A program made the position numbers and the translations under genes. A stretch of 64,000 bases of DNA, from NCBI RefSeq assembly GCF_009674685.1, contig NZ_WKJI01000002.1:806001-870000 (forward strand). Direction: 5' to 3'. Shown here one piece after another: positions 1-64,000 of this stretch. Within the stretch, counting starts at the first letter, position 1; each line of letters starts with the position of its first letter. This stretch comes from Pedobacter puniceum (GTDB lineage Bacteria; Bacteroidota; Bacteroidia; Sphingobacteriales; Sphingobacteriaceae). The notes beneath the pieces are model-generated. The model saw only the letters and a list, made by a program, of their open reading frames with translations, had not been told where the DNA came from and did not search any database.

Positions 1-1213
1 ATTCTGATCTTTTTAGAATCAACTCGTGTTTATCATGTACTTTTTGGTGAGCGTTTATACCCGCAATAAAACCTTGTGCTGCCGCTTCTTCATAACCTGT
101 TGTTCCGTTTATTTGCCCAGCGAAGAATAGATTTTTAATCAGTTTTGTTTCTAGGGTTAAACTTAATTGTGTAGGAGGGAAGAAATCATATTCTATAGCA
201 TAACCTGGTCTAAACATTTTTGCATTCTCAAAACCTGGTATTAACCTTAATGCTTTTTGTTGAATATCTTCTGGTAAGGATGTAGAGAAGCCATTAACAT
301 ATATTTCTACTGTATTCCAGCCTTCAGGTTCAACAAAAATTTGATGCCTTTCTCTTTCTGCAAATCTATTTATTTTATCTTCTATAGACGGACAGTATCT
401 TGGACCTAAACCTTTGATTCTTCCAGTAAACATAGGAGATTTTTCAAATCCTAGTTTTAGAGTTTCATGTACTTCGCTATTAGTGTAGGTAATCCAGCAG
501 CATCTTTGTTCAGTTGGGACAGGGGTATCAGTAAAAGAGAATTTACCTCTTTCTTCGTCGCCCCATTGTTCCTCCATTTTAGAGTAGTCTAAAGATCTAC
601 CGTCAACCCTTGGAGGTGTACCGGTTTTCATTCTGCCAGCTTCAAAACCTAGTTCAACTAGCTGTTCTGTTATGCCTGTTGCTGATTTTTCACCAGTTCT
701 ACCACCACCCATTTTTTTCTCTCCAATATGGATAACACCGTTTAAAAAAGTGCCATTTGTTAAGACTACAGATTCGGCTTCTATCTCTATACCTAATGAT
801 GTTTTTACACCACAAACCTTATCATCTTTTACAATAATTCCGCTTGCCATGTCTTGCCAGATATCCAAATTTGGAGTGCTTTCTAGTGTTAGTCGCCATT
901 CTTCAGCAAAACGCATCCTGTCGTTTTGAGTACGTGGAGACCACATTGCTGGCCCTTTAGAACGGTTAAGCATTCTAAACTGTATGGTTGATTTATCAGC
1001 TATAATACCCGATTTACCACCCATAGCATCAATTTCTCTTACAATTTGTCCTTTAGCTACACCACCCATAGCTGGGTTGCAACTCATCTGAGCTATAGTA
1101 CCCATGTTCATGGTAATAAGCAAAGTTTTAGAACCTAAGTTTGCTGCTGCTGTTGCTGCTTCACATCCGGCATGTCCTGCACCAACTACAATTACGTCAT
1201 ATTTTTCAAACAT
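1..1213 (-). CDS. mnmG: tRNA uridine-5-carboxymethylaminomethyl modification enzyme MnmG (GidA), C-terminus missing
   Basis: FAD-dependent enzyme that, with MnmE, installs the cmnm5U modification at the wobble uridine of certain tRNAs. Translation from the ATG at 1213-1211 begins MFEKYDVIVVGAGHAGCEAA, with the FAD-binding GAGHAG at residues 11-16. Further along are the family segments SCNPAMGG, GTFLNG and GRMKTGTPPR. About 404 codons are present; the family is usually about 620 residues, so roughly the last third lies beyond the left window edge. The gene follows the ABC-F gene on the same strand, separated by 73 bp that contain two parS palindromes. mnmG commonly lies near the replication origin, which fits those sites. 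Confidence 0.97.
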   Translation of the reverse strand, partial: MFEKYDVIVVGAGHAGCEAATAAANLGSKTLLITMNMGTIAQMSCNPAMGGVAKGQIVREIDAMGGKSGIIADKSTIQFRMLNRSKGPAMWSPRTQNDRMRFAEEWRLTLESTPNLDIWQDMASGIIVKDDKVCGVKTSLGIEIEAESVVLTNGTFLNGVIHIGEKKMGGGRTGEKSATGITEQLVELGFEAGRMKTGTPPRVDGRSLDYSKMEEQWGDEERGKFSFTDTPVPTEQRCCWITYTNSEVHETLKLGFEKSPMFTGRIKGLGPRYCPSIEDKINRFAERERHQIFVEPEGWNTVEIYVNGFSTSLPEDIQQKALRLIPGFENAKMFRPGYAIEYDFFPPTQLSLTLETKLIKNLFFAGQINGTTGYEEAAAQGFIAGINAHQKVHDKHELILKRSE

Positions 1214-1221
1214 ATTTTTAA

Positions 1222-1237
1222 TGTTTCACGTGAAACA
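1222..1237. other. parS: parS centromere site 1 (ParB/Spo0J binding palindrome)
   Basis: TGTTTCACGTGAAACA, a perfect 16-bp palindrome identical to the widely conserved bacterial parS consensus. ParB loads here and spreads to drive chromosome segregation and SMC loading. It sits 8 bp upstream of the mnmG start codon, in the mnmG leader. Its centre is 36 bp from that of the second site. Confidence 0.9.
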
Positions 1238-1257
1238 ATTCTTCTTTTTTATCTTCA

Positions 1258-1273
1258 TGTTCCACGTGGAACA
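1258..1273. other. parS: parS centromere site 2
   Basis: TGTTCCACGTGGAACA, a second perfect 16-bp palindrome. It is the variant of parS with C/G at positions 5 and 12, as in the classical Bacillus subtilis sites. It lies 13 bp past the stop codon of the ABC-F gene, so both sites share the 73-bp gap between that gene and mnmG. Two adjacent sites with different but both canonical sequences make chance very unlikely. Confidence 0.9.
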
Positions 1274-1286
1274 TGAGTATTTTTTG

Positions 1287-3152
1287 TTATGCGAGTTCTG
1301 ATAATTCTAACCAACGCATAGATTTTTCATCTAGTTCGTTTTGTTTTTCCTCAATTAAGTGTGAGGTTTTGATAATCTCATCTGGATTAGAAATGCTATT
1401 TAAGCTATCTGTTAAACTCTTGATATTTTGTTCTAAAACCTCTATTTCATTATTCAAGGCTTCAAGCTCTTGCTTCTCTTTAAAAGTAAGTTTTGCTTTT
1501 TCTTTAGCAGGAGCGGGGCTAGCGGTTTTTGATTGTTGTTTTTTAGCTTGCTCTTTTTCTAATTGTTTAAGTATTTCTTGCTCTTCTCGGTAAGAAGAAT
1601 AATTACCATTATAGATTCTTATTTTACCATTGCCCTCTAATATGAAAAGCTGTTCGGTTAGTTTATCTACTAAATATCTATCGTGTGAAACTAAAATTAA
1701 AACACCCGGATAATTTTCAAGAAACTCTTCTAAAACATTTAGGGTGTCAATATCTAAATCATTAGTAGGCTCATCCAGTATTAAGAAATTTGGATTTTTA
1801 ATTAACACCTTCATTAAGTGTAATCTTTTCTTCTCGCCACCACTTAATAAGCTTACAAAGCCATGTTGTTTCTTGGGCGGGAATAAGAAAAGTGTAAGAA
1901 GTTGAGAAGCTGTAATTGTACTTCCATCTGCAAGGGTAATATACTCGGCAATATTCTTTACAACATCAATAACACGCTCATCTTCTTGGAAGCTTAAGCC
2001 TGATTGGTGGTAATATCCAAAAACAGTAGTCTCACCTTTTTTAATAGTTCCTGAATCAGCTTTTAATTCTCCGGTTATAAGATTTAAGAAAGTGGATTTT
2101 CCAGTTCCGTTTTTTCCGGTTAAACCTATTTTATCACCTTTCTTAAAGGTGTAAGAGAAATCATTGATGATAGAAATGTTGTTAAATGTTTTATTGATAT
2201 GTTCTATCTCTAATATTTGATTTCCTTGTCTGCTAACTTTTACTTCTAGTTTTACCTGTTCTCTAGCTCCATTGCCTTTAGACCGCTCCTCTAAATCATA
2301 AAAAGCATCTATTCTGGCTTTAGATTTTGTAGCTCTTGCTTGAGGCTGTCTTCGCATCCATTCTAGTTCCTTTTTAAGCAGGTTTCTGTTCTTAGCTAAA
2401 GTAGCTTGGTCTGCAGCATCTTTTTCTGATTTCTTTTCTAAATAATAAGCGTATTTGCCTTTATATGAAAAAACCTGACCATTGTCTAACTCAATAATTT
2501 CATTACAAACATTATCTAAAAAATAACGGTCGTGGGTAACCATTAAAATGGTTTTTCCGCCAGTATTTAAGAAACTCTCTAACCACTCAATAGTATCAAT
2601 ATCTAAATGGTTGGTAGGTTCATCTAATACATAAACATCGGGTTCATCTATCAATAACTTAGCTAAACTTAACCTCTTTTTTTGTCCACCAGAAAGGTTA
2701 GATATTTTCTGATGTAAATCATGAATGCCTAATCTTCCAAGAATGGTTTTTATTTGATGTTCGTATTCCCAAGCATTAAGATTGCTTAACTCTTCTGTAA
2801 GTTCGTTTATCTTGTCTAAATCTGGGTTTTCTTCTTCTAAAAGCTCTTCGTACTCTCTAATAATTTGTTGCTGCCTATTATCTAAGCTGAAAATAAAATC
2901 GCTGATGCTGGCATCGGCACTAAATTTTGGGTCTTGTTCTAAATAACCAAATCTGATATCTTTAGCCTTTACTACTTTTCCTTCGCTAGGTAATATTCTT
3001 TCTGCTAACAATTTCAAAAGGGTAGATTTTCCGGCACCGTTAATACCTACTAAAGCTACTCTTTGTCCTTGTTGTATGCCAAAAGTTAAATTTCTGAAAA
3101 GCCAATAATCGTTAAAGGCATGACCTAATTGTTCTGCTGATACTATACTCAC
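1287..3152 (-). CDS. uup: ABC-F family ATPase, Uup-like
   Basis: Soluble ABC protein with two nucleotide-binding domains and no membrane segments; ABC-F proteins act on the ribosome or on DNA intermediates. Walker A of domain 1 is GINGAGKST at residues 36-44, with LSGGQ and LDEPTNHLD following; domain 2 has GKNGTGKST, LSGGEKKR and LDEPTNDLD. An inter-domain helical linker rich in K and R (including MRRQPQARATKSKARIDAF) separates them. The last ~90 residues form a charged coiled coil after a proline/alanine linker, the arrangement typical of Uup rather than EttA. Its start overlaps the stop of the upstream oxidoreductase gene by 4 bp (ATGA), so the two are probably co-transcribed. Assignment to ABC-F is firm, to Uup itself likely. 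Confidence 0.9.
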   Translation of the reverse strand: MSIVSAEQLGHAFNDYWLFRNLTFGIQQGQRVALVGINGAGKSTLLKLLAERILPSEGKVVKAKDIRFGYLEQDPKFSADASISDFIFSLDNRQQQIIREYEELLEEENPDLDKINELTEELSNLNAWEYEHQIKTILGRLGIHDLHQKISNLSGGQKKRLSLAKLLIDEPDVYVLDEPTNHLDIDTIEWLESFLNTGGKTILMVTHDRYFLDNVCNEIIELDNGQVFSYKGKYAYYLEKKSEKDAADQATLAKNRNLLKKELEWMRRQPQARATKSKARIDAFYDLEERSKGNGAREQVKLEVKVSRQGNQILEIEHINKTFNNISIINDFSYTFKKGDKIGLTGKNGTGKSTFLNLITGELKADSGTIKKGETTVFGYYHQSGLSFQEDERVIDVVKNIAEYITLADGSTITASQLLTLFLFPPKKQHGFVSLLSGGEKKRLHLMKVLIKNPNFLILDEPTNDLDIDTLNVLEEFLENYPGVLILVSHDRYLVDKLTEQLFILEGNGKIRIYNGNYSSYREEQEILKQLEKEQAKKQQSKTASPAPAKEKAKLTFKEKQELEALNNEIEVLEQNIKSLTDSLNSISNPDEIIKTSHLIEEKQNELDEKSMRWLELSELA

Positions 3153-3805
3153 ACTAATTCTTTTATGATATCTGATGGATAGGTAAAAATACCCTGATCT
3201 TCTTTTAATGATTGTTGATACATAGCTAACGCAATAACCGATGTTTTAATACTTCTATATTTCTTTAAAGAGCCTATTAATAAAGGATCTATAGATTTCA
3301 TCAATGATAAGGCTATTTTTTCACCAATACGCTTTTCTTTTCTTTCTCCTCTTAATAGGGAAGGTTGGTAAATATGTATGCTTGGGATGTTTAAAGCTTT
3401 TAAATCATCTTCTGTTTCGCCTTTAATTTTACTATAAAAATTTGATGATTGAGCGTTAGCGCCCAAGGCAGAAACCAGATGATATTGTTGAACCTGATTT
3501 TCTACTGCAATTTTCCCAATTTCAATAGGGATATCGTGGTCAATTTTTCTGTAGTTATTTAAATCTGGTGTTTTAGCTCTGGTTGTACCTATACAGCAAA
3601 AAATAACATCTGCTTTTATATGTTCTTTAATCTCCCAAAGGTTAGAAAAATCAGTAATAATTTCTTTTAGCTTTTGATTTTGGATGTTTAATGACTTTCT
3701 AACAAGTACAATTACATCTGTGTAGGTGTTACTATGCAGTAATACCGACAGTAATTCACTGCCAATAAGTCCGCTTGCACCTATAATAATTGCTTTTCTA
3801 GTCAT
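3149..3805 (-). CDS. NAD(P)-binding atypical short-chain dehydrogenase / epimerase-like protein
   Basis: Rossmann-fold protein of 218 residues starting MTRKAIIIGASGLIGSELL; GASGLIG near the N-terminus is the dinucleotide-binding loop. It resembles the NmrA/HTATIP2-like oxidoreductases (FCCIGTTRAKT, and an HLVSALGANAQSSNFYSKIKGE stretch with a Y-x3-K-like catalytic pair). The substrate is unknown. A TTG codon five codons upstream (3820) keeps the frame open, but a -7 promoter box on this strand at 3832-3825 would put transcription start close to that TTG, so the ATG at 3805 is preferred. The 3' end overlaps the ABC-F start by 4 bp. Confidence 0.8.
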   Translation of the reverse strand: MTRKAIIIGASGLIGSELLSVLLHSNTYTDVIVLVRKSLNIQNQKLKEIITDFSNLWEIKEHIKADVIFCCIGTTRAKTPDLNNYRKIDHDIPIEIGKIAVENQVQQYHLVSALGANAQSSNFYSKIKGETEDDLKALNIPSIHIYQPSLLRGERKEKRIGEKIALSLMKSIDPLLIGSLKKYRSIKTSVIALAMYQQSLKEDQGIFTYPSDIIKELV

Positions 3806-3824
3806 TTTATCTAAAATCAATCTG

Positions 3825-3832
3825 CAAAAGTA
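3825..3832 (-). promoter_or_regulatory. -7 box for the oxidoreductase/ABC-F unit
   Basis: Read on the minus strand this is TACTTTTG, matching the Bacteroidota -7 consensus TAnnTTTG. It ends 19 bp before the ATG at 3805. A convincing -33 TTTG is not evident. Confidence 0.55.
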
Positions 3833-3840
3833 CGCATTTG

Positions 3841-3848
3841 TATCTTTG
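3841..3848 (+). promoter_or_regulatory. -7 box for the pirin gene
   Basis: TATCTTTG matches TAnnTTTG. It lies 9 bp from the minus-strand box, so the two promoters are back to back in the 116-bp divergent gap. The pirin start codon is 73 bp downstream. Confidence 0.5.
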
Positions 3849-3921
3849 GAATAAATATTGTATGTTTAAACATGTAATTTTTTATATAAAAAAGACAAGT
3901 AACATTTAAAAATATTTCATC

Positions 3922-4635
3922 ATGAAAACGATTATACACAGAGCTTCTGATAGAGGAGCAAAACAAATTAGCTGGTTAAAAAGCTACCATTCTTTCAGTT
4001 TTGGCGATTATCAAGACCCAAATAAAATGAGTTTTGGCTTATTAAGGGTATTAAATGATGATTATGTAGAGCCTGGAATGGGTTTTGGTATGCATGGCCA
4101 TGAAAATATGGAAATTGTAAGTATTCCGCTTTATGGTTCTTTAAACCATCAGGATAGTATGGGAAACGATGCTGTAATTAAAACTGGCGACGTACAAATT
4201 ATGAGCGCTGGAACTGGCATTAGACATGCAGAATTTAATGGTAGTAAAGCAGAACCTGTTAAATTTTTACAGATTTGGGTTTTTCCAAAGGAATATAACA
4301 TTCAGCCTAGATATGATCAAAAATCTTTTAAGGAAGAGGATAAGCATAACCAGTTTTTAACAGTTGTTTCTCCGGATAAGGATAATAAGCAAGCTGTTTG
4401 GATTAACCAAGATGCATGGTTCTCTTTAGCTAATTTAGAAGCCGGTAAAGAGCTTTCTTACAATTTAAAAGGAAATAATAGCGGTGTATATATTTTTGTA
4501 TTACAAGGCCAATTAGGTGTTGCAGAACACGTTTTAGATAACAGAGATGCTATTGGTGTTTACGATACAACATCAGTAGCTGTAAAAGCTCATTTAGATA
4601 CTAAGCTTTTGGTGATAGAAGTACCAATGGCTTAA
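3922..4635 (+). CDS. Pirin family protein (YhhW-like bicupin)
   Basis: Bicupin metalloprotein of 237 residues. The N-terminal cupin carries the pirin metal ligands: H58 and H60 in GMHGHENMEI and H102/E104 in TGIRHAEFN. The N-terminus (residues 6-30, HRASDRG...SFSFGDY) and the length match the bacterial YhhW branch, some members of which have quercetin 2,3-dioxygenase activity in vitro; the physiological role is generally unknown. It is a single gene with its own promoter box and a strong shared terminator. Confidence 0.93.
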   Translation: MKTIIHRASDRGAKQISWLKSYHSFSFGDYQDPNKMSFGLLRVLNDDYVEPGMGFGMHGHENMEIVSIPLYGSLNHQDSMGNDAVIKTGDVQIMSAGTGIRHAEFNGSKAEPVKFLQIWVFPKEYNIQPRYDQKSFKEEDKHNQFLTVVSPDKDNKQAVWINQDAWFSLANLEAGKELSYNLKGNNSGVYIFVLQGQLGVAEHVLDNRDAIGVYDTTSVAVKAHLDTKLLVIEVPMA

Positions 4636-4643
4636 TTATAAAT

Positions 4644-4673
4644 AAAGGGTTAAACTTTTAAGTTTAACCCTTT
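4644..4673. terminator. Bidirectional terminator between pirin and ybeY
   Basis: A 14-bp perfect stem (AAAGGGTTAAACTT paired with AAGTTTAACCCTTT, 2-nt loop) between two convergent genes. The right arm contains the stop codon of ybeY (4664-4666), so the hairpin overlaps the coding end. Confidence 0.85.
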
Positions 4674-5107
4674 CTAAATGCTCTTTTAGCCAAATAAAAA
4701 TCTTCCATCTCAGTCATTTTAGCCTTTTCTTCTTTTTTCTTATCGGGGTAACCCAAAAGATGTAATGTACCGTGTATAATAACCCTGTGCAATTCATCGC
4801 TTACGGCTACTTTGAAAGTTTTGGCATTTTCTTTTATCCTATCTATACTGATAAAAATATCGCCATAAATGATTCCTTTTTCCTCGCTATTATCAAAAGT
4901 GATAATATCTGTAAAGGTATCATGGTTTAGGTATTGCTGATTGATACTTAGTAAATAAGTATCAGAACAAAATATAAAATTAAGTTCTTGTAACTGATGT
5001 TTTTCTTCTTCTATAGTGGTATTTATCCAGTTTCTAACTGCATTTTTATGTTTCAGATCATAGGTAGTATCTTCTTCAAAAAAATTTATGGGCAGTTTTT
5101 TCATCAA
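4664..5107 (-). CDS. ybeY: Endoribonuclease YbeY (16S rRNA maturation)
   Basis: Small zinc-dependent RNase of the UPF0054 family, 147 residues, acting in 16S rRNA 3'-end processing and ribosome quality control. The signature IIHGTLHLLGYPD holds two zinc-binding histidines, H112 and H116. The third ligand position, His in E. coli, is Asp122 here. The mid-protein segment TFTDIITFDNSEEKGIIYGDIFIS also fits. It is the last gene of a minus-strand run with the RsbW-like gene (25-bp gap) and the DUF4175 gene. In many Bacteroidota ybeY precedes mnmG; here pirin and the ABC-F gene intervene. Confidence 0.93.
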   Translation of the reverse strand: MMKKLPINFFEEDTTYDLKHKNAVRNWINTTIEEEKHQLQELNFIFCSDTYLLSINQQYLNHDTFTDIITFDNSEEKGIIYGDIFISIDRIKENAKTFKVAVSDELHRVIIHGTLHLLGYPDKKKEEKAKMTEMEDFYLAKRAFRKG

Positions 5108-5132
5108 ATCTTTGTTTATGCAAAGATGGAGA

Positions 5133-5561
5133 TTAGAACTTAAAATGTAGCTCTACTTCGTTTCCTTTTGTATTAAAAATACATTGGTCTGCCAGTTGTT
5201 TCATAATAAATACGCCTCTACCACTTAAATTTTCTAAATTTTCTGGTGCAGTTGGGTCTGGTAGGTTATTAAAATTAAAACCTTCACCTTGGTCGGCAAC
5301 TGTAAATACTAATCTTTTATTATTAATAATTTCAAGATTTAAATAAACCAATTTATTTGGATTTTGCTTATTTCCATGAAAAATAGCATTCGTAACCGCT
5401 TCGTTAAGGCAAGTCATTAAATTAGCGTAAACATCATCTCCTATATTTAGGGTAGCAACCAAATCATCAACAAAATTTTCAACTACTGCTATACTATTCT
5501 CATTTGAAGGAAGTTGAAGAGAATAGAGTCCTTTATCCATTATCCCTGAAAGATTACTCAT
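5133..5561 (-). CDS. RsbW-like ATP-binding protein (anti-sigma / serine kinase fold)
   Basis: Stand-alone HATPase_c domain of 142 residues. The N-box is NEAVTNAIFHGN (N53, E54, N58), the G1 box ADQGEGF (89-95) and the G2 box SGRGVFIMKQLAD (113-125). This is the fold of RsbW/SpoIIAB partner-switching kinases. No anti-anti-sigma (STAS) gene or sigma factor is adjacent, so its partner must lie elsewhere. It is 2 bp from the upstream DUF4175 gene and 25 bp from ybeY, so it is almost certainly in the same operon. Confidence 0.85.
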   Translation of the reverse strand: MSNLSGIMDKGLYSLQLPSNENSIAVVENFVDDLVATLNIGDDVYANLMTCLNEAVTNAIFHGNKQNPNKLVYLNLEIINNKRLVFTVADQGEGFNFNNLPDPTAPENLENLSGRGVFIMKQLADQCIFNTKGNEVELHFKF

Positions 5562-5563
5562 AA

Positions 5564-8500
5564 TTATTTCCTCTTATTTAATTTTTTAAAGTAATCACTA
5601 ATTTTTGACTTATAAAAATTATTTAACGCTGGAGATACTGTTTTTAGCATTTCAGCCTCATTTTCTTTTATTTTTTCATATTCTTTAAGTACTAAATTAT
5701 AATTTGGTGCAAATTGTTTTCCGGCTTTACTTTCTTTTTGTGTGTCTTGCTCTCTTTCTCTTTCGGCTTTTTCTGCTTCCAATAGCCTCGTTTGTATCTC
5801 TTGTTGCCTGTTAATAGCCTCTTGTGTAATACGTTTGTTTACGAGATCAGTTTCTGTTTGTTCCATGTCTTGCATGATTTTTTCCAGATTTCCTAATTTA
5901 CCTTTCCCATCTTTATTAAGCTGTTGATTAAGTTCTTGTAAAGCTTGCCTAATCATTTGTTGTTGCTGTGCCATTTCAGAAAACTGCTGGCTCATTTGTT
6001 TATTACCTTTTTGCCCTTGCGGGATGCCTTGCTGCTGCATTTGCTCTTTGGCCTTTTGCATATTTTTAGTAAGCTCCTGCTGCATTTTAGATAGCTGTGA
6101 TATCCCTGGTTTAGGCTTTCCTTTACCGCCAGATTTAGCATTCTTCATCGCATTTTGCAGTTGTTCTAAGGCTTCACTAAGCATTAAAGATAGATTATTG
6201 ATAGCTGTTAAAGCATATTGCTGGTTTCTGTTTACCTCTGCAATTTTACGTTCTGTAAGGTTTTGTAAAGCTTCTGCAATTTGTTGGTTAATTTGGCTTA
6301 TCTCTTTATTTACCGTAGCTGATATTTGTGGAACCCGTTTGCTTAAACTATACAAGCTGTCTTCAACAATTTTTAAATTATCCTTAATATTCCTTTGTCG
6401 CTGACCAATCTCATTAAACCTAGGGTCGTTAATGTTGGTATTCTTTAGATCAAGCATCAATTTTTCTTGGTCAAAAGAGCTTTTTAATAAGTTTTGAAGA
6501 ATTTGCCTTAAAGCTAGGGCATCAACTTGGCTTTGTTCAGCATCGTCTTCACTTTGCATCTCCTTTAGCTTATTAGCCATTTCTTGCATTTCAGAAGCAG
6601 CATCTTTTTGTGCTTCATTGGCTTTTTGCTTACGGTTTTGTGCTAGATTTTCTTCTGCTAACTGTAACTGTTTTTCAATAGCTTGTTGTTGTTCTTTTTG
6701 TTGATCAAAATTTTCTGGTTGCTCTAAAAGCTGATTTTTTTCTGCTATTTCTTTTAAGTCTTCTTTAAGCGTATTAAACTCTTTTTTAATTTCTTTTTGT
6801 TGATTTAAATTGGGTTTATTGATGTTTCCTTCCTGCTTTTTTGCAAGGTCTTCCAATTTATCTATCGCCTGATTTATTTTTTGCTCAACTTCCAGTTGCT
6901 TGTAAAGCTCAAGAATACGGTCTAATTCTTTTTTCAGAGATTTTTGGTCGCTTTGCACCTGCTTAAGCTCTTGATTAGGAACATCGCTAAGCTTTTGCTC
7001 CAACATTTTCTGAATTTCCTTTAATAAAGATTTAGTCTTCTCATCCAATACATTATCAAACAGCTCTTGTATTTGCTTTTGCTTCTCTAAAAGTTCTTTG
7101 TTGTTATCAAGTTGATTGCGCTCTAGTAAATTCTTCTGATTTTCTTTACTTATCTCTTTTAACAACTCTTCTAGCTTTTGTTGTTTATCAAGCAATTCTT
7201 GTGCTTGCTTTTGCTGAGTATAATCCATACTCTTGGCATTTAACAACTCTTGATTTAACTTTCGGGCTTCATCTTGAATCTTTTGAGCTTGCTTAATAGC
7301 ATCAGAAATTTTTTGCTTAACGTTTTGTGTGCTTTCTTCTACTTTTTCTATAAGCTCATTTTTACTTAAAAGCCTGTAGGTTTTAACACTTGTTCTACTG
7401 CTTTTAGGGCCGTTTACACCGTCATTATCAGAAACTTCAAAATAATAACTAATTTCTTCGCCTGCTTTTATACCTGTGTTACTAATAGGCCAGAAGTAGA
7501 AGAAACTACTTTGTAAACTACCTTTATCCAATTTTACAGGTGCTTTAAACTCTTTTCCTAGTCTGCCTTTATCGTTAGATGATGTAATTTTATAGTGAAA
7601 ATTTAAACTGTTTAAACCATAATCATCACTGGCTTTCCCAATAAAATATAATACTTGGCTATTAAGCGAATCAGCTTTTTCTGTAGCTTCAATTTGTGGA
7701 AAAGCATCTGGTAAAACCTCTATCTGATAATTTAAAGCATCTGGTATAACCCATTTATTCTGAGGTTTTAAACTATACAAAGCACTTTTTGTTAGCTTAA
7801 GCTGATAGCTAAACTGATTGCTGGTATTAGGTTTTAGCTGGATATTATTTTGTAGATAATTGAAAGTTAATGCTGTAGTATGCTCTGCATTGATTAACCA
7901 TTTTACAACAGTTCCTTCTGGCAAACTAATATCACCAGGATTCTCTAAAACCTCGTTTTTCTTTTTTAAGTAAGCCGGATAAGTCAAAAATAGCTTAACA
8001 CCTAAAATACTTGGCTTTTTGCTTATTTTTAAGGTATAAGTTTCAGAGTAAAACTCGCCAGCTTTAAATCTAAAACTTACATCCTCTTGTAAATTCTTAA
8101 AAGTATGGTTGAAGTGGATAATATTTTCTTGTGTTAATCTGAAACTGTTAACACCGTCTTCTATGTAAACTTCCTGAGGTATTTCTGTTCCGCTTAGCTT
8201 AATTTTAAGCTGAAAATCTTCTCCTTGTACGCCTGATAAATTTTTGTTTAATATCTCGAAGTTGAAAGGAGCTTTTTTAACAAAACGCTGGTTATGTTTA
8301 ATAATTCTGCTAGTACCATCAGTAATAATAGCAGGCGTTGTAAATGCTAAAACTAGCATCACCATAGCCGGTACAATAGCATAGCGTAGATATTTCTTGT
8401 TTTCACTGATTTTTATAGCCGATACAAACGGAATAGGCTGTAATTGCTTAACCCTTTGGTTAATACTAGCCAAAATCAAAGCTTCATGTTCAGGCTTATC

Positions 8501-8854
8501 AGTTAAAGCTTTCTGTAGTTGTAAAGTATTAAGGAGTTTGTCTTTTACATCAGGAAAATGATTTCCAATGATGATAGATGCTTGTTCATGATTTATAAAA
8601 GCGCCTAGTTTCAAATATTTCAGTAAATATTTACCAACCAAAAACCAAGCTAAAGCAAACTGGCTGATAATAAATAGGTAGAAGAGAATGGTTTTAGTAA
8701 GCGGATTAAAATAGCTGTAGTATTCTGCTATAATCACTACTAAAAAAGCGGCCAAAAAAATAGCACAAAGCCAAATCAAGCCCCTAATAATTTTATTGAG
8801 GTAATATTTCCTGATGAAATCGTCTATCTTTTTTAAAAAGTCAGCGTAATCCAT
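5564..8854 (-). CDS. DUF4175 family membrane-anchored coiled-coil protein
   Basis: Protein of 1096 residues. Hydrophobic segments near residues 24-45, 55-75 and 155-178 anchor the N-terminal part. A beta-rich region follows (about 180-490), then about 600 residues extremely rich in Q, K, E and N with long heptad-like stretches predicted as coiled coil (QEARKLNQELLNAK..., QKQIQELF..., EQMQQQGIPQGQKGNKQMSQ). This architecture matches Bacteroidota proteins annotated DUF4175, whose function is not established; a cell-envelope scaffold role is only inference. The A-rich, T-poor coding strand produces long open frames on the opposite strand that are not genes. It heads the operon with the RsbW-like gene and ybeY. 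Confidence 0.85.
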   Translation of the reverse strand: MDYADFLKKIDDFIRKYYLNKIIRGLIWLCAIFLAAFLVVIIAEYYSYFNPLTKTILFYLFIISQFALAWFLVGKYLLKYLKLGAFINHEQASIIIGNHFPDVKDKLLNTLQLQKALTDKPEHEALILASINQRVKQLQPIPFVSAIKISENKKYLRYAIVPAMVMLVLAFTTPAIITDGTSRIIKHNQRFVKKAPFNFEILNKNLSGVQGEDFQLKIKLSGTEIPQEVYIEDGVNSFRLTQENIIHFNHTFKNLQEDVSFRFKAGEFYSETYTLKISKKPSILGVKLFLTYPAYLKKKNEVLENPGDISLPEGTVVKWLINAEHTTALTFNYLQNNIQLKPNTSNQFSYQLKLTKSALYSLKPQNKWVIPDALNYQIEVLPDAFPQIEATEKADSLNSQVLYFIGKASDDYGLNSLNFHYKITSSNDKGRLGKEFKAPVKLDKGSLQSSFFYFWPISNTGIKAGEEISYYFEVSDNDGVNGPKSSRTSVKTYRLLSKNELIEKVEESTQNVKQKISDAIKQAQKIQDEARKLNQELLNAKSMDYTQQKQAQELLDKQQKLEELLKEISKENQKNLLERNQLDNNKELLEKQKQIQELFDNVLDEKTKSLLKEIQKMLEQKLSDVPNQELKQVQSDQKSLKKELDRILELYKQLEVEQKINQAIDKLEDLAKKQEGNINKPNLNQQKEIKKEFNTLKEDLKEIAEKNQLLEQPENFDQQKEQQQAIEKQLQLAEENLAQNRKQKANEAQKDAASEMQEMANKLKEMQSEDDAEQSQVDALALRQILQNLLKSSFDQEKLMLDLKNTNINDPRFNEIGQRQRNIKDNLKIVEDSLYSLSKRVPQISATVNKEISQINQQIAEALQNLTERKIAEVNRNQQYALTAINNLSLMLSEALEQLQNAMKNAKSGGKGKPKPGISQLSKMQQELTKNMQKAKEQMQQQGIPQGQKGNKQMSQQFSEMAQQQQMIRQALQELNQQLNKDGKGKLGNLEKIMQDMEQTETDLVNKRITQEAINRQQEIQTRLLEAEKAEREREQDTQKESKAGKQFAPNYNLVLKEYEKIKENEAEMLKTVSPALNNFYKSKISDYFKKLNKRK

Positions 8855-9036
8855 AAAAATGAAGAAATATTAAGCACATCGGAAATATAACATTTAACCG
8901 TTTAATAATGATTTTATTATGGGATAAAATTAAACAAACCTTCTTTTAGCTAGAAAGTGAAAATCTTTTGTTCATATTCTAACACCTTATATTGAATATG
9001 ATGTAATTTTTTTAATTTTCCGACAAATTTTTATGT

Positions 9037-10578
9037 ATGCCTGTAAAAACATTTGGGAGCGCCGTTTATGGTGTAGAAGCTCAAACCATTACTATTGAAG
9101 TTAATATTTCTGGAGGTAAAGCTGCTTATTTAATTGTGGGTTTGCCCGATAATGCTGTTCGTGAGAGTTTATTGAGAATAGAAAGCGCTTTAACAAATAG
9201 CGGTTTTCGTATGCCACGCCAAAAAATTGTGGTAAATATGGCCCCAGCCGATATCCGTAAAGAAGGCTCTGCTTACGATTTAACCATAGCAACAGGTATT
9301 TTAGCTGCTTCAGGGCAAATTGATGAAGAAGATTTAGGAAATTATCTTATCATGGGTGAGCTTTCCTTAGATGGACAAGTGAAACCCATTAAAGGCGCTT
9401 TACCTATTGCTATAAATGCTCAAAAAGAAAATATCAAAGGCTTTATTTTACCAAGTCAAAACGCTAGAGAGGCCGCAATCGTTAGTAAATTAGAGGTTTA
9501 CGGAGTTAGCCATCTCTCAGAAATTGTAGATTTTTTCAAGAATAGCAAAAAACCACCTTTAACAGTTGTAGATACCCGAGATGAGTTTTTTAAAGCCATC
9601 AATAATTACGATGCTGATTTTGCCGATGTAAGAGGACAAGAAAACATCAAAAGGTCTTTAGAAATTGCAGCTGCTGGTGGTCATAATGCCATTTTGATTG
9701 GCCCTCCAGGAGCAGGTAAAACCATGTTGGCAAAACGCTTACCTACCATTTTGCCACCGTTAAATTTGTACGAGGCCTTAGAAACAACCAAAATACACTC
9801 GGTAGCAGGTAAGCTTTCAGCTTCCGATGCTTTAATTACTACTCGGCCATTCCGCTCTCCACATCACACCGTTTCAGACGTAGCTTTGGTAGGCGGTGGA
9901 AGCAACCCTCAGCCTGGCGAAATCTCTTTGGCTCATAATGGTGTTTTGTTTTTGGATGAATTACCAGAGTTTAAAAGAACCGTTTTAGAAGTTATGCGTC
10001 AGCCTTTAGAAGAAAGGCGTGTTACAGTGGCCCGAGCCAGAATGTCTGTAGATTATCCGTCTAGTTTTATGTTGATAGCGGCCATGAACCCTTGCCCATG
10101 TGGTTATTACAATCATCCCGAAAAGGAATGCGTTTGTGGCCCTGGTGTGGTACAAAAGTATCTCAGTAAAGTAAGTGGTCCTTTATTAGACCGTATAGAT
10201 TTACATGTAGAAGTTACGCCTGTAAATTTTGATGAACTGGCATCTGAAAGGAAATCAGAACCAAGCGAGTTGATTAGAGAAAGAGTGATAAAAGCCCGTT
10301 TAATGCAAACAGAAAGGTTTAAAGAGCATCAAGGTATCAATGCAAATGCAGAAATGAGTCCGCAAATGGTAAGAGCTATTTGCGTAGTTTCTGATGCTGG
10401 GCAGCAATTGCTAAAAACAGCTATGGAAAAATTAGGCTTATCTGCCAGAGCTTATGATAGAATTTTAAAAGTAGCCCGCACTATTGCAGACCTTGCTGGT
10501 AGCGATGAAATTGGCATAGAGCATTTAGCAGAAGCTATACATTTTAGAAGTTTGGATCGAGAAAATTGGGCAGGCTAA
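9037..10578 (+). CDS. comM: YifB/ComM family Mg-chelatase-like AAA+ ATPase
   Basis: 513-residue protein with an N-terminal Lon-protease-like domain (about 1-170) and a Mg-chelatase-type AAA+ module: Walker A GPPGAGKT at 222-229, Walker B GVLFLDELPEF, then a C-terminal helical domain. The MNPCPCGYYNHPEKECVCGP stretch contains the cysteine cluster typical of the family. In competent bacteria ComM is a hexameric helicase that promotes branch migration during recombination; the role outside natural transformation is less clear. It is a single gene, divergent from the DUF4175 operon. Confidence 0.95.
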   Translation: MPVKTFGSAVYGVEAQTITIEVNISGGKAAYLIVGLPDNAVRESLLRIESALTNSGFRMPRQKIVVNMAPADIRKEGSAYDLTIATGILAASGQIDEEDLGNYLIMGELSLDGQVKPIKGALPIAINAQKENIKGFILPSQNAREAAIVSKLEVYGVSHLSEIVDFFKNSKKPPLTVVDTRDEFFKAINNYDADFADVRGQENIKRSLEIAAAGGHNAILIGPPGAGKTMLAKRLPTILPPLNLYEALETTKIHSVAGKLSASDALITTRPFRSPHHTVSDVALVGGGSNPQPGEISLAHNGVLFLDELPEFKRTVLEVMRQPLEERRVTVARARMSVDYPSSFMLIAAMNPCPCGYYNHPEKECVCGPGVVQKYLSKVSGPLLDRIDLHVEVTPVNFDELASERKSEPSELIRERVIKARLMQTERFKEHQGINANAEMSPQMVRAICVVSDAGQQLLKTAMEKLGLSARAYDRILKVARTIADLAGSDEIGIEHLAEAIHFRSLDRENWAG

Positions 10579-10643
10579 AAGCATGACTTAAAACTTACAA
10601 TCATTTTATCTTAAATTTCGTTTATGATTAAAATTGTAAGACC

Positions 10644-11294
10644 ATGAAGTTAGTTAAAATATTAAGCACCAGCATTTTTGCTTTATTAATTATTTCTTGC
10701 AATACTAACGGACAAGTAGGTAAGAACAATGCGGTTAAGTTAGTAGCGCCAAAAGGTAAAGCTATTGCCGCTTTTGCATCTGGTTGTTTTTGGTGTTCTG
10801 AACATATTTTTGAGGCTGTTGTTGGTGTAGACTCTGCCGTTTCTGGATATGCCGGAGGCACTACTGTTAATCCAACCTATGAATTGGTTAATACAGAAAC
10901 CACTGGTCATGCAGAAACCGTTTTGGTTTATTATAACCCTACCATAGTAAGCTACGAAGAACTGGTAGAAGTGTTTTTCTCTTCGCATGACCCTACTACG
11001 CCAAACCAACAAGGTCCAGATAGAGGGTCTTCTTACCGTTCGGTTTTATTTTATCAAACCGATGCCGAGAAAAATATCGCCATGAATGCAATTAAGAAAA
11101 TAAGCAACAGCAATAGATTTAGTAAGCCTATAGTTACAGAGCTTGCCGCTTTAAAAGCCTTTTACAGGGCAGAAGAATATCATCAAGATTTTATAGAACA
11201 TAACCCAAACCAAGCTTATGTTAGAGCGGTTTCAATTCCAAGGTTTGAGAAGTTTAAGAAAGCATACAAAGGAAAATTGAAGAAGGGGTATTGA
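10644..11294 (+). CDS. msrA: Peptide methionine-S-sulfoxide reductase MsrA, lipoprotein form
   Basis: Reduces the S epimer of methionine sulfoxide in proteins. The catalytic motif GCFWC is at residues 47-51 (nucleophile Cys48), followed by SGYAGG and the GHAETV segment. The N-terminus is a lipoprotein signal with lipobox LIISC, so Cys19 would be lipidated and the enzyme exported to the periplasm or outer membrane. The C-terminal region lacks an MsrB domain, so this is MsrA only. A bidirectional hairpin terminator follows. Confidence 0.95.
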   Translation: MKLVKILSTSIFALLIISCNTNGQVGKNNAVKLVAPKGKAIAAFASGCFWCSEHIFEAVVGVDSAVSGYAGGTTVNPTYELVNTETTGHAETVLVYYNPTIVSYEELVEVFFSSHDPTTPNQQGPDRGSSYRSVLFYQTDAEKNIAMNAIKKISNSNRFSKPIVTELAALKAFYRAEEYHQDFIEHNPNQAYVRAVSIPRFEKFKKAYKGKLKKGY

Positions 11295-11304
11295 TGAGGG
11301 TGGA

Positions 11305-11334
11305 AAACAAGGCGAGAAATTTCTCGCCTTGTTT
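11305..11334. terminator. Bidirectional terminator, msrA and the convergent phosphatase gene
   Basis: Perfect 30-bp palindrome (AAACAAGGCGAGAAA followed by its reverse complement). It overlaps the first two bases of the minus-strand gene's stop codon (11333-11335). Confidence 0.85.
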
Positions 11335-12394
11335 ATTTAAACACATTGTCTTTATTAAAATTTAGGTCTAATAGTCTAGCCAATGTACCTGCTATTTGTT
11401 TGGTAAATATTTCATCAGTGTTTTTTACTTCGCCTTTTGCAGATATTGATGGACCTATGGCTGCTATCCAAACCTGTTCTGAGCCAGGGATGCTTTTACC
11501 ATGGCTGGTCCAATTACCAAAAGGAACCTCACCACGGCCATGGTCTGTGGTAATTACTAAAGCGGTTTGGTTCTTATAAAAAGAATCGTTTTGTAGGTAA
11601 TTCCATAAATCGGCAATCATATCATCGCTTTTACGAGCTTGCTCTAGGTAAAATTTATAATCGGCAGTGTGTGCCATATCATCTGTTTCATCAAAACCAA
11701 TGTGTAAAAATTTAGGCTTATAAAATTTTAAATATTGTTTGGCTAACTGGTAGGTAATCACATCCAACCTTACTTTATCAGATATAAAAGGAGGGGCTAA
11801 GCGTTGCATCTCGTTTAATGCTTTAAAACTTTCATCCATTTCTGGAATTTCTAAATCTTCTATACCTGCATTTATCACAAAATCTCCAACAGAATCATTT
11901 AAAATATAATTGAATACATCCCAAGAAGAAAAAGAAGCTACTTTGCTTTTAAAGCTTTCTTGTTGGTTTAGCCATCTTAATAGGTTTTGGTTTTTGTTAT
12001 AAACCCTGTTGTTGTTAGTTATACTGCTATCCACAAAACCCGAAAAAAGCTCGGCATAACCAGGGTAAGAAATCTTGGATGGATTACTTACTGATGCATA
12101 ACTTTTTAAATCTCTGTTGCCTATAATTTGGCCGTTTTTAGCAACTTCACGCCATATAAAAGGCATTAATAGAGCCCTTCTTTTTTGTACATCTTTATGC
12201 CAGAATTTTTTAAATAGATAATCTTTTTGGTTGTTATATCGGCTGTAAATAAGCGAAGAATCTGCGCCTCTAAACAGTTCTTGCCAGCGTAAACCATCAA
12301 TGGTAACTAAAACTACTTTGCTTTCAGTTTGCGCAATAGCAGCAAAATGGAAAAACATCAGAAAGGATAATAAAATCTTTTTAGGCATCATCAA
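11333..12394 (-). CDS. Secreted alkaline-phosphatase-superfamily hydrolase (phosphodiesterase/sulfatase-like)
   Basis: 353-residue protein with a cleavable signal peptide (MPKKILLSFLMFFHFAAIAQ, cleavage after AIAQ). Superfamily metal-site motifs are visible: VTIDGLRWQELF near the mature N-terminus, HIGFDETDDMAHTADY in the middle, and TTDHGRG followed by TSHGKSIPG at the end. The nucleophile region SYPGYAELFSG differs from the Thr-x-x-Gly pattern of the PafA-type gene at 20.8 kb, so the nucleophile is uncertain. The substrate (phosphate mono- or diester, or sulfate) cannot be told from sequence. Two extra ATGs in front of the signal peptide leave the start uncertain by one or two codons. Confidence 0.82.
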   Translation of the reverse strand: MMMPKKILLSFLMFFHFAAIAQTESKVVLVTIDGLRWQELFRGADSSLIYSRYNNQKDYLFKKFWHKDVQKRRALLMPFIWREVAKNGQIIGNRDLKSYASVSNPSKISYPGYAELFSGFVDSSITNNNRVYNKNQNLLRWLNQQESFKSKVASFSSWDVFNYILNDSVGDFVINAGIEDLEIPEMDESFKALNEMQRLAPPFISDKVRLDVITYQLAKQYLKFYKPKFLHIGFDETDDMAHTADYKFYLEQARKSDDMIADLWNYLQNDSFYKNQTALVITTDHGRGEVPFGNWTSHGKSIPGSEQVWIAAIGPSISAKGEVKNTDEIFTKQIAGTLARLLDLNFNKDNVFK

Positions 12395-12459
12395 TAATAA
12401 TGAAAAAACAGAAGAATGAATTAATCAAACGATTATAAATCAACTCGTCATAAAAACTT

Positions 12460-12467
12460 TACTTTTG
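12460..12467 (+). promoter_or_regulatory. -7 box for rimM-trmD
   Basis: TACTTTTG matches TAnnTTTG and ends 23 bp before the rimM start codon, giving a very short leader. Confidence 0.55.
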
Positions 12468-12490
12468 CAAGAGTTTATAAAATAAAAAGC

Positions 12491-13018
12491 ATGAGTACGG
12501 GCGATTATGTAGAAATAGGTTTTATTACCAAAACCCACGGTTTAAAAGGCGAACTTCAAGTTTCGTTTAGTTATGATAATCCTGAGAAGCTAAAACTAAA
12601 ATCTGTTTACATAGAAATTGGTGGTAAAATGGTGCCTTATTTTGTTTCGCAGTTTAAGTTATCGCAAAAGCAGTTGGGTTACTTTTTATTTGAAGACATT
12701 AACCATATAGATAAAGCGCAGCCCTTGGCAAAGAAGAAAATTTTTCTAGCTAAAAGGCTGATGCCTAAAAAAAGTAAAGAAGAGTTTACTTATAAAGATT
12801 TAAAAGGTTTTACAGTTGTTGATGAACAAGAAGGTGAACTTGGAGAAATTTTAGAAGTAAGAGAATACCCTCAGCAGTTTTTAGCTACGGTTATGTATCA
12901 GGAAAAAGAAGTATTGTTTCCCTTATCCGAAGATTTAATTTTAGGAATGGATATCGAAAATAAAATCCTAAATATAGAGCTTCCTGATGGTTTGTTGGAT
13001 GTTTATCTTCAAGATTAA
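12491..13018 (+). CDS. rimM: Ribosome maturation factor RimM
   Basis: Assists assembly of the 30S head domain around ribosomal protein uS19. The 175-residue protein has the two expected halves: the N-terminal RimM domain ([16 protein letters not shown], the conserved G-x-I-x-K-x-H-G-x-K-G-E pattern) and a PRC-barrel half (about 98-170, including LFPLSEDLI). It is followed by trmD after 5 bp, the conserved rimM-trmD-rplS order. rpsP, often first in this operon in other bacteria, is not here; rimM has its own promoter box. Confidence 0.95.
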
Positions 13019-13023
13019 GAGCT

Positions 13024-13698
13024 ATGAGATTTGATATCATAACCGTTTTACCAGCTTTATTAGAAAGTCCGTTTGCGCATTCTATTATGCAAAGGGCACA
13101 AAAAAAAGGTCTGGCAGAAATTCATATTCATAATTTAAGAGATTATGCAAGCAACAAACACAAAAGTATTGATGATTATCCGTACGGCGGTGGTAGTGGT
13201 ATGGTTATGCAGATTGAGCCTTTTGCTGCTTGCATAGAGAAATTACAGGCAGAAAGAGTTTATGATGAGATTATTTTTATGACTCCCGATGGCGTTACTT
13301 TTAAACAAGAAATAGCCAACGAGCTTTCTATTAAAGGAAACATCATGATTCTTTGTGGCCATTATAAAGGTATAGACCAAAGAATTAGAGATGTATTTGT
13401 AACCAGAGAGATTTCTGTTGGAGATTTTGTGCTTTCTGGTGGCGAGTTACCCGCCGCTTTAATTGTTGATGCTGTGGTAAGATTAATACCTGGTGTTTTA
13501 TCAGACGAAACATCGGCCTTGTCTGATTCTTTTCAAGGCGAATTGTTAGACGCTCCAGTTTACTCAAGACCAGCAGATTGGCGAGGATATAAAGTACCTG
13601 ATATTTTATTAAGCGGTGACCAAGCTAAAATAGAACAGTGGCGCTATGAGCAAGCCTTAGAACGTACTAAAAAACGCCGACCAGATTTGTTGGAGTAA
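13024..13698 (+). CDS. trmD: tRNA (guanine-37-N1)-methyltransferase TrmD
   Basis: SPOUT-class methyltransferase that makes m1G37 in tRNA and prevents +1 frameshifting. Of its 224 residues, the knot-forming and SAM-binding elements are visible: [29 protein letters not shown] and the segment from residue 133 ([11 protein letters not shown]). The usual [18 protein letters not shown] segment is near the C-terminus. Length fits the family. It is transcribed with rimM. Confidence 0.97.
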
Positions 13699-13722
13699 GC
13701 TTAGAATGGAAGCTTTTTTAAT
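13697..13722 (+). terminator. Possible weak terminator after trmD
   Basis: AAGCTT, a 7-nt loop, then AAGCTT followed by TTTT. The stem is only 6 bp, so read-through to rplS is plausible. Confidence 0.35.
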
Positions 13723-13822
13723 TGATGAACCCAAAAAATTAATTATTTTTTCTTTTTTTGAGATTAAATAAATTGCAAATCTTCAAATAAATAAGCCCGA
13801 TTTTAAATAGAAAACAAGCTAA

Positions 13823-13943
13823 CAGGCTCATCTACAGTTGGTATTGCCTGCGGATGTAGATAAGATGTTAATTGTGGAAAATTTTAATTATGTTTTTTAT
13901 TATCAAAAATTATCCCTAATATTGCACTCCGAAATTTCGGTGC
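13823..13943 (+). promoter_or_regulatory. Structured segment in the rplS leader (pseudoknot-capable, plus a hairpin)
   Basis: The 286-bp trmD-rplS gap has no gene. It contains CAGGC (13823-13827) and GCCTG (13846-13850) interleaved with ATCTACA (13830-13836) and TGTAGAT (13855-13861), the pairing order of an H-type pseudoknot. A second hairpin, CCGAAATTTCGG inside a flanking GCA/TGC pair, lies at 13924-13943, 41 bp before the start codon. Ribosomal-protein leaders often carry such autoregulatory structures. Whether this stretch is transcribed as the rplS leader is not shown. Confidence 0.35.
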
Positions 13944-13984
13944 GGTTGGTATTTATCTCAATCGTAATTTAACAGCATAAAATC

Positions 13985-14332
13985 ATGGATTTAGTAAAAT
14001 TTGTAGAAGAGCAGGTTGTAGAGAAAAAACAGTTACCTGCATTTAAATCTGGAGATACCATCAGCGTTCACTATAAAATTCGTGAAGGAAATAAAGAGCG
14101 TATTCAGGTTTATCAAGGTGTAGTTATCCAGAGAAATAGTGCTGGTTCTACAGAAACCTTTACCGTAAGAAAAATGTCTAATGGTGTTGGTGTAGAGCGT
14201 ATATTTCCTGTGAATTCTCCAAACATCGATAAAATCGAAGTTAACAATGTTGGTAAAGTTCGTAGAGCAAAATTATTCTACTTACGTGAGCTTACTGGTA
14301 AAGCAGCTCGTATCAAATCTAAAAGAGTTTAA
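13985..14332 (+). CDS. rplS: 50S ribosomal protein bL19
   Basis: Component of the large subunit at the 30S-50S interface. The 115-residue sequence shows the family pattern: [28 protein letters not shown], then [23 protein letters not shown], ending [16 protein letters not shown]. It lies downstream of trmD in the usual order but across a 286-bp gap with potential RNA structure, so it probably has its own leader or promoter. A strong terminator follows. Confidence 0.97.
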
Positions 14333-14349
14333 TTATCTCAAAATAATAA

Positions 14350-14385
14350 AAAAGCCTTTCAGTAATTTTCTGAAAGGCTTTTTTT
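14350..14385 (+). terminator. Terminator of rplS
   Basis: Stem AGCCTTTCAG / CTGAAAGGCT with flanking A and T runs, 7-nt loop. The A-run on the left means it could also work for the minus-strand gene that ends at 14407. Confidence 0.85.
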
Positions 14386-14406
14386 ATGCGCTCTTTTTTA
14401 TAAAGT

Positions 14407-16227
14407 TTATGGCGCTATCAGTACATAAACTTTATAATGAATAATAGTGGTTTTTTGATTTTCTTCTTCAATACCCATTTCTTCTATTCTGGTGGTGATG
14501 TTTAAACCCTTCCATTGCTGGGTAAGTGTTAAATCTTTGTTTGGTACTTCAAAAGTGTTATAATTTTTATCAGCAATAGGATAGCTTCTTTTTAATAATT
14601 GCTTCCCTAGTTTGTAAAGTTGTAAAGAAAGCTTTTCTTTACCCGAAACCAAGTATAACTCTTGCTCATTCTCTTTACAAATTTTAAAAGCTTTTCCAAA
14701 GGCTGTTATTTCTTTGAATTTGTTATCTCTAAAAGAAGACTGATTTTCTATCGTTACCAAAACGCTTGCTTTTTCTATACTTAAAACCTCTTTTTCTTTA
14801 TTGCTAAAGTTGTAAAAATTCCCTTGCATACTTGGGTTGTACATAGGGTTAAGTCCAAGCAACTTTAATACAGAATCTTTGGTGTTTTCTTTTGTTTGAT
14901 AATTTTGATACTGGTTTAAAGAATCCTTTTTGTTCTTATTCTTAAAAAAGGTTTTAATATCGCTAAGCGATGTTTTAGTAAAGGGCTGTAGAGCCATTAT
15001 ACCATGATAATCATGTAAATAATCAACAATATTTCTAATTTCTTGATCTCTTTCTTTGGTAGCTTTGATTTCTAAGAGAGCACTTAATCTTTTTTGTTGA
15101 GAGTTTCTTGAAATGCTTTGCAAACCCCATGGTCCAAAAGAAATGATAAGCGCTATCACACAAAGGCTGATAGGAATCATCCTGATTTGTTCTTGCCCTT
15201 TAATTAAAAAATAAAGCGTTATAAAGCTTAGCCAAAGGGTGAGAACAATTAAAACATACCTACTTTCTGTTATACCATAATCAGATACACGGGTATAAAC
15301 CGCAAGAACCAAAAGAACAATAAGAGGAATTAAAAAAAGGTAGAAGCTTTTACTAAAGAGTTTTATCCATTTGTTTTCTTCTAAATTTCTAAGCGGATGA
15401 ACCAATAGCAAAGAAAGCATACCAAAAACGGCATAACCCAATATCAGTATAGATACAAATCCGTTAGGTAAATGCCATTCAAATAAGATTTTCCCTTCAT
15501 AAGCTAAAAGGATAAGTAGATAAATACTAGCTAAGGGAATTAATACATACTGTGTGAAAATTTTAAGTCCTTTTGGGTAAGATTGTTCTTCTTCTAGAGT
15601 TTCTAAAGGTTTAGGAACTCCTGATAAGAAAAACAGTGTATTAAATATGCCAACAATAAAAAGCCATAAGCGTAGGTAGATAGATTCACTCCATTTTGTA
15701 TCAAACAAAACTTGTATGCTTAGAATAGCTATACTAAGACCGATAAATAATACAGCGCTGTATAATGCAGAAGTTAAGAAGCGTAAAAATAAGCTCTTGT
15801 TAAGTTGCCAAAAAGCTTGGTTTTCTTCTGTTTTATGAAAAGCAGCAACAGAAACCATTAAATGAAAAGCAAAGGCAAGAATGAGGAGAATTAGAATATG
15901 CGCTTCTTTTTCAAAAGGATTTAAGATAAAACTTAAAGAAAACAGGAAAGCTATAAGCGCTATATTAACGCCTATTTTAATGGGATTTTTAAGTTTACGC
16001 TTTTCTGCAAATAATGCAAAAGCTAAGGTAAGAGCGAGACCTAAATTGCCTATGTAAGCGCCCTTTACAAGTTCTTCGTTATAAGTATTGTCAAGATCTT
16101 TTACGGTAAGCGCAATTAAAGAGCTGGTTGCTAAAACTGCAAACAATAGCGGGATGGGGAACCTTTGAAATACTGCTAGTGCCGTATAACCAATTTGTTT
16201 AAGCGAAGGAAACTTCATAAGAAACAT
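14407..16227 (-). CDS. DUF4153-type polytopic membrane protein
   Basis: 606-residue protein with about ten hydrophobic segments over residues 15-375 and a soluble C-terminal domain of about 220 residues (FKVCKENEQELYLVSGKEKLSLQLYK-like beta-rich segments). It fits Bacteroidota proteins annotated DUF4153, of unknown function. It lies 25 bp downstream of the response-regulator gene on the same strand, so it is probably the third gene of the two-component operon, possibly an envelope output or accessory sensor. That link is inference. Confidence 0.75.
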   Translation of the reverse strand: MFLMKFPSLKQIGYTALAVFQRFPIPLLFAVLATSSLIALTVKDLDNTYNEELVKGAYIGNLGLALTLAFALFAEKRKLKNPIKIGVNIALIAFLFSLSFILNPFEKEAHILILLILAFAFHLMVSVAAFHKTEENQAFWQLNKSLFLRFLTSALYSAVLFIGLSIAILSIQVLFDTKWSESIYLRLWLFIVGIFNTLFFLSGVPKPLETLEEEQSYPKGLKIFTQYVLIPLASIYLLILLAYEGKILFEWHLPNGFVSILILGYAVFGMLSLLLVHPLRNLEENKWIKLFSKSFYLFLIPLIVLLVLAVYTRVSDYGITESRYVLIVLTLWLSFITLYFLIKGQEQIRMIPISLCVIALIISFGPWGLQSISRNSQQKRLSALLEIKATKERDQEIRNIVDYLHDYHGIMALQPFTKTSLSDIKTFFKNKNKKDSLNQYQNYQTKENTKDSVLKLLGLNPMYNPSMQGNFYNFSNKEKEVLSIEKASVLVTIENQSSFRDNKFKEITAFGKAFKICKENEQELYLVSGKEKLSLQLYKLGKQLLKRSYPIADKNYNTFEVPNKDLTLTQQWKGLNITTRIEEMGIEEENQKTTIIHYKVYVLIAP

Positions 16228-16252
16228 TATTTCTTATGAAATTAGCTTTTAC

Positions 16253-16954
16253 TTACTGATTTACCAAGAGTTTGTACCCTTTTCCGTGTACATTGATGAT
16301 TTCTACTCGGCTATCTTCTTTAAGGTATTTACGTAATTTACTTAAGAAAACATCCATACTACGGCCGTTAAAGTAGTTATCATCATGCCAAATTTGTAAG
16401 AGTGCTTCTTCTCTGGTTAAAACATCATTCATTTTAAGACACAATAATCGTAGTAATTCTGCCTCTTTGGTGCTCAATTTTTGTTGCTCTTCACCGTTGA
16501 TAATTGTTTGATGCTGATAATCAAAAGTGTATTTACCGATAGTAAAAATCTTAGGCTTTTCTTCCTCGACTTTTTCTTGGTTGCCAGCTCTTTTTAAGAG
16601 GGCATTAATGCGTAATAAAAGCTCTTCTATTTTAAAAGGTTTGGTAATATAATCATCGCCACCCAAACCAAAAGCTTCGGTTTTATCTTCCATCATACCT
16701 TTGGCTGTGGCAAAAATAATAGGTATGTGTTTGTTTATCTTTCTGATGTCTTTTGCCAGCGTGAATCCGTCTTTTTTAGGCATCATCACATCCAGGATAC
16801 AAATATCATAAGTTGAAGATGTAAATGCTTTTAAGCCCTCATCTCCATCATCACAAAGGGTAACCTCAAACTTTCCTTTTAAAGAAAGGTAGTCTTCTAA
16901 AATCATCCCTAGGTTAGGATCGTCTTCTACTAAAAGAATTTTTTTTGCACTCAT
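16253..16954 (-). CDS. OmpR-family response regulator, RprY-like
   Basis: DNA-binding regulator of 233 residues. Receiver domain residues 1-120: acidic pair EDD near positions 10-12, phospho-acceptor Asp in CILDVMMPKKDG, the conserved Thr/Ala region FATAKG, and Lys in DDYITKPF. The winged-helix domain occupies about 135-230, with LSTKEAELLRLLC and the FLSKLRKYL recognition region. Its kinase gene lies 10 bp upstream. The pair resembles RprX/RprY of Bacteroides, an envelope- and redox-related system; equivalence is inferred from architecture. Confidence 0.88.
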   Translation of the reverse strand: MSAKKILLVEDDPNLGMILEDYLSLKGKFEVTLCDDGDEGLKAFTSSTYDICILDVMMPKKDGFTLAKDIRKINKHIPIIFATAKGMMEDKTEAFGLGGDDYITKPFKIEELLLRINALLKRAGNQEKVEEEKPKIFTIGKYTFDYQHQTIINGEEQQKLSTKEAELLRLLCLKMNDVLTREEALLQIWHDDNYFNGRSMDVFLSKLRKYLKEDSRVEIINVHGKGYKLLVNQ

Positions 16955-16964
16955 TTATATGGTA

Positions 16965-18836
16965 TTATGCTAATGGAAATTTGAGCTCAAATTCCGAGCC
17001 TTTATCTTTTTCGCTTTTCACTTTTATAGTTCCGCCCATTCTTTTCACCATGTTATTTACATAGCTTAAGCCTAGTCCGAAACCTTTTACGTCATGTAAG
17101 TTACCTGTTGGTATACGGTAAAATTGCTCAAAAATTTTCTTTTGCTGGTCTCTTCCCATGCCAATTCCATTATCAGTAACGGTAATTATAAAATCCGTTT
17201 GGGTATTAGTAGTGTTGATGGTAATTTCTGGAGCTTCTTTACTGTACTTTATGGCGTTATCAATAAGGTTATAAAATACATTAGAAAGGTGTAGCTCATC
17301 GCCCATGATGGTTGATTTTGTGGCTATAAGGTTCATGTTTACAATAGCATTTCTCTTTTGTAGTTGCAAGTTCATACTATCAGAAACGGCATGAATTAAA
17401 TCATGAATATTAACTTCTTTACGCTCTATTTTTAAATCGTCTTTTTCTATACGGGCAATATTAAGTACCCTTTCAATATGGTCTCCAAGACGTATATTTT
17501 CATCATAAATAATGCTTGCCAACTTATTTACGCGTTTGCGGTCTTCATTAACGTCGGGGTCTCTTAAAGCTTCACTGGCAATCATGATGGTGGCTACCGG
17601 AGTTTTAAATTCATGAGTCATGTTGTTAATAAAATCTGTCTTCATCTCAGAAATCTTTTTCTGTCTTAAGATAGAAAAAATGGTATAAGCGAAGCTTCCG
17701 GTCAAAATCAACAATAAACCTATGGATGAAGCTAAAATAGAGTTCATATTTTTAAGGATAAGACTATTTTTTTCTGGAAAACTCACCATCAAGTAACCGC
17801 CTTCACGTACCATATCTTTTGGAAAAAGTGCGGCCTTGTAGGTGTTTTCTGGCTCAAAATCCATTCTATTATCCGAGGCATTTCTGAATAAAATTCTGGA
17901 GCTTTTGTTGGAGCTTATTTTATAATTGTACTTGAGCATGATGCCGTTATTGGCCAACTCTATCAATAGCAAAGAGTCTAGCAATTCTGGTTTAATACGT
18001 TTATGCAGAGGTACATTTGCTTGCTGAAACTCTGAAGCTAAATCATTTAAAATCTCCTTTTTGTTGCTGATTTTTTGTACCGAGTCTAAGTATAGCTTAA
18101 CATCTTTTACTTTTTCTTTGCTATGGATGGGTTTCTCTGCTGCTGCAAGCTCGGTTTCACTAATTTCTGATAAGTAATTAGGTTTACCAATGGTACGAAC
18201 AACAGGGCCTAATACAGGGTCAACAATAACGTATTGTTTGATAGAATCTACTACAACGTTACCTCTTTTGGGTCTTTTTCTGGAAGGTAATCGCTCTGTA
18301 TAAACTTGTTTAACCAGATTTTGTCTGACACCAAATTCGTCTGTAACTTCCTCAAAATCAAATCTTACGCCGGCAATTACATTATCTGGAGTTTCTTGTT
18401 GCGCCGGGCCATTATATACTAAAATATTAGGGTATTTATTTCTTAAAATGCTATCTCTTACCCTAAAAATACTGTCAGATTTTTCTTGATTTTTTTTAAG
18501 TTGCCTGATAAAAGCTAGGGATGGATTTTCTTTAATTTGCGGGTTACGATCAATAGTTTTTGATTTTCTGATGTTTTGGCTAAATTTCAAATCTTGATTT
18601 AACCTATTAATTTCTCTTAATTTTTTCTCGTTTGCAGCTTTTTGAGCTAAAAAAGCAGCGGCTTCATTTTTTTCTAATTTATAAGCCACACTTTTTAAAG
18701 CATCATTTACCGCACTATCAAAAATTTGAGTTTTTAATTGATAAGATTCTTTTAGGAAATAATATTGCATAGCCATTACTCCCAACAATGCAAAACTCAT
18801 TAAACCAATAATAACCGATATACTTTTACGCTTCAT
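16965..18836 (-). CDS. Sensor histidine kinase, RprX-like
   Basis: 623-residue membrane kinase with TM1 near residues 9-28 and TM2 near 361-385. These enclose a large periplasmic region of about 330 residues, unusually rich in charged helices and lacking a recognisable named domain. The cytoplasmic part has an H-box MTHEFKTPVATIMIASEAL, the N-box NVFYNLIDNAIKYSKE, G1 TDNGIGM and G2 GFGLGLSYV. First gene of a probable kinase-regulator-DUF4153 operon. A tandem TGTTAA repeat on its coding strand lies 44-59 bp upstream of the start codon and may be an autoregulatory site. Confidence 0.9.
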   Translation of the reverse strand: MKRKSISVIIGLMSFALLGVMAMQYYFLKESYQLKTQIFDSAVNDALKSVAYKLEKNEAAAFLAQKAANEKKLREINRLNQDLKFSQNIRKSKTIDRNPQIKENPSLAFIRQLKKNQEKSDSIFRVRDSILRNKYPNILVYNGPAQQETPDNVIAGVRFDFEEVTDEFGVRQNLVKQVYTERLPSRKRPKRGNVVVDSIKQYVIVDPVLGPVVRTIGKPNYLSEISETELAAAEKPIHSKEKVKDVKLYLDSVQKISNKKEILNDLASEFQQANVPLHKRIKPELLDSLLLIELANNGIMLKYNYKISSNKSSRILFRNASDNRMDFEPENTYKAALFPKDMVREGGYLMVSFPEKNSLILKNMNSILASSIGLLLILTGSFAYTIFSILRQKKISEMKTDFINNMTHEFKTPVATIMIASEALRDPDVNEDRKRVNKLASIIYDENIRLGDHIERVLNIARIEKDDLKIERKEVNIHDLIHAVSDSMNLQLQKRNAIVNMNLIATKSTIMGDELHLSNVFYNLIDNAIKYSKEAPEITINTTNTQTDFIITVTDNGIGMGRDQQKKIFEQFYRIPTGNLHDVKGFGLGLSYVNNMVKRMGGTIKVKSEKDKGSEFELKFPLA

Positions 18837-18879
18837 CTCAAATCAAATATAAACACCAATGCTTTAATATTGAGGTGGT

Positions 18880-18895
18880 TTAACATTATTTAACA
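18880..18895 (-). promoter_or_regulatory. Tandem hexamer upstream of the two-component operon
   Basis: On the + strand TTAACA-N4-TTAACA; on the coding strand of the kinase gene it reads TGTTAA-N4-TGTTAA, period 10 bp. Paired direct half-sites one helical turn apart are typical for OmpR-family regulators, so this could be the target of the response regulator encoded here. AT-rich chance repeats are possible. Confidence 0.35.
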
Positions 18896-19040
18896 GCCTC
18901 ACCCTCAATCCCTCTCCAAAGGAGAGGGAAGCGCAGGACTACTTTGCTTATGATTATTTTTTAACTCTATTATTAAACATTTAATTTTTTAATACACATT
19001 TAGGCACTCTCTCTCCTTTGTAGAGGACTGGGGTGAGGCT
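18895..19040. repeat. Intergenic inverted-repeat element (REP/MITE-like)
   Basis: Left arm 18895-18927 begins AGCCTCACCCTCAATCCC and includes CCTCTCCAAAGGAGAGG, itself a small hairpin. Right arm 19009-19040 is an imperfect inverted copy ending GACTGGGGTGAGGCT. About 80 bp of AT-rich sequence separate the arms. The arms are much more GC-rich than the surroundings. No transposase is present. It fits a short non-autonomous palindromic repeat inserted between the kinase gene and the DUF3127 gene. Confidence 0.7.
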
Positions 19041-19042
19041 CT

Positions 19043-19082
19043 AAAAAAAAAGCGGTCACCTTTGGGATTGGTGCCGCTTTTT
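19043..19082 (-). terminator. Terminator of the DUF3127 gene
   Basis: Stem AGCGG-x-CACC / GGTG-x-CGCT flanked by A8 on the left and T5 on the right. On the minus strand it ends in a run of eight T, directly downstream of the DUF3127 gene. Confidence 0.75.
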
Positions 19083-19110
19083 ATCGCATTGTAATCAGAA
19101 AATAGGCTCT

Positions 19111-19482
19111 TTAAAATGGCAAATCGTCATCTGCCTCTGGTGCTGCACTAATATCAACTGGTGCTGCAAATGGTGGTGTTTGAGCAGGAGCACCTGCATC
19201 AGCACCTAATACATTTACTTTCCAAACTTGTAAAGTATTGAAATATTGTTTTTTACCGGTTTTGTCTGTCCAAGGTCTTCCTTTCAAATTGAAAGAAACC
19301 TCAACATCATCACCAATTTTAAGATTATCCATTAATGAAACCCTGTCTTGTATGGCTTCAAATTTTACGTATTCCGGGTACTGAGGGTTTTCGGCAAATT
19401 CTATTACAAGCTCTCTTTTTCTAAATGTATCAGTAACGTTCATGACTTCAGATACTTCATGAACTTTTCCTTTTATCTCCAT
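19111..19482 (-). CDS. DUF3127 protein with SSB-like acidic C-terminal tip
   Basis: 123-residue protein. Residues 1-95 are a single small beta-rich domain (EIKGKVHEVSEVMNVTDTF..., KKQYFNTLQVWKVNVL) matching DUF3127, thought to adopt an OB fold. A low-complexity Ala/Pro linker (about 96-116) leads to the tip DDDLPF. That is the tail that single-stranded-DNA-binding proteins use to recruit DNA-repair partners, and the authentic SSB at 34.7-35.1 kb ends in the same six residues. This suggests a role at single-stranded DNA, by inference. It is a single gene with a strong terminator. Confidence 0.8.
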   Translation of the reverse strand: MEIKGKVHEVSEVMNVTDTFRKRELVIEFAENPQYPEYVKFEAIQDRVSLMDNLKIGDDVEVSFNLKGRPWTDKTGKKQYFNTLQVWKVNVLGADAGAPAQTPPFAAPVDISAAPEADDDLPF

Positions 19483-19547
19483 TTCAACAGGTTTTTAAAT
19501 AACTAAAATCAAATCTCTATATTTTTATCATTAAATTGCGCATTCTT

Positions 19548-20720
19548 ATGCATCAAGTTTTCAACACCCCATCAAAGGTTATCATAACCTGTAACAAAAG
19601 ATTATCGCCTTATCTTGAATTAGAAGTAAAAAATTTAGGTTTTAAACCTGTAAGAATTTTTTCTACCGGGCTAGAGCTTAAAGTGAGTTTAAATGATTGT
19701 ATCAGGCTGAATCTCAACCTCAGATGCGCCAGTCAGGTGCTTTATAGCCTTCAAGAATTTGATGCTGAAAATGGTGAAGAGCTTTACCAAAAAGTTACTG
19801 CTATAGCGTGGGAGAAATTGATAGATTTTGGAGGTTATTTCTCTGTAACGTCAAATGTGGATAATTCTACCATCACCACACCTTTGTTTGCTAATTTAAA
19901 AGTTAAAGATGCTATTGCAGACAGGATTAAATCTGTGCACAAAATAAGACCAAATTCTGGTCCGGATTATACCAAAACTGTAGTGCATTTATATTGGAAA
20001 AATGAAAAGGCAGAAATCTTTTTAGACACATCCGGAGAGACTTTAGCTAAACACAGTTATAGAAAAATACCTGGCAAAGCGCCTATGTTAGAAGCGCTTG
20101 CAGCCTCAACCATTTTAGCTACGCAATGGGATTTCAAATCTCCTTTTATAAACCCGATGTGCGGTTCTGGAACTTTAGCTATAGAGGCAGCCCTCATTGC
20201 AACCGGCAGAACGCCAGGATTGTTACGTATGAATTATGGTTTTATGCACATTTTAGGCTATGAAGAAGAAGTTTTCTTTACAGAGAGAAGAAGGCTAAAA
20301 GACCAAGTGGTTAAAAATCAAGATTTAAAAATTATTGCTACAGATATTTCTGAAGATGCTATAGACATCAGTAAAAAGAATGCTAAAACAGCGGGTGTAG
20401 ACCAATTGATTGAGTTTTACGCTTGCGATTTTGCTGATACGAGAATCCCTCAAGATGAAGCTGGTATCATCATGTTTAACCCCGAGTATGGCGAGCGTTT
20501 AGGTGTACACAGCAAACTAGAAGCTACTTACGCTAGAATTGGCGATTTCATGAAAAAAGAATGTAAAGGTTATACTGGTTATATTTTTACTGGAAACCCA
20601 GATTTAGCCAAAAAAATAGGTTTAAGAGCATCACGAAGGATAGAATTTTACAATGGTAAGCTAGATTGTAGGCTGTTAGAATATGAATTGTATGATGGGA
20701 GTAGGAGAACATTATCTTAA
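19548..20720 (+). CDS. THUMP-domain 23S rRNA (guanine-N2) methyltransferase, RlmL-like
   Basis: Probably methylates G2445 of 23S rRNA. THUMP domain about residues 40-150; class I methyltransferase domain after 155, with the SAM loop NPMCGSGTLAIEAAL and later ATDISEDAIDISKKNAKTAG. Motif IV reads FNPEYGERLG, where the better-known RlmL sequence is NPPYGER. It has only the RlmL half, without the C-terminal RlmK domain of E. coli RlmKL. The frame is open to a TTG at 19536, but the ATG at 19548 gives the family-like start MHQVFNTPSKVIITCNK. Confidence 0.88.
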   Translation: MHQVFNTPSKVIITCNKRLSPYLELEVKNLGFKPVRIFSTGLELKVSLNDCIRLNLNLRCASQVLYSLQEFDAENGEELYQKVTAIAWEKLIDFGGYFSVTSNVDNSTITTPLFANLKVKDAIADRIKSVHKIRPNSGPDYTKTVVHLYWKNEKAEIFLDTSGETLAKHSYRKIPGKAPMLEALAASTILATQWDFKSPFINPMCGSGTLAIEAALIATGRTPGLLRMNYGFMHILGYEEEVFFTERRRLKDQVVKNQDLKIIATDISEDAIDISKKNAKTAGVDQLIEFYACDFADTRIPQDEAGIIMFNPEYGERLGVHSKLEATYARIGDFMKKECKGYTGYIFTGNPDLAKKIGLRASRRIEFYNGKLDCRLLEYELYDGSRRTLS

Positions 20721-20802
20721 ATGCTTTAAAAATTTTACAATACCATCATGTTAATTTAAAACGTTAAGCTCTAAATATTTGCATTTTTACAATAAAAAAA
20801 GC

Positions 20803-22449
20803 ATGAAAATTCTTAAAACCTTCATTCTCTCTTTACTATTTTTAAACGGTTATAGTCAACAAAAACCCCAACCTCCAAAAGCCAGCACCCCTGCTCGCCC
20901 AAAACTGGTGGTTGGCTTAGTTGTAGACCAGATGAGATGGGATTACCTTTATCGTTACGCATCTCGTTACGGAGAAGGAGGCTTTAAAAGATTATTAAAA
21001 GAAGGTTTCTCTTGCGAGAATGCGCATATTGGATATGCAACTACACAAACTGCTTGTGGTCATGCTAGTATTTACACAGGCTCTGTACCCGCCATTAACG
21101 GTATAACTGCTAACAATTGGATAGAGCAAAATAGCGGTTATGATATGTATTGTACAGAAGATACCACGGTAAATACGGTAGGTAGTACATCAGACGCTGG
21201 TAAAATGTCGCCTAAAAACCTGTTAAGTTCTACCATTGGCGATGAATTAAAACTAGCTACCAATTTCAGAGCTAAAGTTATAGGAATAGCTTTAAAGGAT
21301 AGAGGGGGAATTCTTCCAGCTGGCCATAGTGCCAATGCCGCTTATTGGTTTGATGATTTAACCGGTGCTTGGATAAGTTCTACCTATTATATGCAAGATT
21401 TACCAACATGGGTAAAAACTTTTAACAGCCAAAAATTGGTAGATAAATACTTAACACAAGACTGGAATACCCTTTATCCAATTAATACTTATGTACAAAG
21501 TAGTGCTGATGATGTACGATACGAGGGTAAATTTAAAGGCGAAGCAAAACCAGTTTTCCCACATAAAATACCTCAAATAAAAGGGTCTGATTTTAACACC
21601 ATCAGAAATACACCTTTTGCCAATACCTTAACTTTAGATTTTGCAAAAGCTACCATAAAAGAAGAAAAGCTAGGCACTGATGATATTACGGATTTATTAG
21701 CCGTAAGCTTATCCAGTACAGATTATATTGGTCATCAGTTTGGTCCAAACTCGATAGAGATAGAAGATACTTATTTAAGGTTGGATAAAGACTTAGAAGT
21801 ATTTTTAACCTATTTGGATAATACTGTAGGAAAAGGAAACTATACTTTTTTCTTAAGTGCTGATCATGGTGCTGCGCATAATCCTAATTTTTTAATTGAT
21901 AACAAGATTAACGCAGGCTATTTCAATACCAGAACCATCTCTAAACAATTAAACGAGCTTTTATTTACTAAATACCAGGCTAAAGGTTTAATAAGAGCTA
22001 TTACCAATTATCAAGTTAACTTTAATTACCAAGCTATTGAGGCTAGCAAAATTGATATAGATGACTTAAAAAAAGACTGTATCCATTTCCTTAAAAAACA
22101 AGAAGGAGTATCTTTTGTGGTTGATTTAGCCAATGTTAATGAAGGCGCTGTACCTGCTAAGTTAAGAGAGAAAATCATCAATGCTTACCATATAAAAAGA
22201 AGTGGCGAGTTACAAATTGTATTAGACCCTGCGTGGTTTCAAGGTTATGGCATAACCGGAACATCACATGGAGTTTGGAATCCTTACGATACGCATATCC
22301 CGATGGTATTTATGGGATGGGGAATTAAACAAGGCATCAGCAACAGAACCGTTTCTATGAGTGATATTGCGCCTACCATTTCTGCTTTATTACGCATACA
22401 AGAACCTAATGGTAATATTGGCGATGTAGTTACCGAAGCTTTAAAATAA
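20803..22449 (+). CDS. PafA-type secreted alkaline phosphatase
   Basis: Starts MKILKTFILSLLFLNGYSQQ, a signal peptide. The mature part has the superfamily metal motif VVGLVVDQMRWDYLYRY, nucleophile region TTQTACGHASIYTGSVP (Thr nucleophile), DYIGHQFGPNSIE, FFLSADHGAAHNPNF and GTSHGVWNPYDTHIPMV. These match the Bacteroidota phosphate-irrepressible monoesterase PafA of flavobacteria. Length 548 residues. The open frame continues upstream to a TTG, but ATG 20803 directly precedes the signal peptide. One bp separates it from thiE, so it heads an unusual phosphatase-thiamine operon. Confidence 0.88.
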   Translation: MKILKTFILSLLFLNGYSQQKPQPPKASTPARPKLVVGLVVDQMRWDYLYRYASRYGEGGFKRLLKEGFSCENAHIGYATTQTACGHASIYTGSVPAINGITANNWIEQNSGYDMYCTEDTTVNTVGSTSDAGKMSPKNLLSSTIGDELKLATNFRAKVIGIALKDRGGILPAGHSANAAYWFDDLTGAWISSTYYMQDLPTWVKTFNSQKLVDKYLTQDWNTLYPINTYVQSSADDVRYEGKFKGEAKPVFPHKIPQIKGSDFNTIRNTPFANTLTLDFAKATIKEEKLGTDDITDLLAVSLSSTDYIGHQFGPNSIEIEDTYLRLDKDLEVFLTYLDNTVGKGNYTFFLSADHGAAHNPNFLIDNKINAGYFNTRTISKQLNELLFTKYQAKGLIRAITNYQVNFNYQAIEASKIDIDDLKKDCIHFLKKQEGVSFVVDLANVNEGAVPAKLREKIINAYHIKRSGELQIVLDPAWFQGYGITGTSHGVWNPYDTHIPMVFMGWGIKQGISNRTVSMSDIAPTISALLRIQEPNGNIGDVVTEALK

Positions 22450-22450
22450 C

Positions 22451-23083
22451 ATGAAGAAATTTGTTGATACCTTACATTACCTTACACAAGATTTACCTCA
22501 TATCAGCCATATAGCACAGGTAGAAATGGCCTGTTCGCAAGGCGCAAAATGGGTGCAATACCGTTGCTTATCTAAATCTGATGAGGAGATGCTAGCAGAA
22601 ATTCATCAAATAGCTAGTATTTGTGATGATTGGGGCACAACTTTAATCGTTACCAACCATGTTCACTTAGTGCATCAGGCAGATATACAGGGTGTTCATA
22701 TTGAAGATATGGCTGCTGATATTGCTTTGGTAAGAGCACAAATTGGCGATGATAAAACTTTAGGCGCATCTGCCAATGATTTAGCAACCATTCTCAAACA
22801 CATCCAAAACGGGGCTGACTATATAGGTTGCGGACCTTTTGGCCATACTGAAACAAAACCCAATAATTGCCAACATTGGGGTACCCAAGGTTATGCAGAG
22901 GCTGTAACTGCTTTAAAGCAAGCAGGAATTGATTTTCCTCTGATTGCAGCCGGCGGGGTCGGTTTAAATGATGTAGCAGATTTGCTAAAAACTGGCATTA
23001 AAGGTGTTGCGGTATCTGCGGCAGTTAATAAAGCAGTAAATCCGGCGGAAGCCTTTAAACAATTTTATAACCTATTACATTAA
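22451..23083 (+). CDS. thiE: Thiamine phosphate synthase
   Basis: Couples the thiazole and pyrimidine moieties to thiamine monophosphate. A TIM-barrel protein of 210 residues with the family features WVQYRCLSKSD (K/R region near the N-terminus), LIVTNHVHL, QGVHIEDM, GASANDLATI (equivalent to the usual G-x-S-x-H region, with N for H), GADYIGCGPFGHTETK and IAAGGV. It begins 1 bp after the pafA-like stop and is followed after 3 bp by a thiamine-pyrophosphokinase-like gene. No TPP riboswitch was recognised upstream. Confidence 0.92.
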   Translation: MKKFVDTLHYLTQDLPHISHIAQVEMACSQGAKWVQYRCLSKSDEEMLAEIHQIASICDDWGTTLIVTNHVHLVHQADIQGVHIEDMAADIALVRAQIGDDKTLGASANDLATILKHIQNGADYIGCGPFGHTETKPNNCQHWGTQGYAEAVTALKQAGIDFPLIAAGGVGLNDVADLLKTGIKGVAVSAAVNKAVNPAEAFKQFYNLLH

Positions 23084-23086
23084 TTT

Positions 23087-23659
23087 ATGTCTTCTCATCA
23101 TATTATCCGCGAAAAGCAAGAACCAGCCTTGTTTATTTTAAACATGAGTGGCTTTGATGAGGAATACTTAGGGCAGTTGTTAGAATGGTCTCCAACGGTT
23201 ATTGTACATGCTGCTATTTATGACCATGTGGTTTCTTTAGGCATTAAAATAGATGTTGTGGTAAGCAAAGAAGATGTTTCTTTTGCGCTTCAAGAGCATA
23301 TAAAAATTATTCCTTGCGGCGATGATGATGTGACCACAGCTGTATTAAAATATCTGGTTGCGCATGAATATCCATCGGTAAACATCATTACCAATACTTT
23401 TTTAGCTAAAGATTATTTGTTTTTTGTTGATTATTTAGACTTGGTAGTTTTTGCTGATAGTAAAAAAATGTTTCCCGTGAAACCCGAATTTAGCAAGTGG
23501 AAACCAGCTCAAGAAAACATTTACATTTTGCAAGAAGCTGTTCAGTTAAGCACAAAAGGTCTAAATTTAATTTCAAATAACCATTATCAAACAGAGAAAG
23601 ATGGCTTTTATAGCTTATCTTTCCAACAACCTTTTATTTTTATAGCTGAAGATTTATAA
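23087..23659 (+). CDS. Thiamine pyrophosphokinase-like protein, active site apparently degenerate
   Basis: 190-residue protein. It matches my recollection of the fold and N-terminus of Sphingobacteriaceae thiamine-pyrophosphokinase-like proteins (SSHHIIREKQEPALFILN...EYLGQLLEWSPTVIV). Positions that should hold the catalytic and metal-binding residues are altered: the expected GDFDS/R-type loop reads VSKEDVS, and the region for the DKTD-type motif reads GDDDVT. Directly after thiE and overlapping the GNAT gene by one base, so a thiamine-related role is likely, but catalysis is doubtful. It could be a pseudo-enzyme, a regulator or a neofunctionalised copy; a lineage-specific variant of an active enzyme is not excluded. 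Confidence 0.55.
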   Translation: MSSHHIIREKQEPALFILNMSGFDEEYLGQLLEWSPTVIVHAAIYDHVVSLGIKIDVVVSKEDVSFALQEHIKIIPCGDDDVTTAVLKYLVAHEYPSVNIITNTFLAKDYLFFVDYLDLVVFADSKKMFPVKPEFSKWKPAQENIYILQEAVQLSTKGLNLISNNHYQTEKDGFYSLSFQQPFIFIAEDL

Positions 23660-24153
23660 TGGAAATTAGAAAAGCAGCTTTACAGGATTTACCTCTAATA
23701 CAACAACTGGCTCAAGAGATTTGGTGGCCAACTTATGAGGCTTATATCAGTGAAGCGCAAATAAGCTTTATGCTTACGCAGATTTATAATCTGGATGCTT
23801 TAAAAGCTCAAATGGCAGAAGGACATACTTTTATTCTTCTTTATCAAGATGAAAAAGCAGTAGGCTTTAGCAGTTATTCTTTTTCGCAGACGGTTTGTAA
23901 AATCCATAAATTGTATATTTTACCTGCTTTGCAGGGTATGGGTGCTGGTAAGCAAATCATGAATTATATTGGCGCAGAGGCTTTTGTGCATGGGGCTACT
24001 TTATTACGTTTAAACGTAAACAGAAACAATCCTGCTTTACATTTTTATCAAAGATTGGGATTTCATATCGCAGAAGAAGTAGATATTCCTTACCACGAGT
24101 TTATCTTGAATGATTATATCATGGAAAGGCATATAGAAGACGCCGACTGTTAA
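23659..24153 (+). CDS. GNAT family N-acetyltransferase
   Basis: 164 residues with the GNAT fold. The acetyl-CoA loop region is LYILPALQGMGAGKQIMNYI (Q/R-x-x-G-x-G/A pattern near residues 93-102), and LRLNVNRNNPALHFYQRLGFHI gives beta-5/alpha-4. The substrate is unknown. The start ATG shares its A with the preceding stop (TAATG), so translation is coupled to the thiamine-pyrophosphokinase-like gene; last gene of the pafA-like operon. Confidence 0.9.
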   Translation: MEIRKAALQDLPLIQQLAQEIWWPTYEAYISEAQISFMLTQIYNLDALKAQMAEGHTFILLYQDEKAVGFSSYSFSQTVCKIHKLYILPALQGMGAGKQIMNYIGAEAFVHGATLLRLNVNRNNPALHFYQRLGFHIAEEVDIPYHEFILNDYIMERHIEDADC

Positions 24154-24308
24154 AGTGGCAGTTGTTTATTTAAAATATGAACAACCAAAAGCAATTTTGA
24201 CGTTCTTTAGAGCAGAACAAATACAAAAATTCAGCGTTTTGTAATAAAAACATTTCTAATGTACTTTAGGAATACAATTTGATTAATTTAAACCAAAATA
24301 TATAGAAA

Positions 24309-24995
24309 ATGGGATTAATACTTTTCATAGGCATTGCTATTATAAGTTTTATAGTACAATGGAGATTTAAGAGCAAGTTTAAACAATACTCAGAAATTGC
24401 ATTAAGTTCTGCTTTAAGCGGAGCCGAGATAGCTAGGAAAATGCTTGCAGACCACGGTATAAACGATGTAGAAATTATATCTGTTGACGGCCAGTTAACA
24501 GACCATTATAACCCGGCAGATAGAACGGTAAACCTTTCTCCGGATGTTTACCACGGTAGAAGCATTGCCGCAGCAGCAGTAGCAGCACACGAGTGTGGAC
24601 ACGCCGTACAACATGCTAGAGCTTATAGCTGGCTACAATTTAGATCTGCTATGGTTCCTGTAGTAAGCGTAGCTTCTAATTTGGTACAATGGGTATTATT
24701 AATTGGTGTTATGCTAATGGCTTTTGGTAACAACCCAATTGTTTTAGCTATTGGTGTGGGTGCTTTAGCTATTTTAACGGTATTTAGTTTTGTTACTTTA
24801 CCTGTAGAGTTTGATGCTAGTAAAAGAGCGTTGGTATGGCTACAAAGTAATAAAGGTATTATGCAAACCAGTGTAGAGCATGACCAAGCTAAAAATGCTT
24901 TATGGTGGGCAGCCATGACTTATGTTGTTGCAGCATTATCCTCACTAGCTACTTTACTTTATTACGCTATGATGTTATTTGGCAGAAGAGACTAA
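24309..24995 (+). CDS. YugP-type membrane zinc metallopeptidase
   Basis: 228-residue membrane protein of the neutral-zinc-metallopeptidase family (Zn_peptidase_2). HECGH in VAAHECGHAVQHARAYSWL supplies two zinc ligands and the catalytic Glu; LPVEFDASKRAL holds the probable third ligand region. Hydrophobic segments at the N-terminus, at about 117-165 and at the C-terminus place it in the inner membrane. It is separate from the preceding operon by 155 bp and ends in a strong terminator. The cellular substrate is unknown. Confidence 0.9.
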   Translation: MGLILFIGIAIISFIVQWRFKSKFKQYSEIALSSALSGAEIARKMLADHGINDVEIISVDGQLTDHYNPADRTVNLSPDVYHGRSIAAAAVAAHECGHAVQHARAYSWLQFRSAMVPVVSVASNLVQWVLLIGVMLMAFGNNPIVLAIGVGALAILTVFSFVTLPVEFDASKRALVWLQSNKGIMQTSVEHDQAKNALWWAAMTYVVAALSSLATLLYYAMMLFGRRD

Positions 24996-25020
24996 TATTC
25001 CCCTTAAAGGAATAGTTGAG

Positions 25021-25057
25021 AAAGGAGCATTTTTATAGAATGCTCCTTTTTTGTTTT
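25021..25057 (+). terminator. Terminator of the zinc peptidase gene
   Basis: Stem AAAGGAGCATT / AATGCTCCTTT, 7-nt loop, followed by T6. Confidence 0.9.
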
Positions 25058-25108
25058 TTGAAGTTTGGGTAGGGACTTTATGATGTTAAAGAATAAATTT
25101 AATTCTAC

Positions 25109-25657
25109 TCACTTTTTAAGATGCTCATGTAGCGTTTTGCTCAGTTTATCTATGCTTTCCATCTGTACCTTTTGAATGTCGAATAAGTTTTTCATTTGTT
25201 CGGTAATCAATAAATCTATTTTATCATGCAGAGTTCTGATTTCAATTTCTGCTTTAAGATTCACCATATAATCCTGCTCGGCTCTTAGTCTGTCTCTTTC
25301 TTCTTTTCTGTTTTGGCTCATCATGATGATAGGTGCTTGCAAGGCCGCAATACAAGAAAGCATCAGATTTAATAGAATAAAAGGATAAGGGTCAAAACCT
25401 TGATTATGAAACCAAATCACATTTATACTTATCCAAATCAATAGTACTACTGTAAATAAAATAATAAATCGCCAGCTACCCCCAAATGAAGCTACACGGT
25501 CGGCCATCTTTTCTCCTAAACTTAAATCCTGACTGTTTTTTAATTTTTCAGATATTAATTCTTCTTCCTCTAAGGCTTTTAAAACAATATCATGCAGTTT
25601 AGTAAGATTCCCATCACTGGTTTCGAGGATTCTACGGTAGTTAATTTTCTTATTCAT
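25109..25657 (-). CDS. DUF1003 membrane protein
   Basis: 182 residues. Two hydrophobic segments (about 60-82 and 93-112) surround the recognisable DUF1003 pattern DRVASFGGSWRFI ... FDPYPFILLNLMLSCIAALQAPIIMMSQNR. A C-terminal charged coiled coil follows. The family is widespread, of unknown function. It is a single gene. Confidence 0.87.
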   Translation of the reverse strand: MNKKINYRRILETSDGNLTKLHDIVLKALEEEELISEKLKNSQDLSLGEKMADRVASFGGSWRFIILFTVVLLIWISINVIWFHNQGFDPYPFILLNLMLSCIAALQAPIIMMSQNRKEERDRLRAEQDYMVNLKAEIEIRTLHDKIDLLITEQMKNLFDIQKVQMESIDKLSKTLHEHLKK

Positions 25658-25748
25658 GATGAATGATTTGTAGAAAATTACGTAAAGATTTTGATTTAAC
25701 CACAGAATAGACTCGACTTTTTCCCTGTTTATATGTAAGTAAAGTGAA

Positions 25749-25781
25749 TAAAAAAACAGCGCCTTTTTTTAAAGACGCTGC
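25749..25781 (-). terminator. Minus-strand terminator upstream of the DUF1003 start
   Basis: On the minus strand CAGCGTCTTT / AAAGGCGCTG then T7. No start codon of the prolyl oligopeptidase gene is affected: it lies 32 bp downstream of that gene's stop (25814) and terminates it. Confidence 0.8.
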
Positions 25782-25813
25782 TTATAAATTTTTAGAAAAA
25801 TCAGCGGTAACGC

Positions 25814-27970
25814 TTATTTAACAACATGATAACTAACTCCCATGTTTTGAAACATGAAAGCCCATTTATCTGCCTGTTCTTCTATAATCTTTGAGGTTGG
25901 TTTGCCAGCGCCATGTCCGGCATTGGTCTCAATCCTAATTAAAACAGGTGCTGCACCTTTATGGTATTCTTGTAAACGGGCAGCAAACTTAAACGAGTGT
26001 GCAGGTACCACGCGGTCGTCATGGTCGGCAGTGCTAACCATAGTAGCAGGGTATGCAGTACCAGCTTTTAATGCGCTATAAGGAGAATATTTATTTAAGT
26101 AAGTAAACATCTCTTTAGAGTCGTTAGCTGTACCATAATCATAAGCCCAACCAGCACCAGCCGTAAATTTATGATAGCGTAGCATATCTAAAACACCAAC
26201 AGCGGGGAAAGCAACTTTAAATAAATCTGGTCTTTGTGTCATACAAGCCCCAACCAATAAACCACCGTTAGAGCCGCCAGAAATAGCTAAATAATTAGTT
26301 GATGTATATTTTTGGTCTATCAGGTATTGGGCAGCAGCAATAAAATCATCAAATACATTTTGCTTTTGCATTTTAGTACCTGCAATGTGCCATTTCTCGC
26401 CATACTCGCCTCCGCCACGAAGGTTTGCTACTGCATAAATACCGCCTTGCTCTAATAAAATAATATTTGCAGTGCTAAATGCTGGTGTTAGACTGATGCT
26501 AAATCCTCCGTAACCATATAAAAGTGTTGGGTTTTTGCCGTTTAGCTCAACACCTTTTTTGTAAGTAATAATCATAGGTACTTTGGTGCCATCTTTAGAA
26601 GTGTAAAAAACTTGTTTAGACTCGTATAAAGAAGGGTCAAATTTCACAGCCGATGCTTTATAAACTTCTGATTTACCGCTTTTAATGTCATATTTAAATA
26701 TCGTTGGCGGATAGATGTACGAAGTAAAAGTATAATACAATTCCTGCTCAGTTTCTTTTGCACCAAAACCAGAAGCAGTACCTACACCAGGCAGCTCAAT
26801 TTCTTTCTCTTTCTTACCATCCATAGCAAACTGAACCACGTAAGAAGTAGCGTCTTTAAGATAGTTAGCAAAGATTTTTCCACCTCCTGTACCAGCATTC
26901 AATACATTTTGGGTTTCAGAAATCAAATCTTTCCAGTTTTTAGGATTTGCATCGGCAGCATTAACCGTTACTACTTTATAATTTGGAGCATTTAAATTGG
27001 TTTGGATGTATAGCACATCGCCTTTATTACCAATTACTTGATGCTCGTTATCAAAATTATCAACCACTTTAACAATAGCGCTGTTAGGTTTGCTTAAATC
27101 TTGTATGTATAGCTCGTTACCGGTAGTAGAATTTGCAGCAGAAATAATTAAGAAGCGTTCATCTTCTGTTAGGTTTGCACCAATGTATCTTCTTGGTGTT
27201 TGGTTACCGCCAAAAAGTAAAACATCTTCTTTTTGGGATGTCCCGAGTTTATGATAATACAATTTATGGTATTGGGTTAAACCTGATAATTGACTACCTG
27301 CAGCAGGTTTATCATAACTGCTGTAGTAAAAACCATCGTTTCCTTTCCAGGCTAAGCCCGAGAATTTAACATCTATCAGAGTATCGCCAACAATAGCCTT
27401 ATCCTGCGTTTTAAGAACTACAACTTTACGCCAGTCTGAACCACCTTCAGATATTTGGTAAGCCGCTAAACTACCATCTTTAGAAAAACTTATTCCTGCT
27501 AAAGAGCTGGTACCATCGGCAGAGAATTTATTAGGGTCTAGAAATACTTCAGGTTCCTTTCCATCAGCTTGGCGGTATAAAACAGCTTGATTTTGTAAAC
27601 CATCGTTTTTATAGAAATATGTATAAGAGCCTTCTTTAAATGGGGCCGAGAATTTTTCGTAATTCCAAAGCTCTGATAAACGACTTTTGATTGCCTCTTT
27701 ATAAGGAATTTGCGATAAATAGTTTTGCGTCACCTTATTTTGAGCTTGAACCCAGGCTTTAGTTTCGGCAGATAAATCATCCTCTAACCAACGATATGGG
27801 TCTTCTACGATGGTTCCAAAATAATCGTCTTTTACGCTTTCTTTTTTAGTGTCCGGATAAGCTAATACATTTATCTTTTCTGCTGGGGCTATCATATCAT
27901 GTTGTTTGGTACTGTTACATGCCGAGAGTGCAACGGCTGTAGCAGCAAAAAATAGATTCAATTTTTTCAT
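25814..27970 (-). CDS. Prolyl oligopeptidase family S9 lipoprotein
   Basis: 718-residue serine peptidase. The lipobox LSAC puts the lipidated Cys at residue 18, so the enzyme is exported. N-terminal beta-propeller with the family start DPYRWLEDDLSAETKAWVQAQN; catalytic domain with SGGSNGGLL (nucleophile Ser), DHDDRVVPAHSFKFAA (Asp) and NAGHGAGKP (His). It cleaves after proline in short peptides. It is one of four secreted peptidases between 25 and 35 kb, the other three on the opposite strand. Confidence 0.95.
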   Translation of the reverse strand: MKKLNLFFAATAVALSACNSTKQHDMIAPAEKINVLAYPDTKKESVKDDYFGTIVEDPYRWLEDDLSAETKAWVQAQNKVTQNYLSQIPYKEAIKSRLSELWNYEKFSAPFKEGSYTYFYKNDGLQNQAVLYRQADGKEPEVFLDPNKFSADGTSSLAGISFSKDGSLAAYQISEGGSDWRKVVVLKTQDKAIVGDTLIDVKFSGLAWKGNDGFYYSSYDKPAAGSQLSGLTQYHKLYYHKLGTSQKEDVLLFGGNQTPRRYIGANLTEDERFLIISAANSTTGNELYIQDLSKPNSAIVKVVDNFDNEHQVIGNKGDVLYIQTNLNAPNYKVVTVNAADANPKNWKDLISETQNVLNAGTGGGKIFANYLKDATSYVVQFAMDGKKEKEIELPGVGTASGFGAKETEQELYYTFTSYIYPPTIFKYDIKSGKSEVYKASAVKFDPSLYESKQVFYTSKDGTKVPMIITYKKGVELNGKNPTLLYGYGGFSISLTPAFSTANIILLEQGGIYAVANLRGGGEYGEKWHIAGTKMQKQNVFDDFIAAAQYLIDQKYTSTNYLAISGGSNGGLLVGACMTQRPDLFKVAFPAVGVLDMLRYHKFTAGAGWAYDYGTANDSKEMFTYLNKYSPYSALKAGTAYPATMVSTADHDDRVVPAHSFKFAARLQEYHKGAAPVLIRIETNAGHGAGKPTSKIIEEQADKWAFMFQNMGVSYHVVK

Positions 27971-28089
27971 TTTATTCTGTTTAGTTAGTGCGATTTATAA
28001 AATTAACGCTTGTTCTACTACAGAAAGAAATTGTTGTGTAATATGTTTGAGAGATTTTTATGTAAGCATAAGACACTGCAACTATTTTA

Positions 28090-29475
28090 CTACTCTTCTA
28101 TCAATTTATCATCCAGTAGTTTAGAAGTTTTAGCACCTAATTTCCTAAGCTGTTCTGCCCGGGTAACCAAATTGCCATTACCAGTACTTAACTTCCCTAA
28201 AGCATCTTGATAGGCCTTTTGAGATTTATCTAAGCTATCGCCAATTTTCTGAATATCGCCTACAAAACCCACAAATTTATCGTATAAAGCGCCTGCTTTT
28301 GTAGCAATATCAATAGCATTTTTAGTTTGTTGTTCTTGTTTCCAGATAGAAGCTACCGTTTTTAATGTAGCCAATAGTGTTGATGGTGTTACAATAACCA
28401 CTTTTTTATTCCAAGCAAAGTCAAACAACTCTTGGTCATACTGTACGGCCATAGCAAAAGAAGACTCTATAGGGATAAATAACAACACAAATTCTGGCGA
28501 GTTAATTTGATATAAATCCTGATAATTTTTATTGCTTAAACCTTGAATATGGCTTTTTATAGAGTTTACATGTAGTTTGGTTAAAGCTTCTCGCTCTGTT
28601 TCTTCATCGCAATTTACCAGTTTTTCATAGGCCACTAAAGAAACTTTAGCATCTATGATGATGTGCTTATTTTCTGGCAGATTTAATAAAATATCGGGCA
28701 GATAACGGTTGCCATCTTCGGCAATAAACCCTGCTTGTTTAGTGTAATTTATCCCTTCTATTAAGCCAGATCCTTCTAAAAGTTTATCCAAAACCATCTC
28801 GCCCCAGTTGCCTTGCTTTTTGTTATCGCCTTTTAAAGCTTTGGTAAGGTTGCTGGCATCATCCTGTATCAGTTTGGTTTGTTTAATGAGTTCGTCTATG
28901 GTCCCTTTCAGGGTAAAACGTTCGTTAGCCTCTACTTTATAAGTTTGCTCTACTTTTTGCTCAAAAGCCTTAATATTTTCTTTTAGTGGATTCAATAATA
29001 CATCTAGATTAGCTTTGTTTACATCAGTAAACTCTTTGGTTTTCTCTTTTAAGATTTGATTGGCAACATTTTCAAATTCCGTTTTGAAGCGTTGTTGTAA
29101 CTCAGCCATGTATTGTTTTTGTTCTTCTAAACGCTGTTGCTGCGCTTTGTAAGATTCTTCTAATGTTGCAATTTTCTTACGCTCGGCATTTAACATATCT
29201 TGAAGTTCCTTTTTATCATCTTCTAAGGCATTTATCCTACCTAAAAGTTTAAACTCAGCATCCTGCTTTTCTTCTTTTAAGAGATTTATAACAGCATTTT
29301 TTTCTTCTATTAAGCTTTTCTGTTGTTGCTGACTTACCGCTAGATTGATTTTCAACTGTTCGTTTTCTGCTTTCAACTCATTCAAAAAAGCATCGTTAGT
29401 GTTTGAAGATGGCTTTTTTAAAAATAGAAAAACGGCTATAAGTAGTATAATGATGGCTGTGATGATATATTCCAT
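28090..29475 (-). CDS. rmuC: DNA recombination protein RmuC
   Basis: 461 residues: one N-terminal membrane segment (about 3-20), a coiled coil (about 30-135), then the RmuC domain with the nuclease-like core (GNWGEMVLDKLLEGSGL, YLPDILLNLPENKHIIIDAKVSL, FVLLFIPIESSFAMAV, VVIVTPSTLLATLKTVASIW). RmuC limits inversions at short repeats. The gene is single and convergent with nothing; the divergent gene is the M61 peptidase. Confidence 0.95.
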   Translation of the reverse strand: MEYIITAIIILLIAVFLFLKKPSSNTNDAFLNELKAENEQLKINLAVSQQQQKSLIEEKNAVINLLKEEKQDAEFKLLGRINALEDDKKELQDMLNAERKKIATLEESYKAQQQRLEEQKQYMAELQQRFKTEFENVANQILKEKTKEFTDVNKANLDVLLNPLKENIKAFEQKVEQTYKVEANERFTLKGTIDELIKQTKLIQDDASNLTKALKGDNKKQGNWGEMVLDKLLEGSGLIEGINYTKQAGFIAEDGNRYLPDILLNLPENKHIIIDAKVSLVAYEKLVNCDEETEREALTKLHVNSIKSHIQGLSNKNYQDLYQINSPEFVLLFIPIESSFAMAVQYDQELFDFAWNKKVVIVTPSTLLATLKTVASIWKQEQQTKNAIDIATKAGALYDKFVGFVGDIQKIGDSLDKSQKAYQDALGKLSTGNGNLVTRAEQLRKLGAKTSKLLDDKLIEE

Positions 29476-29531
29476 GGTTTAGAAATTTATCAAAAATAGT
29501 AAATGAAATATTGTTTGAGGGTAAGGAGTTG

Positions 29532-29563
29532 AAAGTATAAAGTACAGAGTATAAAGTATAAAG
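29532..29563. repeat. Short AT-rich tandem motif
   Basis: Three to four iterations of a 7-8-bp unit close to AGTATAAA in the 168-bp divergent gap between rmuC and the M61 peptidase gene. No function assigned. Confidence 0.45.
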
Positions 29564-29643
29564 ATCTTCTAACCAATAACAATTACTTTACAAAAAGCTA
29601 AAAACTTCAATTTTTCTTTAATTTCAACCTTCTTTATATCAAT

Positions 29644-31473
29644 ATGGTGAAAAAATTATCTCTTTTAATTGCTCTTAGTTTAAGTGGTTTGAGAATTTGG
29701 GCGCAAGAAAATCCTATTTCTTATACCGTTTCCTTAAATAATGCGGTACATCATGAAGCTCAAATTAGTTTAGTAATACCTAAGCCCCCACAAGATAGTT
29801 TTGTAGTAAAAATGGCCAGGTCTTCTCCAGGTAGATATGCCACTCACGAGTTTGGTAAAAATATTTATGATGTTTTGGCCTATCAGGCTGATGGAAAACA
29901 GCTAAAAATTAAACAAATTGAAGGCGATGCTTTCCAAATTTCCGGACATCAAGGAAGCGTTAAAATCACTTATACCTTATTTGGTAACCGAGTTGATGGT
30001 ACTTATGCAGGTATAGATCATCGCCATGCACATTTGAATATTCCAGCTTCTTTTATGTTTGTGCCGGCATTGCAAGAAAGACCAATCGACTTAAAAATCC
30101 TATTACCTAATAAGCAATGGCAAGTTTATACGCAGCTACCTGTTGATAGTGGCGTTTATAAAGCTAAAAATCTACAATATTTTATGGATAGCCCCATAGA
30201 AATATCATCAGCTACAGTAAAAAGTTTTGATGTTTTAAATAAAGAGGGTAGCGCCCAAAAGATTAAAATTGTTTACCATGGTACTGCCGCCGATTCTACT
30301 TTGCAAGATTTAACATTAAAAACCAAAAAAATTGTTAAAGAAGCCGAGGCTGTTTTTGGCGAGTTGCCTCAGTTTGATTTTAAAGAGTATACTTTTCTAA
30401 TTGATGTTTTACCTAGTAACGCCTCAGATGGGATGGAGCATCGCAACTCAACCGTTATTCCGCAGCAAGCAGCAAATTTAGAAAGTAGTATTTCTGATGT
30501 TTTAAGCACCATTTCACACGAATTTTTCCACGCTTGGAATGTAGAACGTATCAGACCTAAGACTTTAGAACCTTTTAATTTTGAAAAAGCCAATATGAGC
30601 GATGAGCTTTGGTTTGCAGAAGGCTTTACACAATATTATGGCGAATTATTACAGGCAAGAGCTGGCGTTACCAGCATTGATGATTTTCTAAACAACCAAG
30701 GTTATTTCTTAAATAGCGTACTCAACTCGCCGGGGGCAAACCGTTACTCGCCCTTAGAAATAAGCAGAAGAGCTGTTTTTGTAGATGCTGGCGTGGCTAT
30801 AGATCCAAATAATAATCACAACATCTATAGTTCTTATTATCTTTACGGAAACATCATCGCTTTAGCCTTAGATTTAAGCTTACAAAGCCAGTTTAACCTT
30901 TCTTTAGATGATTACATGAAACTGCTTTGGCAAAAGCATGGCAAAACAGAAATTCCTTATACAATTGCAGATTTACAACAAACTTTAGCATCACTTACCA
31001 GTGATGATTTTGCTAAAACCTTCTTCACCAACTACATCTACGGCATACAAAAACCCAATTATAGAGCTTTAATGGCTAAAGCCGGATATGACTTAAATCG
31101 CACCAAACCTTTCGCTGCTTATGTAGGGAATCTAAGGTTAAACCCAGAAAATGGGAAACTTAAATTGCTTTCACCAGCTTTGTTTAACACTCCTATTTAT
31201 GATGCAGGCATAGAAGCAGGAGATTATATTTTAAGTGCCGATAGTACAAACTTTTCTAAAACAGAAGATTTTGAGGCTTATTTAAAAACCAAAAAACCCG
31301 GCGAGCAAATTACCCTCACTTATGAAAGAGATGGAAAAGTTAAAAATACTTTGCTTACCTTAACTTATAATCCAACTTTAGGCTTAAACGCTTATGAAAA
31401 GCTGGGTATAGAGTTAACACCAGAAATCATTGCTTTTAGAGAGAAATGGCTTAAATCAAAATCAACAGAATAA
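29644..31473 (+). CDS. M61 family metallopeptidase with PDZ domain
   Basis: 609 residues beginning with a signal peptide (cleavage after IWAQ). N-terminal beta domain, then the gluzincin core: SHEFFHAWNVERIRP (HExxH) and LWFAEGFTQYYGELL with the third zinc-ligand Glu. A C-terminal PDZ-like domain (about 505-590, YDAGIEAGDYILSADSTNFSKTEDF) follows. The family includes glycyl aminopeptidases. It overlaps the next peptidase gene by one base (TAATG), so the two are translationally coupled. Confidence 0.93.
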   Translation: MVKKLSLLIALSLSGLRIWAQENPISYTVSLNNAVHHEAQISLVIPKPPQDSFVVKMARSSPGRYATHEFGKNIYDVLAYQADGKQLKIKQIEGDAFQISGHQGSVKITYTLFGNRVDGTYAGIDHRHAHLNIPASFMFVPALQERPIDLKILLPNKQWQVYTQLPVDSGVYKAKNLQYFMDSPIEISSATVKSFDVLNKEGSAQKIKIVYHGTAADSTLQDLTLKTKKIVKEAEAVFGELPQFDFKEYTFLIDVLPSNASDGMEHRNSTVIPQQAANLESSISDVLSTISHEFFHAWNVERIRPKTLEPFNFEKANMSDELWFAEGFTQYYGELLQARAGVTSIDDFLNNQGYFLNSVLNSPGANRYSPLEISRRAVFVDAGVAIDPNNNHNIYSSYYLYGNIIALALDLSLQSQFNLSLDDYMKLLWQKHGKTEIPYTIADLQQTLASLTSDDFAKTFFTNYIYGIQKPNYRALMAKAGYDLNRTKPFAAYVGNLRLNPENGKLKLLSPALFNTPIYDAGIEAGDYILSADSTNFSKTEDFEAYLKTKKPGEQITLTYERDGKVKNTLLTLTYNPTLGLNAYEKLGIELTPEIIAFREKWLKSKSTE

Positions 31474-32420
31474 TGATAAAAAAGATAATTAATACAGTTT
31501 CTTTAGGGATAACTTTATCAGCTTGCCAAGCACAACCCATACCCAACGTTAAGCTTCATGTAAAAGATGTAGAGGCTCATATTAAAACGCTTTCCGCTGA
31601 TGATATGCGTGGTAGAAATGCCTTGGTGAAGGAAGATATTGCTAAAGCAGCAAATTACATAGCTTATCAGTTTGAGCAGGCAGGCTTACAACCATTTAAC
31701 GGCTTAAACTACTATTTTCAGAATTTCAAATATCAAAAACTAGATTTATACAATGTTGTAGGTGTGTTGCCGGGTAAATCTTTAAAAGATGAATATGTTA
31801 TTTTTTCTGCCCATTATGATCATATTGGTCTTATAAAACCTGTGGGTAAAGATTCTATCGCTAACGGTGCAGATGATGATGCCTCTGGCGTAGCAGCAGT
31901 TTTAGAACTAGCTAAATATTTTGCGCAAAAAAAGGATAACGAAAGAACCTTAATTTTTGTGGCTTTTACAGCAGAAGAAATTGGCGGATACGGTTCTCAG
32001 TTTTTCTCCAGACAATTAAATCCTGATAAGGTAAAGGCTATGTTTAACATAGAAATGATAGGTAAAGAATCAAAATTTGGAAAGAAAAATGCATTTATTA
32101 CAGGTTTTAATCATTCTGATTTTGGACAAATTTTACAGAAAAATCTAAAAGGTAGTGAGTTTACTTTTCATCCAGACCCATATCCAGAGCAGAACTTATT
32201 TTACCGTTCTGATAATGCCACTTTAGCCAGATTGGGTGTACCGGCACATACCATTTCTACTGTACAAATAGATAAAGATAATTTTTACCATACCGTAGAT
32301 GATGAAATTGAAACTCTGGATGCTGAAAACGTTACAGAAACTATCAAAGCTATCATCATTAGCGCAACATCAATTATTAAAGGAGACGATACGCCAAGCA
32401 GAGTATCACTAAAAAAATAA
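31473..32420 (+). CDS. M28 family zinc aminopeptidase, lipoprotein
   Basis: 315 residues; lipobox LSAC gives Cys18. The M28 metal-binding set is visible: SAHYDHIG (His, bridging context), NGADDDASG (bridging Asp), AEEIGGYGS (catalytic and ligand Glu), FNIEMIG (ligand Asp position occupied by Glu in this segment) and PAHTIST (His). Middle member of three tandem peptidase genes; 12 bp to the DPP-IV gene. A shared role in degrading exported peptides is inferred. Confidence 0.92.
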   Translation: MIKKIINTVSLGITLSACQAQPIPNVKLHVKDVEAHIKTLSADDMRGRNALVKEDIAKAANYIAYQFEQAGLQPFNGLNYYFQNFKYQKLDLYNVVGVLPGKSLKDEYVIFSAHYDHIGLIKPVGKDSIANGADDDASGVAAVLELAKYFAQKKDNERTLIFVAFTAEEIGGYGSQFFSRQLNPDKVKAMFNIEMIGKESKFGKKNAFITGFNHSDFGQILQKNLKGSEFTFHPDPYPEQNLFYRSDNATLARLGVPAHTISTVQIDKDNFYHTVDDEIETLDAENVTETIKAIIISATSIIKGDDTPSRVSLKK

Positions 32421-32432
32421 AAACAAATCATC

Positions 32433-34625
32433 ATGAAAAATAACTTTCAGAAAATGGTTAAAATAGTTTTAGCTGTTTTATTGTTCATTAGCTTTTTAAA
32501 TGTAAAAGCACAATTTGGCCCCGGCACACAGTGGTCGCAAGATGGTTTTACTTACTATGAAATTAATGATAAGGGTATCGTAGAAATAGATATCAGAAAC
32601 CCTAAAAACGAAACCATTATCTTAAGCACAGCGGCTTTAACTCCGCCAAATGGCAAACCTTTAGACGTTAAAAGATTTAGTTTAAGTGATGATAAAAAGA
32701 AGTTATTACTTCATACCAACACCGTAAAAGTATGGCGTTATGATACCCGTGGCGATTACTGGGTGTATGATACACAAAGCAAAAAGCTACAGCAGTTGGG
32801 AAAAGACAAACCTGTATCATCTTTAATGTTTGCTAAATTCTCTCCAGATGGTACTCGTGTAGCTTATGTAAGTAAAAACAATATTTATGTGGAGGAATTA
32901 GCTAGCGGAAGAAATAAAGCTTTAACTACTGATGGAGCTAACAAACTCATAAACGGTACTTTTGATTGGGTTTATGAAGAAGAATTTGGTTGTAGAGATG
33001 GTTTTAGATGGTCGCCTAATGGGCAATCTATCGCTTACTGGCAATTAGATGCTCGTAAAACTAAAGATTATCTGATGATTAATAATACTGATTCTTTGTA
33101 TCCTTTTACCATTCCGGTAGAATATCCAGTGGTAGGCGAAGACCCAAGCCGATGCCGTATTGGAGTGGTATCATCTGGCGGTGGACCAACAAAGTGGATG
33201 GCAATACCTGGTGATGCTGTACAGCATTATATCCCACGTATGGAATGGGCTAACAACAACAATCAGTTAATTATACAGCAATTAAACCGCAGACAAAACA
33301 TCAGTAAGGTGATGCTTTGCAATGCCATAGACGGTAAAGTAAAGACCATTTATGAAGAAAAAGAAACCGCTTGGATAGACATTAAATCTAGATGGAATGA
33401 TGATGACCCTACAGGTTGGGATTGGATAAAAGAAGGCAAAGAATATATCTGGGTAAGCGAGAAAGATGGGTGGCGTCATATTTATAGTATTGGTTTAGAT
33501 GGTAAAGAAAAATTAATCACCAAAGGTGATTACGATATCATCAACATCAGTTTAATTGATGAAAAAAACGGACTGATTTACTTTACAGCTTCACCAGACA
33601 ATGCTACAGAAACTTATCTATATCGTGTTAAAATTGATGGCAGCAGTAAAGCTGTTAGGGTTAGTCCGGCAAACCAAGTAGGCACCCACGATTATGATAT
33701 ATCACCAAACGGAAAAGTAGCTTTACATAGTTTTTCTAGTACGGCAAACTACCCTGTTTCACAAGTAGTGAGTTTGCCAGAACACAAAGTACTATCAGAA
33801 AAAGAAACTCCGGCTAGGTTTAAATCTATGAAACTACCACAGGTAGAGTTTTTTAAAGTAAAAACAGAAGATGGTATAGAAATGGACGGCTGGATGGTAA
33901 AACCTAACAATTTTGACCCTTCAAAGAAATATCCAGTTGTATTTTATGTTTACGGAGAACCAGCATCGCAAACTGTGGTAAACAGGTTTGGAATAGGTCT
34001 TAACCGTTTATATGCCGGCAGTATGGCTAATGATGGTTATATCTATATGTCTGTTGAGGGACGCGGCGCACCGGCTCCAAAAGGCAGAGAATGGCGTAAA
34101 TCTATCTATAGAAATATTGGTATTTTAAACATTAGAGACCAAGCTATGGCGGCTAAAGAAATTTTAAAATGGCCTTATATAGATAAAGATCGTATAGCTG
34201 TTTGGGGTTGGAGTGGTGGTGGCTCTTCTACCTTAAATCTTTTATTCCAATATCCTGATATTTATAAAACAGGCATTTCAATAGCTGCGGTAGATAATCA
34301 GCTTAATTATGATAACATTTATCAAGAGCGCTATATGGGCTTATTGCCAGAAGATAAGGAGTTTTTTGTAAAAGGCTCGCCACTAGCACATGCCAGCAAA
34401 TTACAAGGCAATTTATTGTTGATACACGGTACTGGCGATGATAATGTGCATTATAACAACGCAGAACAAATGATTAATGAATTAATCAAACACAATAAAA
34501 CCTTCCAAATGATGAGCTATCCTAACAGAAGTCATAGCATATCTGAAGGCGAAGGAACAGCAAAACATTTAGCAAGTACTTTTACTAAATTCCTGAAAGA
34601 GCATTGTCCTCCGGGTGGGAAATAG
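32433..34625 (+). CDS. Dipeptidyl peptidase IV (S9B family)
   Basis: 730 residues with signal peptide (cleavage near VKAQ, residue ~27). N-terminal DPP-IV propeller (FDWVYEEEFGCRDGFRWSPNGQSIAYWQLD, with the double-Glu EE motif that binds the substrate amino terminus). The catalytic domain has WGWSGGGSS (Ser), GTGDDNVH (Asp) and NRSHSISEG (His). It releases X-Pro or X-Ala dipeptides. Third gene of the peptidase cluster, followed by a strong terminator. Confidence 0.95.
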   Translation: MKNNFQKMVKIVLAVLLFISFLNVKAQFGPGTQWSQDGFTYYEINDKGIVEIDIRNPKNETIILSTAALTPPNGKPLDVKRFSLSDDKKKLLLHTNTVKVWRYDTRGDYWVYDTQSKKLQQLGKDKPVSSLMFAKFSPDGTRVAYVSKNNIYVEELASGRNKALTTDGANKLINGTFDWVYEEEFGCRDGFRWSPNGQSIAYWQLDARKTKDYLMINNTDSLYPFTIPVEYPVVGEDPSRCRIGVVSSGGGPTKWMAIPGDAVQHYIPRMEWANNNNQLIIQQLNRRQNISKVMLCNAIDGKVKTIYEEKETAWIDIKSRWNDDDPTGWDWIKEGKEYIWVSEKDGWRHIYSIGLDGKEKLITKGDYDIINISLIDEKNGLIYFTASPDNATETYLYRVKIDGSSKAVRVSPANQVGTHDYDISPNGKVALHSFSSTANYPVSQVVSLPEHKVLSEKETPARFKSMKLPQVEFFKVKTEDGIEMDGWMVKPNNFDPSKKYPVVFYVYGEPASQTVVNRFGIGLNRLYAGSMANDGYIYMSVEGRGAPAPKGREWRKSIYRNIGILNIRDQAMAAKEILKWPYIDKDRIAVWGWSGGGSSTLNLLFQYPDIYKTGISIAAVDNQLNYDNIYQERYMGLLPEDKEFFVKGSPLAHASKLQGNLLLIHGTGDDNVHYNNAEQMINELIKHNKTFQMMSYPNRSHSISEGEGTAKHLASTFTKFLKEHCPPGGK

Positions 34626-34642
34626 TAGATTTTTATCCATAG

Positions 34643-34678
34643 AAAAAGCCCTTAAAATTATCTTTAAGGGCTTTTTTA
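34643..34678. terminator. Terminator between DPP-IV and ssb
   Basis: Stem AAAAAGCCCTTAAA / TTTAAGGGCTTTTTT between convergent genes; usable from both sides. Confidence 0.88.
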
Positions 34679-34695
34679 TACATGGTGATATAGGG

Positions 34696-35136
34696 TTAAA
34701 AAGGTAAATCGTCATCAACAGGGTCTAGGCTAAAGTTAGATGCCGCTGCTGGGTTTTCACTTTTATCAGCCTGAGCTGTTGTTCCGTTGGTACCGTTTTC
34801 AAAATCACTTTTTCTACCCAGCATGGTAAAATTTTCTGCTACAACTTCTGTAGTGTATTTTTTATGTCCTTCTTTATCTTCAAAAGACCTAGTTCTAAGC
34901 TTACCTTCAATATAAACCAGTTTGCCTTTTTGCAGGTATTTAGATGCAACATCGGCAAGACCACGCCACATTACAATGTTATGCCATTCGGTTTGTTCTA
35001 TTCTTTTACCGTCTTTATTATAAGTTTCTGATGTAGCCAAAGGGAAACTAGCCACTGTAACATTTCCCTCTAAGTGCCTAACTTCTGGGTCTTTCCCTAA
35101 GTGGCCAACTAAAATAACCTTGTTGATACCTGACAT
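34696..35136 (-). CDS. ssb: Single-stranded DNA-binding protein
   Basis: 146 residues. OB-fold core about 1-108 with NKVILVGHLGKDPEVRHLEGN, FPLATSETY, TEWHNIVMWRGLADVASKYLQKGKLVYIEGKLRTRSF. A flexible linker leads to the tip DDDLPF, which recruits repair and replication partners. It lies 19 bp downstream of mutY on the same strand, so a DNA-repair operon mutY-ssb is likely. Confidence 0.97.
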   Translation of the reverse strand: MSGINKVILVGHLGKDPEVRHLEGNVTVASFPLATSETYNKDGKRIEQTEWHNIVMWRGLADVASKYLQKGKLVYIEGKLRTRSFEDKEGHKKYTTEVVAENFTMLGRKSDFENGTNGTTAQADKSENPAAASNFSLDPVDDDLPF

Positions 35137-35155
35137 AAATCTTAATTAATTTTCT

Positions 35156-36211
35156 TCAATTTAAGTATTTTTTTAAAAAAGCAAAAATTAATTTAGGTTG
35201 TGCGTGTTGGTCTAAGTCGTTTAAATTCAGCCATAACCATCCGTTCTCTTTTACTATTTCTTCATTAATGCTATCAATTTCAATAAATGTGCTAAAAATT
35301 CTTTGGTGCGTTAAAATGTGTTTCACAGGAAAAGAAACGGCTTCTATTTTAGCATTTACTGGAAACCATAATAAATAATTCGGATGCGATTTTAACTCGG
35401 TAAGTGTGGGTTCTTGGTTAAACTCTATCATAGGGAAATCATGTAAACCAGCCCATATATCGCTGTTGTCTCTTCTTTTAAAAAGAATATGATTATTCTT
35501 TCTTACTACAAAATAAGAAAAGAATCGCTGCTTTATCTTTAATGTTTTAAGCTTTACAGGTAATTCATTAATTTTTTTGTTTTGATAAGCATAGCAAGAA
35601 GTTATAAAAGGGCAAATGCTACAATCAGGGTTTTTGGGCTTACATTGTAAAGCGCCAAACTCTATCATAGCTTGGTTATGTTCTCCGGCTAAATGTGGGT
35701 TTAACAGCTCGTTTGCAAGCTCTTGAAACTCTTTATTTCCTTTTGGTGTATTAATAGGGGTTTCTAATCCAAAGTGCCTCGAAAGCAATCTATATACATT
35801 GCCATCTACAACAGCTCGGGCTTCGTTTGCAGAAAATGATGATATAGCCGCCGCCGTATAGGCGCCAATACCCGTTAGTTTAATCAAAGAATTATAATCA
35901 GATGGGAAGATACCGTCATATTCTTCCATAACTTTTTTGGCAGTTTTAAGCATATTTCTGCCTCTCGAGTAATAACCTAAACCTTGCCATAGGCGAAGAA
36001 CTTCATCTTCAGAAGCGTTTGCGAAGTCTTTTACAGTTGGAAAACGTTCAGCAAATTTGAAATAATAAGGCATCCCTTGCTCTACACGAGTTTGCTGTAG
36101 TATAATCTCAGAAAGCCATATTAAATAAGCATCATTTGTATCTCTCCAGGGTAAGTCTCTCTTATTTGCTCTGTACCAATGGATTAGGCTGTTAGAAAAT
36201 TTCATGTACAA
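35156..36211 (-). CDS. mutY: A/G-specific adenine DNA glycosylase
   Basis: Removes adenine mispaired with 8-oxoguanine. 351 residues: helix-hairpin-helix with LTGIGAYTAAAISSFS, catalytic Asp region VVDGNVYRLLSR, a [4Fe-4S] cluster motif C-x6-C-x2-C-x5-C (CKPKNPDCSICPFITSC), and a C-terminal NUDIX-like domain (about 225-350) for 8-oxoG recognition. The ATG at 36205 (MKFSNSLIHWYR) is an alternative start two codons inside. Upstream of ssb. Confidence 0.96.
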   Translation of the reverse strand: MYMKFSNSLIHWYRANKRDLPWRDTNDAYLIWLSEIILQQTRVEQGMPYYFKFAERFPTVKDFANASEDEVLRLWQGLGYYSRGRNMLKTAKKVMEEYDGIFPSDYNSLIKLTGIGAYTAAAISSFSANEARAVVDGNVYRLLSRHFGLETPINTPKGNKEFQELANELLNPHLAGEHNQAMIEFGALQCKPKNPDCSICPFITSCYAYQNKKINELPVKLKTLKIKQRFFSYFVVRKNNHILFKRRDNSDIWAGLHDFPMIEFNQEPTLTELKSHPNYLLWFPVNAKIEAVSFPVKHILTHQRIFSTFIEIDSINEEIVKENGWLWLNLNDLDQHAQPKLIFAFLKKYLN

Positions 36212-36319
36212 AATTACGTTTAATGCTTTAAAAACATCAAAAAATAGCTTATAGGTTGTATTATAGCTTGTTGATTCAAAATTTTACGTATTTATTTTCC
36301 TTTATTCAACTAAAAGCAA

Positions 36320-36327
36320 TACTTTTG
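36320..36327 (+). promoter_or_regulatory. -7 box for the HU gene
   Basis: TACTTTTG, matching TAnnTTTG, 52 bp before the start codon. Confidence 0.5.
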
Positions 36328-36379
36328 CATCCCCAAATATCAGGTAGAATTAATTAAATATAAAAAAGAACATATAGAC

Positions 36380-36679
36380 ATGACAAAGGCAGAGATTATT
36401 GCTGAAATTGCAAATAAGACAGGAATTGAGAAAGTTGATGTGCAAGAAACCGTAGAGGCATTCTTTAAAGTAGTTAAGAACTCAATGGTTAGCGGAGAAA
36501 ATGTTTATGTTAGAGGTTTTGGAAGTTTTGTTGTTAAAAAGAGAGCAGAAAAAACAGCTAGAAATATTTCTAAAAATACAGCAATAATTATCCCAGAGCA
36601 TTTTGTACCAAGTTTCAAACCTGCAAAAGTGTTTGTAGATAAAGTAAAATCAGGTAATAAAGCATCGGTTAAAGCTTAA
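36380..36679 (+). CDS. HU/IHF-family DNA-binding protein
   Basis: 99-residue histone-like protein: MTKAEIIAEIANKTGIEKVDVQETVEAFF (helical half), NVYVRGFGSFVVKKRAEKTARNISKN (beta arms), PEHFVPSFKPAKVF. It bends and compacts DNA. It is followed after 5 bp by the TPR protein gene. The C-terminal KVKSGNKASVKA tail extends slightly past the usual 90-residue length. Confidence 0.95.
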   Translation: MTKAEIIAEIANKTGIEKVDVQETVEAFFKVVKNSMVSGENVYVRGFGSFVVKKRAEKTARNISKNTAIIIPEHFVPSFKPAKVFVDKVKSGNKASVKA

Positions 36680-36684
36680 AAATT

Positions 36685-37536
36685 ATGAAGACTAAACAAT
36701 ATATAGTAATAGGTAGTGTAGTGGTGTTGATGGGTATATTGTTAAGTCTTGATATTAAGGGCTTAGTTAAAGAAGAAGACTCCACCGAGGTTCAGGGAGG
36801 AAATAGTGCTGCTACTACTTCTGGTTCTACGGCGGCAGTTTCTCAAGAAAGTATCAGTGCTGTAGCTAAACAAAATATAAATGCTAGTTTAGCAGCAGAG
36901 ATAGAGAAGCTTGAAAAAGAATTAAAAGGCGCTTCTGATGATGAAGCTTTAGCATTGCAAAAGCAGTTAGCTCAGAAATGGGAAGATGTAAATCAGCCTT
37001 TACCTGCAGCTTTTGCTTATGAAGCTATTGCTACAAAACAACCAACTTTAGAAAGTTGGTTAAAGGCAGGTGATAAATTTACAGAAGGTTACCAGAATTA
37101 TAGTGATACAACTGCAATTCCGGGATTAATTGAAAAAGCGAAAAATGCATATTCAAAAGCATTAGAGCTTAATAAAGAAAGTTTAGAAGCTCAAACCGGT
37201 TTAGGTGTTGCTTATGTTAGCGAAGGTAAAAGTCCAATGCAGGGTATACAAATGTTACTAGCTGTGGTACAAAAAGACCCTAAAAACCTAAGCGCAAATT
37301 TAAATCTAGGTTTGTTTTCTATGAAATCTGGTCAGTTTAATAAAGCTGTAGATCGTTTTAAAACAGTCATATCAGTTGATCCTAAACCAGAAGCTTATTT
37401 CTATTTAGCAACAAGTTATGAAAACTTGGGAATGAAAAAAGAAGCAATTGCTGCTTACGAAAAAAGTAAAGAGCTTGCGGCAGATCCAGGTTTAACAAAC
37501 TTTGTGGATAGAAAAGTAAAAGAATTAAGTAATTAA
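36685..37536 (+). CDS. Membrane-anchored tetratricopeptide-repeat protein
   Basis: 283 residues: a single N-terminal membrane anchor (about 7-25), a low-complexity Ser/Thr/Ala linker, a short coiled coil (70-95), then about four TPR units from residue 100 (AKNAYSKALELNKESLEAQTGLGVAY, NLSANLNLGLFSMKSGQFNKAVDRFKTVISVDP, EAYFYLATSYENLGMKKEAIAAYEKSKEL). It probably serves as a protein-interaction platform facing the periplasm or cytoplasm. Adjacent to HU and the 29-residue gene; function unknown. Confidence 0.82.
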   Translation: MKTKQYIVIGSVVVLMGILLSLDIKGLVKEEDSTEVQGGNSAATTSGSTAAVSQESISAVAKQNINASLAAEIEKLEKELKGASDDEALALQKQLAQKWEDVNQPLPAAFAYEAIATKQPTLESWLKAGDKFTEGYQNYSDTTAIPGLIEKAKNAYSKALELNKESLEAQTGLGVAYVSEGKSPMQGIQMLLAVVQKDPKNLSANLNLGLFSMKSGQFNKAVDRFKTVISVDPKPEAYFYLATSYENLGMKKEAIAAYEKSKELAADPGLTNFVDRKVKELSN

Positions 37537-37558
37537 ATAAACATAAAAATTTAAGATT

Positions 37559-37648
37559 ATGCCAAGCGGTAAAAAAAGAAAAAGACATAAAATGGCTACT
37601 CATAAACGTAAAAAACGTTTAAGAAAGAACAGACACAAGAAAAAATAA
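37559..37648 (+). CDS. AURKAIP1/COX24-type small basic protein (29 residues)
   Basis: Reads MPSGKKRKRHKMATHKRKKR and ends LRKNRHKKK. Seventeen of 29 residues are Lys or Arg. The pattern KRKRHKM-x-x-HKRKKRLRK is that of the AURKAIP1/COX24 C-terminal domain, which in mitochondria is ribosomal protein mS38 and in mycobacteria bS22. A small-subunit ribosomal protein is therefore the best guess. It starts 22 bp after the TPR gene and is terminated by a hairpin before rng. Too short for most gene finders. Confidence 0.85.
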   Translation: MPSGKKRKRHKMATHKRKKRLRKNRHKKK

Positions 37649-37662
37649 TTTCTTGAATGCTT

Positions 37663-37704
37663 AACACGATGCTCTTTTCATTAACAAAAGAGCTTTGTGT
37701 TTTC
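37663..37704 (+). terminator. Terminator after the 29-residue gene
   Basis: Stem AACAC...GCTCTTTT / AAAAGAGC...GTGTT with an internal loop, then TTT. Confidence 0.65.
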
Positions 37705-37749
37705 TGTTTCAATATTATTTCCTAAAATATCCTTTGTAGATTAAAGTTC

Positions 37750-37757
37750 TATATTTG
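37750..37757 (+). promoter_or_regulatory. -7 box for rng
   Basis: TATATTTG matches TAnnTTTG and ends 20 bp before the TTG start codon; this supports the start being at 37778 and not further upstream. Confidence 0.5.
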
Positions 37758-37777
37758 AGCTTTCTAAAAATTAGCTA

Positions 37778-39328
37778 TTGGTAAAGGAGTTAATCATTAA
37801 TTCTACCCCAAATGGGGTAACTATTGCATTACTGCAAGACAAACAACTCGTAGAATTAAACAAAGAGCAAGTCAACAACAACTATGCTGTTGGTGATATT
37901 TACCTGGGTCGAATTAAAAAGATAATGCCCGGTTTAAATGCTGCTTTTGTTGATGTTGGCTACGAGAAGGATGCCTTTTTGCATTATTTAGACCTTGGTC
38001 CGCAAGTGCAAACTTTGTTAAAATTAACGAAGGTAGCCCGCAATGGTAATTTTAACGATTATCTTTTATCAAATTTTAAAAAAGAAAATGATATAGATAA
38101 AGCTGGTAAAATATCTACTGTATTAACCAAAAATACACTTCTACCAGTTCAAATAGCAAAAGAACCTATCTCTACAAAAGGTCCTCGTTTAAGTTCAGAC
38201 CTTTCTATAGCCGGAAGATTTGTTGTTTTAGTACCTTTTTCTGATGTTATTTCTATCTCTAAAAAGATAAAGAGTAATACTGAGCGTACAAGACTTAGGA
38301 AAATTGTTGAAGGTATAAAGCCAAAAAACTTTGGGGTTATCATTAGAACAGTTTCTGAGAAAAAGGGTGTAGCAGAAATTCAAAAAGATATTTTAGATCT
38401 GGTTTCTAAATGGGAGTCTTTCATGAAAAAGCTGCCTACAACAGAGCCATCTAAAAGAATTTTAGGCGAAATGGGTAGAGCGTCTACCATTTTAAGAGAC
38501 ATCTTAAACGCTGATTTCACTCATGTTCATGTAAATGATCCTGCTATTTACGAAGAAGTAAAATCTTACGTACATGAGATTTCTCCGGAGATGGAGAAAA
38601 TTGTAAAGCTTTATAAAGGTAAAGAGCCTATTTTTGAACATTTTGGAATCGAGAAACAAATTAAAGGTTCATTTGGTAAAACGGTAAATTTGGCCGGTGG
38701 TGCTTATTTAGTGGTAGAGCATACAGAAGCCCTACATGTGATTGATGTAAATAGCGGTAACAGAACAGCCAACCCAGAAAACCAAGAAGAAAACGCTTTA
38801 CAGGTTAATAAAGAAGCCGCAAAAGAAATTGCCAGACAGCTGAGATTAAGAGATATGGGAGGCATTGTTGTGATAGATTTTATTGATATGCACAAAGCGC
38901 CAAACAGAAAAGAGCTGTTTGATTTCCTAAAGGCAGAAATGAACCACGATAGGGCTAAACATACTATTTTACCTCCTAGTAAATTTGGTTTAGTTCAAAT
39001 TACCCGTCAAAGAGTTAGGCCAGAAATGAATATCGTGACTAGCGAAAAATGCCCAACTTGTGATGGTACTGGTGAAATTAAAGCTAGCATTGTTTTACTA
39101 GATGATATAGAAAGTAATTTAGACTATATCTTAAACGAACAAGCAGAAAAAGGTATTACGCTGTGTGTGCATCCTTACATAGAAGCTTTTATTAAAAAGG
39201 GCTTATTCTCTAAACAATTTAAATGGTTTTTTAAATATAACCAATGGGTTAAAGTTAAGGCCATTTCATCCTACCACTTAACAGAATTCCATTTTTTAAG
39301 TAGTAAGGAAGAGGAAATTAAGCTTTAA
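37778..39328 (+). CDS. rng: Ribonuclease G/E family endoribonuclease, TTG start
   Basis: RNase E/G family endonuclease of 516 residues acting in rRNA maturation and mRNA decay. An S1-like domain (about 35-110, GDIYLGRIKKIMPGLNAAFVDVGYEKDAFLHY) is followed by the DNase I-like catalytic part with conserved IDVNSGN and VVIDFIDM (metal-binding Asp) and the zinc-link CPTCDGTGEI. The gene starts with TTG (translation TTG-GTA-AAG-GAG gives MVKELIINST), which fits the usual family N-terminus; no ATG is available in frame nearby. Confidence 0.95.
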   Translation: MVKELIINSTPNGVTIALLQDKQLVELNKEQVNNNYAVGDIYLGRIKKIMPGLNAAFVDVGYEKDAFLHYLDLGPQVQTLLKLTKVARNGNFNDYLLSNFKKENDIDKAGKISTVLTKNTLLPVQIAKEPISTKGPRLSSDLSIAGRFVVLVPFSDVISISKKIKSNTERTRLRKIVEGIKPKNFGVIIRTVSEKKGVAEIQKDILDLVSKWESFMKKLPTTEPSKRILGEMGRASTILRDILNADFTHVHVNDPAIYEEVKSYVHEISPEMEKIVKLYKGKEPIFEHFGIEKQIKGSFGKTVNLAGGAYLVVEHTEALHVIDVNSGNRTANPENQEENALQVNKEAAKEIARQLRLRDMGGIVVIDFIDMHKAPNRKELFDFLKAEMNHDRAKHTILPPSKFGLVQITRQRVRPEMNIVTSEKCPTCDGTGEIKASIVLLDDIESNLDYILNEQAEKGITLCVHPYIEAFIKKGLFSKQFKWFFKYNQWVKVKAISSYHLTEFHFLSSKEEEIKL

Positions 39329-39388
39329 TTAATTCTTAATTTAATTTTATTTTTTTTAGAAATCTTTTATATTCATAAAAATTTATTT

Positions 39389-42300
39389 ATGAAAAAAAGA
39401 TTATTAGTAGCTGTAATTCTGTTTTTAACAGCTACAACCTCTATTTCCACAAGACTATTTGCACAGGATGAAATTAATAAAGGATGGACAGCCTTTTTAA
39501 ATAATAATACTACTGAGGCAAGTAATTATTTTAAGAAAGCACTAGAATCACCATCTACCAAATCAGAAGCTCTTTTAGGCTTAGCTTTTACATCTTCTTA
39601 TGATAAGGATGAAAATCTTGCTTTTAATTATTTTAATGATTTTTATAAATCACACCCTAATCCGGAACCTTATTTATTAGCCCTCTGGTCTAGTAGTATT
39701 CTTAATAATACTGGGGCTATAAAAAAGCCAACGCAGCTTTCATTTTACCAATCTATAGTTCAAAAACATGATTTAGATGGAGCTTTAAGTGCCATGGCTT
39801 ATGGCGTTTTAGGAAGCCATTTCCAAAGCCAGAAAATGTTTAAAGAAAGCGAAGAAATGTATGCTAAAATTGGAAGCTTAACAAATTGGCAAGTTTTAGG
39901 CGAGTTTGAAAATATATCAACCAGTGGATTTGATAAGACTTATGATGCGCTGTCACATCCTGAGCCTGATTTTGTTTTTAAAGATAAAAGAGGGGCTAAA
40001 GTAAATTGGTTTACACCTACTCATTTTAGGAAAGATAAGTGGATTGATTTTACAAATTATTTTTCTGCCGGATCTGCAATTGTATTTGCTCAAACTTTTG
40101 TGGAGAGCCCTATAGATCAAGAGATTCAGTTAAGAGTTGGGGTTTCTGGATCTTTAAAAGTTTGGTTGAATGATTTCCTTATCATTAGCGAGGAAGATGA
40201 GCGGAATAATGATTTGGATAGCTACATAAGAGAAATAAAGCTAAATAAAGGTTTCAATAGAATATTGGTGCAAGTTGGAGAGAGTTATGCTGGACGTTCA
40301 AATTTTTTAGTAAGATTAACGGATAAGAAAGGTAATCCTATCCCAACATTAAACCATACTCCTAAAAGCCAAACTTATAGTAAAGCGGTATCATATAATA
40401 CTAAAGAGGTGAAATTAAAGTCACATGATTTTTTTGCAACTAGCCTTAATAAAGGAATTTCTCATCAAATATTACAAATACTCTCCTTTTTAAGAGAAGA
40501 TAGAACTTATGAGGCCAGGAAAAGTCTCGAGCTGTTAAAGAAAGATTATCCGAAAAGTACTTACTTAAATATTCTTTTTACTGAACTTTTTAATCGGACA
40601 GATAACAGAACTGGCCTAGAAAGCACTCAAGAAAGTATCAAAGCAAATGATCCCGAGCATCCTGTGGCATTAACATTAGCTTACGAGTTCTATGCAAGTA
40701 AAAAGGACTTTGTTAAAATGGATGAATATTTAAAAAAGTTGGAAGATTTTTATGGTCCCAATCATCAAACAATTTTAACTTTTAAAATAGGTTACCATTC
40801 ATTAAAAAACGAAGTTGAGAAGTTAGTTTCCGTAGTAGAAAAGAGCTATCAACTTTATCCTGATAGGTATGAATTTGTTGAACTTAAATTTTTAGTAGAA
40901 AAAGAGATTAAGAAAAATAACAATGGTGCTATAGCAGTTATAAAAAAGTATCTAAAAACTTATAATAATTATAACGCAAGTAAACTTCTGGCAAACCTTT
41001 ATATATCAACTGGAGCATTTGATAAAGGTATTGAGGTCTTGGTAGAAGAAAGTACCAATAATCCTATTTCTAAGGATATTTATTTAGATATAATTAGACA
41101 ATACTATCAAGTTCAGAACTATGCTAAAGCTAAAGAGTTTGAACTTAAAGTTCTAGAACTCTCTCCTTATACTGATGTTTATCATTTAGATATTGCTAAA
41201 ATAAATAAAAGTTTAGGTAAGAAAGATGAGGCTATTGCGGCATATAAAAAAGTATTAGAATTAAATCCTAATAATTATGATGCCATTAAAGAGTTAAGAG
41301 AGATGCAGGGAAAAAAGCCGTTATTTAACTACTTTGAAAAAGTTGATATTTCTAAAGCTTTGGTAGATGCTCCTAAACAAAGTGATTATCCTGATGACGA
41401 ATGTATTATTTTGATAGATGAGGTTCAAACTATCATACATTCAAGCGGAGGTTCAGAAGAAAGATATTATATGCTAGCTAAGATACTCAATTCTAAAGGT
41501 GTAGAGAATTGGAAAGAATATACGGTATCTGCAAGCAGTAGACAAAGGTATTTAATAGAAGAAGCTGTTGTTATTAAAGCAAGTGGCCAAAAAGTACCGG
41601 GTGAGATAAATGATCAAGATATTGTTTTTACTAATTTAGAAGTAGGAGATGCTATTTATGTTAACTATCGAGTAGAAAACTATTCACAAGGGCAGCTAGC
41701 AAATAAATTTTGGGACACTTATTATTTCTCTCATTATTATCCATACAAGAAAACTAAATATAGCTTGTTGGTAGCGCAGAACATTCCACTACAATATAAG
41801 TTCTCGCAAAAAAATATAGAGCCCTTAAGAACTAAAATTGATGATTACGAGCTTTATGTATTTGAAAATATTAACCAAGAAGGGTTAAAATATGAAGATA
41901 AAATGCCTTCCATTGAAGATGTAGCTAATATCCTTTATTTATCAACTATTCCAGATTGGCGTTTTGTTTCTAATTGGTATTATGATATGGCTTCTGCGAA
42001 AGCAAGGCCCAATTATGAAGTAAAAGAAACTGTTAAGAATTTATTAGCGAACCAAAAAGGGGTCTTAAGTGATTACAATAAGGCAAAACTGATTTATGAT
42101 TACATAACGAGTAACATCACTTATAGCTCAGTACCGTTTCGTCAGAGCGGCTTAGTTCCACAAGAACCCGCTACAGTTTTGAATACCCTTATCGGCGATT
42201 GTAAAGATGTTTCTACTTTATTTGTCACGATGTGTAAAGAAGCAGGGTTAAATGCAAATTTAGTATTGGTTAATACCAGAGATAATGGTACTAAAAGTTT

Positions 42301-43144
42301 AATGTTGCCTTCTATAGATTTTAATCATTGTATAGCTAAAATTAATCTTAATAATAAACCTTACTATTTAGAGCTAACTTCATCTTATTTGCCATTTGGG
42401 AGCTTATACAATTCTAGCTTGCAATCTATTATTCTTGATATTGATGATTCTAAGAATGAAACAACTATAAAGTATTTAAATCCTGATACTAGATTGAAAA
42501 ATAATATTAGCAGAAAAGTTGATATTAAATTAAATAGTACAGATTTACTCATTAAAGAAGAAAACTTTAAGGTTTCTTCCAAAGCTGCTTCTGTAAGAGA
42601 AACTTATGCAGAGCTAAGTGAGAAAGATAAATCAAAAACGATGTTAGAAGGTTTAAGAGGAGCTAAGCCAATGTCAGAATTAACCTCATTAAAATTTAAA
42701 AATTTAGACAAAAACACATCTAATAGAGATAGCGTCTTTACTACTATAGAGTATACTATTAAAGATGATATCAAAACAATTGGTGGCATGCAAATTATTA
42801 CATTGCCATGGTCCAATCAAGCTTTGGCTTCTGATATCAATATTACTGATGATCGTAAGTTCCCGATAGATTTTACTAATGTTTACGGTATCGATTATGA
42901 ATCAGAAGTGATTACACTTGAACTTCCTCAAGGTAAAACAATTATAGAAAATATACCTTCTGTAAGTTATCAAAATGCCTATATAAACTATTCGCTAAAG
43001 TCAAAAATCATTAATAATAAATTAGTGTTTGAGCGTAAGTTTGAAATTAATAAAGATATGATTGGCGCTAGTGAAGTAAAAGACTTTATGGATACTTACA
43101 AGAAAATTATTTTGGCAGATAGCAAGCAACTAGCTATAAAATAA
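39389..43144 (+). CDS. Large secreted TPR and DUF3857/transglutaminase-like protein
   Basis: 1251 residues with signal peptide (cleavage near LFAQ, residue ~26). Residues 30-640 are mostly helical TPR-like repeats with an embedded beta domain (about 190-310). DUF3857 lies about 690-870. A transglutaminase-like core follows: YDYITSNITYSSV, NTLIGDCKDVSTLFVTMCKEAGL (catalytic Cys region) and DFNHCIAKIN (His). Then YYLELTSSYLPFG, where the usual catalytic Asp position reads Glu, and a C-terminal beta domain. Whether it is an active transglutaminase or peptidase is open. Proteins of this class are common in Bacteroidota envelopes; the function is unknown. Confidence 0.85.
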   Translation: MKKRLLVAVILFLTATTSISTRLFAQDEINKGWTAFLNNNTTEASNYFKKALESPSTKSEALLGLAFTSSYDKDENLAFNYFNDFYKSHPNPEPYLLALWSSSILNNTGAIKKPTQLSFYQSIVQKHDLDGALSAMAYGVLGSHFQSQKMFKESEEMYAKIGSLTNWQVLGEFENISTSGFDKTYDALSHPEPDFVFKDKRGAKVNWFTPTHFRKDKWIDFTNYFSAGSAIVFAQTFVESPIDQEIQLRVGVSGSLKVWLNDFLIISEEDERNNDLDSYIREIKLNKGFNRILVQVGESYAGRSNFLVRLTDKKGNPIPTLNHTPKSQTYSKAVSYNTKEVKLKSHDFFATSLNKGISHQILQILSFLREDRTYEARKSLELLKKDYPKSTYLNILFTELFNRTDNRTGLESTQESIKANDPEHPVALTLAYEFYASKKDFVKMDEYLKKLEDFYGPNHQTILTFKIGYHSLKNEVEKLVSVVEKSYQLYPDRYEFVELKFLVEKEIKKNNNGAIAVIKKYLKTYNNYNASKLLANLYISTGAFDKGIEVLVEESTNNPISKDIYLDIIRQYYQVQNYAKAKEFELKVLELSPYTDVYHLDIAKINKSLGKKDEAIAAYKKVLELNPNNYDAIKELREMQGKKPLFNYFEKVDISKALVDAPKQSDYPDDECIILIDEVQTIIHSSGGSEERYYMLAKILNSKGVENWKEYTVSASSRQRYLIEEAVVIKASGQKVPGEINDQDIVFTNLEVGDAIYVNYRVENYSQGQLANKFWDTYYFSHYYPYKKTKYSLLVAQNIPLQYKFSQKNIEPLRTKIDDYELYVFENINQEGLKYEDKMPSIEDVANILYLSTIPDWRFVSNWYYDMASAKARPNYEVKETVKNLLANQKGVLSDYNKAKLIYDYITSNITYSSVPFRQSGLVPQEPATVLNTLIGDCKDVSTLFVTMCKEAGLNANLVLVNTRDNGTKSLMLPSIDFNHCIAKINLNNKPYYLELTSSYLPFGSLYNSSLQSIILDIDDSKNETTIKYLNPDTRLKNNISRKVDIKLNSTDLLIKEENFKVSSKAASVRETYAELSEKDKSKTMLEGLRGAKPMSELTSLKFKNLDKNTSNRDSVFTTIEYTIKDDIKTIGGMQIITLPWSNQALASDINITDDRKFPIDFTNVYGIDYESEVITLELPQGKTIIENIPSVSYQNAYINYSLKSKIINNKLVFERKFEINKDMIGASEVKDFMDTYKKIILADSKQLAIK

Positions 43145-43157
43145 TGGCCTATGTTTT

Positions 43158-43190
43158 GTTCATGATGCTATAAAAAACAGCATCATGAAC
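43158..43190 (+). promoter_or_regulatory. Hairpin sequestering the start codon of the 62-residue gene
   Basis: GTTCATGATGCT, 9-nt loop, AGCATCATGAAC: a perfect 12-bp stem. The initiator ATG (43185-43187) is inside the 3' arm. It may double as a terminator for the upstream gene, though no T-run follows. Confidence 0.55.
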
Positions 43191-43373
43191 ATTAAAAGAA
43201 CCTTTGGAACCATATTAACCATTTTAGGAATTATTGGCTTAATTTATACAGCAGTAAATGTTATACAGCAATCGGCAGATACTAGAAGCTTAATTGTTGT
43301 TGGCATATTGGGTGTAATATTTTTCTTTACAGGGATAAGCTTGGTAAGAACAACTGCTGATACCTCTAAATAA
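43185..43373 (+). CDS. Small two-helix membrane protein, unknown function
   Basis: 62 residues with hydrophobic segments at about 8-26 and 35-53 (TILTILGIIGLIYTAVNVI, LIVVGILGVIFFFTGISL). No family recognised. It begins 40 bp after the large transglutaminase-like gene. Its start codon lies in a 12-bp hairpin. The stop is adjacent to the convergent EEP gene (0 bp between). Confidence 0.7.
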   Translation: MNIKRTFGTILTILGIIGLIYTAVNVIQQSADTRSLIVVGILGVIFFFTGISLVRTTADTSK

Positions 43374-44426
43374 CTAAGAAATAACCTCTTTATTTATTTT
43401 TTCTTCTGCCATTTTCTGTTCCTGTAAGCTAGCTTTTTCTTCATCATTTAGATAACTTGAAGCGGGTTTAAGTGCTAAATCAATAAACATCGGAAAATGG
43501 TCTGAGCCAGCAAAAGGTAAACGCTTTATTCTGTTTACCATAAATTCTTTTGAGCAGAAAATATGGTCTAAAGGAAAACGTAAAATGTAGCTCTTTGCAT
43601 TAAAAGTATTAAAAAATCCTCTTCCCTTCCTGGGGTCTAGTAGTTCAGAGGTTTTACAAAAAAGCTCTGTTGTATAACTCCAGGCAACATCATTCAAATC
43701 ACCCATCACTATAACGGGTATTTTTTGCTCTTTGGCCCATTTTCCTATGATGAGTAATTCTTTATCTCGGGCTGTAGAACGAGGGTTTTCTTGCGGAACG
43801 GGAGGCTCTGGATGTACACCATATAATTGAATCTTATTTCCGTTTGCTAAAATAACTTTAACACTTATAGAGGGTACATCATCCTTAACAAGGAAATGAA
43901 CCTGAGCATCCTCTATAGGAAACTTAGAAAAGAAAATCATTCCATAAGTATTCTCTAAAGGGCTTAAAATCTTATAAGGGTAGTCTTTCTCGGTTTCGGC
44001 TTTTAGTTTATCTGTCCATCTTTGGTTGGTTTCTACAAAGCATAAAACATCAGGTTTCAACTTTTGTACTTGTTTCATAATACTGTAATCTGTATTGTCT
44101 TGTAAAACATTAAATATCAGTATACTAATGTGTGATTCTTGGCCACTAGGATTACTTTGTATTTGTTTTTTACTCATTAAAGTAAAAGGATAAACCAGAT
44201 AGAAAAGATATACATTATTAATAGCAGATAAGCCAATAAAAGTATAATCTGATAGACTATGCCGGTTAAAGAAAATGGAAAATGTAAAAAATAAGAACAA
44301 GCTTATCAATAGCTTTTGAAAGCGAGGATACTCAAATACCCTAAAAATCCAGTAATCATTTCTGATAAAAGGAATAAATGAAAAAAGAATAAATAAATAT
44401 CCTAGGATAAGATTAAGGGTTTTCAT
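43374..44426 (-). CDS. Endonuclease/exonuclease/phosphatase (EEP) family membrane protein
   Basis: 350 residues. Two to three N-terminal membrane segments (about 3-20, 38-55, 60-80), then the EEP domain (about 97-325): SILIFNVLQDNTDY, VLCFVETNQRW (metal Glu), YGVHPEPP, VIVMGDLNDVAWS (D-x-N) and FAGSDHFPMFIDL (terminal SDH). A catalytic phosphodiesterase or nuclease fold facing the periplasm; substrate unknown. Confidence 0.88.
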   Translation of the reverse strand: MKTLNLILGYLFILFSFIPFIRNDYWIFRVFEYPRFQKLLISLFLFFTFSIFFNRHSLSDYTFIGLSAINNVYLFYLVYPFTLMSKKQIQSNPSGQESHISILIFNVLQDNTDYSIMKQVQKLKPDVLCFVETNQRWTDKLKAETEKDYPYKILSPLENTYGMIFFSKFPIEDAQVHFLVKDDVPSISVKVILANGNKIQLYGVHPEPPVPQENPRSTARDKELLIIGKWAKEQKIPVIVMGDLNDVAWSYTTELFCKTSELLDPRKGRGFFNTFNAKSYILRFPLDHIFCSKEFMVNRIKRLPFAGSDHFPMFIDLALKPASSYLNDEEKASLQEQKMAEEKINKEVIS

Positions 44427-44443
44427 AAAGTAGAGTAGTGTAG

Positions 44444-44473
44444 AAATAAAAAATCCTGCTGTTGAGCAGGATT
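44444..44473 (-). terminator. Terminator of the NlpC/P60 gene
   Basis: On the minus strand AATCCTGCT, 4-nt loop, AGCAGGATT then T5. It lies between the NlpC/P60 and EEP genes, so these are separate transcripts. Confidence 0.85.
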
Positions 44474-44481
44474 ACGATATT

Positions 44482-45045
44482 TTAGTTTTGCATTTTATCT
44501 TTTATTGATTCTAGCAATCTTCCACCTTTGTAGAAATACCTCTGCCAATAAGGCTCGTTTAAATTACTAATCATAACACCCTTACTAGAAGATGCGTGGG
44601 CAAATTTGTTATCACCTATGTAAACACCAACATGGCTAATAGATTTACTTTTGATTTTAAAAAACACTAAATCACCTTCTTTAAGTTCAACCTTACTAAT
44701 AGGGTTTACCATACTGAAGATGTTTCTAGAATTATTACCAATAATGGTGTTAAAAGTTTTCTCGTACAACTGAAAAGCAAAACCAGAACAATCTACGCCT
44801 TTTTTCGTATCTCCACCTAAACGATAAGGTGTGCCTAACCAATCATATATAAATTGATACATTTTAGTGTTAGAGGTAGCAGATATAGCTACACCCATTA
44901 CTTGTGAGAAAAATTGACTCGCTAGATTATCAGGATCTGAAACTTCTTGTTTGGAGGCGCTATTTGAAGAGTTGGATTTAGAATTTTGGGCGTTACTATT
45001 TAGCGAAAAAGTGGCTAAAAGTACTAAAATCATGATTTTCTTCAT
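44482..45045 (-). CDS. Secreted NlpC/P60 (C40) peptidoglycan hydrolase
   Basis: 187 residues with signal peptide (cleavage after SNAQ). The catalytic domain (about 62-180) has VDCSGFAFQLYE (nucleophile Cys), ISHVGVYIGDNKFAHASS (His) and a third polar residue downstream. Typical role: cleavage of peptide crosslinks or tails in cell-wall peptidoglycan. Low-complexity Ser/Asn linker after the signal peptide. It is a single gene with its own terminator. Confidence 0.92.
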   Translation of the reverse strand: MKKIMILVLLATFSLNSNAQNSKSNSSNSASKQEVSDPDNLASQFFSQVMGVAISATSNTKMYQFIYDWLGTPYRLGGDTKKGVDCSGFAFQLYEKTFNTIIGNNSRNIFSMVNPISKVELKEGDLVFFKIKSKSISHVGVYIGDNKFAHASSSKGVMISNLNEPYWQRYFYKGGRLLESIKDKMQN

Positions 45046-45238
45046 TCAAATATATTTTTTAGGGTTGAACGTTTGTCTCTAACGACCTTTACAAAATATT
45101 ATTTTGCAGCGTGACAAAAGTAAGCCTTATCCACTGCCCTTGCAACAATATTACTAAACTTTTAACAATTTTTAACAATAGATATGTAAAATAGTAAAAA
45201 TTACCACCTTATAGGTTTTTTATTTGTTGATATATTAA

Positions 45239-45246
45239 TAGATTTG
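45239..45246 (+). promoter_or_regulatory. -7 box for pdhA
   Basis: TAGATTTG matches TAnnTTTG, 30 bp before the start codon. The 231-bp divergent gap (45046-45276) also holds TTAACA-N4-TTAACA at 45162-45177; nothing else seen. Confidence 0.45.
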
Positions 45247-45276
45247 CTTTCCCATATTAATTAGATATAATAACGA

Positions 45277-46272
45277 ATGAGTTCAGTTGCGATAACCAAA
45301 GAAACATACCTTTACTGGTATGAATTAATGCTTCTACTAAGAAGATTCGAAGAAAAAGCAGGGCAATTATACGGACAGCAAAAAATAAGAGGTTTCTGCC
45401 ACTTATATATAGGACAAGAAGCTGTCATAGCTGGTACCATGTCTGCTACCAAAAAAGATGATAGCTTAATAACCGCTTATAGAGACCATGCTCATCCAAT
45501 TGCAAAAGGAATGTCTCCTAATGCAGCCATGGCAGAGATGTACGGAAAAGCAACAGGCTGTTCTAAAGGAAAAGGCGGTTCTATGCACTTCTTCGATAAA
45601 GAAAATAAATTCTATGGTGGTCATGGTATAGTTGGAGGTCAGATTCCACTAGGTGCTGGACTTGCATTTGCAGAAAAATATTTGGGAACAGATAATGTAA
45701 ATGTTTGCTATATGGGAGATGGCGCTGTACGTCAAGGCTCATTAAACGAGACATTTAACATGGCTATGCTATGGAAATTACCTGTAATATTTGTTGTTGA
45801 GAATAATGGTTACGCTATGGGAACTTCTGTAGCAAGAACATCTAATACTACAGATATTTATAAACTAGGTCTTGGTTACGAAATGCCTTGTGCCCCTGTT
45901 GATGGTATGGACCCTGTTGCGGTACATAACGCAATGGATGAAGCCGTTCAAAGAGCAAGAAGAGGTGAAGGACCAACTTTCTTAGAAATAAGAACATACA
46001 GATATAAAGGTCACTCTATGTCTGACCCTCAAAAATACAGAACCAAAGAAGAGGTTGAAGAATATAAAGCCAAAGACCCTATTGAAGTGGTAAAGGCTAA
46101 AATTGAAAAAGAAAAATGGGCAGATCAAGCTTGGTTTGATGAAATTGCTACAAAAATTAAAAATCAGATAGATGAAGCAGTAAAATTTGCTGAAGAGTCT
46201 CCTTGGCCAGACCCATCAGAATTGTTTACTGATGTTTACGCACAGGAAAACTATCCATTTGTTAAAGACTAA
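45277..46272 (+). CDS. pdhA: Pyruvate dehydrogenase E1 component, alpha subunit
   Basis: 331 residues, the thiamine-diphosphate-binding alpha subunit of a heterotetrameric E1. The TPP signature is GDGAVRQGSLNETFNMAMLWKLPVIFVVENN; the phosphorylation-loop-like RYKGHSMSDPQKYR and GGSMHFFDKENKFYGGHGIVGGQ are typical. The beta subunit gene (pdhB) is not adjacent. The E2 gene follows after 78 bp with a hairpin between. Confidence 0.96.
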   Translation: MSSVAITKETYLYWYELMLLLRRFEEKAGQLYGQQKIRGFCHLYIGQEAVIAGTMSATKKDDSLITAYRDHAHPIAKGMSPNAAMAEMYGKATGCSKGKGGSMHFFDKENKFYGGHGIVGGQIPLGAGLAFAEKYLGTDNVNVCYMGDGAVRQGSLNETFNMAMLWKLPVIFVVENNGYAMGTSVARTSNTTDIYKLGLGYEMPCAPVDGMDPVAVHNAMDEAVQRARRGEGPTFLEIRTYRYKGHSMSDPQKYRTKEEVEEYKAKDPIEVVKAKIEKEKWADQAWFDEIATKIKNQIDEAVKFAEESPWPDPSELFTDVYAQENYPFVKD

Positions 46273-46280
46273 GATTTTAT

Positions 46281-46313
46281 AACCGGATGTAAGAGCTTAT
46301 CCTATATCCGGTT
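46281..46313 (+). other. Intercistronic hairpin between pdhA and pdhC
   Basis: AACCGGAT / ATCCGGTT, 17-nt loop, followed by a mixed T-rich tract. It may attenuate or stabilise; not a strong terminator. Confidence 0.4.
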
Positions 46314-46350
46314 TCTATTTTTAAATAACCGTATTAATACTTAAAATATA

Positions 46351-47958
46351 ATGGCTGAAGCAATAAAAATGCCTAAAATGAGCGATACCATGACTGAAGG
46401 GGTATTAGCTAAATGGCATAAAAAAGTTGGTGATAAAATAAAAGCAGGTGATGTAGTTGCAGAAATTGAAACTGATAAAGCAACTATGGATTTTGAATCT
46501 TTCCAAGAAGGAACACTTTTATATATTGGTGTAGAGGAAGGTAATGCCGTTCCGGTTGATGCTCTTATTGCAATCATTGGTGAAGCTGGTGAAGATTATA
46601 AATCAGTATTAGAAGGTTCAGGAACTGCAAAAGCTGAAGAGCAAAAAGAAGAGGCTGCTGCACCTGTAGCCGCTGAAGAAGAAGATGTTGATGTATCTGG
46701 TATACCAGCTGCTGTTATTCGTATGCCACTTTTAAGTGATACCATGACAGAAGGTGTTATCAATAAATGGAACTTTAAAGTTGGAGACAAAGTTAAAGCT
46801 GATGATTCTTTAGCTGATGTAGAGACTGATAAAGCTACTATGGAAGTAGTAGGTTATGAAGAAGGTACTCTTCTATATATAGGTGTAGAAGAAGGTAAAG
46901 CTGCACAAGTAAATGATATTATTGCCATTGTTGGTAAAGAAGGTACAGATATACAACCTTTATTAAAAGCAGGTAAAGGTGTTGTTGCAAAGAAAGAAAA
47001 ATCGGCAGAGCCAGCTCAAGCTGCTGCTGAGGCTACAACTTCTGCTCCTGTTAAAGAGGAAGCATCATCATCAGATGATAGCAGAGTTAAAGCTTCTCCT
47101 TTAGCTAAGAAATTAGCGCAAGAGAAAGGTATTAGCCTATCAGAAATTAAAGGAAGTGCAGAAGGTGGACGTATCGTTAAAAAAGACGTAGAAGATTATA
47201 AACCAGCTGCAAAAGCAGAAGGAGCTTCAAAAGAAGCATCTGCACCGCAAGTAGTTATCCCTACTTTTGTTGGCGAAGAGAAATTTACCGAAAAACCAAT
47301 GTCGCAAATGCGTAAAGTAATTGCGAAACGTTTAGGCGAATCTTTATTCAGTGCACCACACTTCTACTTAACTATCAGTATTGATATGGATGGCGCTATG
47401 GCTGCTCGTACGCAAATTAATGCGGTAGCACCAGTTAAAGTGTCTTTCAATGATATCGTTATCAAAGCGGTAGCAGTTGCTTTAAAACAACATCCTGCTG
47501 TAAATTCTTCTTTCAGAGGAGATAAAATACGTTTTAACGAGCATACCAATATTGGTGTTGCAATGGCTGTTGAAGATGGCTTATTGGTACCAGTAGTGCG
47601 TTTTGCAGACGGCAAGAGCTTATCTCAAATTTCTGCCGAGGTTAAAGATTATGCACAAAAAGCAAAAGCTAAGAAATTACAACCATCAGACTGGGAAGGT
47701 TCTACTTTCACCGTTTCTAACTTAGGAATGTTTGGTATAGATGAATTTACATCTATCATTAACTCTCCAGACGGAGCTATTTTATCTGTTGGAGCTATAC
47801 AACAAGTTCCTGTAGTTAAAAATGGCGCTGTTGTTCCAGGAAATGTGATGAAATTAACCCTAGGTTGCGACCATAGGGTAATTGACGGAGCTACCGGAGC
47901 CGCTTTCTTACAAACTTTAAAAGGTTTATTAGAAGAGCCAATTAGATTATTGGCGTAA
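46351..47958 (+). CDS. pdhC: Dihydrolipoamide acetyltransferase (pyruvate dehydrogenase E2), two lipoyl domains
   Basis: 535 residues. Two tandem lipoyl domains (about 1-78 and 125-200) each carry the lipoylation motif ETDKATM; an Ala/Glu-rich linker separates them. A peripheral-subunit-binding domain follows (about 246-283, KASPLAKKLAQEKGISLSEIKG). The catalytic domain (about 305-535) ends in CDHRVIDGATGAAFLQ with the H-x3-D-G motif. It forms the cubic or dodecahedral core of the complex. It follows pdhA and has a strong terminator. Confidence 0.95.
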   Translation: MAEAIKMPKMSDTMTEGVLAKWHKKVGDKIKAGDVVAEIETDKATMDFESFQEGTLLYIGVEEGNAVPVDALIAIIGEAGEDYKSVLEGSGTAKAEEQKEEAAAPVAAEEEDVDVSGIPAAVIRMPLLSDTMTEGVINKWNFKVGDKVKADDSLADVETDKATMEVVGYEEGTLLYIGVEEGKAAQVNDIIAIVGKEGTDIQPLLKAGKGVVAKKEKSAEPAQAAAEATTSAPVKEEASSSDDSRVKASPLAKKLAQEKGISLSEIKGSAEGGRIVKKDVEDYKPAAKAEGASKEASAPQVVIPTFVGEEKFTEKPMSQMRKVIAKRLGESLFSAPHFYLTISIDMDGAMAARTQINAVAPVKVSFNDIVIKAVAVALKQHPAVNSSFRGDKIRFNEHTNIGVAMAVEDGLLVPVVRFADGKSLSQISAEVKDYAQKAKAKKLQPSDWEGSTFTVSNLGMFGIDEFTSIINSPDGAILSVGAIQQVPVVKNGAVVPGNVMKLTLGCDHRVIDGATGAAFLQTLKGLLEEPIRLLA

Positions 47959-47975
47959 TACTCTTAAATAGATAT

Positions 47976-48014
47976 AAAAGCCCTATTCAGCCTAAACTGG
48001 ATAGGGCTTTTTTT
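47976..48014 (+). terminator. Terminator of pdhC
   Basis: Stem AAAGCCCTAT-T-CAG / CTG-G-ATAGGGCTTT with T7. Confidence 0.9.
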
Positions 48015-48021
48015 ATGCTCC

Positions 48022-48038
48022 TTAACCAAAATTTAACA
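48022..48038 (+). promoter_or_regulatory. Pho-box-like direct repeat upstream of the sensor kinase gene
   Basis: TTAACC-N5-TTAACA, 11-bp period, starting 48 bp before the kinase start codon. It has the same form as the B. subtilis PhoP box (TTAACA direct repeats, 4-6 bp apart). A similar repeat with the same spacing precedes the PhoU-like gene. AT-rich chance cannot be excluded. Confidence 0.4.
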
Positions 48039-48069
48039 TATAGCTTTATCAAAATAATTATATTGCACT

Positions 48070-49116
48070 ATGAAATTACGCACCCTCGTATTTTTGAATG
48101 CATTGGCTGTTGGTATCTCTATAGGGATAGTAAATTATTACTTTCAGCATAGTTGGTACTATTTCAGTATCAGTATGGGGATATCTACCTGCGTAAGTTA
48201 CCTGGTGTTTTACCTCCTGATAGAAAAATATGTTTACTCTAAAATCAAAATCATTTATAAGCTTATCCACAACTTAAAATTGGGTAAAGACCTTAAAGAT
48301 GCTTTGGGTGAATATGTAAGTCCGGACCCAATAAATGACGTGGAGCAAGAAGTAAAAGAGTGGGCAAGAGATAAAAAAACAGAAATAGACGATTTAAAAA
48401 AACAGGAAAAATTTAGAAAAGAGTTTTTATCAAATATTTCTCACGAGTTTAAAACCCCGCTATTTGCTATTGAAGGTTATGTGGATGCTTTGCAGGATGG
48501 TGCTTTGGAAGACCCCGAGTTAGCTAAACAATTTTTAAATAAAGTATCTAGAAATGTTGAAAGACTTAGCTTTCTGATTAAAGATTTAAATGAAATATCT
48601 AAGCTAGAAAGTGGAGACATCCCAATCAATTACCAAAAGTTTGATATTACCATACTTATCAAAGAAGTTATGGAAGCGTTAGAGCTAAAAGCTCAGAAAT
48701 ATCATATTAGCTTAACTTTTAAAGAAAAATATCAGCAACCCACATTTGTAAACGCAGATAGAGAAAAAATTAGGCAAGTTTTAGTGAATTTGATAGACAA
48801 CTCTTTTAAATATGGTAAAGAATATGGGAACACCTCTATCACCATATTTGAGATGCATGAGCAAATTTTAATAGAAATTACTGATAATGGAATTGGTATT
48901 GAAGAGAAATACCTACCACGTTTATTTGAAAGATTTTACAGAACAGACTCAAGCAGATCAAGACAAATTGGTGGTTCTGGTTTAGGTTTAGCTATTGTAA
49001 AACATATTGTAGAAGCACATAACCAAACCATACATGTAAGAAGTACTACGGGCTTAGGTTCTACCTTTGGTTTTACCTTAGAAAGAGCCAAAGATTCTTT
49101 GTTAGCTTTCCCATAA
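48070..49116 (+). CDS. Sensor histidine kinase, PhoR-like
   Basis: 348 residues. Two hydrophobic segments near the N-terminus (about 5-25 and 32-52) with almost no periplasmic loop. Kinase core: H-box FLSNISHEFKTPLFAIEGYVDALQDG, N-box VLVNLIDNSFKYGKE, G1 ITDNGIGIEEKYLPRLFERFYRTD, G2 IGGSGLGLAIVKHIVEAH. The lack of a sensory domain and the neighbourhood (PhoU-like, PiT) suggest phosphate sensing by PhoR-type signalling, by inference. No response regulator gene is adjacent. Confidence 0.85.
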   Translation: MKLRTLVFLNALAVGISIGIVNYYFQHSWYYFSISMGISTCVSYLVFYLLIEKYVYSKIKIIYKLIHNLKLGKDLKDALGEYVSPDPINDVEQEVKEWARDKKTEIDDLKKQEKFRKEFLSNISHEFKTPLFAIEGYVDALQDGALEDPELAKQFLNKVSRNVERLSFLIKDLNEISKLESGDIPINYQKFDITILIKEVMEALELKAQKYHISLTFKEKYQQPTFVNADREKIRQVLVNLIDNSFKYGKEYGNTSITIFEMHEQILIEITDNGIGIEEKYLPRLFERFYRTDSSRSRQIGGSGLGLAIVKHIVEAHNQTIHVRSTTGLGSTFGFTLERAKDSLLAFP

Positions 49117-49142
49117 ATCAATGTTAAGTGATAAACTAAAAA

Positions 49143-49176
49143 TTAACAATTACTTAACATTGGGATGTTAGCTTTG
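49143..49176 (+). promoter_or_regulatory. Pho-box-like repeat and -7 box for the PhoU-like/PiT operon
   Basis: TTAACA-N5-TTAACA (49143-49159), then TAGCTTTG (49169-49176) matching TAnnTTTG, then the start codon 22 bp later. The repeats sit where the -33 element would be, as expected for an activator-dependent promoter. The right half-site also pairs with 49120-49129 as a 10-bp inverted repeat. Confidence 0.5.
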
Positions 49177-49198
49177 TAGTCTAAAGCTAATACAAGAA

Positions 49199-49837
49199 AT
49201 GAACAATATTTTTTCTTATTTCATTCCTAAAGACAGAAAGTTTTTCCCTCTTTTCGAAAAAGCAAGTGCAAACCTTATAGAAATGGCTAACCAACTGGAA
49301 GGCCTAGTAAACTCTCCGGAGGCATCAAGAGAGCCTTATTACAAAAGCATAGAAAATCTTGAGCATAAAGGCGATGAAATTACTCACCAAATTTATTTAG
49401 AGTTAAGTAAAACCTTTATCACTCCTTTTGATAGAGAGGATATCCATGCTTTAGCTTCTGCTTTAGATGATATTGCAGATTATATCCATGGTTCTGCTAA
49501 CAGAATGTTATTGTATAACGTTACAGAAATGACAGAGCCTATTAAGAAATTAGCTGATTTAGTAAAACAAGGTTGTGTGGATGTAGAAAAAGCAGTTAAA
49601 GAGCTTAAGAATTTAAAAAACATCCGTGTGATTACTGATTCTTGCGTAAGAATTAACAGCATAGAAAACCAAGCAGATTACGTTTTTGATAAAGCAGTAG
49701 GAGATCTTTTTGATTATGAGGATGATGCTAAAACCATCATTAAATACAAAGAGGTTTTATCGGCATTAGAAACCGCAACAGATATGTGCGAGGATGTAGC
49801 TAATGTATTAGAATCTATATTGGTTAAAAACGCATAA
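49199..49837 (+). CDS. PhoU-like DUF47 protein
   Basis: 212-residue all-helical protein of the DUF47/PhoU-like family: FFPLFEKASANLIEMANQLEGL, IENLEHKGDEITHQIYLELSKTFITPFDREDIHALASALDDIADYIHGSA, then the second helical bundle with ENQADYVFDKAV. Such proteins form metal-bound helical bundles and are routinely encoded before PiT-type phosphate transporters, whose activity they may regulate. 28 bp separate it from the transporter gene. Confidence 0.93.
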   Translation: MNNIFSYFIPKDRKFFPLFEKASANLIEMANQLEGLVNSPEASREPYYKSIENLEHKGDEITHQIYLELSKTFITPFDREDIHALASALDDIADYIHGSANRMLLYNVTEMTEPIKKLADLVKQGCVDVEKAVKELKNLKNIRVITDSCVRINSIENQADYVFDKAVGDLFDYEDDAKTIIKYKEVLSALETATDMCEDVANVLESILVKNA

Positions 49838-49865
49838 GTTTATTTATTCTTAAACAAATCCCTTA

Positions 49866-50876
49866 ATGGTAACTACACTTCTTGTTATTGTTATTATAAT
49901 GGCAATCGTTTTTGACTACATCAATGGTTTCCATGATGCAGCAAACTCTATTGCTACTATAGTTTCAACCAAGGTACTAACACCTTTTCAGGCTGTACTT
50001 TGGGCGGCAACTTTTAATTTTGCTGCATATTTTTACTTTACAGATCATAAAGTAGCCAATACCATAGCTAAAACAGTTGTAGAAGACTATATAACGCTAG
50101 AGGTTATTTTAGCAGGTCTTTCTGCCGCAATAGGTTGGAATTTGTTAACCTGGTATTACGGTATCCCTTCCAGTTCATCTCATACCCTTATTGGTGGCTT
50201 TGCTGGTGCTGGTATTGCACACTCTTTAATTTTAGGAGATGGTTTCTTACAAGCCATTAACATATCTCCGATTTTAAAAACGGTTTCTTTTATTGTGTTG
50301 GCTCCACTTATAGGTGCAACTATATCAATCATCATTACATTAATCATTATTAACATAGCTCGTTATGCCAGACCTGCAACTGCAGAAAGATGGTTTAAAA
50401 GGCTTCAGTTGTTATCATCAGCAGCATTAAGTTTTGCCCATGGTGGTAATGATGCCCAAAAAGTTATGGGTATTATTTATGTGTCTTTAGTTGCAAGTAG
50501 CGTTTTACAAAACGGAGATACCATGCCAGAATGGATTCCGATAGTATGTTACGCTGCTATAGCTTTAGGTACCATGAGTGGTGGTTGGAAGATTGTAAAA
50601 ACTATGGGTACAAAAATTACCAAAGTTAACGCTTTAGAAGGTGTAAGTGCAGAAACAGCCGGTGCTTTAACTTTAGGTATTACTGAGCATTTTGGTATCC
50701 CGGTATCTACTACCCACACCATTACAGGTTCTATTATTGGTGTAGGTATCACTAAAAGTTTCTCTGCTGTAAAATGGGGAGTTACTTATAGCTTAATATG
50801 GGCTTGGGTTTTAACAATTCCTGTATCAGCAACTTTGGCTGGCTTAGTTTATGCCATTATCCATTACATATTTTAA
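49866..50876 (+). CDS. Inorganic phosphate transporter, PiT family
   Basis: 336-residue integral membrane protein with about ten hydrophobic segments. Signature repeats: DYINGFHDAANSIATIVSTKVLTP near the N-terminus and AHGGNDAQKVMGIIYV in the second half (both with the G-x-N/H-D-A pattern), plus PVSTTHTITGSIIGVG. Low-affinity Pi/cation symport. Co-transcribed with the DUF47 gene. Strong terminator follows. Confidence 0.95.
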   Translation: MVTTLLVIVIIMAIVFDYINGFHDAANSIATIVSTKVLTPFQAVLWAATFNFAAYFYFTDHKVANTIAKTVVEDYITLEVILAGLSAAIGWNLLTWYYGIPSSSSHTLIGGFAGAGIAHSLILGDGFLQAINISPILKTVSFIVLAPLIGATISIIITLIIINIARYARPATAERWFKRLQLLSSAALSFAHGGNDAQKVMGIIYVSLVASSVLQNGDTMPEWIPIVCYAAIALGTMSGGWKIVKTMGTKITKVNALEGVSAETAGALTLGITEHFGIPVSTTHTITGSIIGVGITKSFSAVKWGVTYSLIWAWVLTIPVSATLAGLVYAIIHYIF

Positions 50877-50899
50877 TAAGCATATTTTCTAAATATTAG

Positions 50900-50935
50900 A
50901 AAGGGAAGCAATTTTAGATTTGCTTCCCTTTTTTT
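50900..50935 (+). terminator. Terminator of the phosphate transporter operon
   Basis: Stem AAAGGGAAGCAA / TTGCTTCCCTTT, 7-nt loop, then T7. It marks the left edge of the accessory island. Confidence 0.9.
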
Positions 50936-51017
50936 GTGGCTTTACATATTTGATGATTAAAAGCTTTCCGCTCATAAGATTGATTAAGCCTTCTGCCTTT
51001 AGCCTTCTGCTTTAGGC

Positions 51018-51119
51018 TTTCTCCGTACCATGTTCGAGACTTGTTCGGGAAATGGCCCCATTTTTCCGAAGGTGTCACAAAGAAGCTCAGGAGAAGCCTC
51101 GAAGGAAGTATGGAGAAAA
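51018..51119. repeat. Structured palindromic element
   Basis: Imperfect inverted repeat: left arm starts TTTCTCCGTACCATGTTCGAG, right arm ends CTCGAAGGAAGTATGGAGAAA. A nested stem TTCGGGAAATGG / CCATTTTTCCGAA forms the tip. It resembles a REP-type or decayed mobile palindrome. No adjacent transposase. Confidence 0.5.
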
Positions 51120-51127
51120 CGTGGATA

Positions 51128-51141
51128 AAAGGTGGGGTATA
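51128..51141 (+). repeat. Left 14-bp inverted repeat of the island
   Basis: AAAGGTGGGGTATA; perfect reverse complement of 53959-53972. The two copies enclose 2.8 kb holding all the accessory genes. Confidence 0.45.
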
Positions 51142-51421
51142 GGTGGGCTATACGTGGACTTGTATTAAGAAAATTTTGGATTTTAAATTATTTGTTTACT
51201 TTAGGTTAATCAAACCTAGTGAAAATAGTTATAAATACAAATCATCACCATTAATATTTTGAAAACATAACGTAATAAAACTACCTAAACTTCTTATAAT
51301 TACTATTTTACTTACTTTTAACATTAGCTTAAGTTGGGGGCAATGCGCTTTTATTTCTATTTCATGCAATGGATGACAGGAAGTCTAAGAAAGTTAAAAA
51401 CAGGGATAATGATTTAGTAAC

Positions 51422-51461
51422 CAAACACAAGTATTCAACACACTGTGCTCAGGCTGCAAAC
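51422..51461 (+). repeat. Fragment of the dispersed repeat (3' half)
   Basis: CACAAGTATTCAACACAC...AGGCTGCA aligns with CACAAGTATCCAGTACAC...AGGCTACA in copy 3 and its counterpart in copy 4. Here it lies in a short open frame reading THKYSTHCAQAANY-like residues. Confidence 0.45.
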
Positions 51462-51670
51462 TATTGTACTGGTAAAATATAGTTATACACCTTTTTGTGG
51501 ACATTACTCAAATCTACCAAGTAAATAACCTAAAACATTTGTAAGAAAATATAGTAAAATATCATCATATAGGATAAACAGAAATAATATTATTCAGTAG
51601 GTAGTCGCGAAATGCGACCACTTCAAAGTGGGAAATAAATATGACAAAAGATAAAATACTTGTGAGTATC

Positions 51671-51730
51671 CTCAATGGCGCAATAATGATGACCAGGGCA
51701 AGCGGGCAAAGGCTTCTTGTGCCAGATAAG
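51671..51730 (+). repeat. Dispersed repeat, copy 1 (5' half only)
   Basis: Starts CTCAATGGCGCAATAATGATG and continues to GGCTTCTTGTGCCAGATAAG. It falls within a 39-codon open frame (51641-51760, ATG to TAA) whose reality is doubtful because later copies shift this frame. Ends 45 bp before the first small membrane-protein gene. Confidence 0.7.
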
Positions 51731-51774
51731 AGAAAGTTTAAGGCTTACACTAGATTGTAATTATATAAGTAATT

Positions 51775-51963
51775 ATGAATATTAAGCTAATGCTAGTTTT
51801 TTTGTTGTTTTTTATTGTGAGGTTAATTATTATGTTTAAACATAAATTCTATCATTATTCCACTAATGATATGTTATTTGCTACCAAATTTAAAATTTTT
51901 TTATCTGGATTATTAGCAAGTCTAATTGGGGTTTATGGATTGTTTAAGCTTTTTATTGAGTAA
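51775..51963 (+). CDS. Small membrane protein, paralogue A
   Basis: 62 residues: hydrophobic segment 4-22, a short polar stretch (HKFYHYSTNDMLFATKF), second hydrophobic segment 39-60 (FLSGLLASLIGVYGLFKLF). No family recognised. The next gene, 12 bp downstream, is clearly related: about 19 of 48 aligned positions identical, including FLSGL and GLF. Small two-helix proteins like these are often immunity partners of polymorphic or contact-dependent toxins in Bacteroidota. That is an inference; no toxin gene is present. Confidence 0.6.
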   Translation: MNIKLMLVFLLFFIVRLIIMFKHKFYHYSTNDMLFATKFKIFLSGLLASLIGVYGLFKLFIE

Positions 51964-51975
51964 GAAATTTTTTTT

Positions 51976-52155
51976 GTGAAATCAAGTTTTATTATTTGTG
52001 TTGTTTTCTTGATTATTGGAATAATAATAATGTGGAATAATAGATGTTTTTATTTACGTAGTAATACAATGTTACTTCCAACAGAATTAAAATTGTTTCT
52101 AAGCGGCTTGGTTTTAAGCGTACTTGGATTGTGGGGCTTATTTACTATTGTTTAA
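51976..52155 (+). CDS. Small membrane protein, paralogue B (GTG start)
   Basis: 59 residues beginning with GTG (GTG-AAA-TCA-AGT), so easily overlooked. Hydrophobic segments at about 4-20 and 40-58 (LKLFLSGLVLSVLGLWGLF). The middle SNTMLLPTELKLFLSGL matches TNDMLFATKFKIFLSGL of paralogue A. It starts 12 bp after A's stop, so the pair is a tandem duplication and probably co-transcribed. No ATG is available before codon 19. Confidence 0.6.
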   Translation: MKSSFIICVVFLIIGIIIMWNNRCFYLRSNTMLLPTELKLFLSGLVLSVLGLWGLFTIV

Positions 52156-52164
52156 TAACTCCCT

Positions 52165-52221
52165 AAAATGGCGCAAGAATGATGACCAAGCCAAGCGGGC
52201 AAAGGCTTCTTGTGCCAGATA
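52165..52221 (+). repeat. Dispersed repeat, copy 2 (5' half only)
   Basis: AAAATGGCGCAAGAATGATGACC, AAGCCAAGCGGGCAAAGGCTTCTTGTGCCAGAT. Folds as GGCGCAAG / CTTGTGCC with an inner AAGCC / GGCTT stem and a bulge. It starts 10 bp after paralogue B and is followed within 8 bp by copy 3. Confidence 0.7.
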
Positions 52222-52228
52222 GAAGCCC

Positions 52229-52386
52229 CTCAATAGCGCAAGAATGATGACCAAGGCAAGCGAGCAAAGGCTTCTTGTGCCTTATAAAGCAGAAACTTTG
52301 ACTATACACTAAATTAAAGAAACTACAAGGCACAAGTATCCAGTACACAGGCTTAGGCTACATAATTGATCCATCTGCGGGGATAA
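52229..52386 (+). repeat. Dispersed repeat, copy 3 (full length)
   Basis: About 158 bp and about 80 percent alike to copy 4 by eye. After the shared 5' half it contains a perfect 10-bp inverted repeat, CTTGTGCCTT (52274-52283) and AAGGCACAAG (52327-52336), then CACAAGTATCCAGTACACAGGC. No open reading frame is conserved between copies. Confidence 0.7.
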
Positions 52387-52481
52387 TGGTTTTGCAATTA
52401 ATGCCATTTCTACACAAATTTTTCAAACCGTTGTGGTGCATTTTGACCGACTGAAAATAATCTTACGAAAATTAGGAAAAT

Positions 52482-52503
52482 GTTATCTTTTGAGATAACT
52501 TTG
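52482..52503 (+). promoter_or_regulatory. Operator and promoter of the toxin-antitoxin operon
   Basis: Inverted repeat GTTATC-N6-GATAAC (52482-52499) overlaps a -7 box TAACTTTG (52496-52503, TAnnTTTG). The toxin ATG is 4 bp after the box, so the mRNA would be leaderless or nearly so. A palindrome over the -7 box is what an autoregulating antitoxin would use. Confidence 0.6.
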
Positions 52504-52507
52504 TCAA

Positions 52508-52843
52508 ATGAATAGAAAAATAATCTTCTACGAAAACCACTTTATTGAATTTTACCAAAAGCAAGACCAGAAAGTAAGAAGGAAAATTCAATACGTTTTC
52601 GAGTTGATTAAACAAGTTGACAGAGTTCCTGAAAAGTTTTTAAAACACTTGACCGGAACAAACGGACTTTATGAAATCCGAGTTGAATATCAGTCGAACA
52701 TCTACCGGATTTTCTGCTGTTTTGACGAAGGACAACTTGTAGTGCTTTTCAATGGTTTTCAAAAAAAATCTCAAAAGACACCACAAATAGAAATTGAAAA
52801 AGCGGGACAATTAATGAACGATTATTTCAACAACAAAAAATGA
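52508..52843 (+). CDS. RelE/HigB-type toxin of a type II toxin-antitoxin pair
   Basis: 111 residues. Pattern of the Gp49/HigB-like RelE superfamily: KVRRKIQYVFELIKQVDRVPEKFLKHLTGTNGLYEIRVEYQSNIYRIFCCFDEGQLVVLFNGFQKKSQKTP. These toxins usually cleave mRNA at the ribosome. The antitoxin gene follows with a 4-bp overlap (ATGA), toxin first, as in HigBA systems. The codon use is more mixed than in the flanking core genes, consistent with transfer. Confidence 0.88.
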   Translation: MNRKIIFYENHFIEFYQKQDQKVRRKIQYVFELIKQVDRVPEKFLKHLTGTNGLYEIRVEYQSNIYRIFCCFDEGQLVVLFNGFQKKSQKTPQIEIEKAGQLMNDYFNNKK

Positions 52844-53148
52844 TGAATATGGAAAAATATGAAGACATAAAGACATTTGACGAACTCATTGAACTTGAGT
52901 ACGGAAAAATTGGAACTGAAAACCGAAATAAGTATGAAGAAGGCGCACAAATGTTCATTGTGAGCGAAATGTTAAAAGAAGCCCGAAAAGCAGCTAACCT
53001 TACGCAAGAACAATTGGCAGAAAAAGCAGGAACAAAGAAAAGTTACATTTCCAAGCTTGAAAACGCCAAAGGAAATATTCAACTTTCGACATTAATCAGA
53101 ATTTTTGAGCAAGGATTAAATAGGAAAATTGGACTGACATTTCTATAA
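52840..53148 (+). CDS. HTH antitoxin (HigA/XRE type)
   Basis: 102 residues; HTH_3 domain at about 41-95 (MLKEARKAANLTQEQLAEKAGTKKSYISKLENAKGNIQLSTLIRIFEQG). The N-terminal ~40 residues are acidic and likely bind the toxin. Three in-frame ATGs lie at 52840, 52843 and 52849; the first overlaps the toxin stop by 4 bp. It would bind the palindrome at 52482-52499. Confidence 0.88.
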   Translation: MMNMEKYEDIKTFDELIELEYGKIGTENRNKYEEGAQMFIVSEMLKEARKAANLTQEQLAEKAGTKKSYISKLENAKGNIQLSTLIRIFEQGLNRKIGLTFL

Positions 53149-53170
53149 ACAAATAATAAAAAAACGACGC

Positions 53171-53328
53171 CTCAGATGGCAAGAATGATGACCGAGCCAA
53201 GCGGGCAAAGGCTTCTTATGCCTTATAAAGCAGAAACTTTGACTATACACTCAATTAAAGAAATTACAAGGCACAAGTATCTAATACACAGTCTTAGGCT
53301 AAATACCTTGCGCAATCTACGGGGGCGA
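53171..53328 (+). repeat. Dispersed repeat, copy 4 (full length)
   Basis: CTCAGATGGCAAGAATGATGACC... GGCTTCTTATGCCTTATAAAG... AGGCACAAGTATCTAATACACAG... ending near TCTACGGGGGCGAT. It begins 23 bp after the antitoxin stop. One base in the inner inverted repeat differs from copy 3. It fills most of the gap before the next gene. Confidence 0.7.
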
Positions 53329-53376
53329 TACCGCCCTAATAACTAAACATCCTCTGAATACCGTCATAAGTATTTT

Positions 53377-53416
53377 ACTATAATGATTGTTATTTCAATC
53401 ATTATAGTTATTTTTG
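53377..53416 (+). promoter_or_regulatory. Operator and promoter of the HipB-like gene
   Basis: Perfect 13-bp inverted repeat ACTATAATGATTG-N6-CAATCATTATAGT (53377-53408), immediately followed by TATTTTTG (53409-53416, TAnnTTTG). The start codon is 21 bp later. Strong candidate for autoregulation by the HTH protein. Confidence 0.65.
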
Positions 53417-53437
53417 TTTTAAATAACAATCAAAATA

Positions 53438-53728
53438 ATGGAAAAGAGAAAACATGTTATTTTTCCAAAATATAATCAGCTATTGAGTCAAATGGGTGAA
53501 AATATGAAGTTAGCCAGAAAGCGTCGTAAGCTAACAACTACTCAAGTAGCTGAAAGAGCTAACATAGCTCGTTCAACTTTATATTTGATAGAGAAAGGTG
53601 ATCCAAGCGTTGCCTTAGGGGCTTATTTTAATGTATTGCGTGTTTTGGGTTTACAGGAAGATATACTGAAGCTTGGAGCTGATGATATTTTTGGAAGAAA
53701 ACTACAAGATCTTGAGCTATTGAAATAA
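53438..53728 (+). CDS. HipB-like XRE transcriptional regulator (orphan antitoxin)
   Basis: 96 residues; helix-turn-helix at about 15-72 (GENMKLARKRRKLTTTQVAERANIARSTLYLIEKGDPSVALGAYFNVLRVLGL), the pattern of HipB-type antitoxins that usually precede a HipA-family kinase gene. No HipA gene follows: only an 18-codon frame and 250 bp of noncoding sequence. Either the toxin was lost or the regulator acts alone. Confidence 0.8.
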   Translation: MEKRKHVIFPKYNQLLSQMGENMKLARKRRKLTTTQVAERANIARSTLYLIEKGDPSVALGAYFNVLRVLGLQEDILKLGADDIFGRKLQDLELLK

Positions 53729-53989
53729 CAATGTGGCATATCAAGGTCAGAACAAGAACTAATGCAAGCAGCATTTCTTTTTAATCATTAAATCATCATA
53801 ACTCTATTCAAAGTAGGTATAGTAGAGCATACAGTAGCTTTTTATACTTAGTGCAAAGGATTATTTAAAAGGTAAAGGTTGGATAGGATAGATTTATGCA
53901 GTAATGAAAGCACAAGTCAGGGAACAATCAATCAAATCCAAAACCAATCCCCCTTTTTTATACCCCACCTTTAAGTGTATATTCGTGTT
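53729..53989. other. Gene-free right edge of the island
   Basis: 260 bp without a supportable gene. It holds the right 14-bp inverted repeat and no clear promoter or terminator. Confidence 0.5.
53959..53972 (-). repeat. Right 14-bp inverted repeat of the island
   Basis: TATACCCCACCTTT; perfect reverse complement of 51128-51141. No target-site duplication was recognised on either side. Confidence 0.45.
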
Positions 53990-54382
53990 ATGCTTTGGAC
54001 ACAACGTTTTTTCGCTTTGTTAGATGTTATTTGTTTAATCTTATTGGCACAACAAGCTTATACACAATACCAATCTTTATTATCAAACGAGGTTTTAACC
54101 AGTTTAGAATTTTTCTCTAGAACGCTGTTTTTATTAGGTTGGTGTTCCTTAATTTTCTCGGCAATTTTATTGGCCATTCCTAAAAAAGCAGGACTTTGGT
54201 TGTATTACGCCCAGCTCCCGCTAAGGCTTGTCTTTTTTATTTTCTCTTTCGGGTTTATATCTTTACTAACCTACATCATTAACTGGCAAATCATTATCAA
54301 TATGTTGATGCCTTTAATTGTTTTTGGCGAGTTATTGAGGCTTTATTATTCTGTACAGATACACAAGGTTTATTATAAATAA
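53990..54382 (+). CDS. Four-helix membrane protein, unknown function
   Basis: 130 residues with about four hydrophobic segments (7-27, 45-65, 74-100, 102-120). No family recognised. The frame is open to a GTG at 53975, but the ATG at 53990 (MLWTQRFFALLDVICLILL) is a better start. It may be core rather than island sequence. Confidence 0.65.
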   Translation: MLWTQRFFALLDVICLILLAQQAYTQYQSLLSNEVLTSLEFFSRTLFLLGWCSLIFSAILLAIPKKAGLWLYYAQLPLRLVFFIFSFGFISLLTYIINWQIIINMLMPLIVFGELLRLYYSVQIHKVYYK

Positions 54383-54413
54383 AAAAATCTGTTCCCAACC
54401 ACAGGAACAGATT
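54378..54413 (-). terminator. Minus-strand terminator upstream of aat
   Basis: AATCTGTTCC / GGAACAGATT, 8-nt loop. Only the minus strand is followed by a T-run (T7); the plus strand continues AACCAAAT. The only minus-strand gene to its right is the anti-sigma gene at 55169, whose transcript would have to cross aat to reach it. Confidence 0.6.
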
Positions 54414-54522
54414 AACCAAATAAATCAAAAACTTTATCTAATAAAAGATGCAGTATGAGTGTATAAATAAAAACCAAATTTTGGACAGCCAAAACAAGCC
54501 CTAAGTTTAATGCCTATAAAAA

Positions 54523-54530
54523 TACTTTTG
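54523..54530 (+). promoter_or_regulatory. -7 box of aat
   Basis: TACTTTTG, matching TAnnTTTG, 8 bp before the ATG; the mRNA should be leaderless or nearly so. Confidence 0.6.
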
Positions 54531-54538
54531 TAACAAAG

Positions 54539-55168
54539 ATGATATTTGAGCTCAGTGAAGATTTAGTTTTCCCTAATCCAGCTTATGCTGAGGACGATGG
54601 TTTACTCGCCCTAGGCGGAGATTTATCTGTTGAGCGTTTACTGCTGGCTTACAGCAATGGTATATTCCCTTGGTTTAATGATGATACTCCTATTCTTTGG
54701 TATGCCCCACACCAGCGCTTTGTATTATTTCCTGATGAAGTAAAAATCAGCAAAAGCATGAAACAAATTTTAAAACGCCAAGAGTTTCAAATATCTCTAA
54801 ATAAAGCTTTCGCTGATGTTATTACCGCCTGTGCAACCATAAACCGTGATGGACAAGACGGTACTTGGATTACCACAGACATGCAAGCAGCTTACATCAA
54901 ACTTCATGAAAAAGGCTACGCACATGCTGTTGAGGTTTGGAAAGACGAGAAACTAGTAGGCGGCTTATATGGCGTTTTCATCAATGGTGTTTTCTGCGGC
55001 GAGTCTATGTTTGCCCATGTAAGTAATGCCTCTAAAGCAGCTTTGATATGGCTTTGCCAAAATTTAGAGCTTAAACTTATTGATTGTCAGGTTTATACCT
55101 CGCATCTAGAAAGTATGGGGGCTAAAATGATAGATAGAGAAAGCTATCTTAAAATCTTACAGTCTTAA
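54539..55168 (+). CDS. aat: Leucyl/phenylalanyl-tRNA-protein transferase
   Basis: 209 residues. Adds Leu or Phe from aminoacyl-tRNA to N-terminal Arg or Lys of proteins, marking them for ClpAP (N-degron pathway). Signatures: LALGGDLSVERLLLAYSNGIFPWF, ILWYAPHQRFVL, KLVGGLYGVFINGVFCGESMFAHVSNASKAALIWL. Very close -7 box suggests leaderless translation. The end abuts the convergent anti-sigma gene (0 bp). Confidence 0.95.
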   Translation: MIFELSEDLVFPNPAYAEDDGLLALGGDLSVERLLLAYSNGIFPWFNDDTPILWYAPHQRFVLFPDEVKISKSMKQILKRQEFQISLNKAFADVITACATINRDGQDGTWITTDMQAAYIKLHEKGYAHAVEVWKDEKLVGGLYGVFINGVFCGESMFAHVSNASKAALIWLCQNLELKLIDCQVYTSHLESMGAKMIDRESYLKILQS

Positions 55169-56392
55169 TTAGTTAAACCTGATACTTACTTTAAAAGTTT
55201 CTGGCTTTCCGTTAGATGAGCCTTGCCACGATGAATAATTTTTAATCAATTCAATAGCCTTGGCATCAGCTTGCTTATTCAAACTTTTAAGGATGTTAAA
55301 ATCTTTAAGTTCGCCATTAGGCATAATGGTAAACTGTACTGCAACAGCGCCTCTGGAACCTGCTAATTTATTATTGGCCTTGATGTATTTTCTAAAATCA
55401 ACCCAGCCTTTAACCGGGCCAGCAATTTTATTAATTTTATTGCCGTAACCTACCACAACTACTTCTGATAGTGATTTTTCATCCTCTTTTAGCGTAACAT
55501 TTAACTTGTTTTGGTTGGCAATTTTTACCTCCTCATTTAAAAAACCTAAATAAGAGGTATTAAGTGTTTGCCCTTGTGTGGCCGCAATACTAAAATCTCC
55601 CTCTGCATTGCTTATGGTTACATCTTTAGTTTGTTGATTGGTAATTTGCACACCCGGCAAAGGCAAGCCATTTTTATCAACTATTTTACCAGAAACTTTA
55701 GCTACTGAGGCTGTTTTACTTAAAGCGGCACTTTCTGATTCTTGTACGGCTACACCTGCAGCCCTTCCAGACAAAGTAGCTACAACACCGCTAATATCAG
55801 CCTTCTTTTGTGTGCCATAACCCACAACTATTACCTCGTCTAAATCTAAAGTATCTTTCTTTTGCACAGCTTCTGGTAACATGGCATCAGCTAAGCTCTG
55901 GGTAGAAATTTCTCTAGCTGGCTTTTTTACGTTTGTAACCACTGTAGGGCTTTCTTCTATTATGCTATAATCATCTTCATCTTTTGTAGAAGATGCATCT
56001 TCATGAAGCATATTTTCTTCGTCCTTTTCTCCTTGTGGTACTTTGGTTATCTCGGGCACATCTTTCATCCTGATAGCCGTATTTTCTGCAGGTTGGTTCA
56101 GGTAAATGCTTATTAAGCCAATAAGTACCACCACAGAAGCCGCAATAGCCCAACTAGCATAGCCTCCAAATAATTTTTGCTTACGCTGATGTTTCTGAAT
56201 GCTTTGTTCTAAACGTTTATTTAAATCTGCTATTTCTGTTGCTTGAAGTTGATGGTCCTGAAAACCATCTAAAGCATCGGCTAGAAAAGGGTCATCCAGT
56301 GCTCTTTGCTCTAATTGTTGCATAGAGCGGCTATCCAACTCGTTACGATGGTATTTTTGTATAAGTTCTATATCTGTTAGCTGCTTATTCAC
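55169..56392 (-). CDS. Anti-sigma factor with carboxypeptidase-regulatory-like and TonB-C-like domains
   Basis: 407 residues. N-terminal cytoplasmic anti-sigma-like region (1-75), one membrane segment (about 77-98), acidic linker, then EVIVVGYGTQKKADISG (about 180-196) and a CarboxypepD_reg-like domain (about 230-303, SGKIVDKNGLPLPGVQIT, TSYLGF), a second EVVVVGYG, and a TonB-C-like end (GAVAVQFTIMPNGELKDFNILKSL). The VGYG motif and beta fold are typical of SusC receptors. It overlaps the ECF sigma gene by 8 bp. A signal-transducing anti-sigma is the natural reading. Confidence 0.8.
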   Translation of the reverse strand: MNKQLTDIELIQKYHRNELDSRSMQQLEQRALDDPFLADALDGFQDHQLQATEIADLNKRLEQSIQKHQRKQKLFGGYASWAIAASVVVLIGLISIYLNQPAENTAIRMKDVPEITKVPQGEKDEENMLHEDASSTKDEDDYSIIEESPTVVTNVKKPAREISTQSLADAMLPEAVQKKDTLDLDEVIVVGYGTQKKADISGVVATLSGRAAGVAVQESESAALSKTASVAKVSGKIVDKNGLPLPGVQITNQQTKDVTISNAEGDFSIAATQGQTLNTSYLGFLNEEVKIANQNKLNVTLKEDEKSLSEVVVVGYGNKINKIAGPVKGWVDFRKYIKANNKLAGSRGAVAVQFTIMPNGELKDFNILKSLNKQADAKAIELIKNYSSWQGSSNGKPETFKVSIRFN

Positions 56393-56933
56393 CGTTCTTT
56401 TCTATACAAATTTTTAAATTTCTTTTACCGTTTTGGATATAGCTTTTTACTTTCTGTAACTCATAACCTGTTAAAGCAGCAACCTCTGCATAACACTTTT
56501 GTTGTAGATAGAATAAATCTACACTTAATTTTTGCTCATGGTTAAGACTTTCTAAACAGCGTTCCATTGCTTTTAACTTTTGCTCTTTCTCTTGACTATC
56601 TTCATGATGCAAAAAAGGTTTATTTTCCATAAGCACATCATCAAAAGAAATGGTTATGTTTTTCTGTGCTTTACGTAAAATCATTAAACAATGGTTTCTG
56701 CAAACCACATAAAGCCAACTTTTAAAATAGCTTATCTCGTGTGTTTTTACTTTTTGTATAAGCTCTTCAAAAATCTGGATAACAGCATCTTTACTAAGCT
56801 CCTCATCTTTGAGATATTTTAGGGCTACACCATAAACCAGCGGCATATAAGGTTTATACAGCTCTCCTAAGACATTTAAGTCGCCAGATTTTTTATACTG
56901 TACAATCAGTTTATGGTCTGTAGCTGTATCCAA
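56385..56933 (-). CDS. ECF RNA polymerase sigma factor
   Basis: 182 residues. Sigma-2 region about 20-85 (YGVALKYLKDEELSKDAVIQIFEELIQKVKTHEISYFKSWLYVVCRNHC) and sigma-4 region about 125-172 (CLESLNHEQKLSVDLFYLQQKCYAEVAALTGYELQKVKSYIQNGKRNLK). It lacks longer regions 1 and 3, as ECF factors do. First gene of the minus-strand pair with the anti-sigma gene; divergent from the VWA gene. Confidence 0.9.
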   Translation of the reverse strand: MDTATDHKLIVQYKKSGDLNVLGELYKPYMPLVYGVALKYLKDEELSKDAVIQIFEELIQKVKTHEISYFKSWLYVVCRNHCLMILRKAQKNITISFDDVLMENKPFLHHEDSQEKEQKLKAMERCLESLNHEQKLSVDLFYLQQKCYAEVAALTGYELQKVKSYIQNGKRNLKICIEKNGE

Positions 56934-57034
56934 GTTTAATAGGAGTATTAGATTTTAATCAATATTAATAAAAATTATTTTCTATTATGGAATTTTAGGT
57001 TTTATAACATCTCATCTAAAAAAAACTAAAAAAC

Positions 57035-58894
57035 ATGAAAACACTTACTTTATTTCTGATGGTCTTTTTCCCGGTATGGGTTTGCGGCCAAATCAACACC
57101 AAAACCATAAGCGGTTATGTTTACCAAAGTTCTGATAAAACTCCACTTCCGGGTGTTGCTGTTCAGGTTAAAAACAATCCGAAACAAATAACACTTACCA
57201 ATGCAAAGGGATATTTTACCATTACCTTATCTGCTAACGAAAATGTACTAACTTTTAGTTTTTTAGGTTTTAAAAAACGTGAGGTTACCATCAGAAAGCA
57301 AACTTCTATAAAGGTTTATTTGGATGAAGATAGCAACACCTTAGATGAGGTTGTGGTTGTAGGTTATGGTGTACAAAATAAAATGAGTATGACAGGTGCT
57401 GTATCTATTTCAGGAAAAGCTGCGGGTATGGCTTCACAGCATTATATGATCAATCATCATGCTCCACAAGATTTTAATACAGAATCTTACTCGGCCATTT
57501 CAGAAAATGGCTTTAAAACTTCGCTCTCCAATCCGCTATCAACTTTCTCCATAGATGTAGATGCTGCTTCTTATAGTAATATGAGGCGTTTTATCCAAAA
57601 CGGACAGTTACCACCTAAAGATGCCGTACGTATAGAAGAGCTGATTAATTATTTCCAGTATCCTTACGAGGTACCTAAAGGAAAACATCCTATCCATATC
57701 CAAACAGAGATAACTACAGCACCTTGGAACAAGAAACACCAGCTAGTTAAAATCGGCTTAAAAGCCAAACAAATAGCAACGGATAATTTACCTGCCGCCA
57801 ATTTGGTTTTCTTGATAGATGTTTCTGGCTCTATGCAAGGTCCTAGCAGATTGGGTTTACTAAAAACGGCTTTTAAACTATTAACAGATCAACTTCGCGA
57901 GCAAGATAAAGTTTCTATAGTGGTTTATGCTGGTGCAGCAGGCGTAGTATTACCGGCTACTTCTGGCAATGATAAAACTAAAATTAAAGCTGCTTTAGAG
58001 CAATTAGAGGCCGGTGGCTCTACTGCCGGAGGTGCAGGTATAAAAAAAGCCTATGAAATTGCTCGCTCTCAATTTATTAAAGGCGGTAATAACCGAGTTA
58101 TTTTAGCTACCGATGGTGATTTTAATGTAGGTGCTTCTAGCGATGCTGAAATGCAACGTCTGATTGAGGAAAACCGAAATGATGGTGTGTTTTTAACCGT
58201 TTTAGGTTTTGGAATGGGCAATTTAAAAGATAGCAAGATGGAGGCTTTGGCCGATAAAGGAAATGGCAATTACGCTTATATTGATAATATGAATGAGGCC
58301 AAGAAAGTGTTGGTTAACGAGTTTGGTTCTACCCTGTTTACCATAGCCAAGGATGTTAAATTACAGGTAGAGTTTAATCCATCAAAAGTTAAGGCTTACC
58401 GTTTAATAGGTTACGAAAACAGGTTGTTAAATAAAGAAGATTTTGCTGATGATAATAAAGATGCTGGTGATATGGGTGCTGGCCATTCTGTTACAGCCTT
58501 GTATGAAGTTATCCCGGTAGGTGTGCAAAGCAAATTTGTGAAAAAGGATGACGATTTAAAATACCAAAAAGCAGGTAGCATCAAAAATTCGGCTGAGTTA
58601 TTGACGGTTAATGTGCGGTATAAAAATCCGGGAAACGAAGAAAGTATTTTATTGAGTCATCCTTTCATAGCTGATGATGATTCTCTGGAAAAAACATCAA
58701 CAGATTTAAAATTTGCGGCTGCTATAGCTACATTTGGAATGTATTTAAGAAATTCTGAATATTTACAAGATTTTAATTTCGCCGATTTACTCACTTTAGC
58801 AAAAGCTGGGAAAGGCGATGATAAAGAAGGATACCGGGCAGAGTTTATACAACTGATAGAAAATGCTCGTTTAATAAAATCATCAAAAGAATAA
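57035..58894 (+). CDS. Secreted VWA protein with CarboxypepD_reg-like domain (YfbK type)
   Basis: 619 residues with signal peptide (cleavage after VCGQ). CarboxypepD_reg-like domain about 22-100, then LDEVVVVGYGVQNKMSM, a linker, a VWF_A N-terminal segment (FNTESYSAISENGFKTSLSNPLSTFSIDVDAASYSNMRRFI), the VWA domain with MIDAS DVSGSMQGPSRL (D-x-S-x-S) and GGAGIKKAYEIAR, ATDGDFNVGAS, then a DUF3520-like C-terminus. It probably binds metal-dependent partners at the envelope. Divergent from, and sharing motifs with, the sigma/anti-sigma pair. Two bp from the DUF4197 gene. Confidence 0.85.
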   Translation: MKTLTLFLMVFFPVWVCGQINTKTISGYVYQSSDKTPLPGVAVQVKNNPKQITLTNAKGYFTITLSANENVLTFSFLGFKKREVTIRKQTSIKVYLDEDSNTLDEVVVVGYGVQNKMSMTGAVSISGKAAGMASQHYMINHHAPQDFNTESYSAISENGFKTSLSNPLSTFSIDVDAASYSNMRRFIQNGQLPPKDAVRIEELINYFQYPYEVPKGKHPIHIQTEITTAPWNKKHQLVKIGLKAKQIATDNLPAANLVFLIDVSGSMQGPSRLGLLKTAFKLLTDQLREQDKVSIVVYAGAAGVVLPATSGNDKTKIKAALEQLEAGGSTAGGAGIKKAYEIARSQFIKGGNNRVILATDGDFNVGASSDAEMQRLIEENRNDGVFLTVLGFGMGNLKDSKMEALADKGNGNYAYIDNMNEAKKVLVNEFGSTLFTIAKDVKLQVEFNPSKVKAYRLIGYENRLLNKEDFADDNKDAGDMGAGHSVTALYEVIPVGVQSKFVKKDDDLKYQKAGSIKNSAELLTVNVRYKNPGNEESILLSHPFIADDDSLEKTSTDLKFAAAIATFGMYLRNSEYLQDFNFADLLTLAKAGKGDDKEGYRAEFIQLIENARLIKSSKE

Positions 58895-58897
58895 AAC

Positions 58898-59629
58898 ATG
58901 AAAAAAATTGCTTTAGCAGCAGCTATTACAACTACTTTTTTACTAAGCAGTTGCGAAACTTTAAACCAATATGCAGGTGCTTATGGTGGTGTACTTAACC
59001 AGGTAGTTACACCAACCCAAACCGAAATGAGTATGGGTTTAAAACAAGCCTTAGAATTTGGTACTAATTACAGTGCCGATAGATTATCTGCCAAAGATGG
59101 TTTCTTAGGCAATATGGCTGTTAAGATTTTATTTCCTGATGAAGCCAAAAAAGTAGAAAACACTTTGCGTTCTTTAGGTTTAAACCAGCTTTGCGATAAT
59201 GTTATTTTAAGCTTAAACCGGGCTGCTGAGGATGCTGCAAAAGAAGCCAAACCTATTTTTGTGACTGCTATCAAGCAAATGACTTTTCAGGATGTGAGCA
59301 ATATTTTATTAGGAGAACAAGATGCTGCTACCAACTATTTTAAAAGAACAACGAGTAGTTTATTAGCGCAAAAATTTAGGCCAGTAATAGAAAGTAGCAT
59401 CAATAAAGTAGGGGCTACCCGTTACTGGACTGATGTTACTACCCGGTATAATAAAATACCTTTAGTAAAACCTATACAAACAGATTTAACAGGTTATGTT
59501 ACCGATAAAGCTATAGCCGGCCTATTTGTAGAAATTGCTCAAGAAGAGTTAAAAATAAGACAGCAGGTATCGGCAAGGTCTACGCCTTTATTGCAAAAAG
59601 TCTTTGGTTACGCAGCTACTAAAAAATAA
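58898..59629 (+). CDS. DUF4197 lipoprotein
   Basis: 243 residues; lipobox LLSSC gives lipidated Cys19. The rest is helical with the family-like pattern MGLKQALEFGTNYSADRLSAKDGFLGN, and VTDKAIAGLFVEIAQEELKIR near the end. Members are found across Gram-negative bacteria; the role is unknown. It starts 3 bp after the VWA gene and is followed after 6 bp by the CsaA-like gene. Confidence 0.85.
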   Translation: MKKIALAAAITTTFLLSSCETLNQYAGAYGGVLNQVVTPTQTEMSMGLKQALEFGTNYSADRLSAKDGFLGNMAVKILFPDEAKKVENTLRSLGLNQLCDNVILSLNRAAEDAAKEAKPIFVTAIKQMTFQDVSNILLGEQDAATNYFKRTTSSLLAQKFRPVIESSINKVGATRYWTDVTTRYNKIPLVKPIQTDLTGYVTDKAIAGLFVEIAQEELKIRQQVSARSTPLLQKVFGYAATKK

Positions 59630-59635
59630 AGGGTA

Positions 59636-59971
59636 ATGGATGTTATCAACTGGGCAGATTTTGAAAAAGTTGAGCTAAGGGCAGGAACCATTGTTGAAGT
59701 AATACCTTTTCCGGAAGCGAAGAAACCTGCTTGGAAACTGAAAGTAGATTTTGGTGAGCTAGGTCTTAAATGGTCTAGCGCACAAATTATCACCCATTAC
59801 CAAGCAGAAGATTTAATAGGCAAACAAATTATAGGCGTGGTAAATTTTCCAAAAAAACAAATAGGCAAGTTCATGTCTGAGTTTTTAGTTACCGGTTTCC
59901 TGGATGAGAATGGTGCTATTGTACTGGCCACAACAGAGCGTAAAGTACCTAACGGTGCAAAATTGATTTAG
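59636..59971 (+). CDS. csaA: tRNA-binding CsaA-like protein
   Basis: 111 residues, one tRNA-binding OB-fold domain: FEKVELRAGTIVEVIPFPEAKKPAWKLKVDFG, SSAQIITHYQAEDLIGKQIIGVVNFPKKQIGKFMSEFLVTGF. CsaA acts as a chaperone or export-related factor in B. subtilis; the equivalent role here is not established. Operon with DUF4197 and tadA. Confidence 0.85.
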   Translation: MDVINWADFEKVELRAGTIVEVIPFPEAKKPAWKLKVDFGELGLKWSSAQIITHYQAEDLIGKQIIGVVNFPKKQIGKFMSEFLVTGFLDENGAIVLATTERKVPNGAKLI

Positions 59972-59973
59972 AT

Positions 59974-60450
59974 ATGCGTTACACTTTTGGCGAAGAGCCT
60001 GAAATATCTACAGACGAGTTTTACATGAAAGAAGCCTACAAGGAAGCTTTATTAGCCCTTGAAGCTGATGAAGTGCCTATTGGTGCAATTGTTGTAGCGG
60101 CTAATGGTAGAATTATTGGCAGAGGACATAACCTTACAGAGCGTTTAAATGATGTTACTGCCCACGCAGAAATGCAAGCTTTTACAGCCGCAAGTAATGC
60201 TATGGGTGGCAAATATCTAAAAGATTGCACTTTATATGTAACCATGGAACCTTGTGTGATGTGTGCTGGCGCTTCTTACTGGACACAAGTAAGTAAAATT
60301 GTTTTTGGAGCTTACGATACCCAAAGAGGTTTTAGCAGGGTTAGTCCCTCTATATTACACCCTAAAACTATTTTTGTAGGGGGTATTTTACAAGAAAGCT
60401 GTGGAGATTTGGTACGTAAATTTTTTCAAGAGAAGAGAAACAAATCTTAA
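59974..60450 (+). CDS. tadA: tRNA adenosine(34) deaminase TadA
   Basis: 158 residues. Converts A34 to inosine in tRNA-Arg. The cytidine/deoxycytidylate-deaminase zinc site is HAE at residues 64-66 (catalytic Glu66) and PCVMC at 93-97. GAIVVAANGRIIGRGHNL and SKIVFGAYDTQRGF also fit. It starts 2 bp after the csaA-like gene. The annotated start adds about 17 residues before the usual beginning of the fold; another ATG at 60025 is less likely. Confidence 0.94.
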   Translation: MRYTFGEEPEISTDEFYMKEAYKEALLALEADEVPIGAIVVAANGRIIGRGHNLTERLNDVTAHAEMQAFTAASNAMGGKYLKDCTLYVTMEPCVMCAGASYWTQVSKIVFGAYDTQRGFSRVSPSILHPKTIFVGGILQESCGDLVRKFFQEKRNKS

Positions 60451-60482
60451 CATTAATAAAACAAAAAATACTTGTAGTACTT

Positions 60483-60490
60483 TATCTTTG
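60483..60490 (+). promoter_or_regulatory. -7 box of the superoxide dismutase gene
   Basis: TATCTTTG matches TAnnTTTG, 42 bp before the start codon. Confidence 0.55.
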
Positions 60491-60532
60491 TAACTATTAA
60501 CTCATATTGTTAAATCTTAAAATAAATAAATT

Positions 60533-61135
60533 ATGGCTTTTGAATTACCAGCGTTACCATACGCAACTAACGCATTAGAACCACATATTGATGCTACTAC
60601 AATGGAAATCCACCATGGCAAACACCATGCTGCTTATGTTACCAATTTAAACAAAGCTTTAGAAGGTAAAGAAGATGGTTCTTCTATTGAAGAAATTTGC
60701 CAAAACATTTCTGCTTACCCTGCTGCGGTAAGAAATAATGGTGGTGGTCACTACAATCACTCTTTATTTTGGTCTGTAATGGGTCCAAATGCGGGTGGTG
60801 CACCAAGTGGCGAATTGGCTGATGCTATTAATGCGGCGTTTGGTTCTTTTGAAGATTTCAAAACTAAATTTGCTGAAGCAGGTGCTACTCGTTTTGGTTC
60901 TGGTTGGGCTTGGTTAATTGTTGCTGATGGTAAATTAGCAGTAACTTCAACTCCAAACCAAGATAATCCTTTAATGGATATTGCTGAGGTTAAAGGTACG
61001 CCAATCTTAGGTATGGATGTTTGGGAGCATGCTTACTACTTAAAATATCAAAACAAACGTCCTGATTATATTGCTGCATTTTGGAATGTAGTAAACTGGG
61101 ATGCTGTTGCAGAGCGTTTTGCAGCTGCAAAATAA
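60533..61135 (+). CDS. sodA: Superoxide dismutase, Mn/Fe type
   Basis: 200 residues. Metal ligands: His in [15 protein letters not shown], His in [14 protein letters not shown], and Asp plus His in [21 protein letters not shown]. The segment TPNQDNPLM has the Gln that often marks Mn- or cambialistic enzymes rather than strict Fe enzymes; metal use is not proved. It has its own promoter box and terminator. Confidence 0.95.
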
Positions 61136-61155
61136 TTTGGCATTATTTTAATGCT

Positions 61156-61193
61156 TAAAAAGCGGAGGGAAATTCATCTCTCCGCTTTTTTTA
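61156..61193 (+). terminator. Terminator of sodA
   Basis: Stem AAAAAGCGGAGGGA / TCTCTCCGCTTTTTT, 6-nt loop, T7. It lies just before the small lipoprotein gene. Confidence 0.9.
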
Positions 61194-61199
61194 TAATCT

Positions 61200-61361
61200 A
61201 TGAAAAAATTATCCATCCCAAGCTTACTGCTTTTGTTAACCCTGTTAAGCAGTTGCGAAGCTATAGGTACTATTTTTAAAGCTGGTTATTATGTAGGTAT
61301 ATTTGTTGTGGTGATTATATTAGTCATCATATTTTTTATATACAACAAATTTAGAAGATGA
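61200..61361 (+). CDS. Small lipoprotein with C-terminal membrane segment (53 residues)
   Basis: MKKLSIPSLLLLLTLLSSCE then AIGTIFKAGYYVG and a strongly hydrophobic stretch ending in FIYNKFRR. The lipobox LLSSC gives lipidated Cys19. It is only 7 bp past the sodA terminator stem and overlaps the oxidoreductase start by 4 bp (61358-61361, ATGA). Small lipoproteins of this form occur next to unrelated genes in Bacteroidota; function unknown. Confidence 0.7.
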   Translation: MKKLSIPSLLLLLTLLSSCEAIGTIFKAGYYVGIFVVVIILVIIFFIYNKFRR

Positions 61362-62365
61362 TGAAAGCTTTAGTGCTTCACGGCATAAAAGAACCCCTTA
61401 AATTAGAAGAAGTTAGCAAACCTACACTTAACGCTGGCGAGGTATTGGTAAAGATAAAAGCAGCGGCTTTTAACCGTAGGGATTACTGGATACAACAAGG
61501 TAAATATGCTGGCTTAAAGTTCCCTATTACTTTAGGTTCTGATGGCTGTGGTGTTGTAGCAGAAGTTTATGACGATGCCAACCAACATTGGATAGGCAAA
61601 GAAGTAGTTATAAACCCTTCTTTTAACTGGGGTGATGCTCCAAATTATCAAGGAAAAGACTTTAAAATATTAGGCTTGCCAGATGATGGTACTTTTGCAG
61701 CCTATGTTAAAGTACCTGTAGTACAAGTTTACGAGAAGCCTACATATTTAAATGATGTAGAAGCAGCAGCTTTCCCCTTAGCAGGATTAACCGCATACCG
61801 AGCTTTATTTACCAAAGCTCAACTTAAAAAAAATGAAAAAGTATTGATTGTTGGTATAGGTGGTGGTGCAGCTACTTTTGCTTTACTTTGGGCTGTTTAT
61901 GCAGGTGCTGAGGTTTATGTAACCTCTGGTTCTGATGATAAAATCGCCAAAGCAATTAAGCTAGGAGTAAAAGGTGGTGTAAACTATAAAAGCGAAAGTT
62001 ATGATACAGATTTGCAAGCCTTAGCTGCTGATGGTTTTGATGTGATTATAGATAGCGCTATTGGCGAAGGTTTTGCCAAACACTTAAACCATGTAAAACC
62101 TGGTGCTCGTTTGGTTTTCTTTGGCGCTACAGCCGGAGATTTACCACCTCTTAATGCCCGTATCATCTTCTGGAAACAACTACAAATTATGGGTACAACG
62201 ATGGGTACGGCTCAAGAATTTGAGGATATGCTACAATTTATGACCAAACATAAAATTAAACCCGTGGTAGAAAGCGTCTTTTCTTATGAAGATGCAGAGC
62301 AAGCTATCCGTTTAATGGATCAATCAGACCAGTTTGGAAAGATTGTTATCACATTTAACGATTAA
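61358..62365 (+). CDS. MDR-superfamily oxidoreductase (zinc-independent quinone-reductase type)
   Basis: 335 residues. Catalytic domain start MKALVLHGIKEPLKLEEVSKP, GSDGCGVVAEVYDD; coenzyme loop VLIVGIGGGAATFALLWAVYAGAEVYVTSGSDDKI. The zinc-site Cys/His residues of true alcohol dehydrogenases are not evident, fitting quinone-oxidoreductase or enoyl-reductase-like members. Two consecutive ATGs (61358, 61361). The stop overlaps the convergent regulator's stop by 4 bp (62362-62365). Confidence 0.88.
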   Translation: MMKALVLHGIKEPLKLEEVSKPTLNAGEVLVKIKAAAFNRRDYWIQQGKYAGLKFPITLGSDGCGVVAEVYDDANQHWIGKEVVINPSFNWGDAPNYQGKDFKILGLPDDGTFAAYVKVPVVQVYEKPTYLNDVEAAAFPLAGLTAYRALFTKAQLKKNEKVLIVGIGGGAATFALLWAVYAGAEVYVTSGSDDKIAKAIKLGVKGGVNYKSESYDTDLQALAADGFDVIIDSAIGEGFAKHLNHVKPGARLVFFGATAGDLPPLNARIIFWKQLQIMGTTMGTAQEFEDMLQFMTKHKIKPVVESVFSYEDAEQAIRLMDQSDQFGKIVITFND

Positions 62366-63084
62366 ACATTTCTACTCTCTATAGCCTTAAAAAATCCATC
62401 CCGGTAGGTGTCTCCTATCGGGATAATTTTATCTCCAATAGTAATCCGGCTACGTTCTATACTTTCAATTTTATCTAAAGCAAGAATATAAGATTTATGT
62501 ACCCTGATGAATTGATGCTCTGGTAAAACATCCTCCATTTTTTTCATGCTTTGCAAGGTAATGATACGTTCTGTTTTGGTATAGATGGAGATATAATCTT
62601 TCAAACCCTCAATAAACAAAATATCATTTAAGTATATCTTTTGGATTTTATGCTCCGTTTTAACGAAAATAAAATTATTGATGGGGGCTGGAGCAGCATT
62701 AGTTTCTACAGGAAGCGGAGCCACTACATTACATAACAATTGTTGTGCTTTTTGTGCTGCTTGGTAAAAACGCTCAAAAGCTACTGGCTTTAATAGATAA
62801 TCAACCACATTAAGTTCGTAACCTTCTAAAGCATACTCTTGGTAGGCAGTAGTTAAAATTACCTTACACTTCCCGTTAGCGATTTTTAAAAACTGAATAC
62901 CTGTTAGTTCTGGCATTTGCACATCAAGGAAAACCAAATCAGCTTCGCCGTTTTGTACGGCCATTAAAGCTTCAATAGGGTTTTGATAGCTTTTAACTAG
63001 GGTAAGAAAAGGTATTTTCTCAATATAATCAGAGATTATATCGATAGCCAAAGGCTCGTCATCTACAACAAGGCAGCGTATCAT
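62362..63084 (-). CDS. LytTR-family response regulator
   Basis: 240 residues. Receiver domain 1-120 (CLVVDDEPLAIDIISDYIEKIP, LVFLDVQMPELTGIQFL, VILTTAYQEYALEGYELNVVDYLLKPVAFERF). LytTR DNA-binding domain about 140-238 (FVKTEHKIQKIYLNDILFIEGLKDYISIYTKTERII, FIRVHKSYILALDKIESIER). It pairs with the LytS-like kinase two bp upstream. Convergent with the MDR gene. Confidence 0.93.
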   Translation of the reverse strand: MIRCLVVDDEPLAIDIISDYIEKIPFLTLVKSYQNPIEALMAVQNGEADLVFLDVQMPELTGIQFLKIANGKCKVILTTAYQEYALEGYELNVVDYLLKPVAFERFYQAAQKAQQLLCNVVAPLPVETNAAPAPINNFIFVKTEHKIQKIYLNDILFIEGLKDYISIYTKTERIITLQSMKKMEDVLPEHQFIRVHKSYILALDKIESIERSRITIGDKIIPIGDTYRDGFFKAIESRNV

Positions 63085-63086
63085 GG

Positions 63087-64000
63087 CTATAAATTTAAAT
63101 ATAATTCGCAGAAATAATGCTCTTCGCCATCTTCTACGGTAAGTTTATATTGCTGTGGATAGGTGAGGTCTAATCTTCTTTTCACATTTACCATACCTAT
63201 ACCACCAGTTTGATCTTTGTTTTGCTTGTTCTTAAGGTTACGTAGCGTAAAAAGTAGGGTGTTTTCAAACAGCGAAATATTAATATAAATAGGATTACGT
63301 TCATCAGTAGCAACACCGTGTTTAAAAGCATTCTCCACAAAAGAGATTAAAATTAAAGGCACAATAACTTGGTCTTTAACTTCGCCCTCTACCTCTAAAA
63401 CAACATGAGCACCTTCTCTAAACCTTAGCTTTTGAAGCTCTATATAACTTTGTAGATAATTAATCTCTTTAGCCAAATTTACCCTGCTATCATTACTCTC
63501 GTAGAGCATATAGCGCATAATTTCTGATAGTTTTAGAATAGCATTGGGTGTTGCATCAGATTTTTGATAGGCTAAAGAGTAAATATTATTTAGCGAGTTA
63601 AATAAAAAGTGGGGGTTTATTTGCGATTTTAGAAAGGCCAACTCTGCCGATAAACTTTGCTTTTCTAAATCGCTTTTTTCTTTCTCATTAAAAAACCAGT
63701 CGACTGTAAATTTATAAACAGTACTTAAGAATATAAAGAAGCCATTGGTAAGAAAGAAGGAAATTATATTAGCCCAAAACTCGTTATCGGCTATTTTTTT
63801 ACCCTCTATAGTGATGTCTAAATTGCTGAGCTTAAACATGTAAAAGCTTTCGGCATACTTTATCAGTGTAAAAAATATCACCACAGCAGAGCAAGAGAAA
63901 AACCATAAAAAGAATTTTCTTTTGTTTAATGTTGCCGGGATAATGATATAGAGGTTAACGTAAAAGATAATCACGTTAAGGATAGACATATTGATGAAAT
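63087..64000 (-). CDS. LytS-like sensor histidine kinase, N-terminus beyond the window
   Basis: About 300 visible residues of a membrane kinase. Hydrophobic segments at the start, then His_kinase core LKSQINPHFLFNSLNNIYSLAYQK and the HATPase boxes SFVENAFKHG and GGIGMVNVKRRLDL. An ATG lies at 63989, but the frame stays open to the window end (codons for N, I, F directly before it), so the real start and first membrane segments probably lie outside. It is the partner of the LytTR regulator. Confidence 0.9.
   Translation of the reverse strand, partial: FINMSILNVIIFYVNLYIIIPATLNKRKFFLWFFSCSAVVIFFTLIKYAESFYMFKLSNLDITIEGKKIADNEFWANIISFFLTNGFFIFLSTVYKFTVDWFFNEKEKSDLEKQSLSAELAFLKSQINPHFLFNSLNNIYSLAYQKSDATPNAILKLSEIMRYMLYESNDSRVNLAKEINYLQSYIELQKLRFREGAHVVLEVEGEVKDQVIVPLILISFVENAFKHGVATDERNPIYINISLFENTLLFTLRNLKNKQNKDQTGGIGMVNVKRRLDLTYPQQYKLTVEDGEEHYFCELYLNL

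Follow-up and report, generated by a model that had tools for sequence, protein, structure and literature searches.

Bacterial chromosomes carry parS sites, but why would two of them sit in the short gap just ahead of mnmG (gidA), and what would they do there? The question arises in a stretch of 64,000 nucleotides from Pedobacter puniceum (contig NZ_WKJI01000002.1, positions 806,001 to 870,000), here called the window.

The two palindromes are best read as a chromosomal centromere (parS), where ParB would be loaded near the origin and which is inherited together with mnmG. Going by sequence comparison, we give this reading a probability of roughly 93%. Why mnmG is the partner is a separate matter, on which the possible accounts fare less well.

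If the reading is true, mnmG would serve to find the centromere in many Bacteroidota, in place of dnaA or parAB. Origins could then be placed more easily in draft genomes, for which dnaA can be a misleading guide. The reading would also make the old puzzle of why mnmG/gidA stays near origins testable.

The parS pair and its predicted ParB partner

The sequence-only reading described two perfect parS palindromes, 36 bp apart from centre to centre, in a 73-bp gap before mnmG. Both the coordinates and the perfect match hold: the two 16-mers are exact palindromes with 0 mismatches to parS. The gap directly adjoins the mnmG ATG, at 1213 on the minus strand. The features are listed in Table 1.

Table 1 Features around the parS pair, in window coordinates.
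Feature	Position	Strand	Remarks
parS site 1, mnmG-proximal	1222..1237	.	TGTTTCACGTGAAACA; -9 to -24 from mnmG ATG; exact match
parS site 2, distal	1258..1273	.	TGTTCCACGTGGAACA; exact match
mnmG leader, both sites inside	1214..1286	-	73 bp, ABC-F stop to mnmG start; ORF coordinates
mnmG (gidA), 5' part, 404 codons	1..1213	-	cut by window edge; Pfam GIDA E 1e-166
ABC-F type ATPase gene, upstream, same direction as mnmG	1287..3152	-	Pfam ABC_tran (2 stretches), ABC_tran_Xtn, ABC_tran_CTD

At up to two mismatches the window contains 3 parS matches, where shuffling gives a mean of 0.05; none of 100 dinucleotide shuffles of the window reached three or more. The genome as a whole (3.90 Mb, 10 contigs) has no exact parS copies besides this pair, so there is none of the scatter that the sequence-only reading had counted as evidence against itself. 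With up to two mismatches, 9 places are found (the pair and 7 more) versus 4 for a reversed control pattern, which means that two-mismatch places are near background. Five of the 7 extra places are on contig C2, which also holds the pair.

Two such places deserve mention. Window positions 23469-23484 hold a parS-like 16-mer with 2 mismatches, within an ORF and probably background. Another two-mismatch site is found ~7.1 kb away from the pair, in the direction of mnmG (G000:C2:800125-800140, locus L005, in this genome, and G013:C1:3090911 in a relative). Its sequence and distance are identical in the two species, and it may be a weak secondary site.

The sequence-only reading also depended on a parB gene, and the genome turns out to have adjacent genes for a ParA of 267 aa and a ParB of 303 aa. 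This ParB is the single above-cut-off match to its family, and is on contig C4, not on the contig with parS. It has the Pfam domains ParB_N, HTH_ParB and ParB_C, and the GERR motif. All 60 genomes of the relatives set described below, this one counted, have a ParB above the cut-off.

Noc is a related protein that goes with a related 16-bp site, NBS. PMC7383237 ties the specificity for parS versus Noc sites to R173/G201 in ParB and Q173/R201 in Noc. Aligned to PDB Noc chains, the ParB of this genome reads KNRST and SMGHARAL versus KGQST and TERHARAL in Noc. Residues 173 and 201 are thus R and G, against Q and R in Noc; the numbering is that of Caulobacter, mapped by motif onto the aligned Noc chains in a mapping of our own. 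On these residues, a Noc protein with an NBS site was ruled out. Position 184 is a lysine, as in Noc, and PMC7383237 puts lysine or arginine there in about 28% of ParB. The ParB encoded here is the predicted cognate of the parS pair.

We infer that ParB binding, spreading and segregation take place at these sites. ParB made from parAB on another contig would bind both palindromes, close as a CTP clamp and spread across the origin region. ParA would then act on the ParB complex, perhaps along with Smc-ScpAB, and the newly replicated origin would be segregated and organised. ScpA is present in the genome, so the loading of Smc-ScpAB by ParB is possible.

All this resembles the chromosomal ParABS systems of B. 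subtilis, C. crescentus and P. aeruginosa, which use the same 16-bp palindrome in few, origin-proximal copies, and the ParA here is canonical and the ParB of the CTPase type. The points of agreement are the consensus palindrome, few and clustered copies, the domains of parA-parB and residues R173/G201, with the origin position taken from relatives. What differs is that parS abuts mnmG here, and that in single-contig relatives it is far from parAB and usually also from dnaA.

parS beside mnmG across Bacteroidota

parS directly beside mnmG is the usual arrangement in the Bacteroidota genomes sampled. The comparison used a relatives set of 60 genomes, a phylum sample of 158 genomes (the present genome being in both) and 80 titled loci. 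These share some genomes and are not independent sets. A further 40 distant loci were drawn from genomes with exact parS. All genomes compared belong to Bacteroidota.

By title, the 80 loci are chiefly from Pedobacter, Mucilaginibacter and their kin, which we take to be Sphingobacteriaceae; some titles give only an order or phylum. The closest titled mnmG is that of a Pedobacter glucosidilyticus MAG, at 98%, in a comparison that possibly leaves out records of the genome itself.

In the 600 bp 5' of mnmG, every one of the 80 titled loci has one parS or more when 2 mismatches are allowed, and 78 of them have two or more. Of the remaining loci, L212 is cut by a contig end, and in L259 the second site is further out, at -1255. 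With a limit of 1 mismatch, 166 sites fall in this 600-bp stretch and a single site in the rest of the loci.

In the relatives set, 39 of 60 genomes have an exact parS, while the reversed control pattern occurs 0 times in all 60. An mnmG match is found in 38 of the 39 (one a fragment), and parS lies within 600 bp of an mnmG end in 36 of these 38. The exceptions are G056, where the distance is ~1.2 kb beyond the mnmG 3' end, and G043, where it is 90 kb.

The phylum sample gives a similar picture. Exact parS is present in 117 of the 158 genomes and the control pattern in 1. In 108 of the 117, an exact parS lies within 600 bp of mnmG, at the 5' end, the 3' end or both. For 81 genomes this was determined from listed positions, with mnmG ends placed as if every mnmG were 1,880 bp long, and 73 of them have parS within 600 bp. 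Counting exact sites only, parS is at the 5' end in 33 of these, at the 3' end in 12 and at both ends in 28. In the remaining 8, one distance is within 15 kb, one is 25.5 kb, and 6 genomes, three of them of one genus, have parS and mnmG on different contigs.

For the other 36 genomes the loci were fetched, and 35 have an exact parS within 600 bp of mnmG. In G105 the exact parS is ~5 kb from mnmG, and sites with 1 mismatch abut the gene. Over the 117 genomes this makes 9 exceptions: in two, parS is within 15 kb of mnmG, in one it is 25.5 kb off, and in 6 it is on another contig.

That leaves 41 of 158 genomes without an exact parS. A search at 1 mismatch covered 39 of these, leaving out G154 and G169, and found parS in 31 (57 places), against 8 places in 7 genomes for the reversed control. 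By our reading of the positions, such a site is within 600 bp of mnmG in 28 of these 31 genomes, but not in G094 (another contig), G060 (1.6 kb) or G033 (far, with 2-mismatch sites at mnmG).

The genes around mnmG are less constant. Neighbouring ORFs were called mechanically, so some may be spurious, and were clustered by BLAST. Among the 40 distant loci, 37 have a parS with up to 1 mismatch abutting mnmG, and the gene next to mnmG in these 37 belongs to any of 22 ORF clusters on the upstream side and 11 on the downstream side. ABC-F is within three genes of mnmG in 76 of the 80 titled loci. A small ORF directly upstream of mnmG is present in 26 titled loci, and in all 26 the sites are still within 600 bp of the mnmG start. 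Since flanking genes vary and the sites stay, what parS constantly goes with is mnmG itself and not the larger gene neighbourhood.

The literature matches listed hold no description of such a parS-at-mnmG rule, at least in the parts that were available; the parS survey of Livny et al. (2007) is outside that scope and may note it.

Some loci have further sites. In L156, L157 and L165, and in genomes such as G118 and G163, mnmG is bracketed, with one parS ~20 bp before the start and another at or just past the stop. The loci L167, L171, L186 and L267, all from one distant family, have a second parS-like group ~5 kb beyond the mnmG 3' end, which brings the stretch to six or seven sites with no more than 1 mismatch.

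Skew and the origin region

The sequence-only reading took the parS pair to mean that the window is close to oriC. In the genome itself, dnaA and parB are on contigs other than that of mnmG and parS. In single-contig relatives, mnmG does lie near the origin indicated by GC skew in G013, G002 and, weakly, G024, with G033 too noisy to tell.

In G013, sampled GC skew is negative from ~1.35 to 2.9 Mb and positive elsewhere, except in samples near both switches. A contiguous analysis of 2.915-3.275 Mb gives a broad valley in cumulative skew at ~3.0-3.19 Mb, with its minimum near 3.135 Mb. mnmG and parS are at 3.084 Mb, inside this valley and ~50 kb from the minimum. The opposite switch falls between ~1.1 and 1.35 Mb, and the antipode of mnmG is at 1.157 Mb.

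In G002 the skew switches at 3.57-3.71 Mb, with mnmG at 3.576 Mb and one discordant sample at 1.86 Mb. The skew of G024 is consistent with an origin near mnmG, but the signal is weak. The skew of G033, a genome without exact parS, does not place the origin. Judged by skew in these relatives, the parS pair would be in the origin region, the origin of this genome presumably being in the same place as theirs.

The skew itself calls for some care. At four-fold sites in G013, its sign is mostly opposite to that of the overall skew and follows the coding strand. Because the skew tracks gene orientation and the four-fold sign is mostly reversed, the signal speaks of orientation no less than of mutation. 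Skew in this group thus reflects gene orientation.

Neither dnaA nor parB is generally close. The distance from dnaA to mnmG is ~0.77 Mb in G013, 1.06 Mb in G002 and 1.0 Mb in G024, with 16 kb in G033. From parB to mnmG it is ~1.06 Mb in G013, 1.37 Mb in G002, 1.12 Mb in G024 and 0.30 Mb in G033.

An origin away from dnaA is not new. PMC10197239 describes a parS cluster at ori in gut bacteria, Bacteroides caecimuris among them, and shows that such clusters mark an origin which is not always at dnaA. As here, parS and GC skew were used together to place the origin. Unlike here, gidA and mnmG do not come up: the main text of that paper has 0 occurrences of either name.

DnaA boxes offer another way to look for oriC. 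The trmD-rplS intergenic region of the window (13699-13984) has two DnaA-box-like 9-mers at 1 mismatch. The same trmD-rplS region in G013, near 3,070,919, is the only place in 360 kb with four such 9-mers (up to 1 mismatch) in 500 bp. A cluster of the G013 type was not found in the window. As a candidate for oriC, ~13 kb from parS, the DnaA-box cluster is weak, given that it is not reproduced here.

Accounts of the link with mnmG

Under the centromere reading, parS would be passed on with mnmG, whether at one end of the gene (5' or 3') or at both, and kept when other neighbours change, probably ever since an ancestral origin gene cluster. The origin of this linkage can be debated, and simple inheritance is the account that we find somewhat better than even. 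It holds that parS already sat at mnmG in an ancestral mnmE-mnmG-rsmG cluster at the origin, and that this short-range linkage was never broken.

The distant loci fit the decay of such a cluster: rsmG adjoins mnmG in 27 of the 40 and mnmE in 9, while neither was found within three genes of mnmG in the 80 titled loci. gidA is moreover a recognised origin gene, named in PMC2099444 among those that tend to be near origins, though its passages on gidA/gidB do not link parS to gidA. What inheritance explains less well is that the end, number and spacing of the sites vary, and yet they mostly stay within 600 bp. Passive linkage would not obviously force that.

Functional coupling is the other account, and an unlikely one. 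The sequence-only reading had proposed that bound ParB could occlude mnmG transcription. More generally, ParB might tune the transcription of mnmG, or mnmG transcription might shape ParB loading, either of which would link segregation to tRNA modification. The turnover of ORF clusters around the abutting sites in distant loci agrees with this, as do the sites that stay close when a small ORF intervenes. So does the proximal parS, which in many genomes is centred ~16 to 28 bp ahead of the mnmG start codon. There is a precedent as well: according to PMC7022226, P. aeruginosa ParB represses genes behind the intergenic sites parS3 and parS4.

The same paper, however, has it that in B. subtilis the loss of Spo0J is without effect on genes next to parS. 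For the P. aeruginosa gidA promoter region, unpublished data cited in PMC3909081 indicate that in E. coli neither ParA nor ParB regulates it. The genomes sampled also supply counterexamples. Several families have 3'-end sites only (12 of 73 genomes, by exact sites), which are unable to block mnmG initiation and argue against a simple block of this kind. L277, L278 and L285 lack 5' sites even at 2 mismatches.

The leaders speak against coupling as well. TAnnTTTG is a promoter motif, and in the last 100 bp before mnmG in 78 leaders it was not found as a consistent element. It occurs 13 times there versus 3 on the other strand, so that only a minority of leaders has it.

That the palindromes work at the RNA level, as hairpins or as terminators ahead of mnmG, and not as DNA sites, is very improbable. 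The leader has a folding energy of -20 kcal/mol (z -4.5), but any palindrome folds strongly, the sequence is the parS consensus, and on the mnmG strand neither palindrome is followed by the U run of an intrinsic terminator. Base variants were counted in 240 sites of 120 loci, where some genomes appear twice. An inner variant that allows U-G pairing outnumbers its reverse complement by 36 to 19 (sites with intact outer bases), which would favour a hairpin, while at the outer positions the pair-breaking C1/A16 outnumbers the pairing T1/G16 by 22 to 6 (sites with C5/G12), which does not. An RNA leader or terminator as the main function was rejected on the missing U run, the folding and these counts. 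Scans of the window gave 0 matches for Rfam at gathering thresholds and 0 for tRNAs.

A more speculative idea, rated slightly below coupling as such, is that parS and mnmG form one functional unit in Bacteroidota, with ParB loading and mnmG expression interdependent, and with the pairs in Sphingobacteriaceae placed on a preferred helical face for ParB cooperation. This touches on the spacing of the paired sites. In the titled relatives the spacing favours steps of ~10.5 bp, with a period peak at 10.5-10.6 bp. The untreated Rayleigh p is about 4e-6 for 78 pairs, for a phasing test that was devised after the spacings had been seen.

Not all distances behave alike. Some 10.5-bp signal is also present in control leader distances, namely between proximal site and start (z 5.4, for distances of narrow range) and between upstream stop and distal site (z 4.1). 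It was not found in the distances from upstream stop to proximal site or from upstream stop to start. Outside the family, 42 spacings, an incomplete and hand-collected set, have no such phase in common with it (p 0.42). Where nearest relatives differ in spacing, the changes gave no coherent phase, in a comparison of low power.

In a jitter test, p ranges from 0 of 500 to 0.002 after like pairs are removed, and is 0.048 if each spacing is counted once. Simulation on the mnmG tree gives a p of 0.0072 (1382 runs kept of 4000), and 0.135 at the lowest fixed rate. With one pair per mnmG-identity cluster, p is 0.0025 or lower. Helical phasing of the parS pairs within the family is suggestive.
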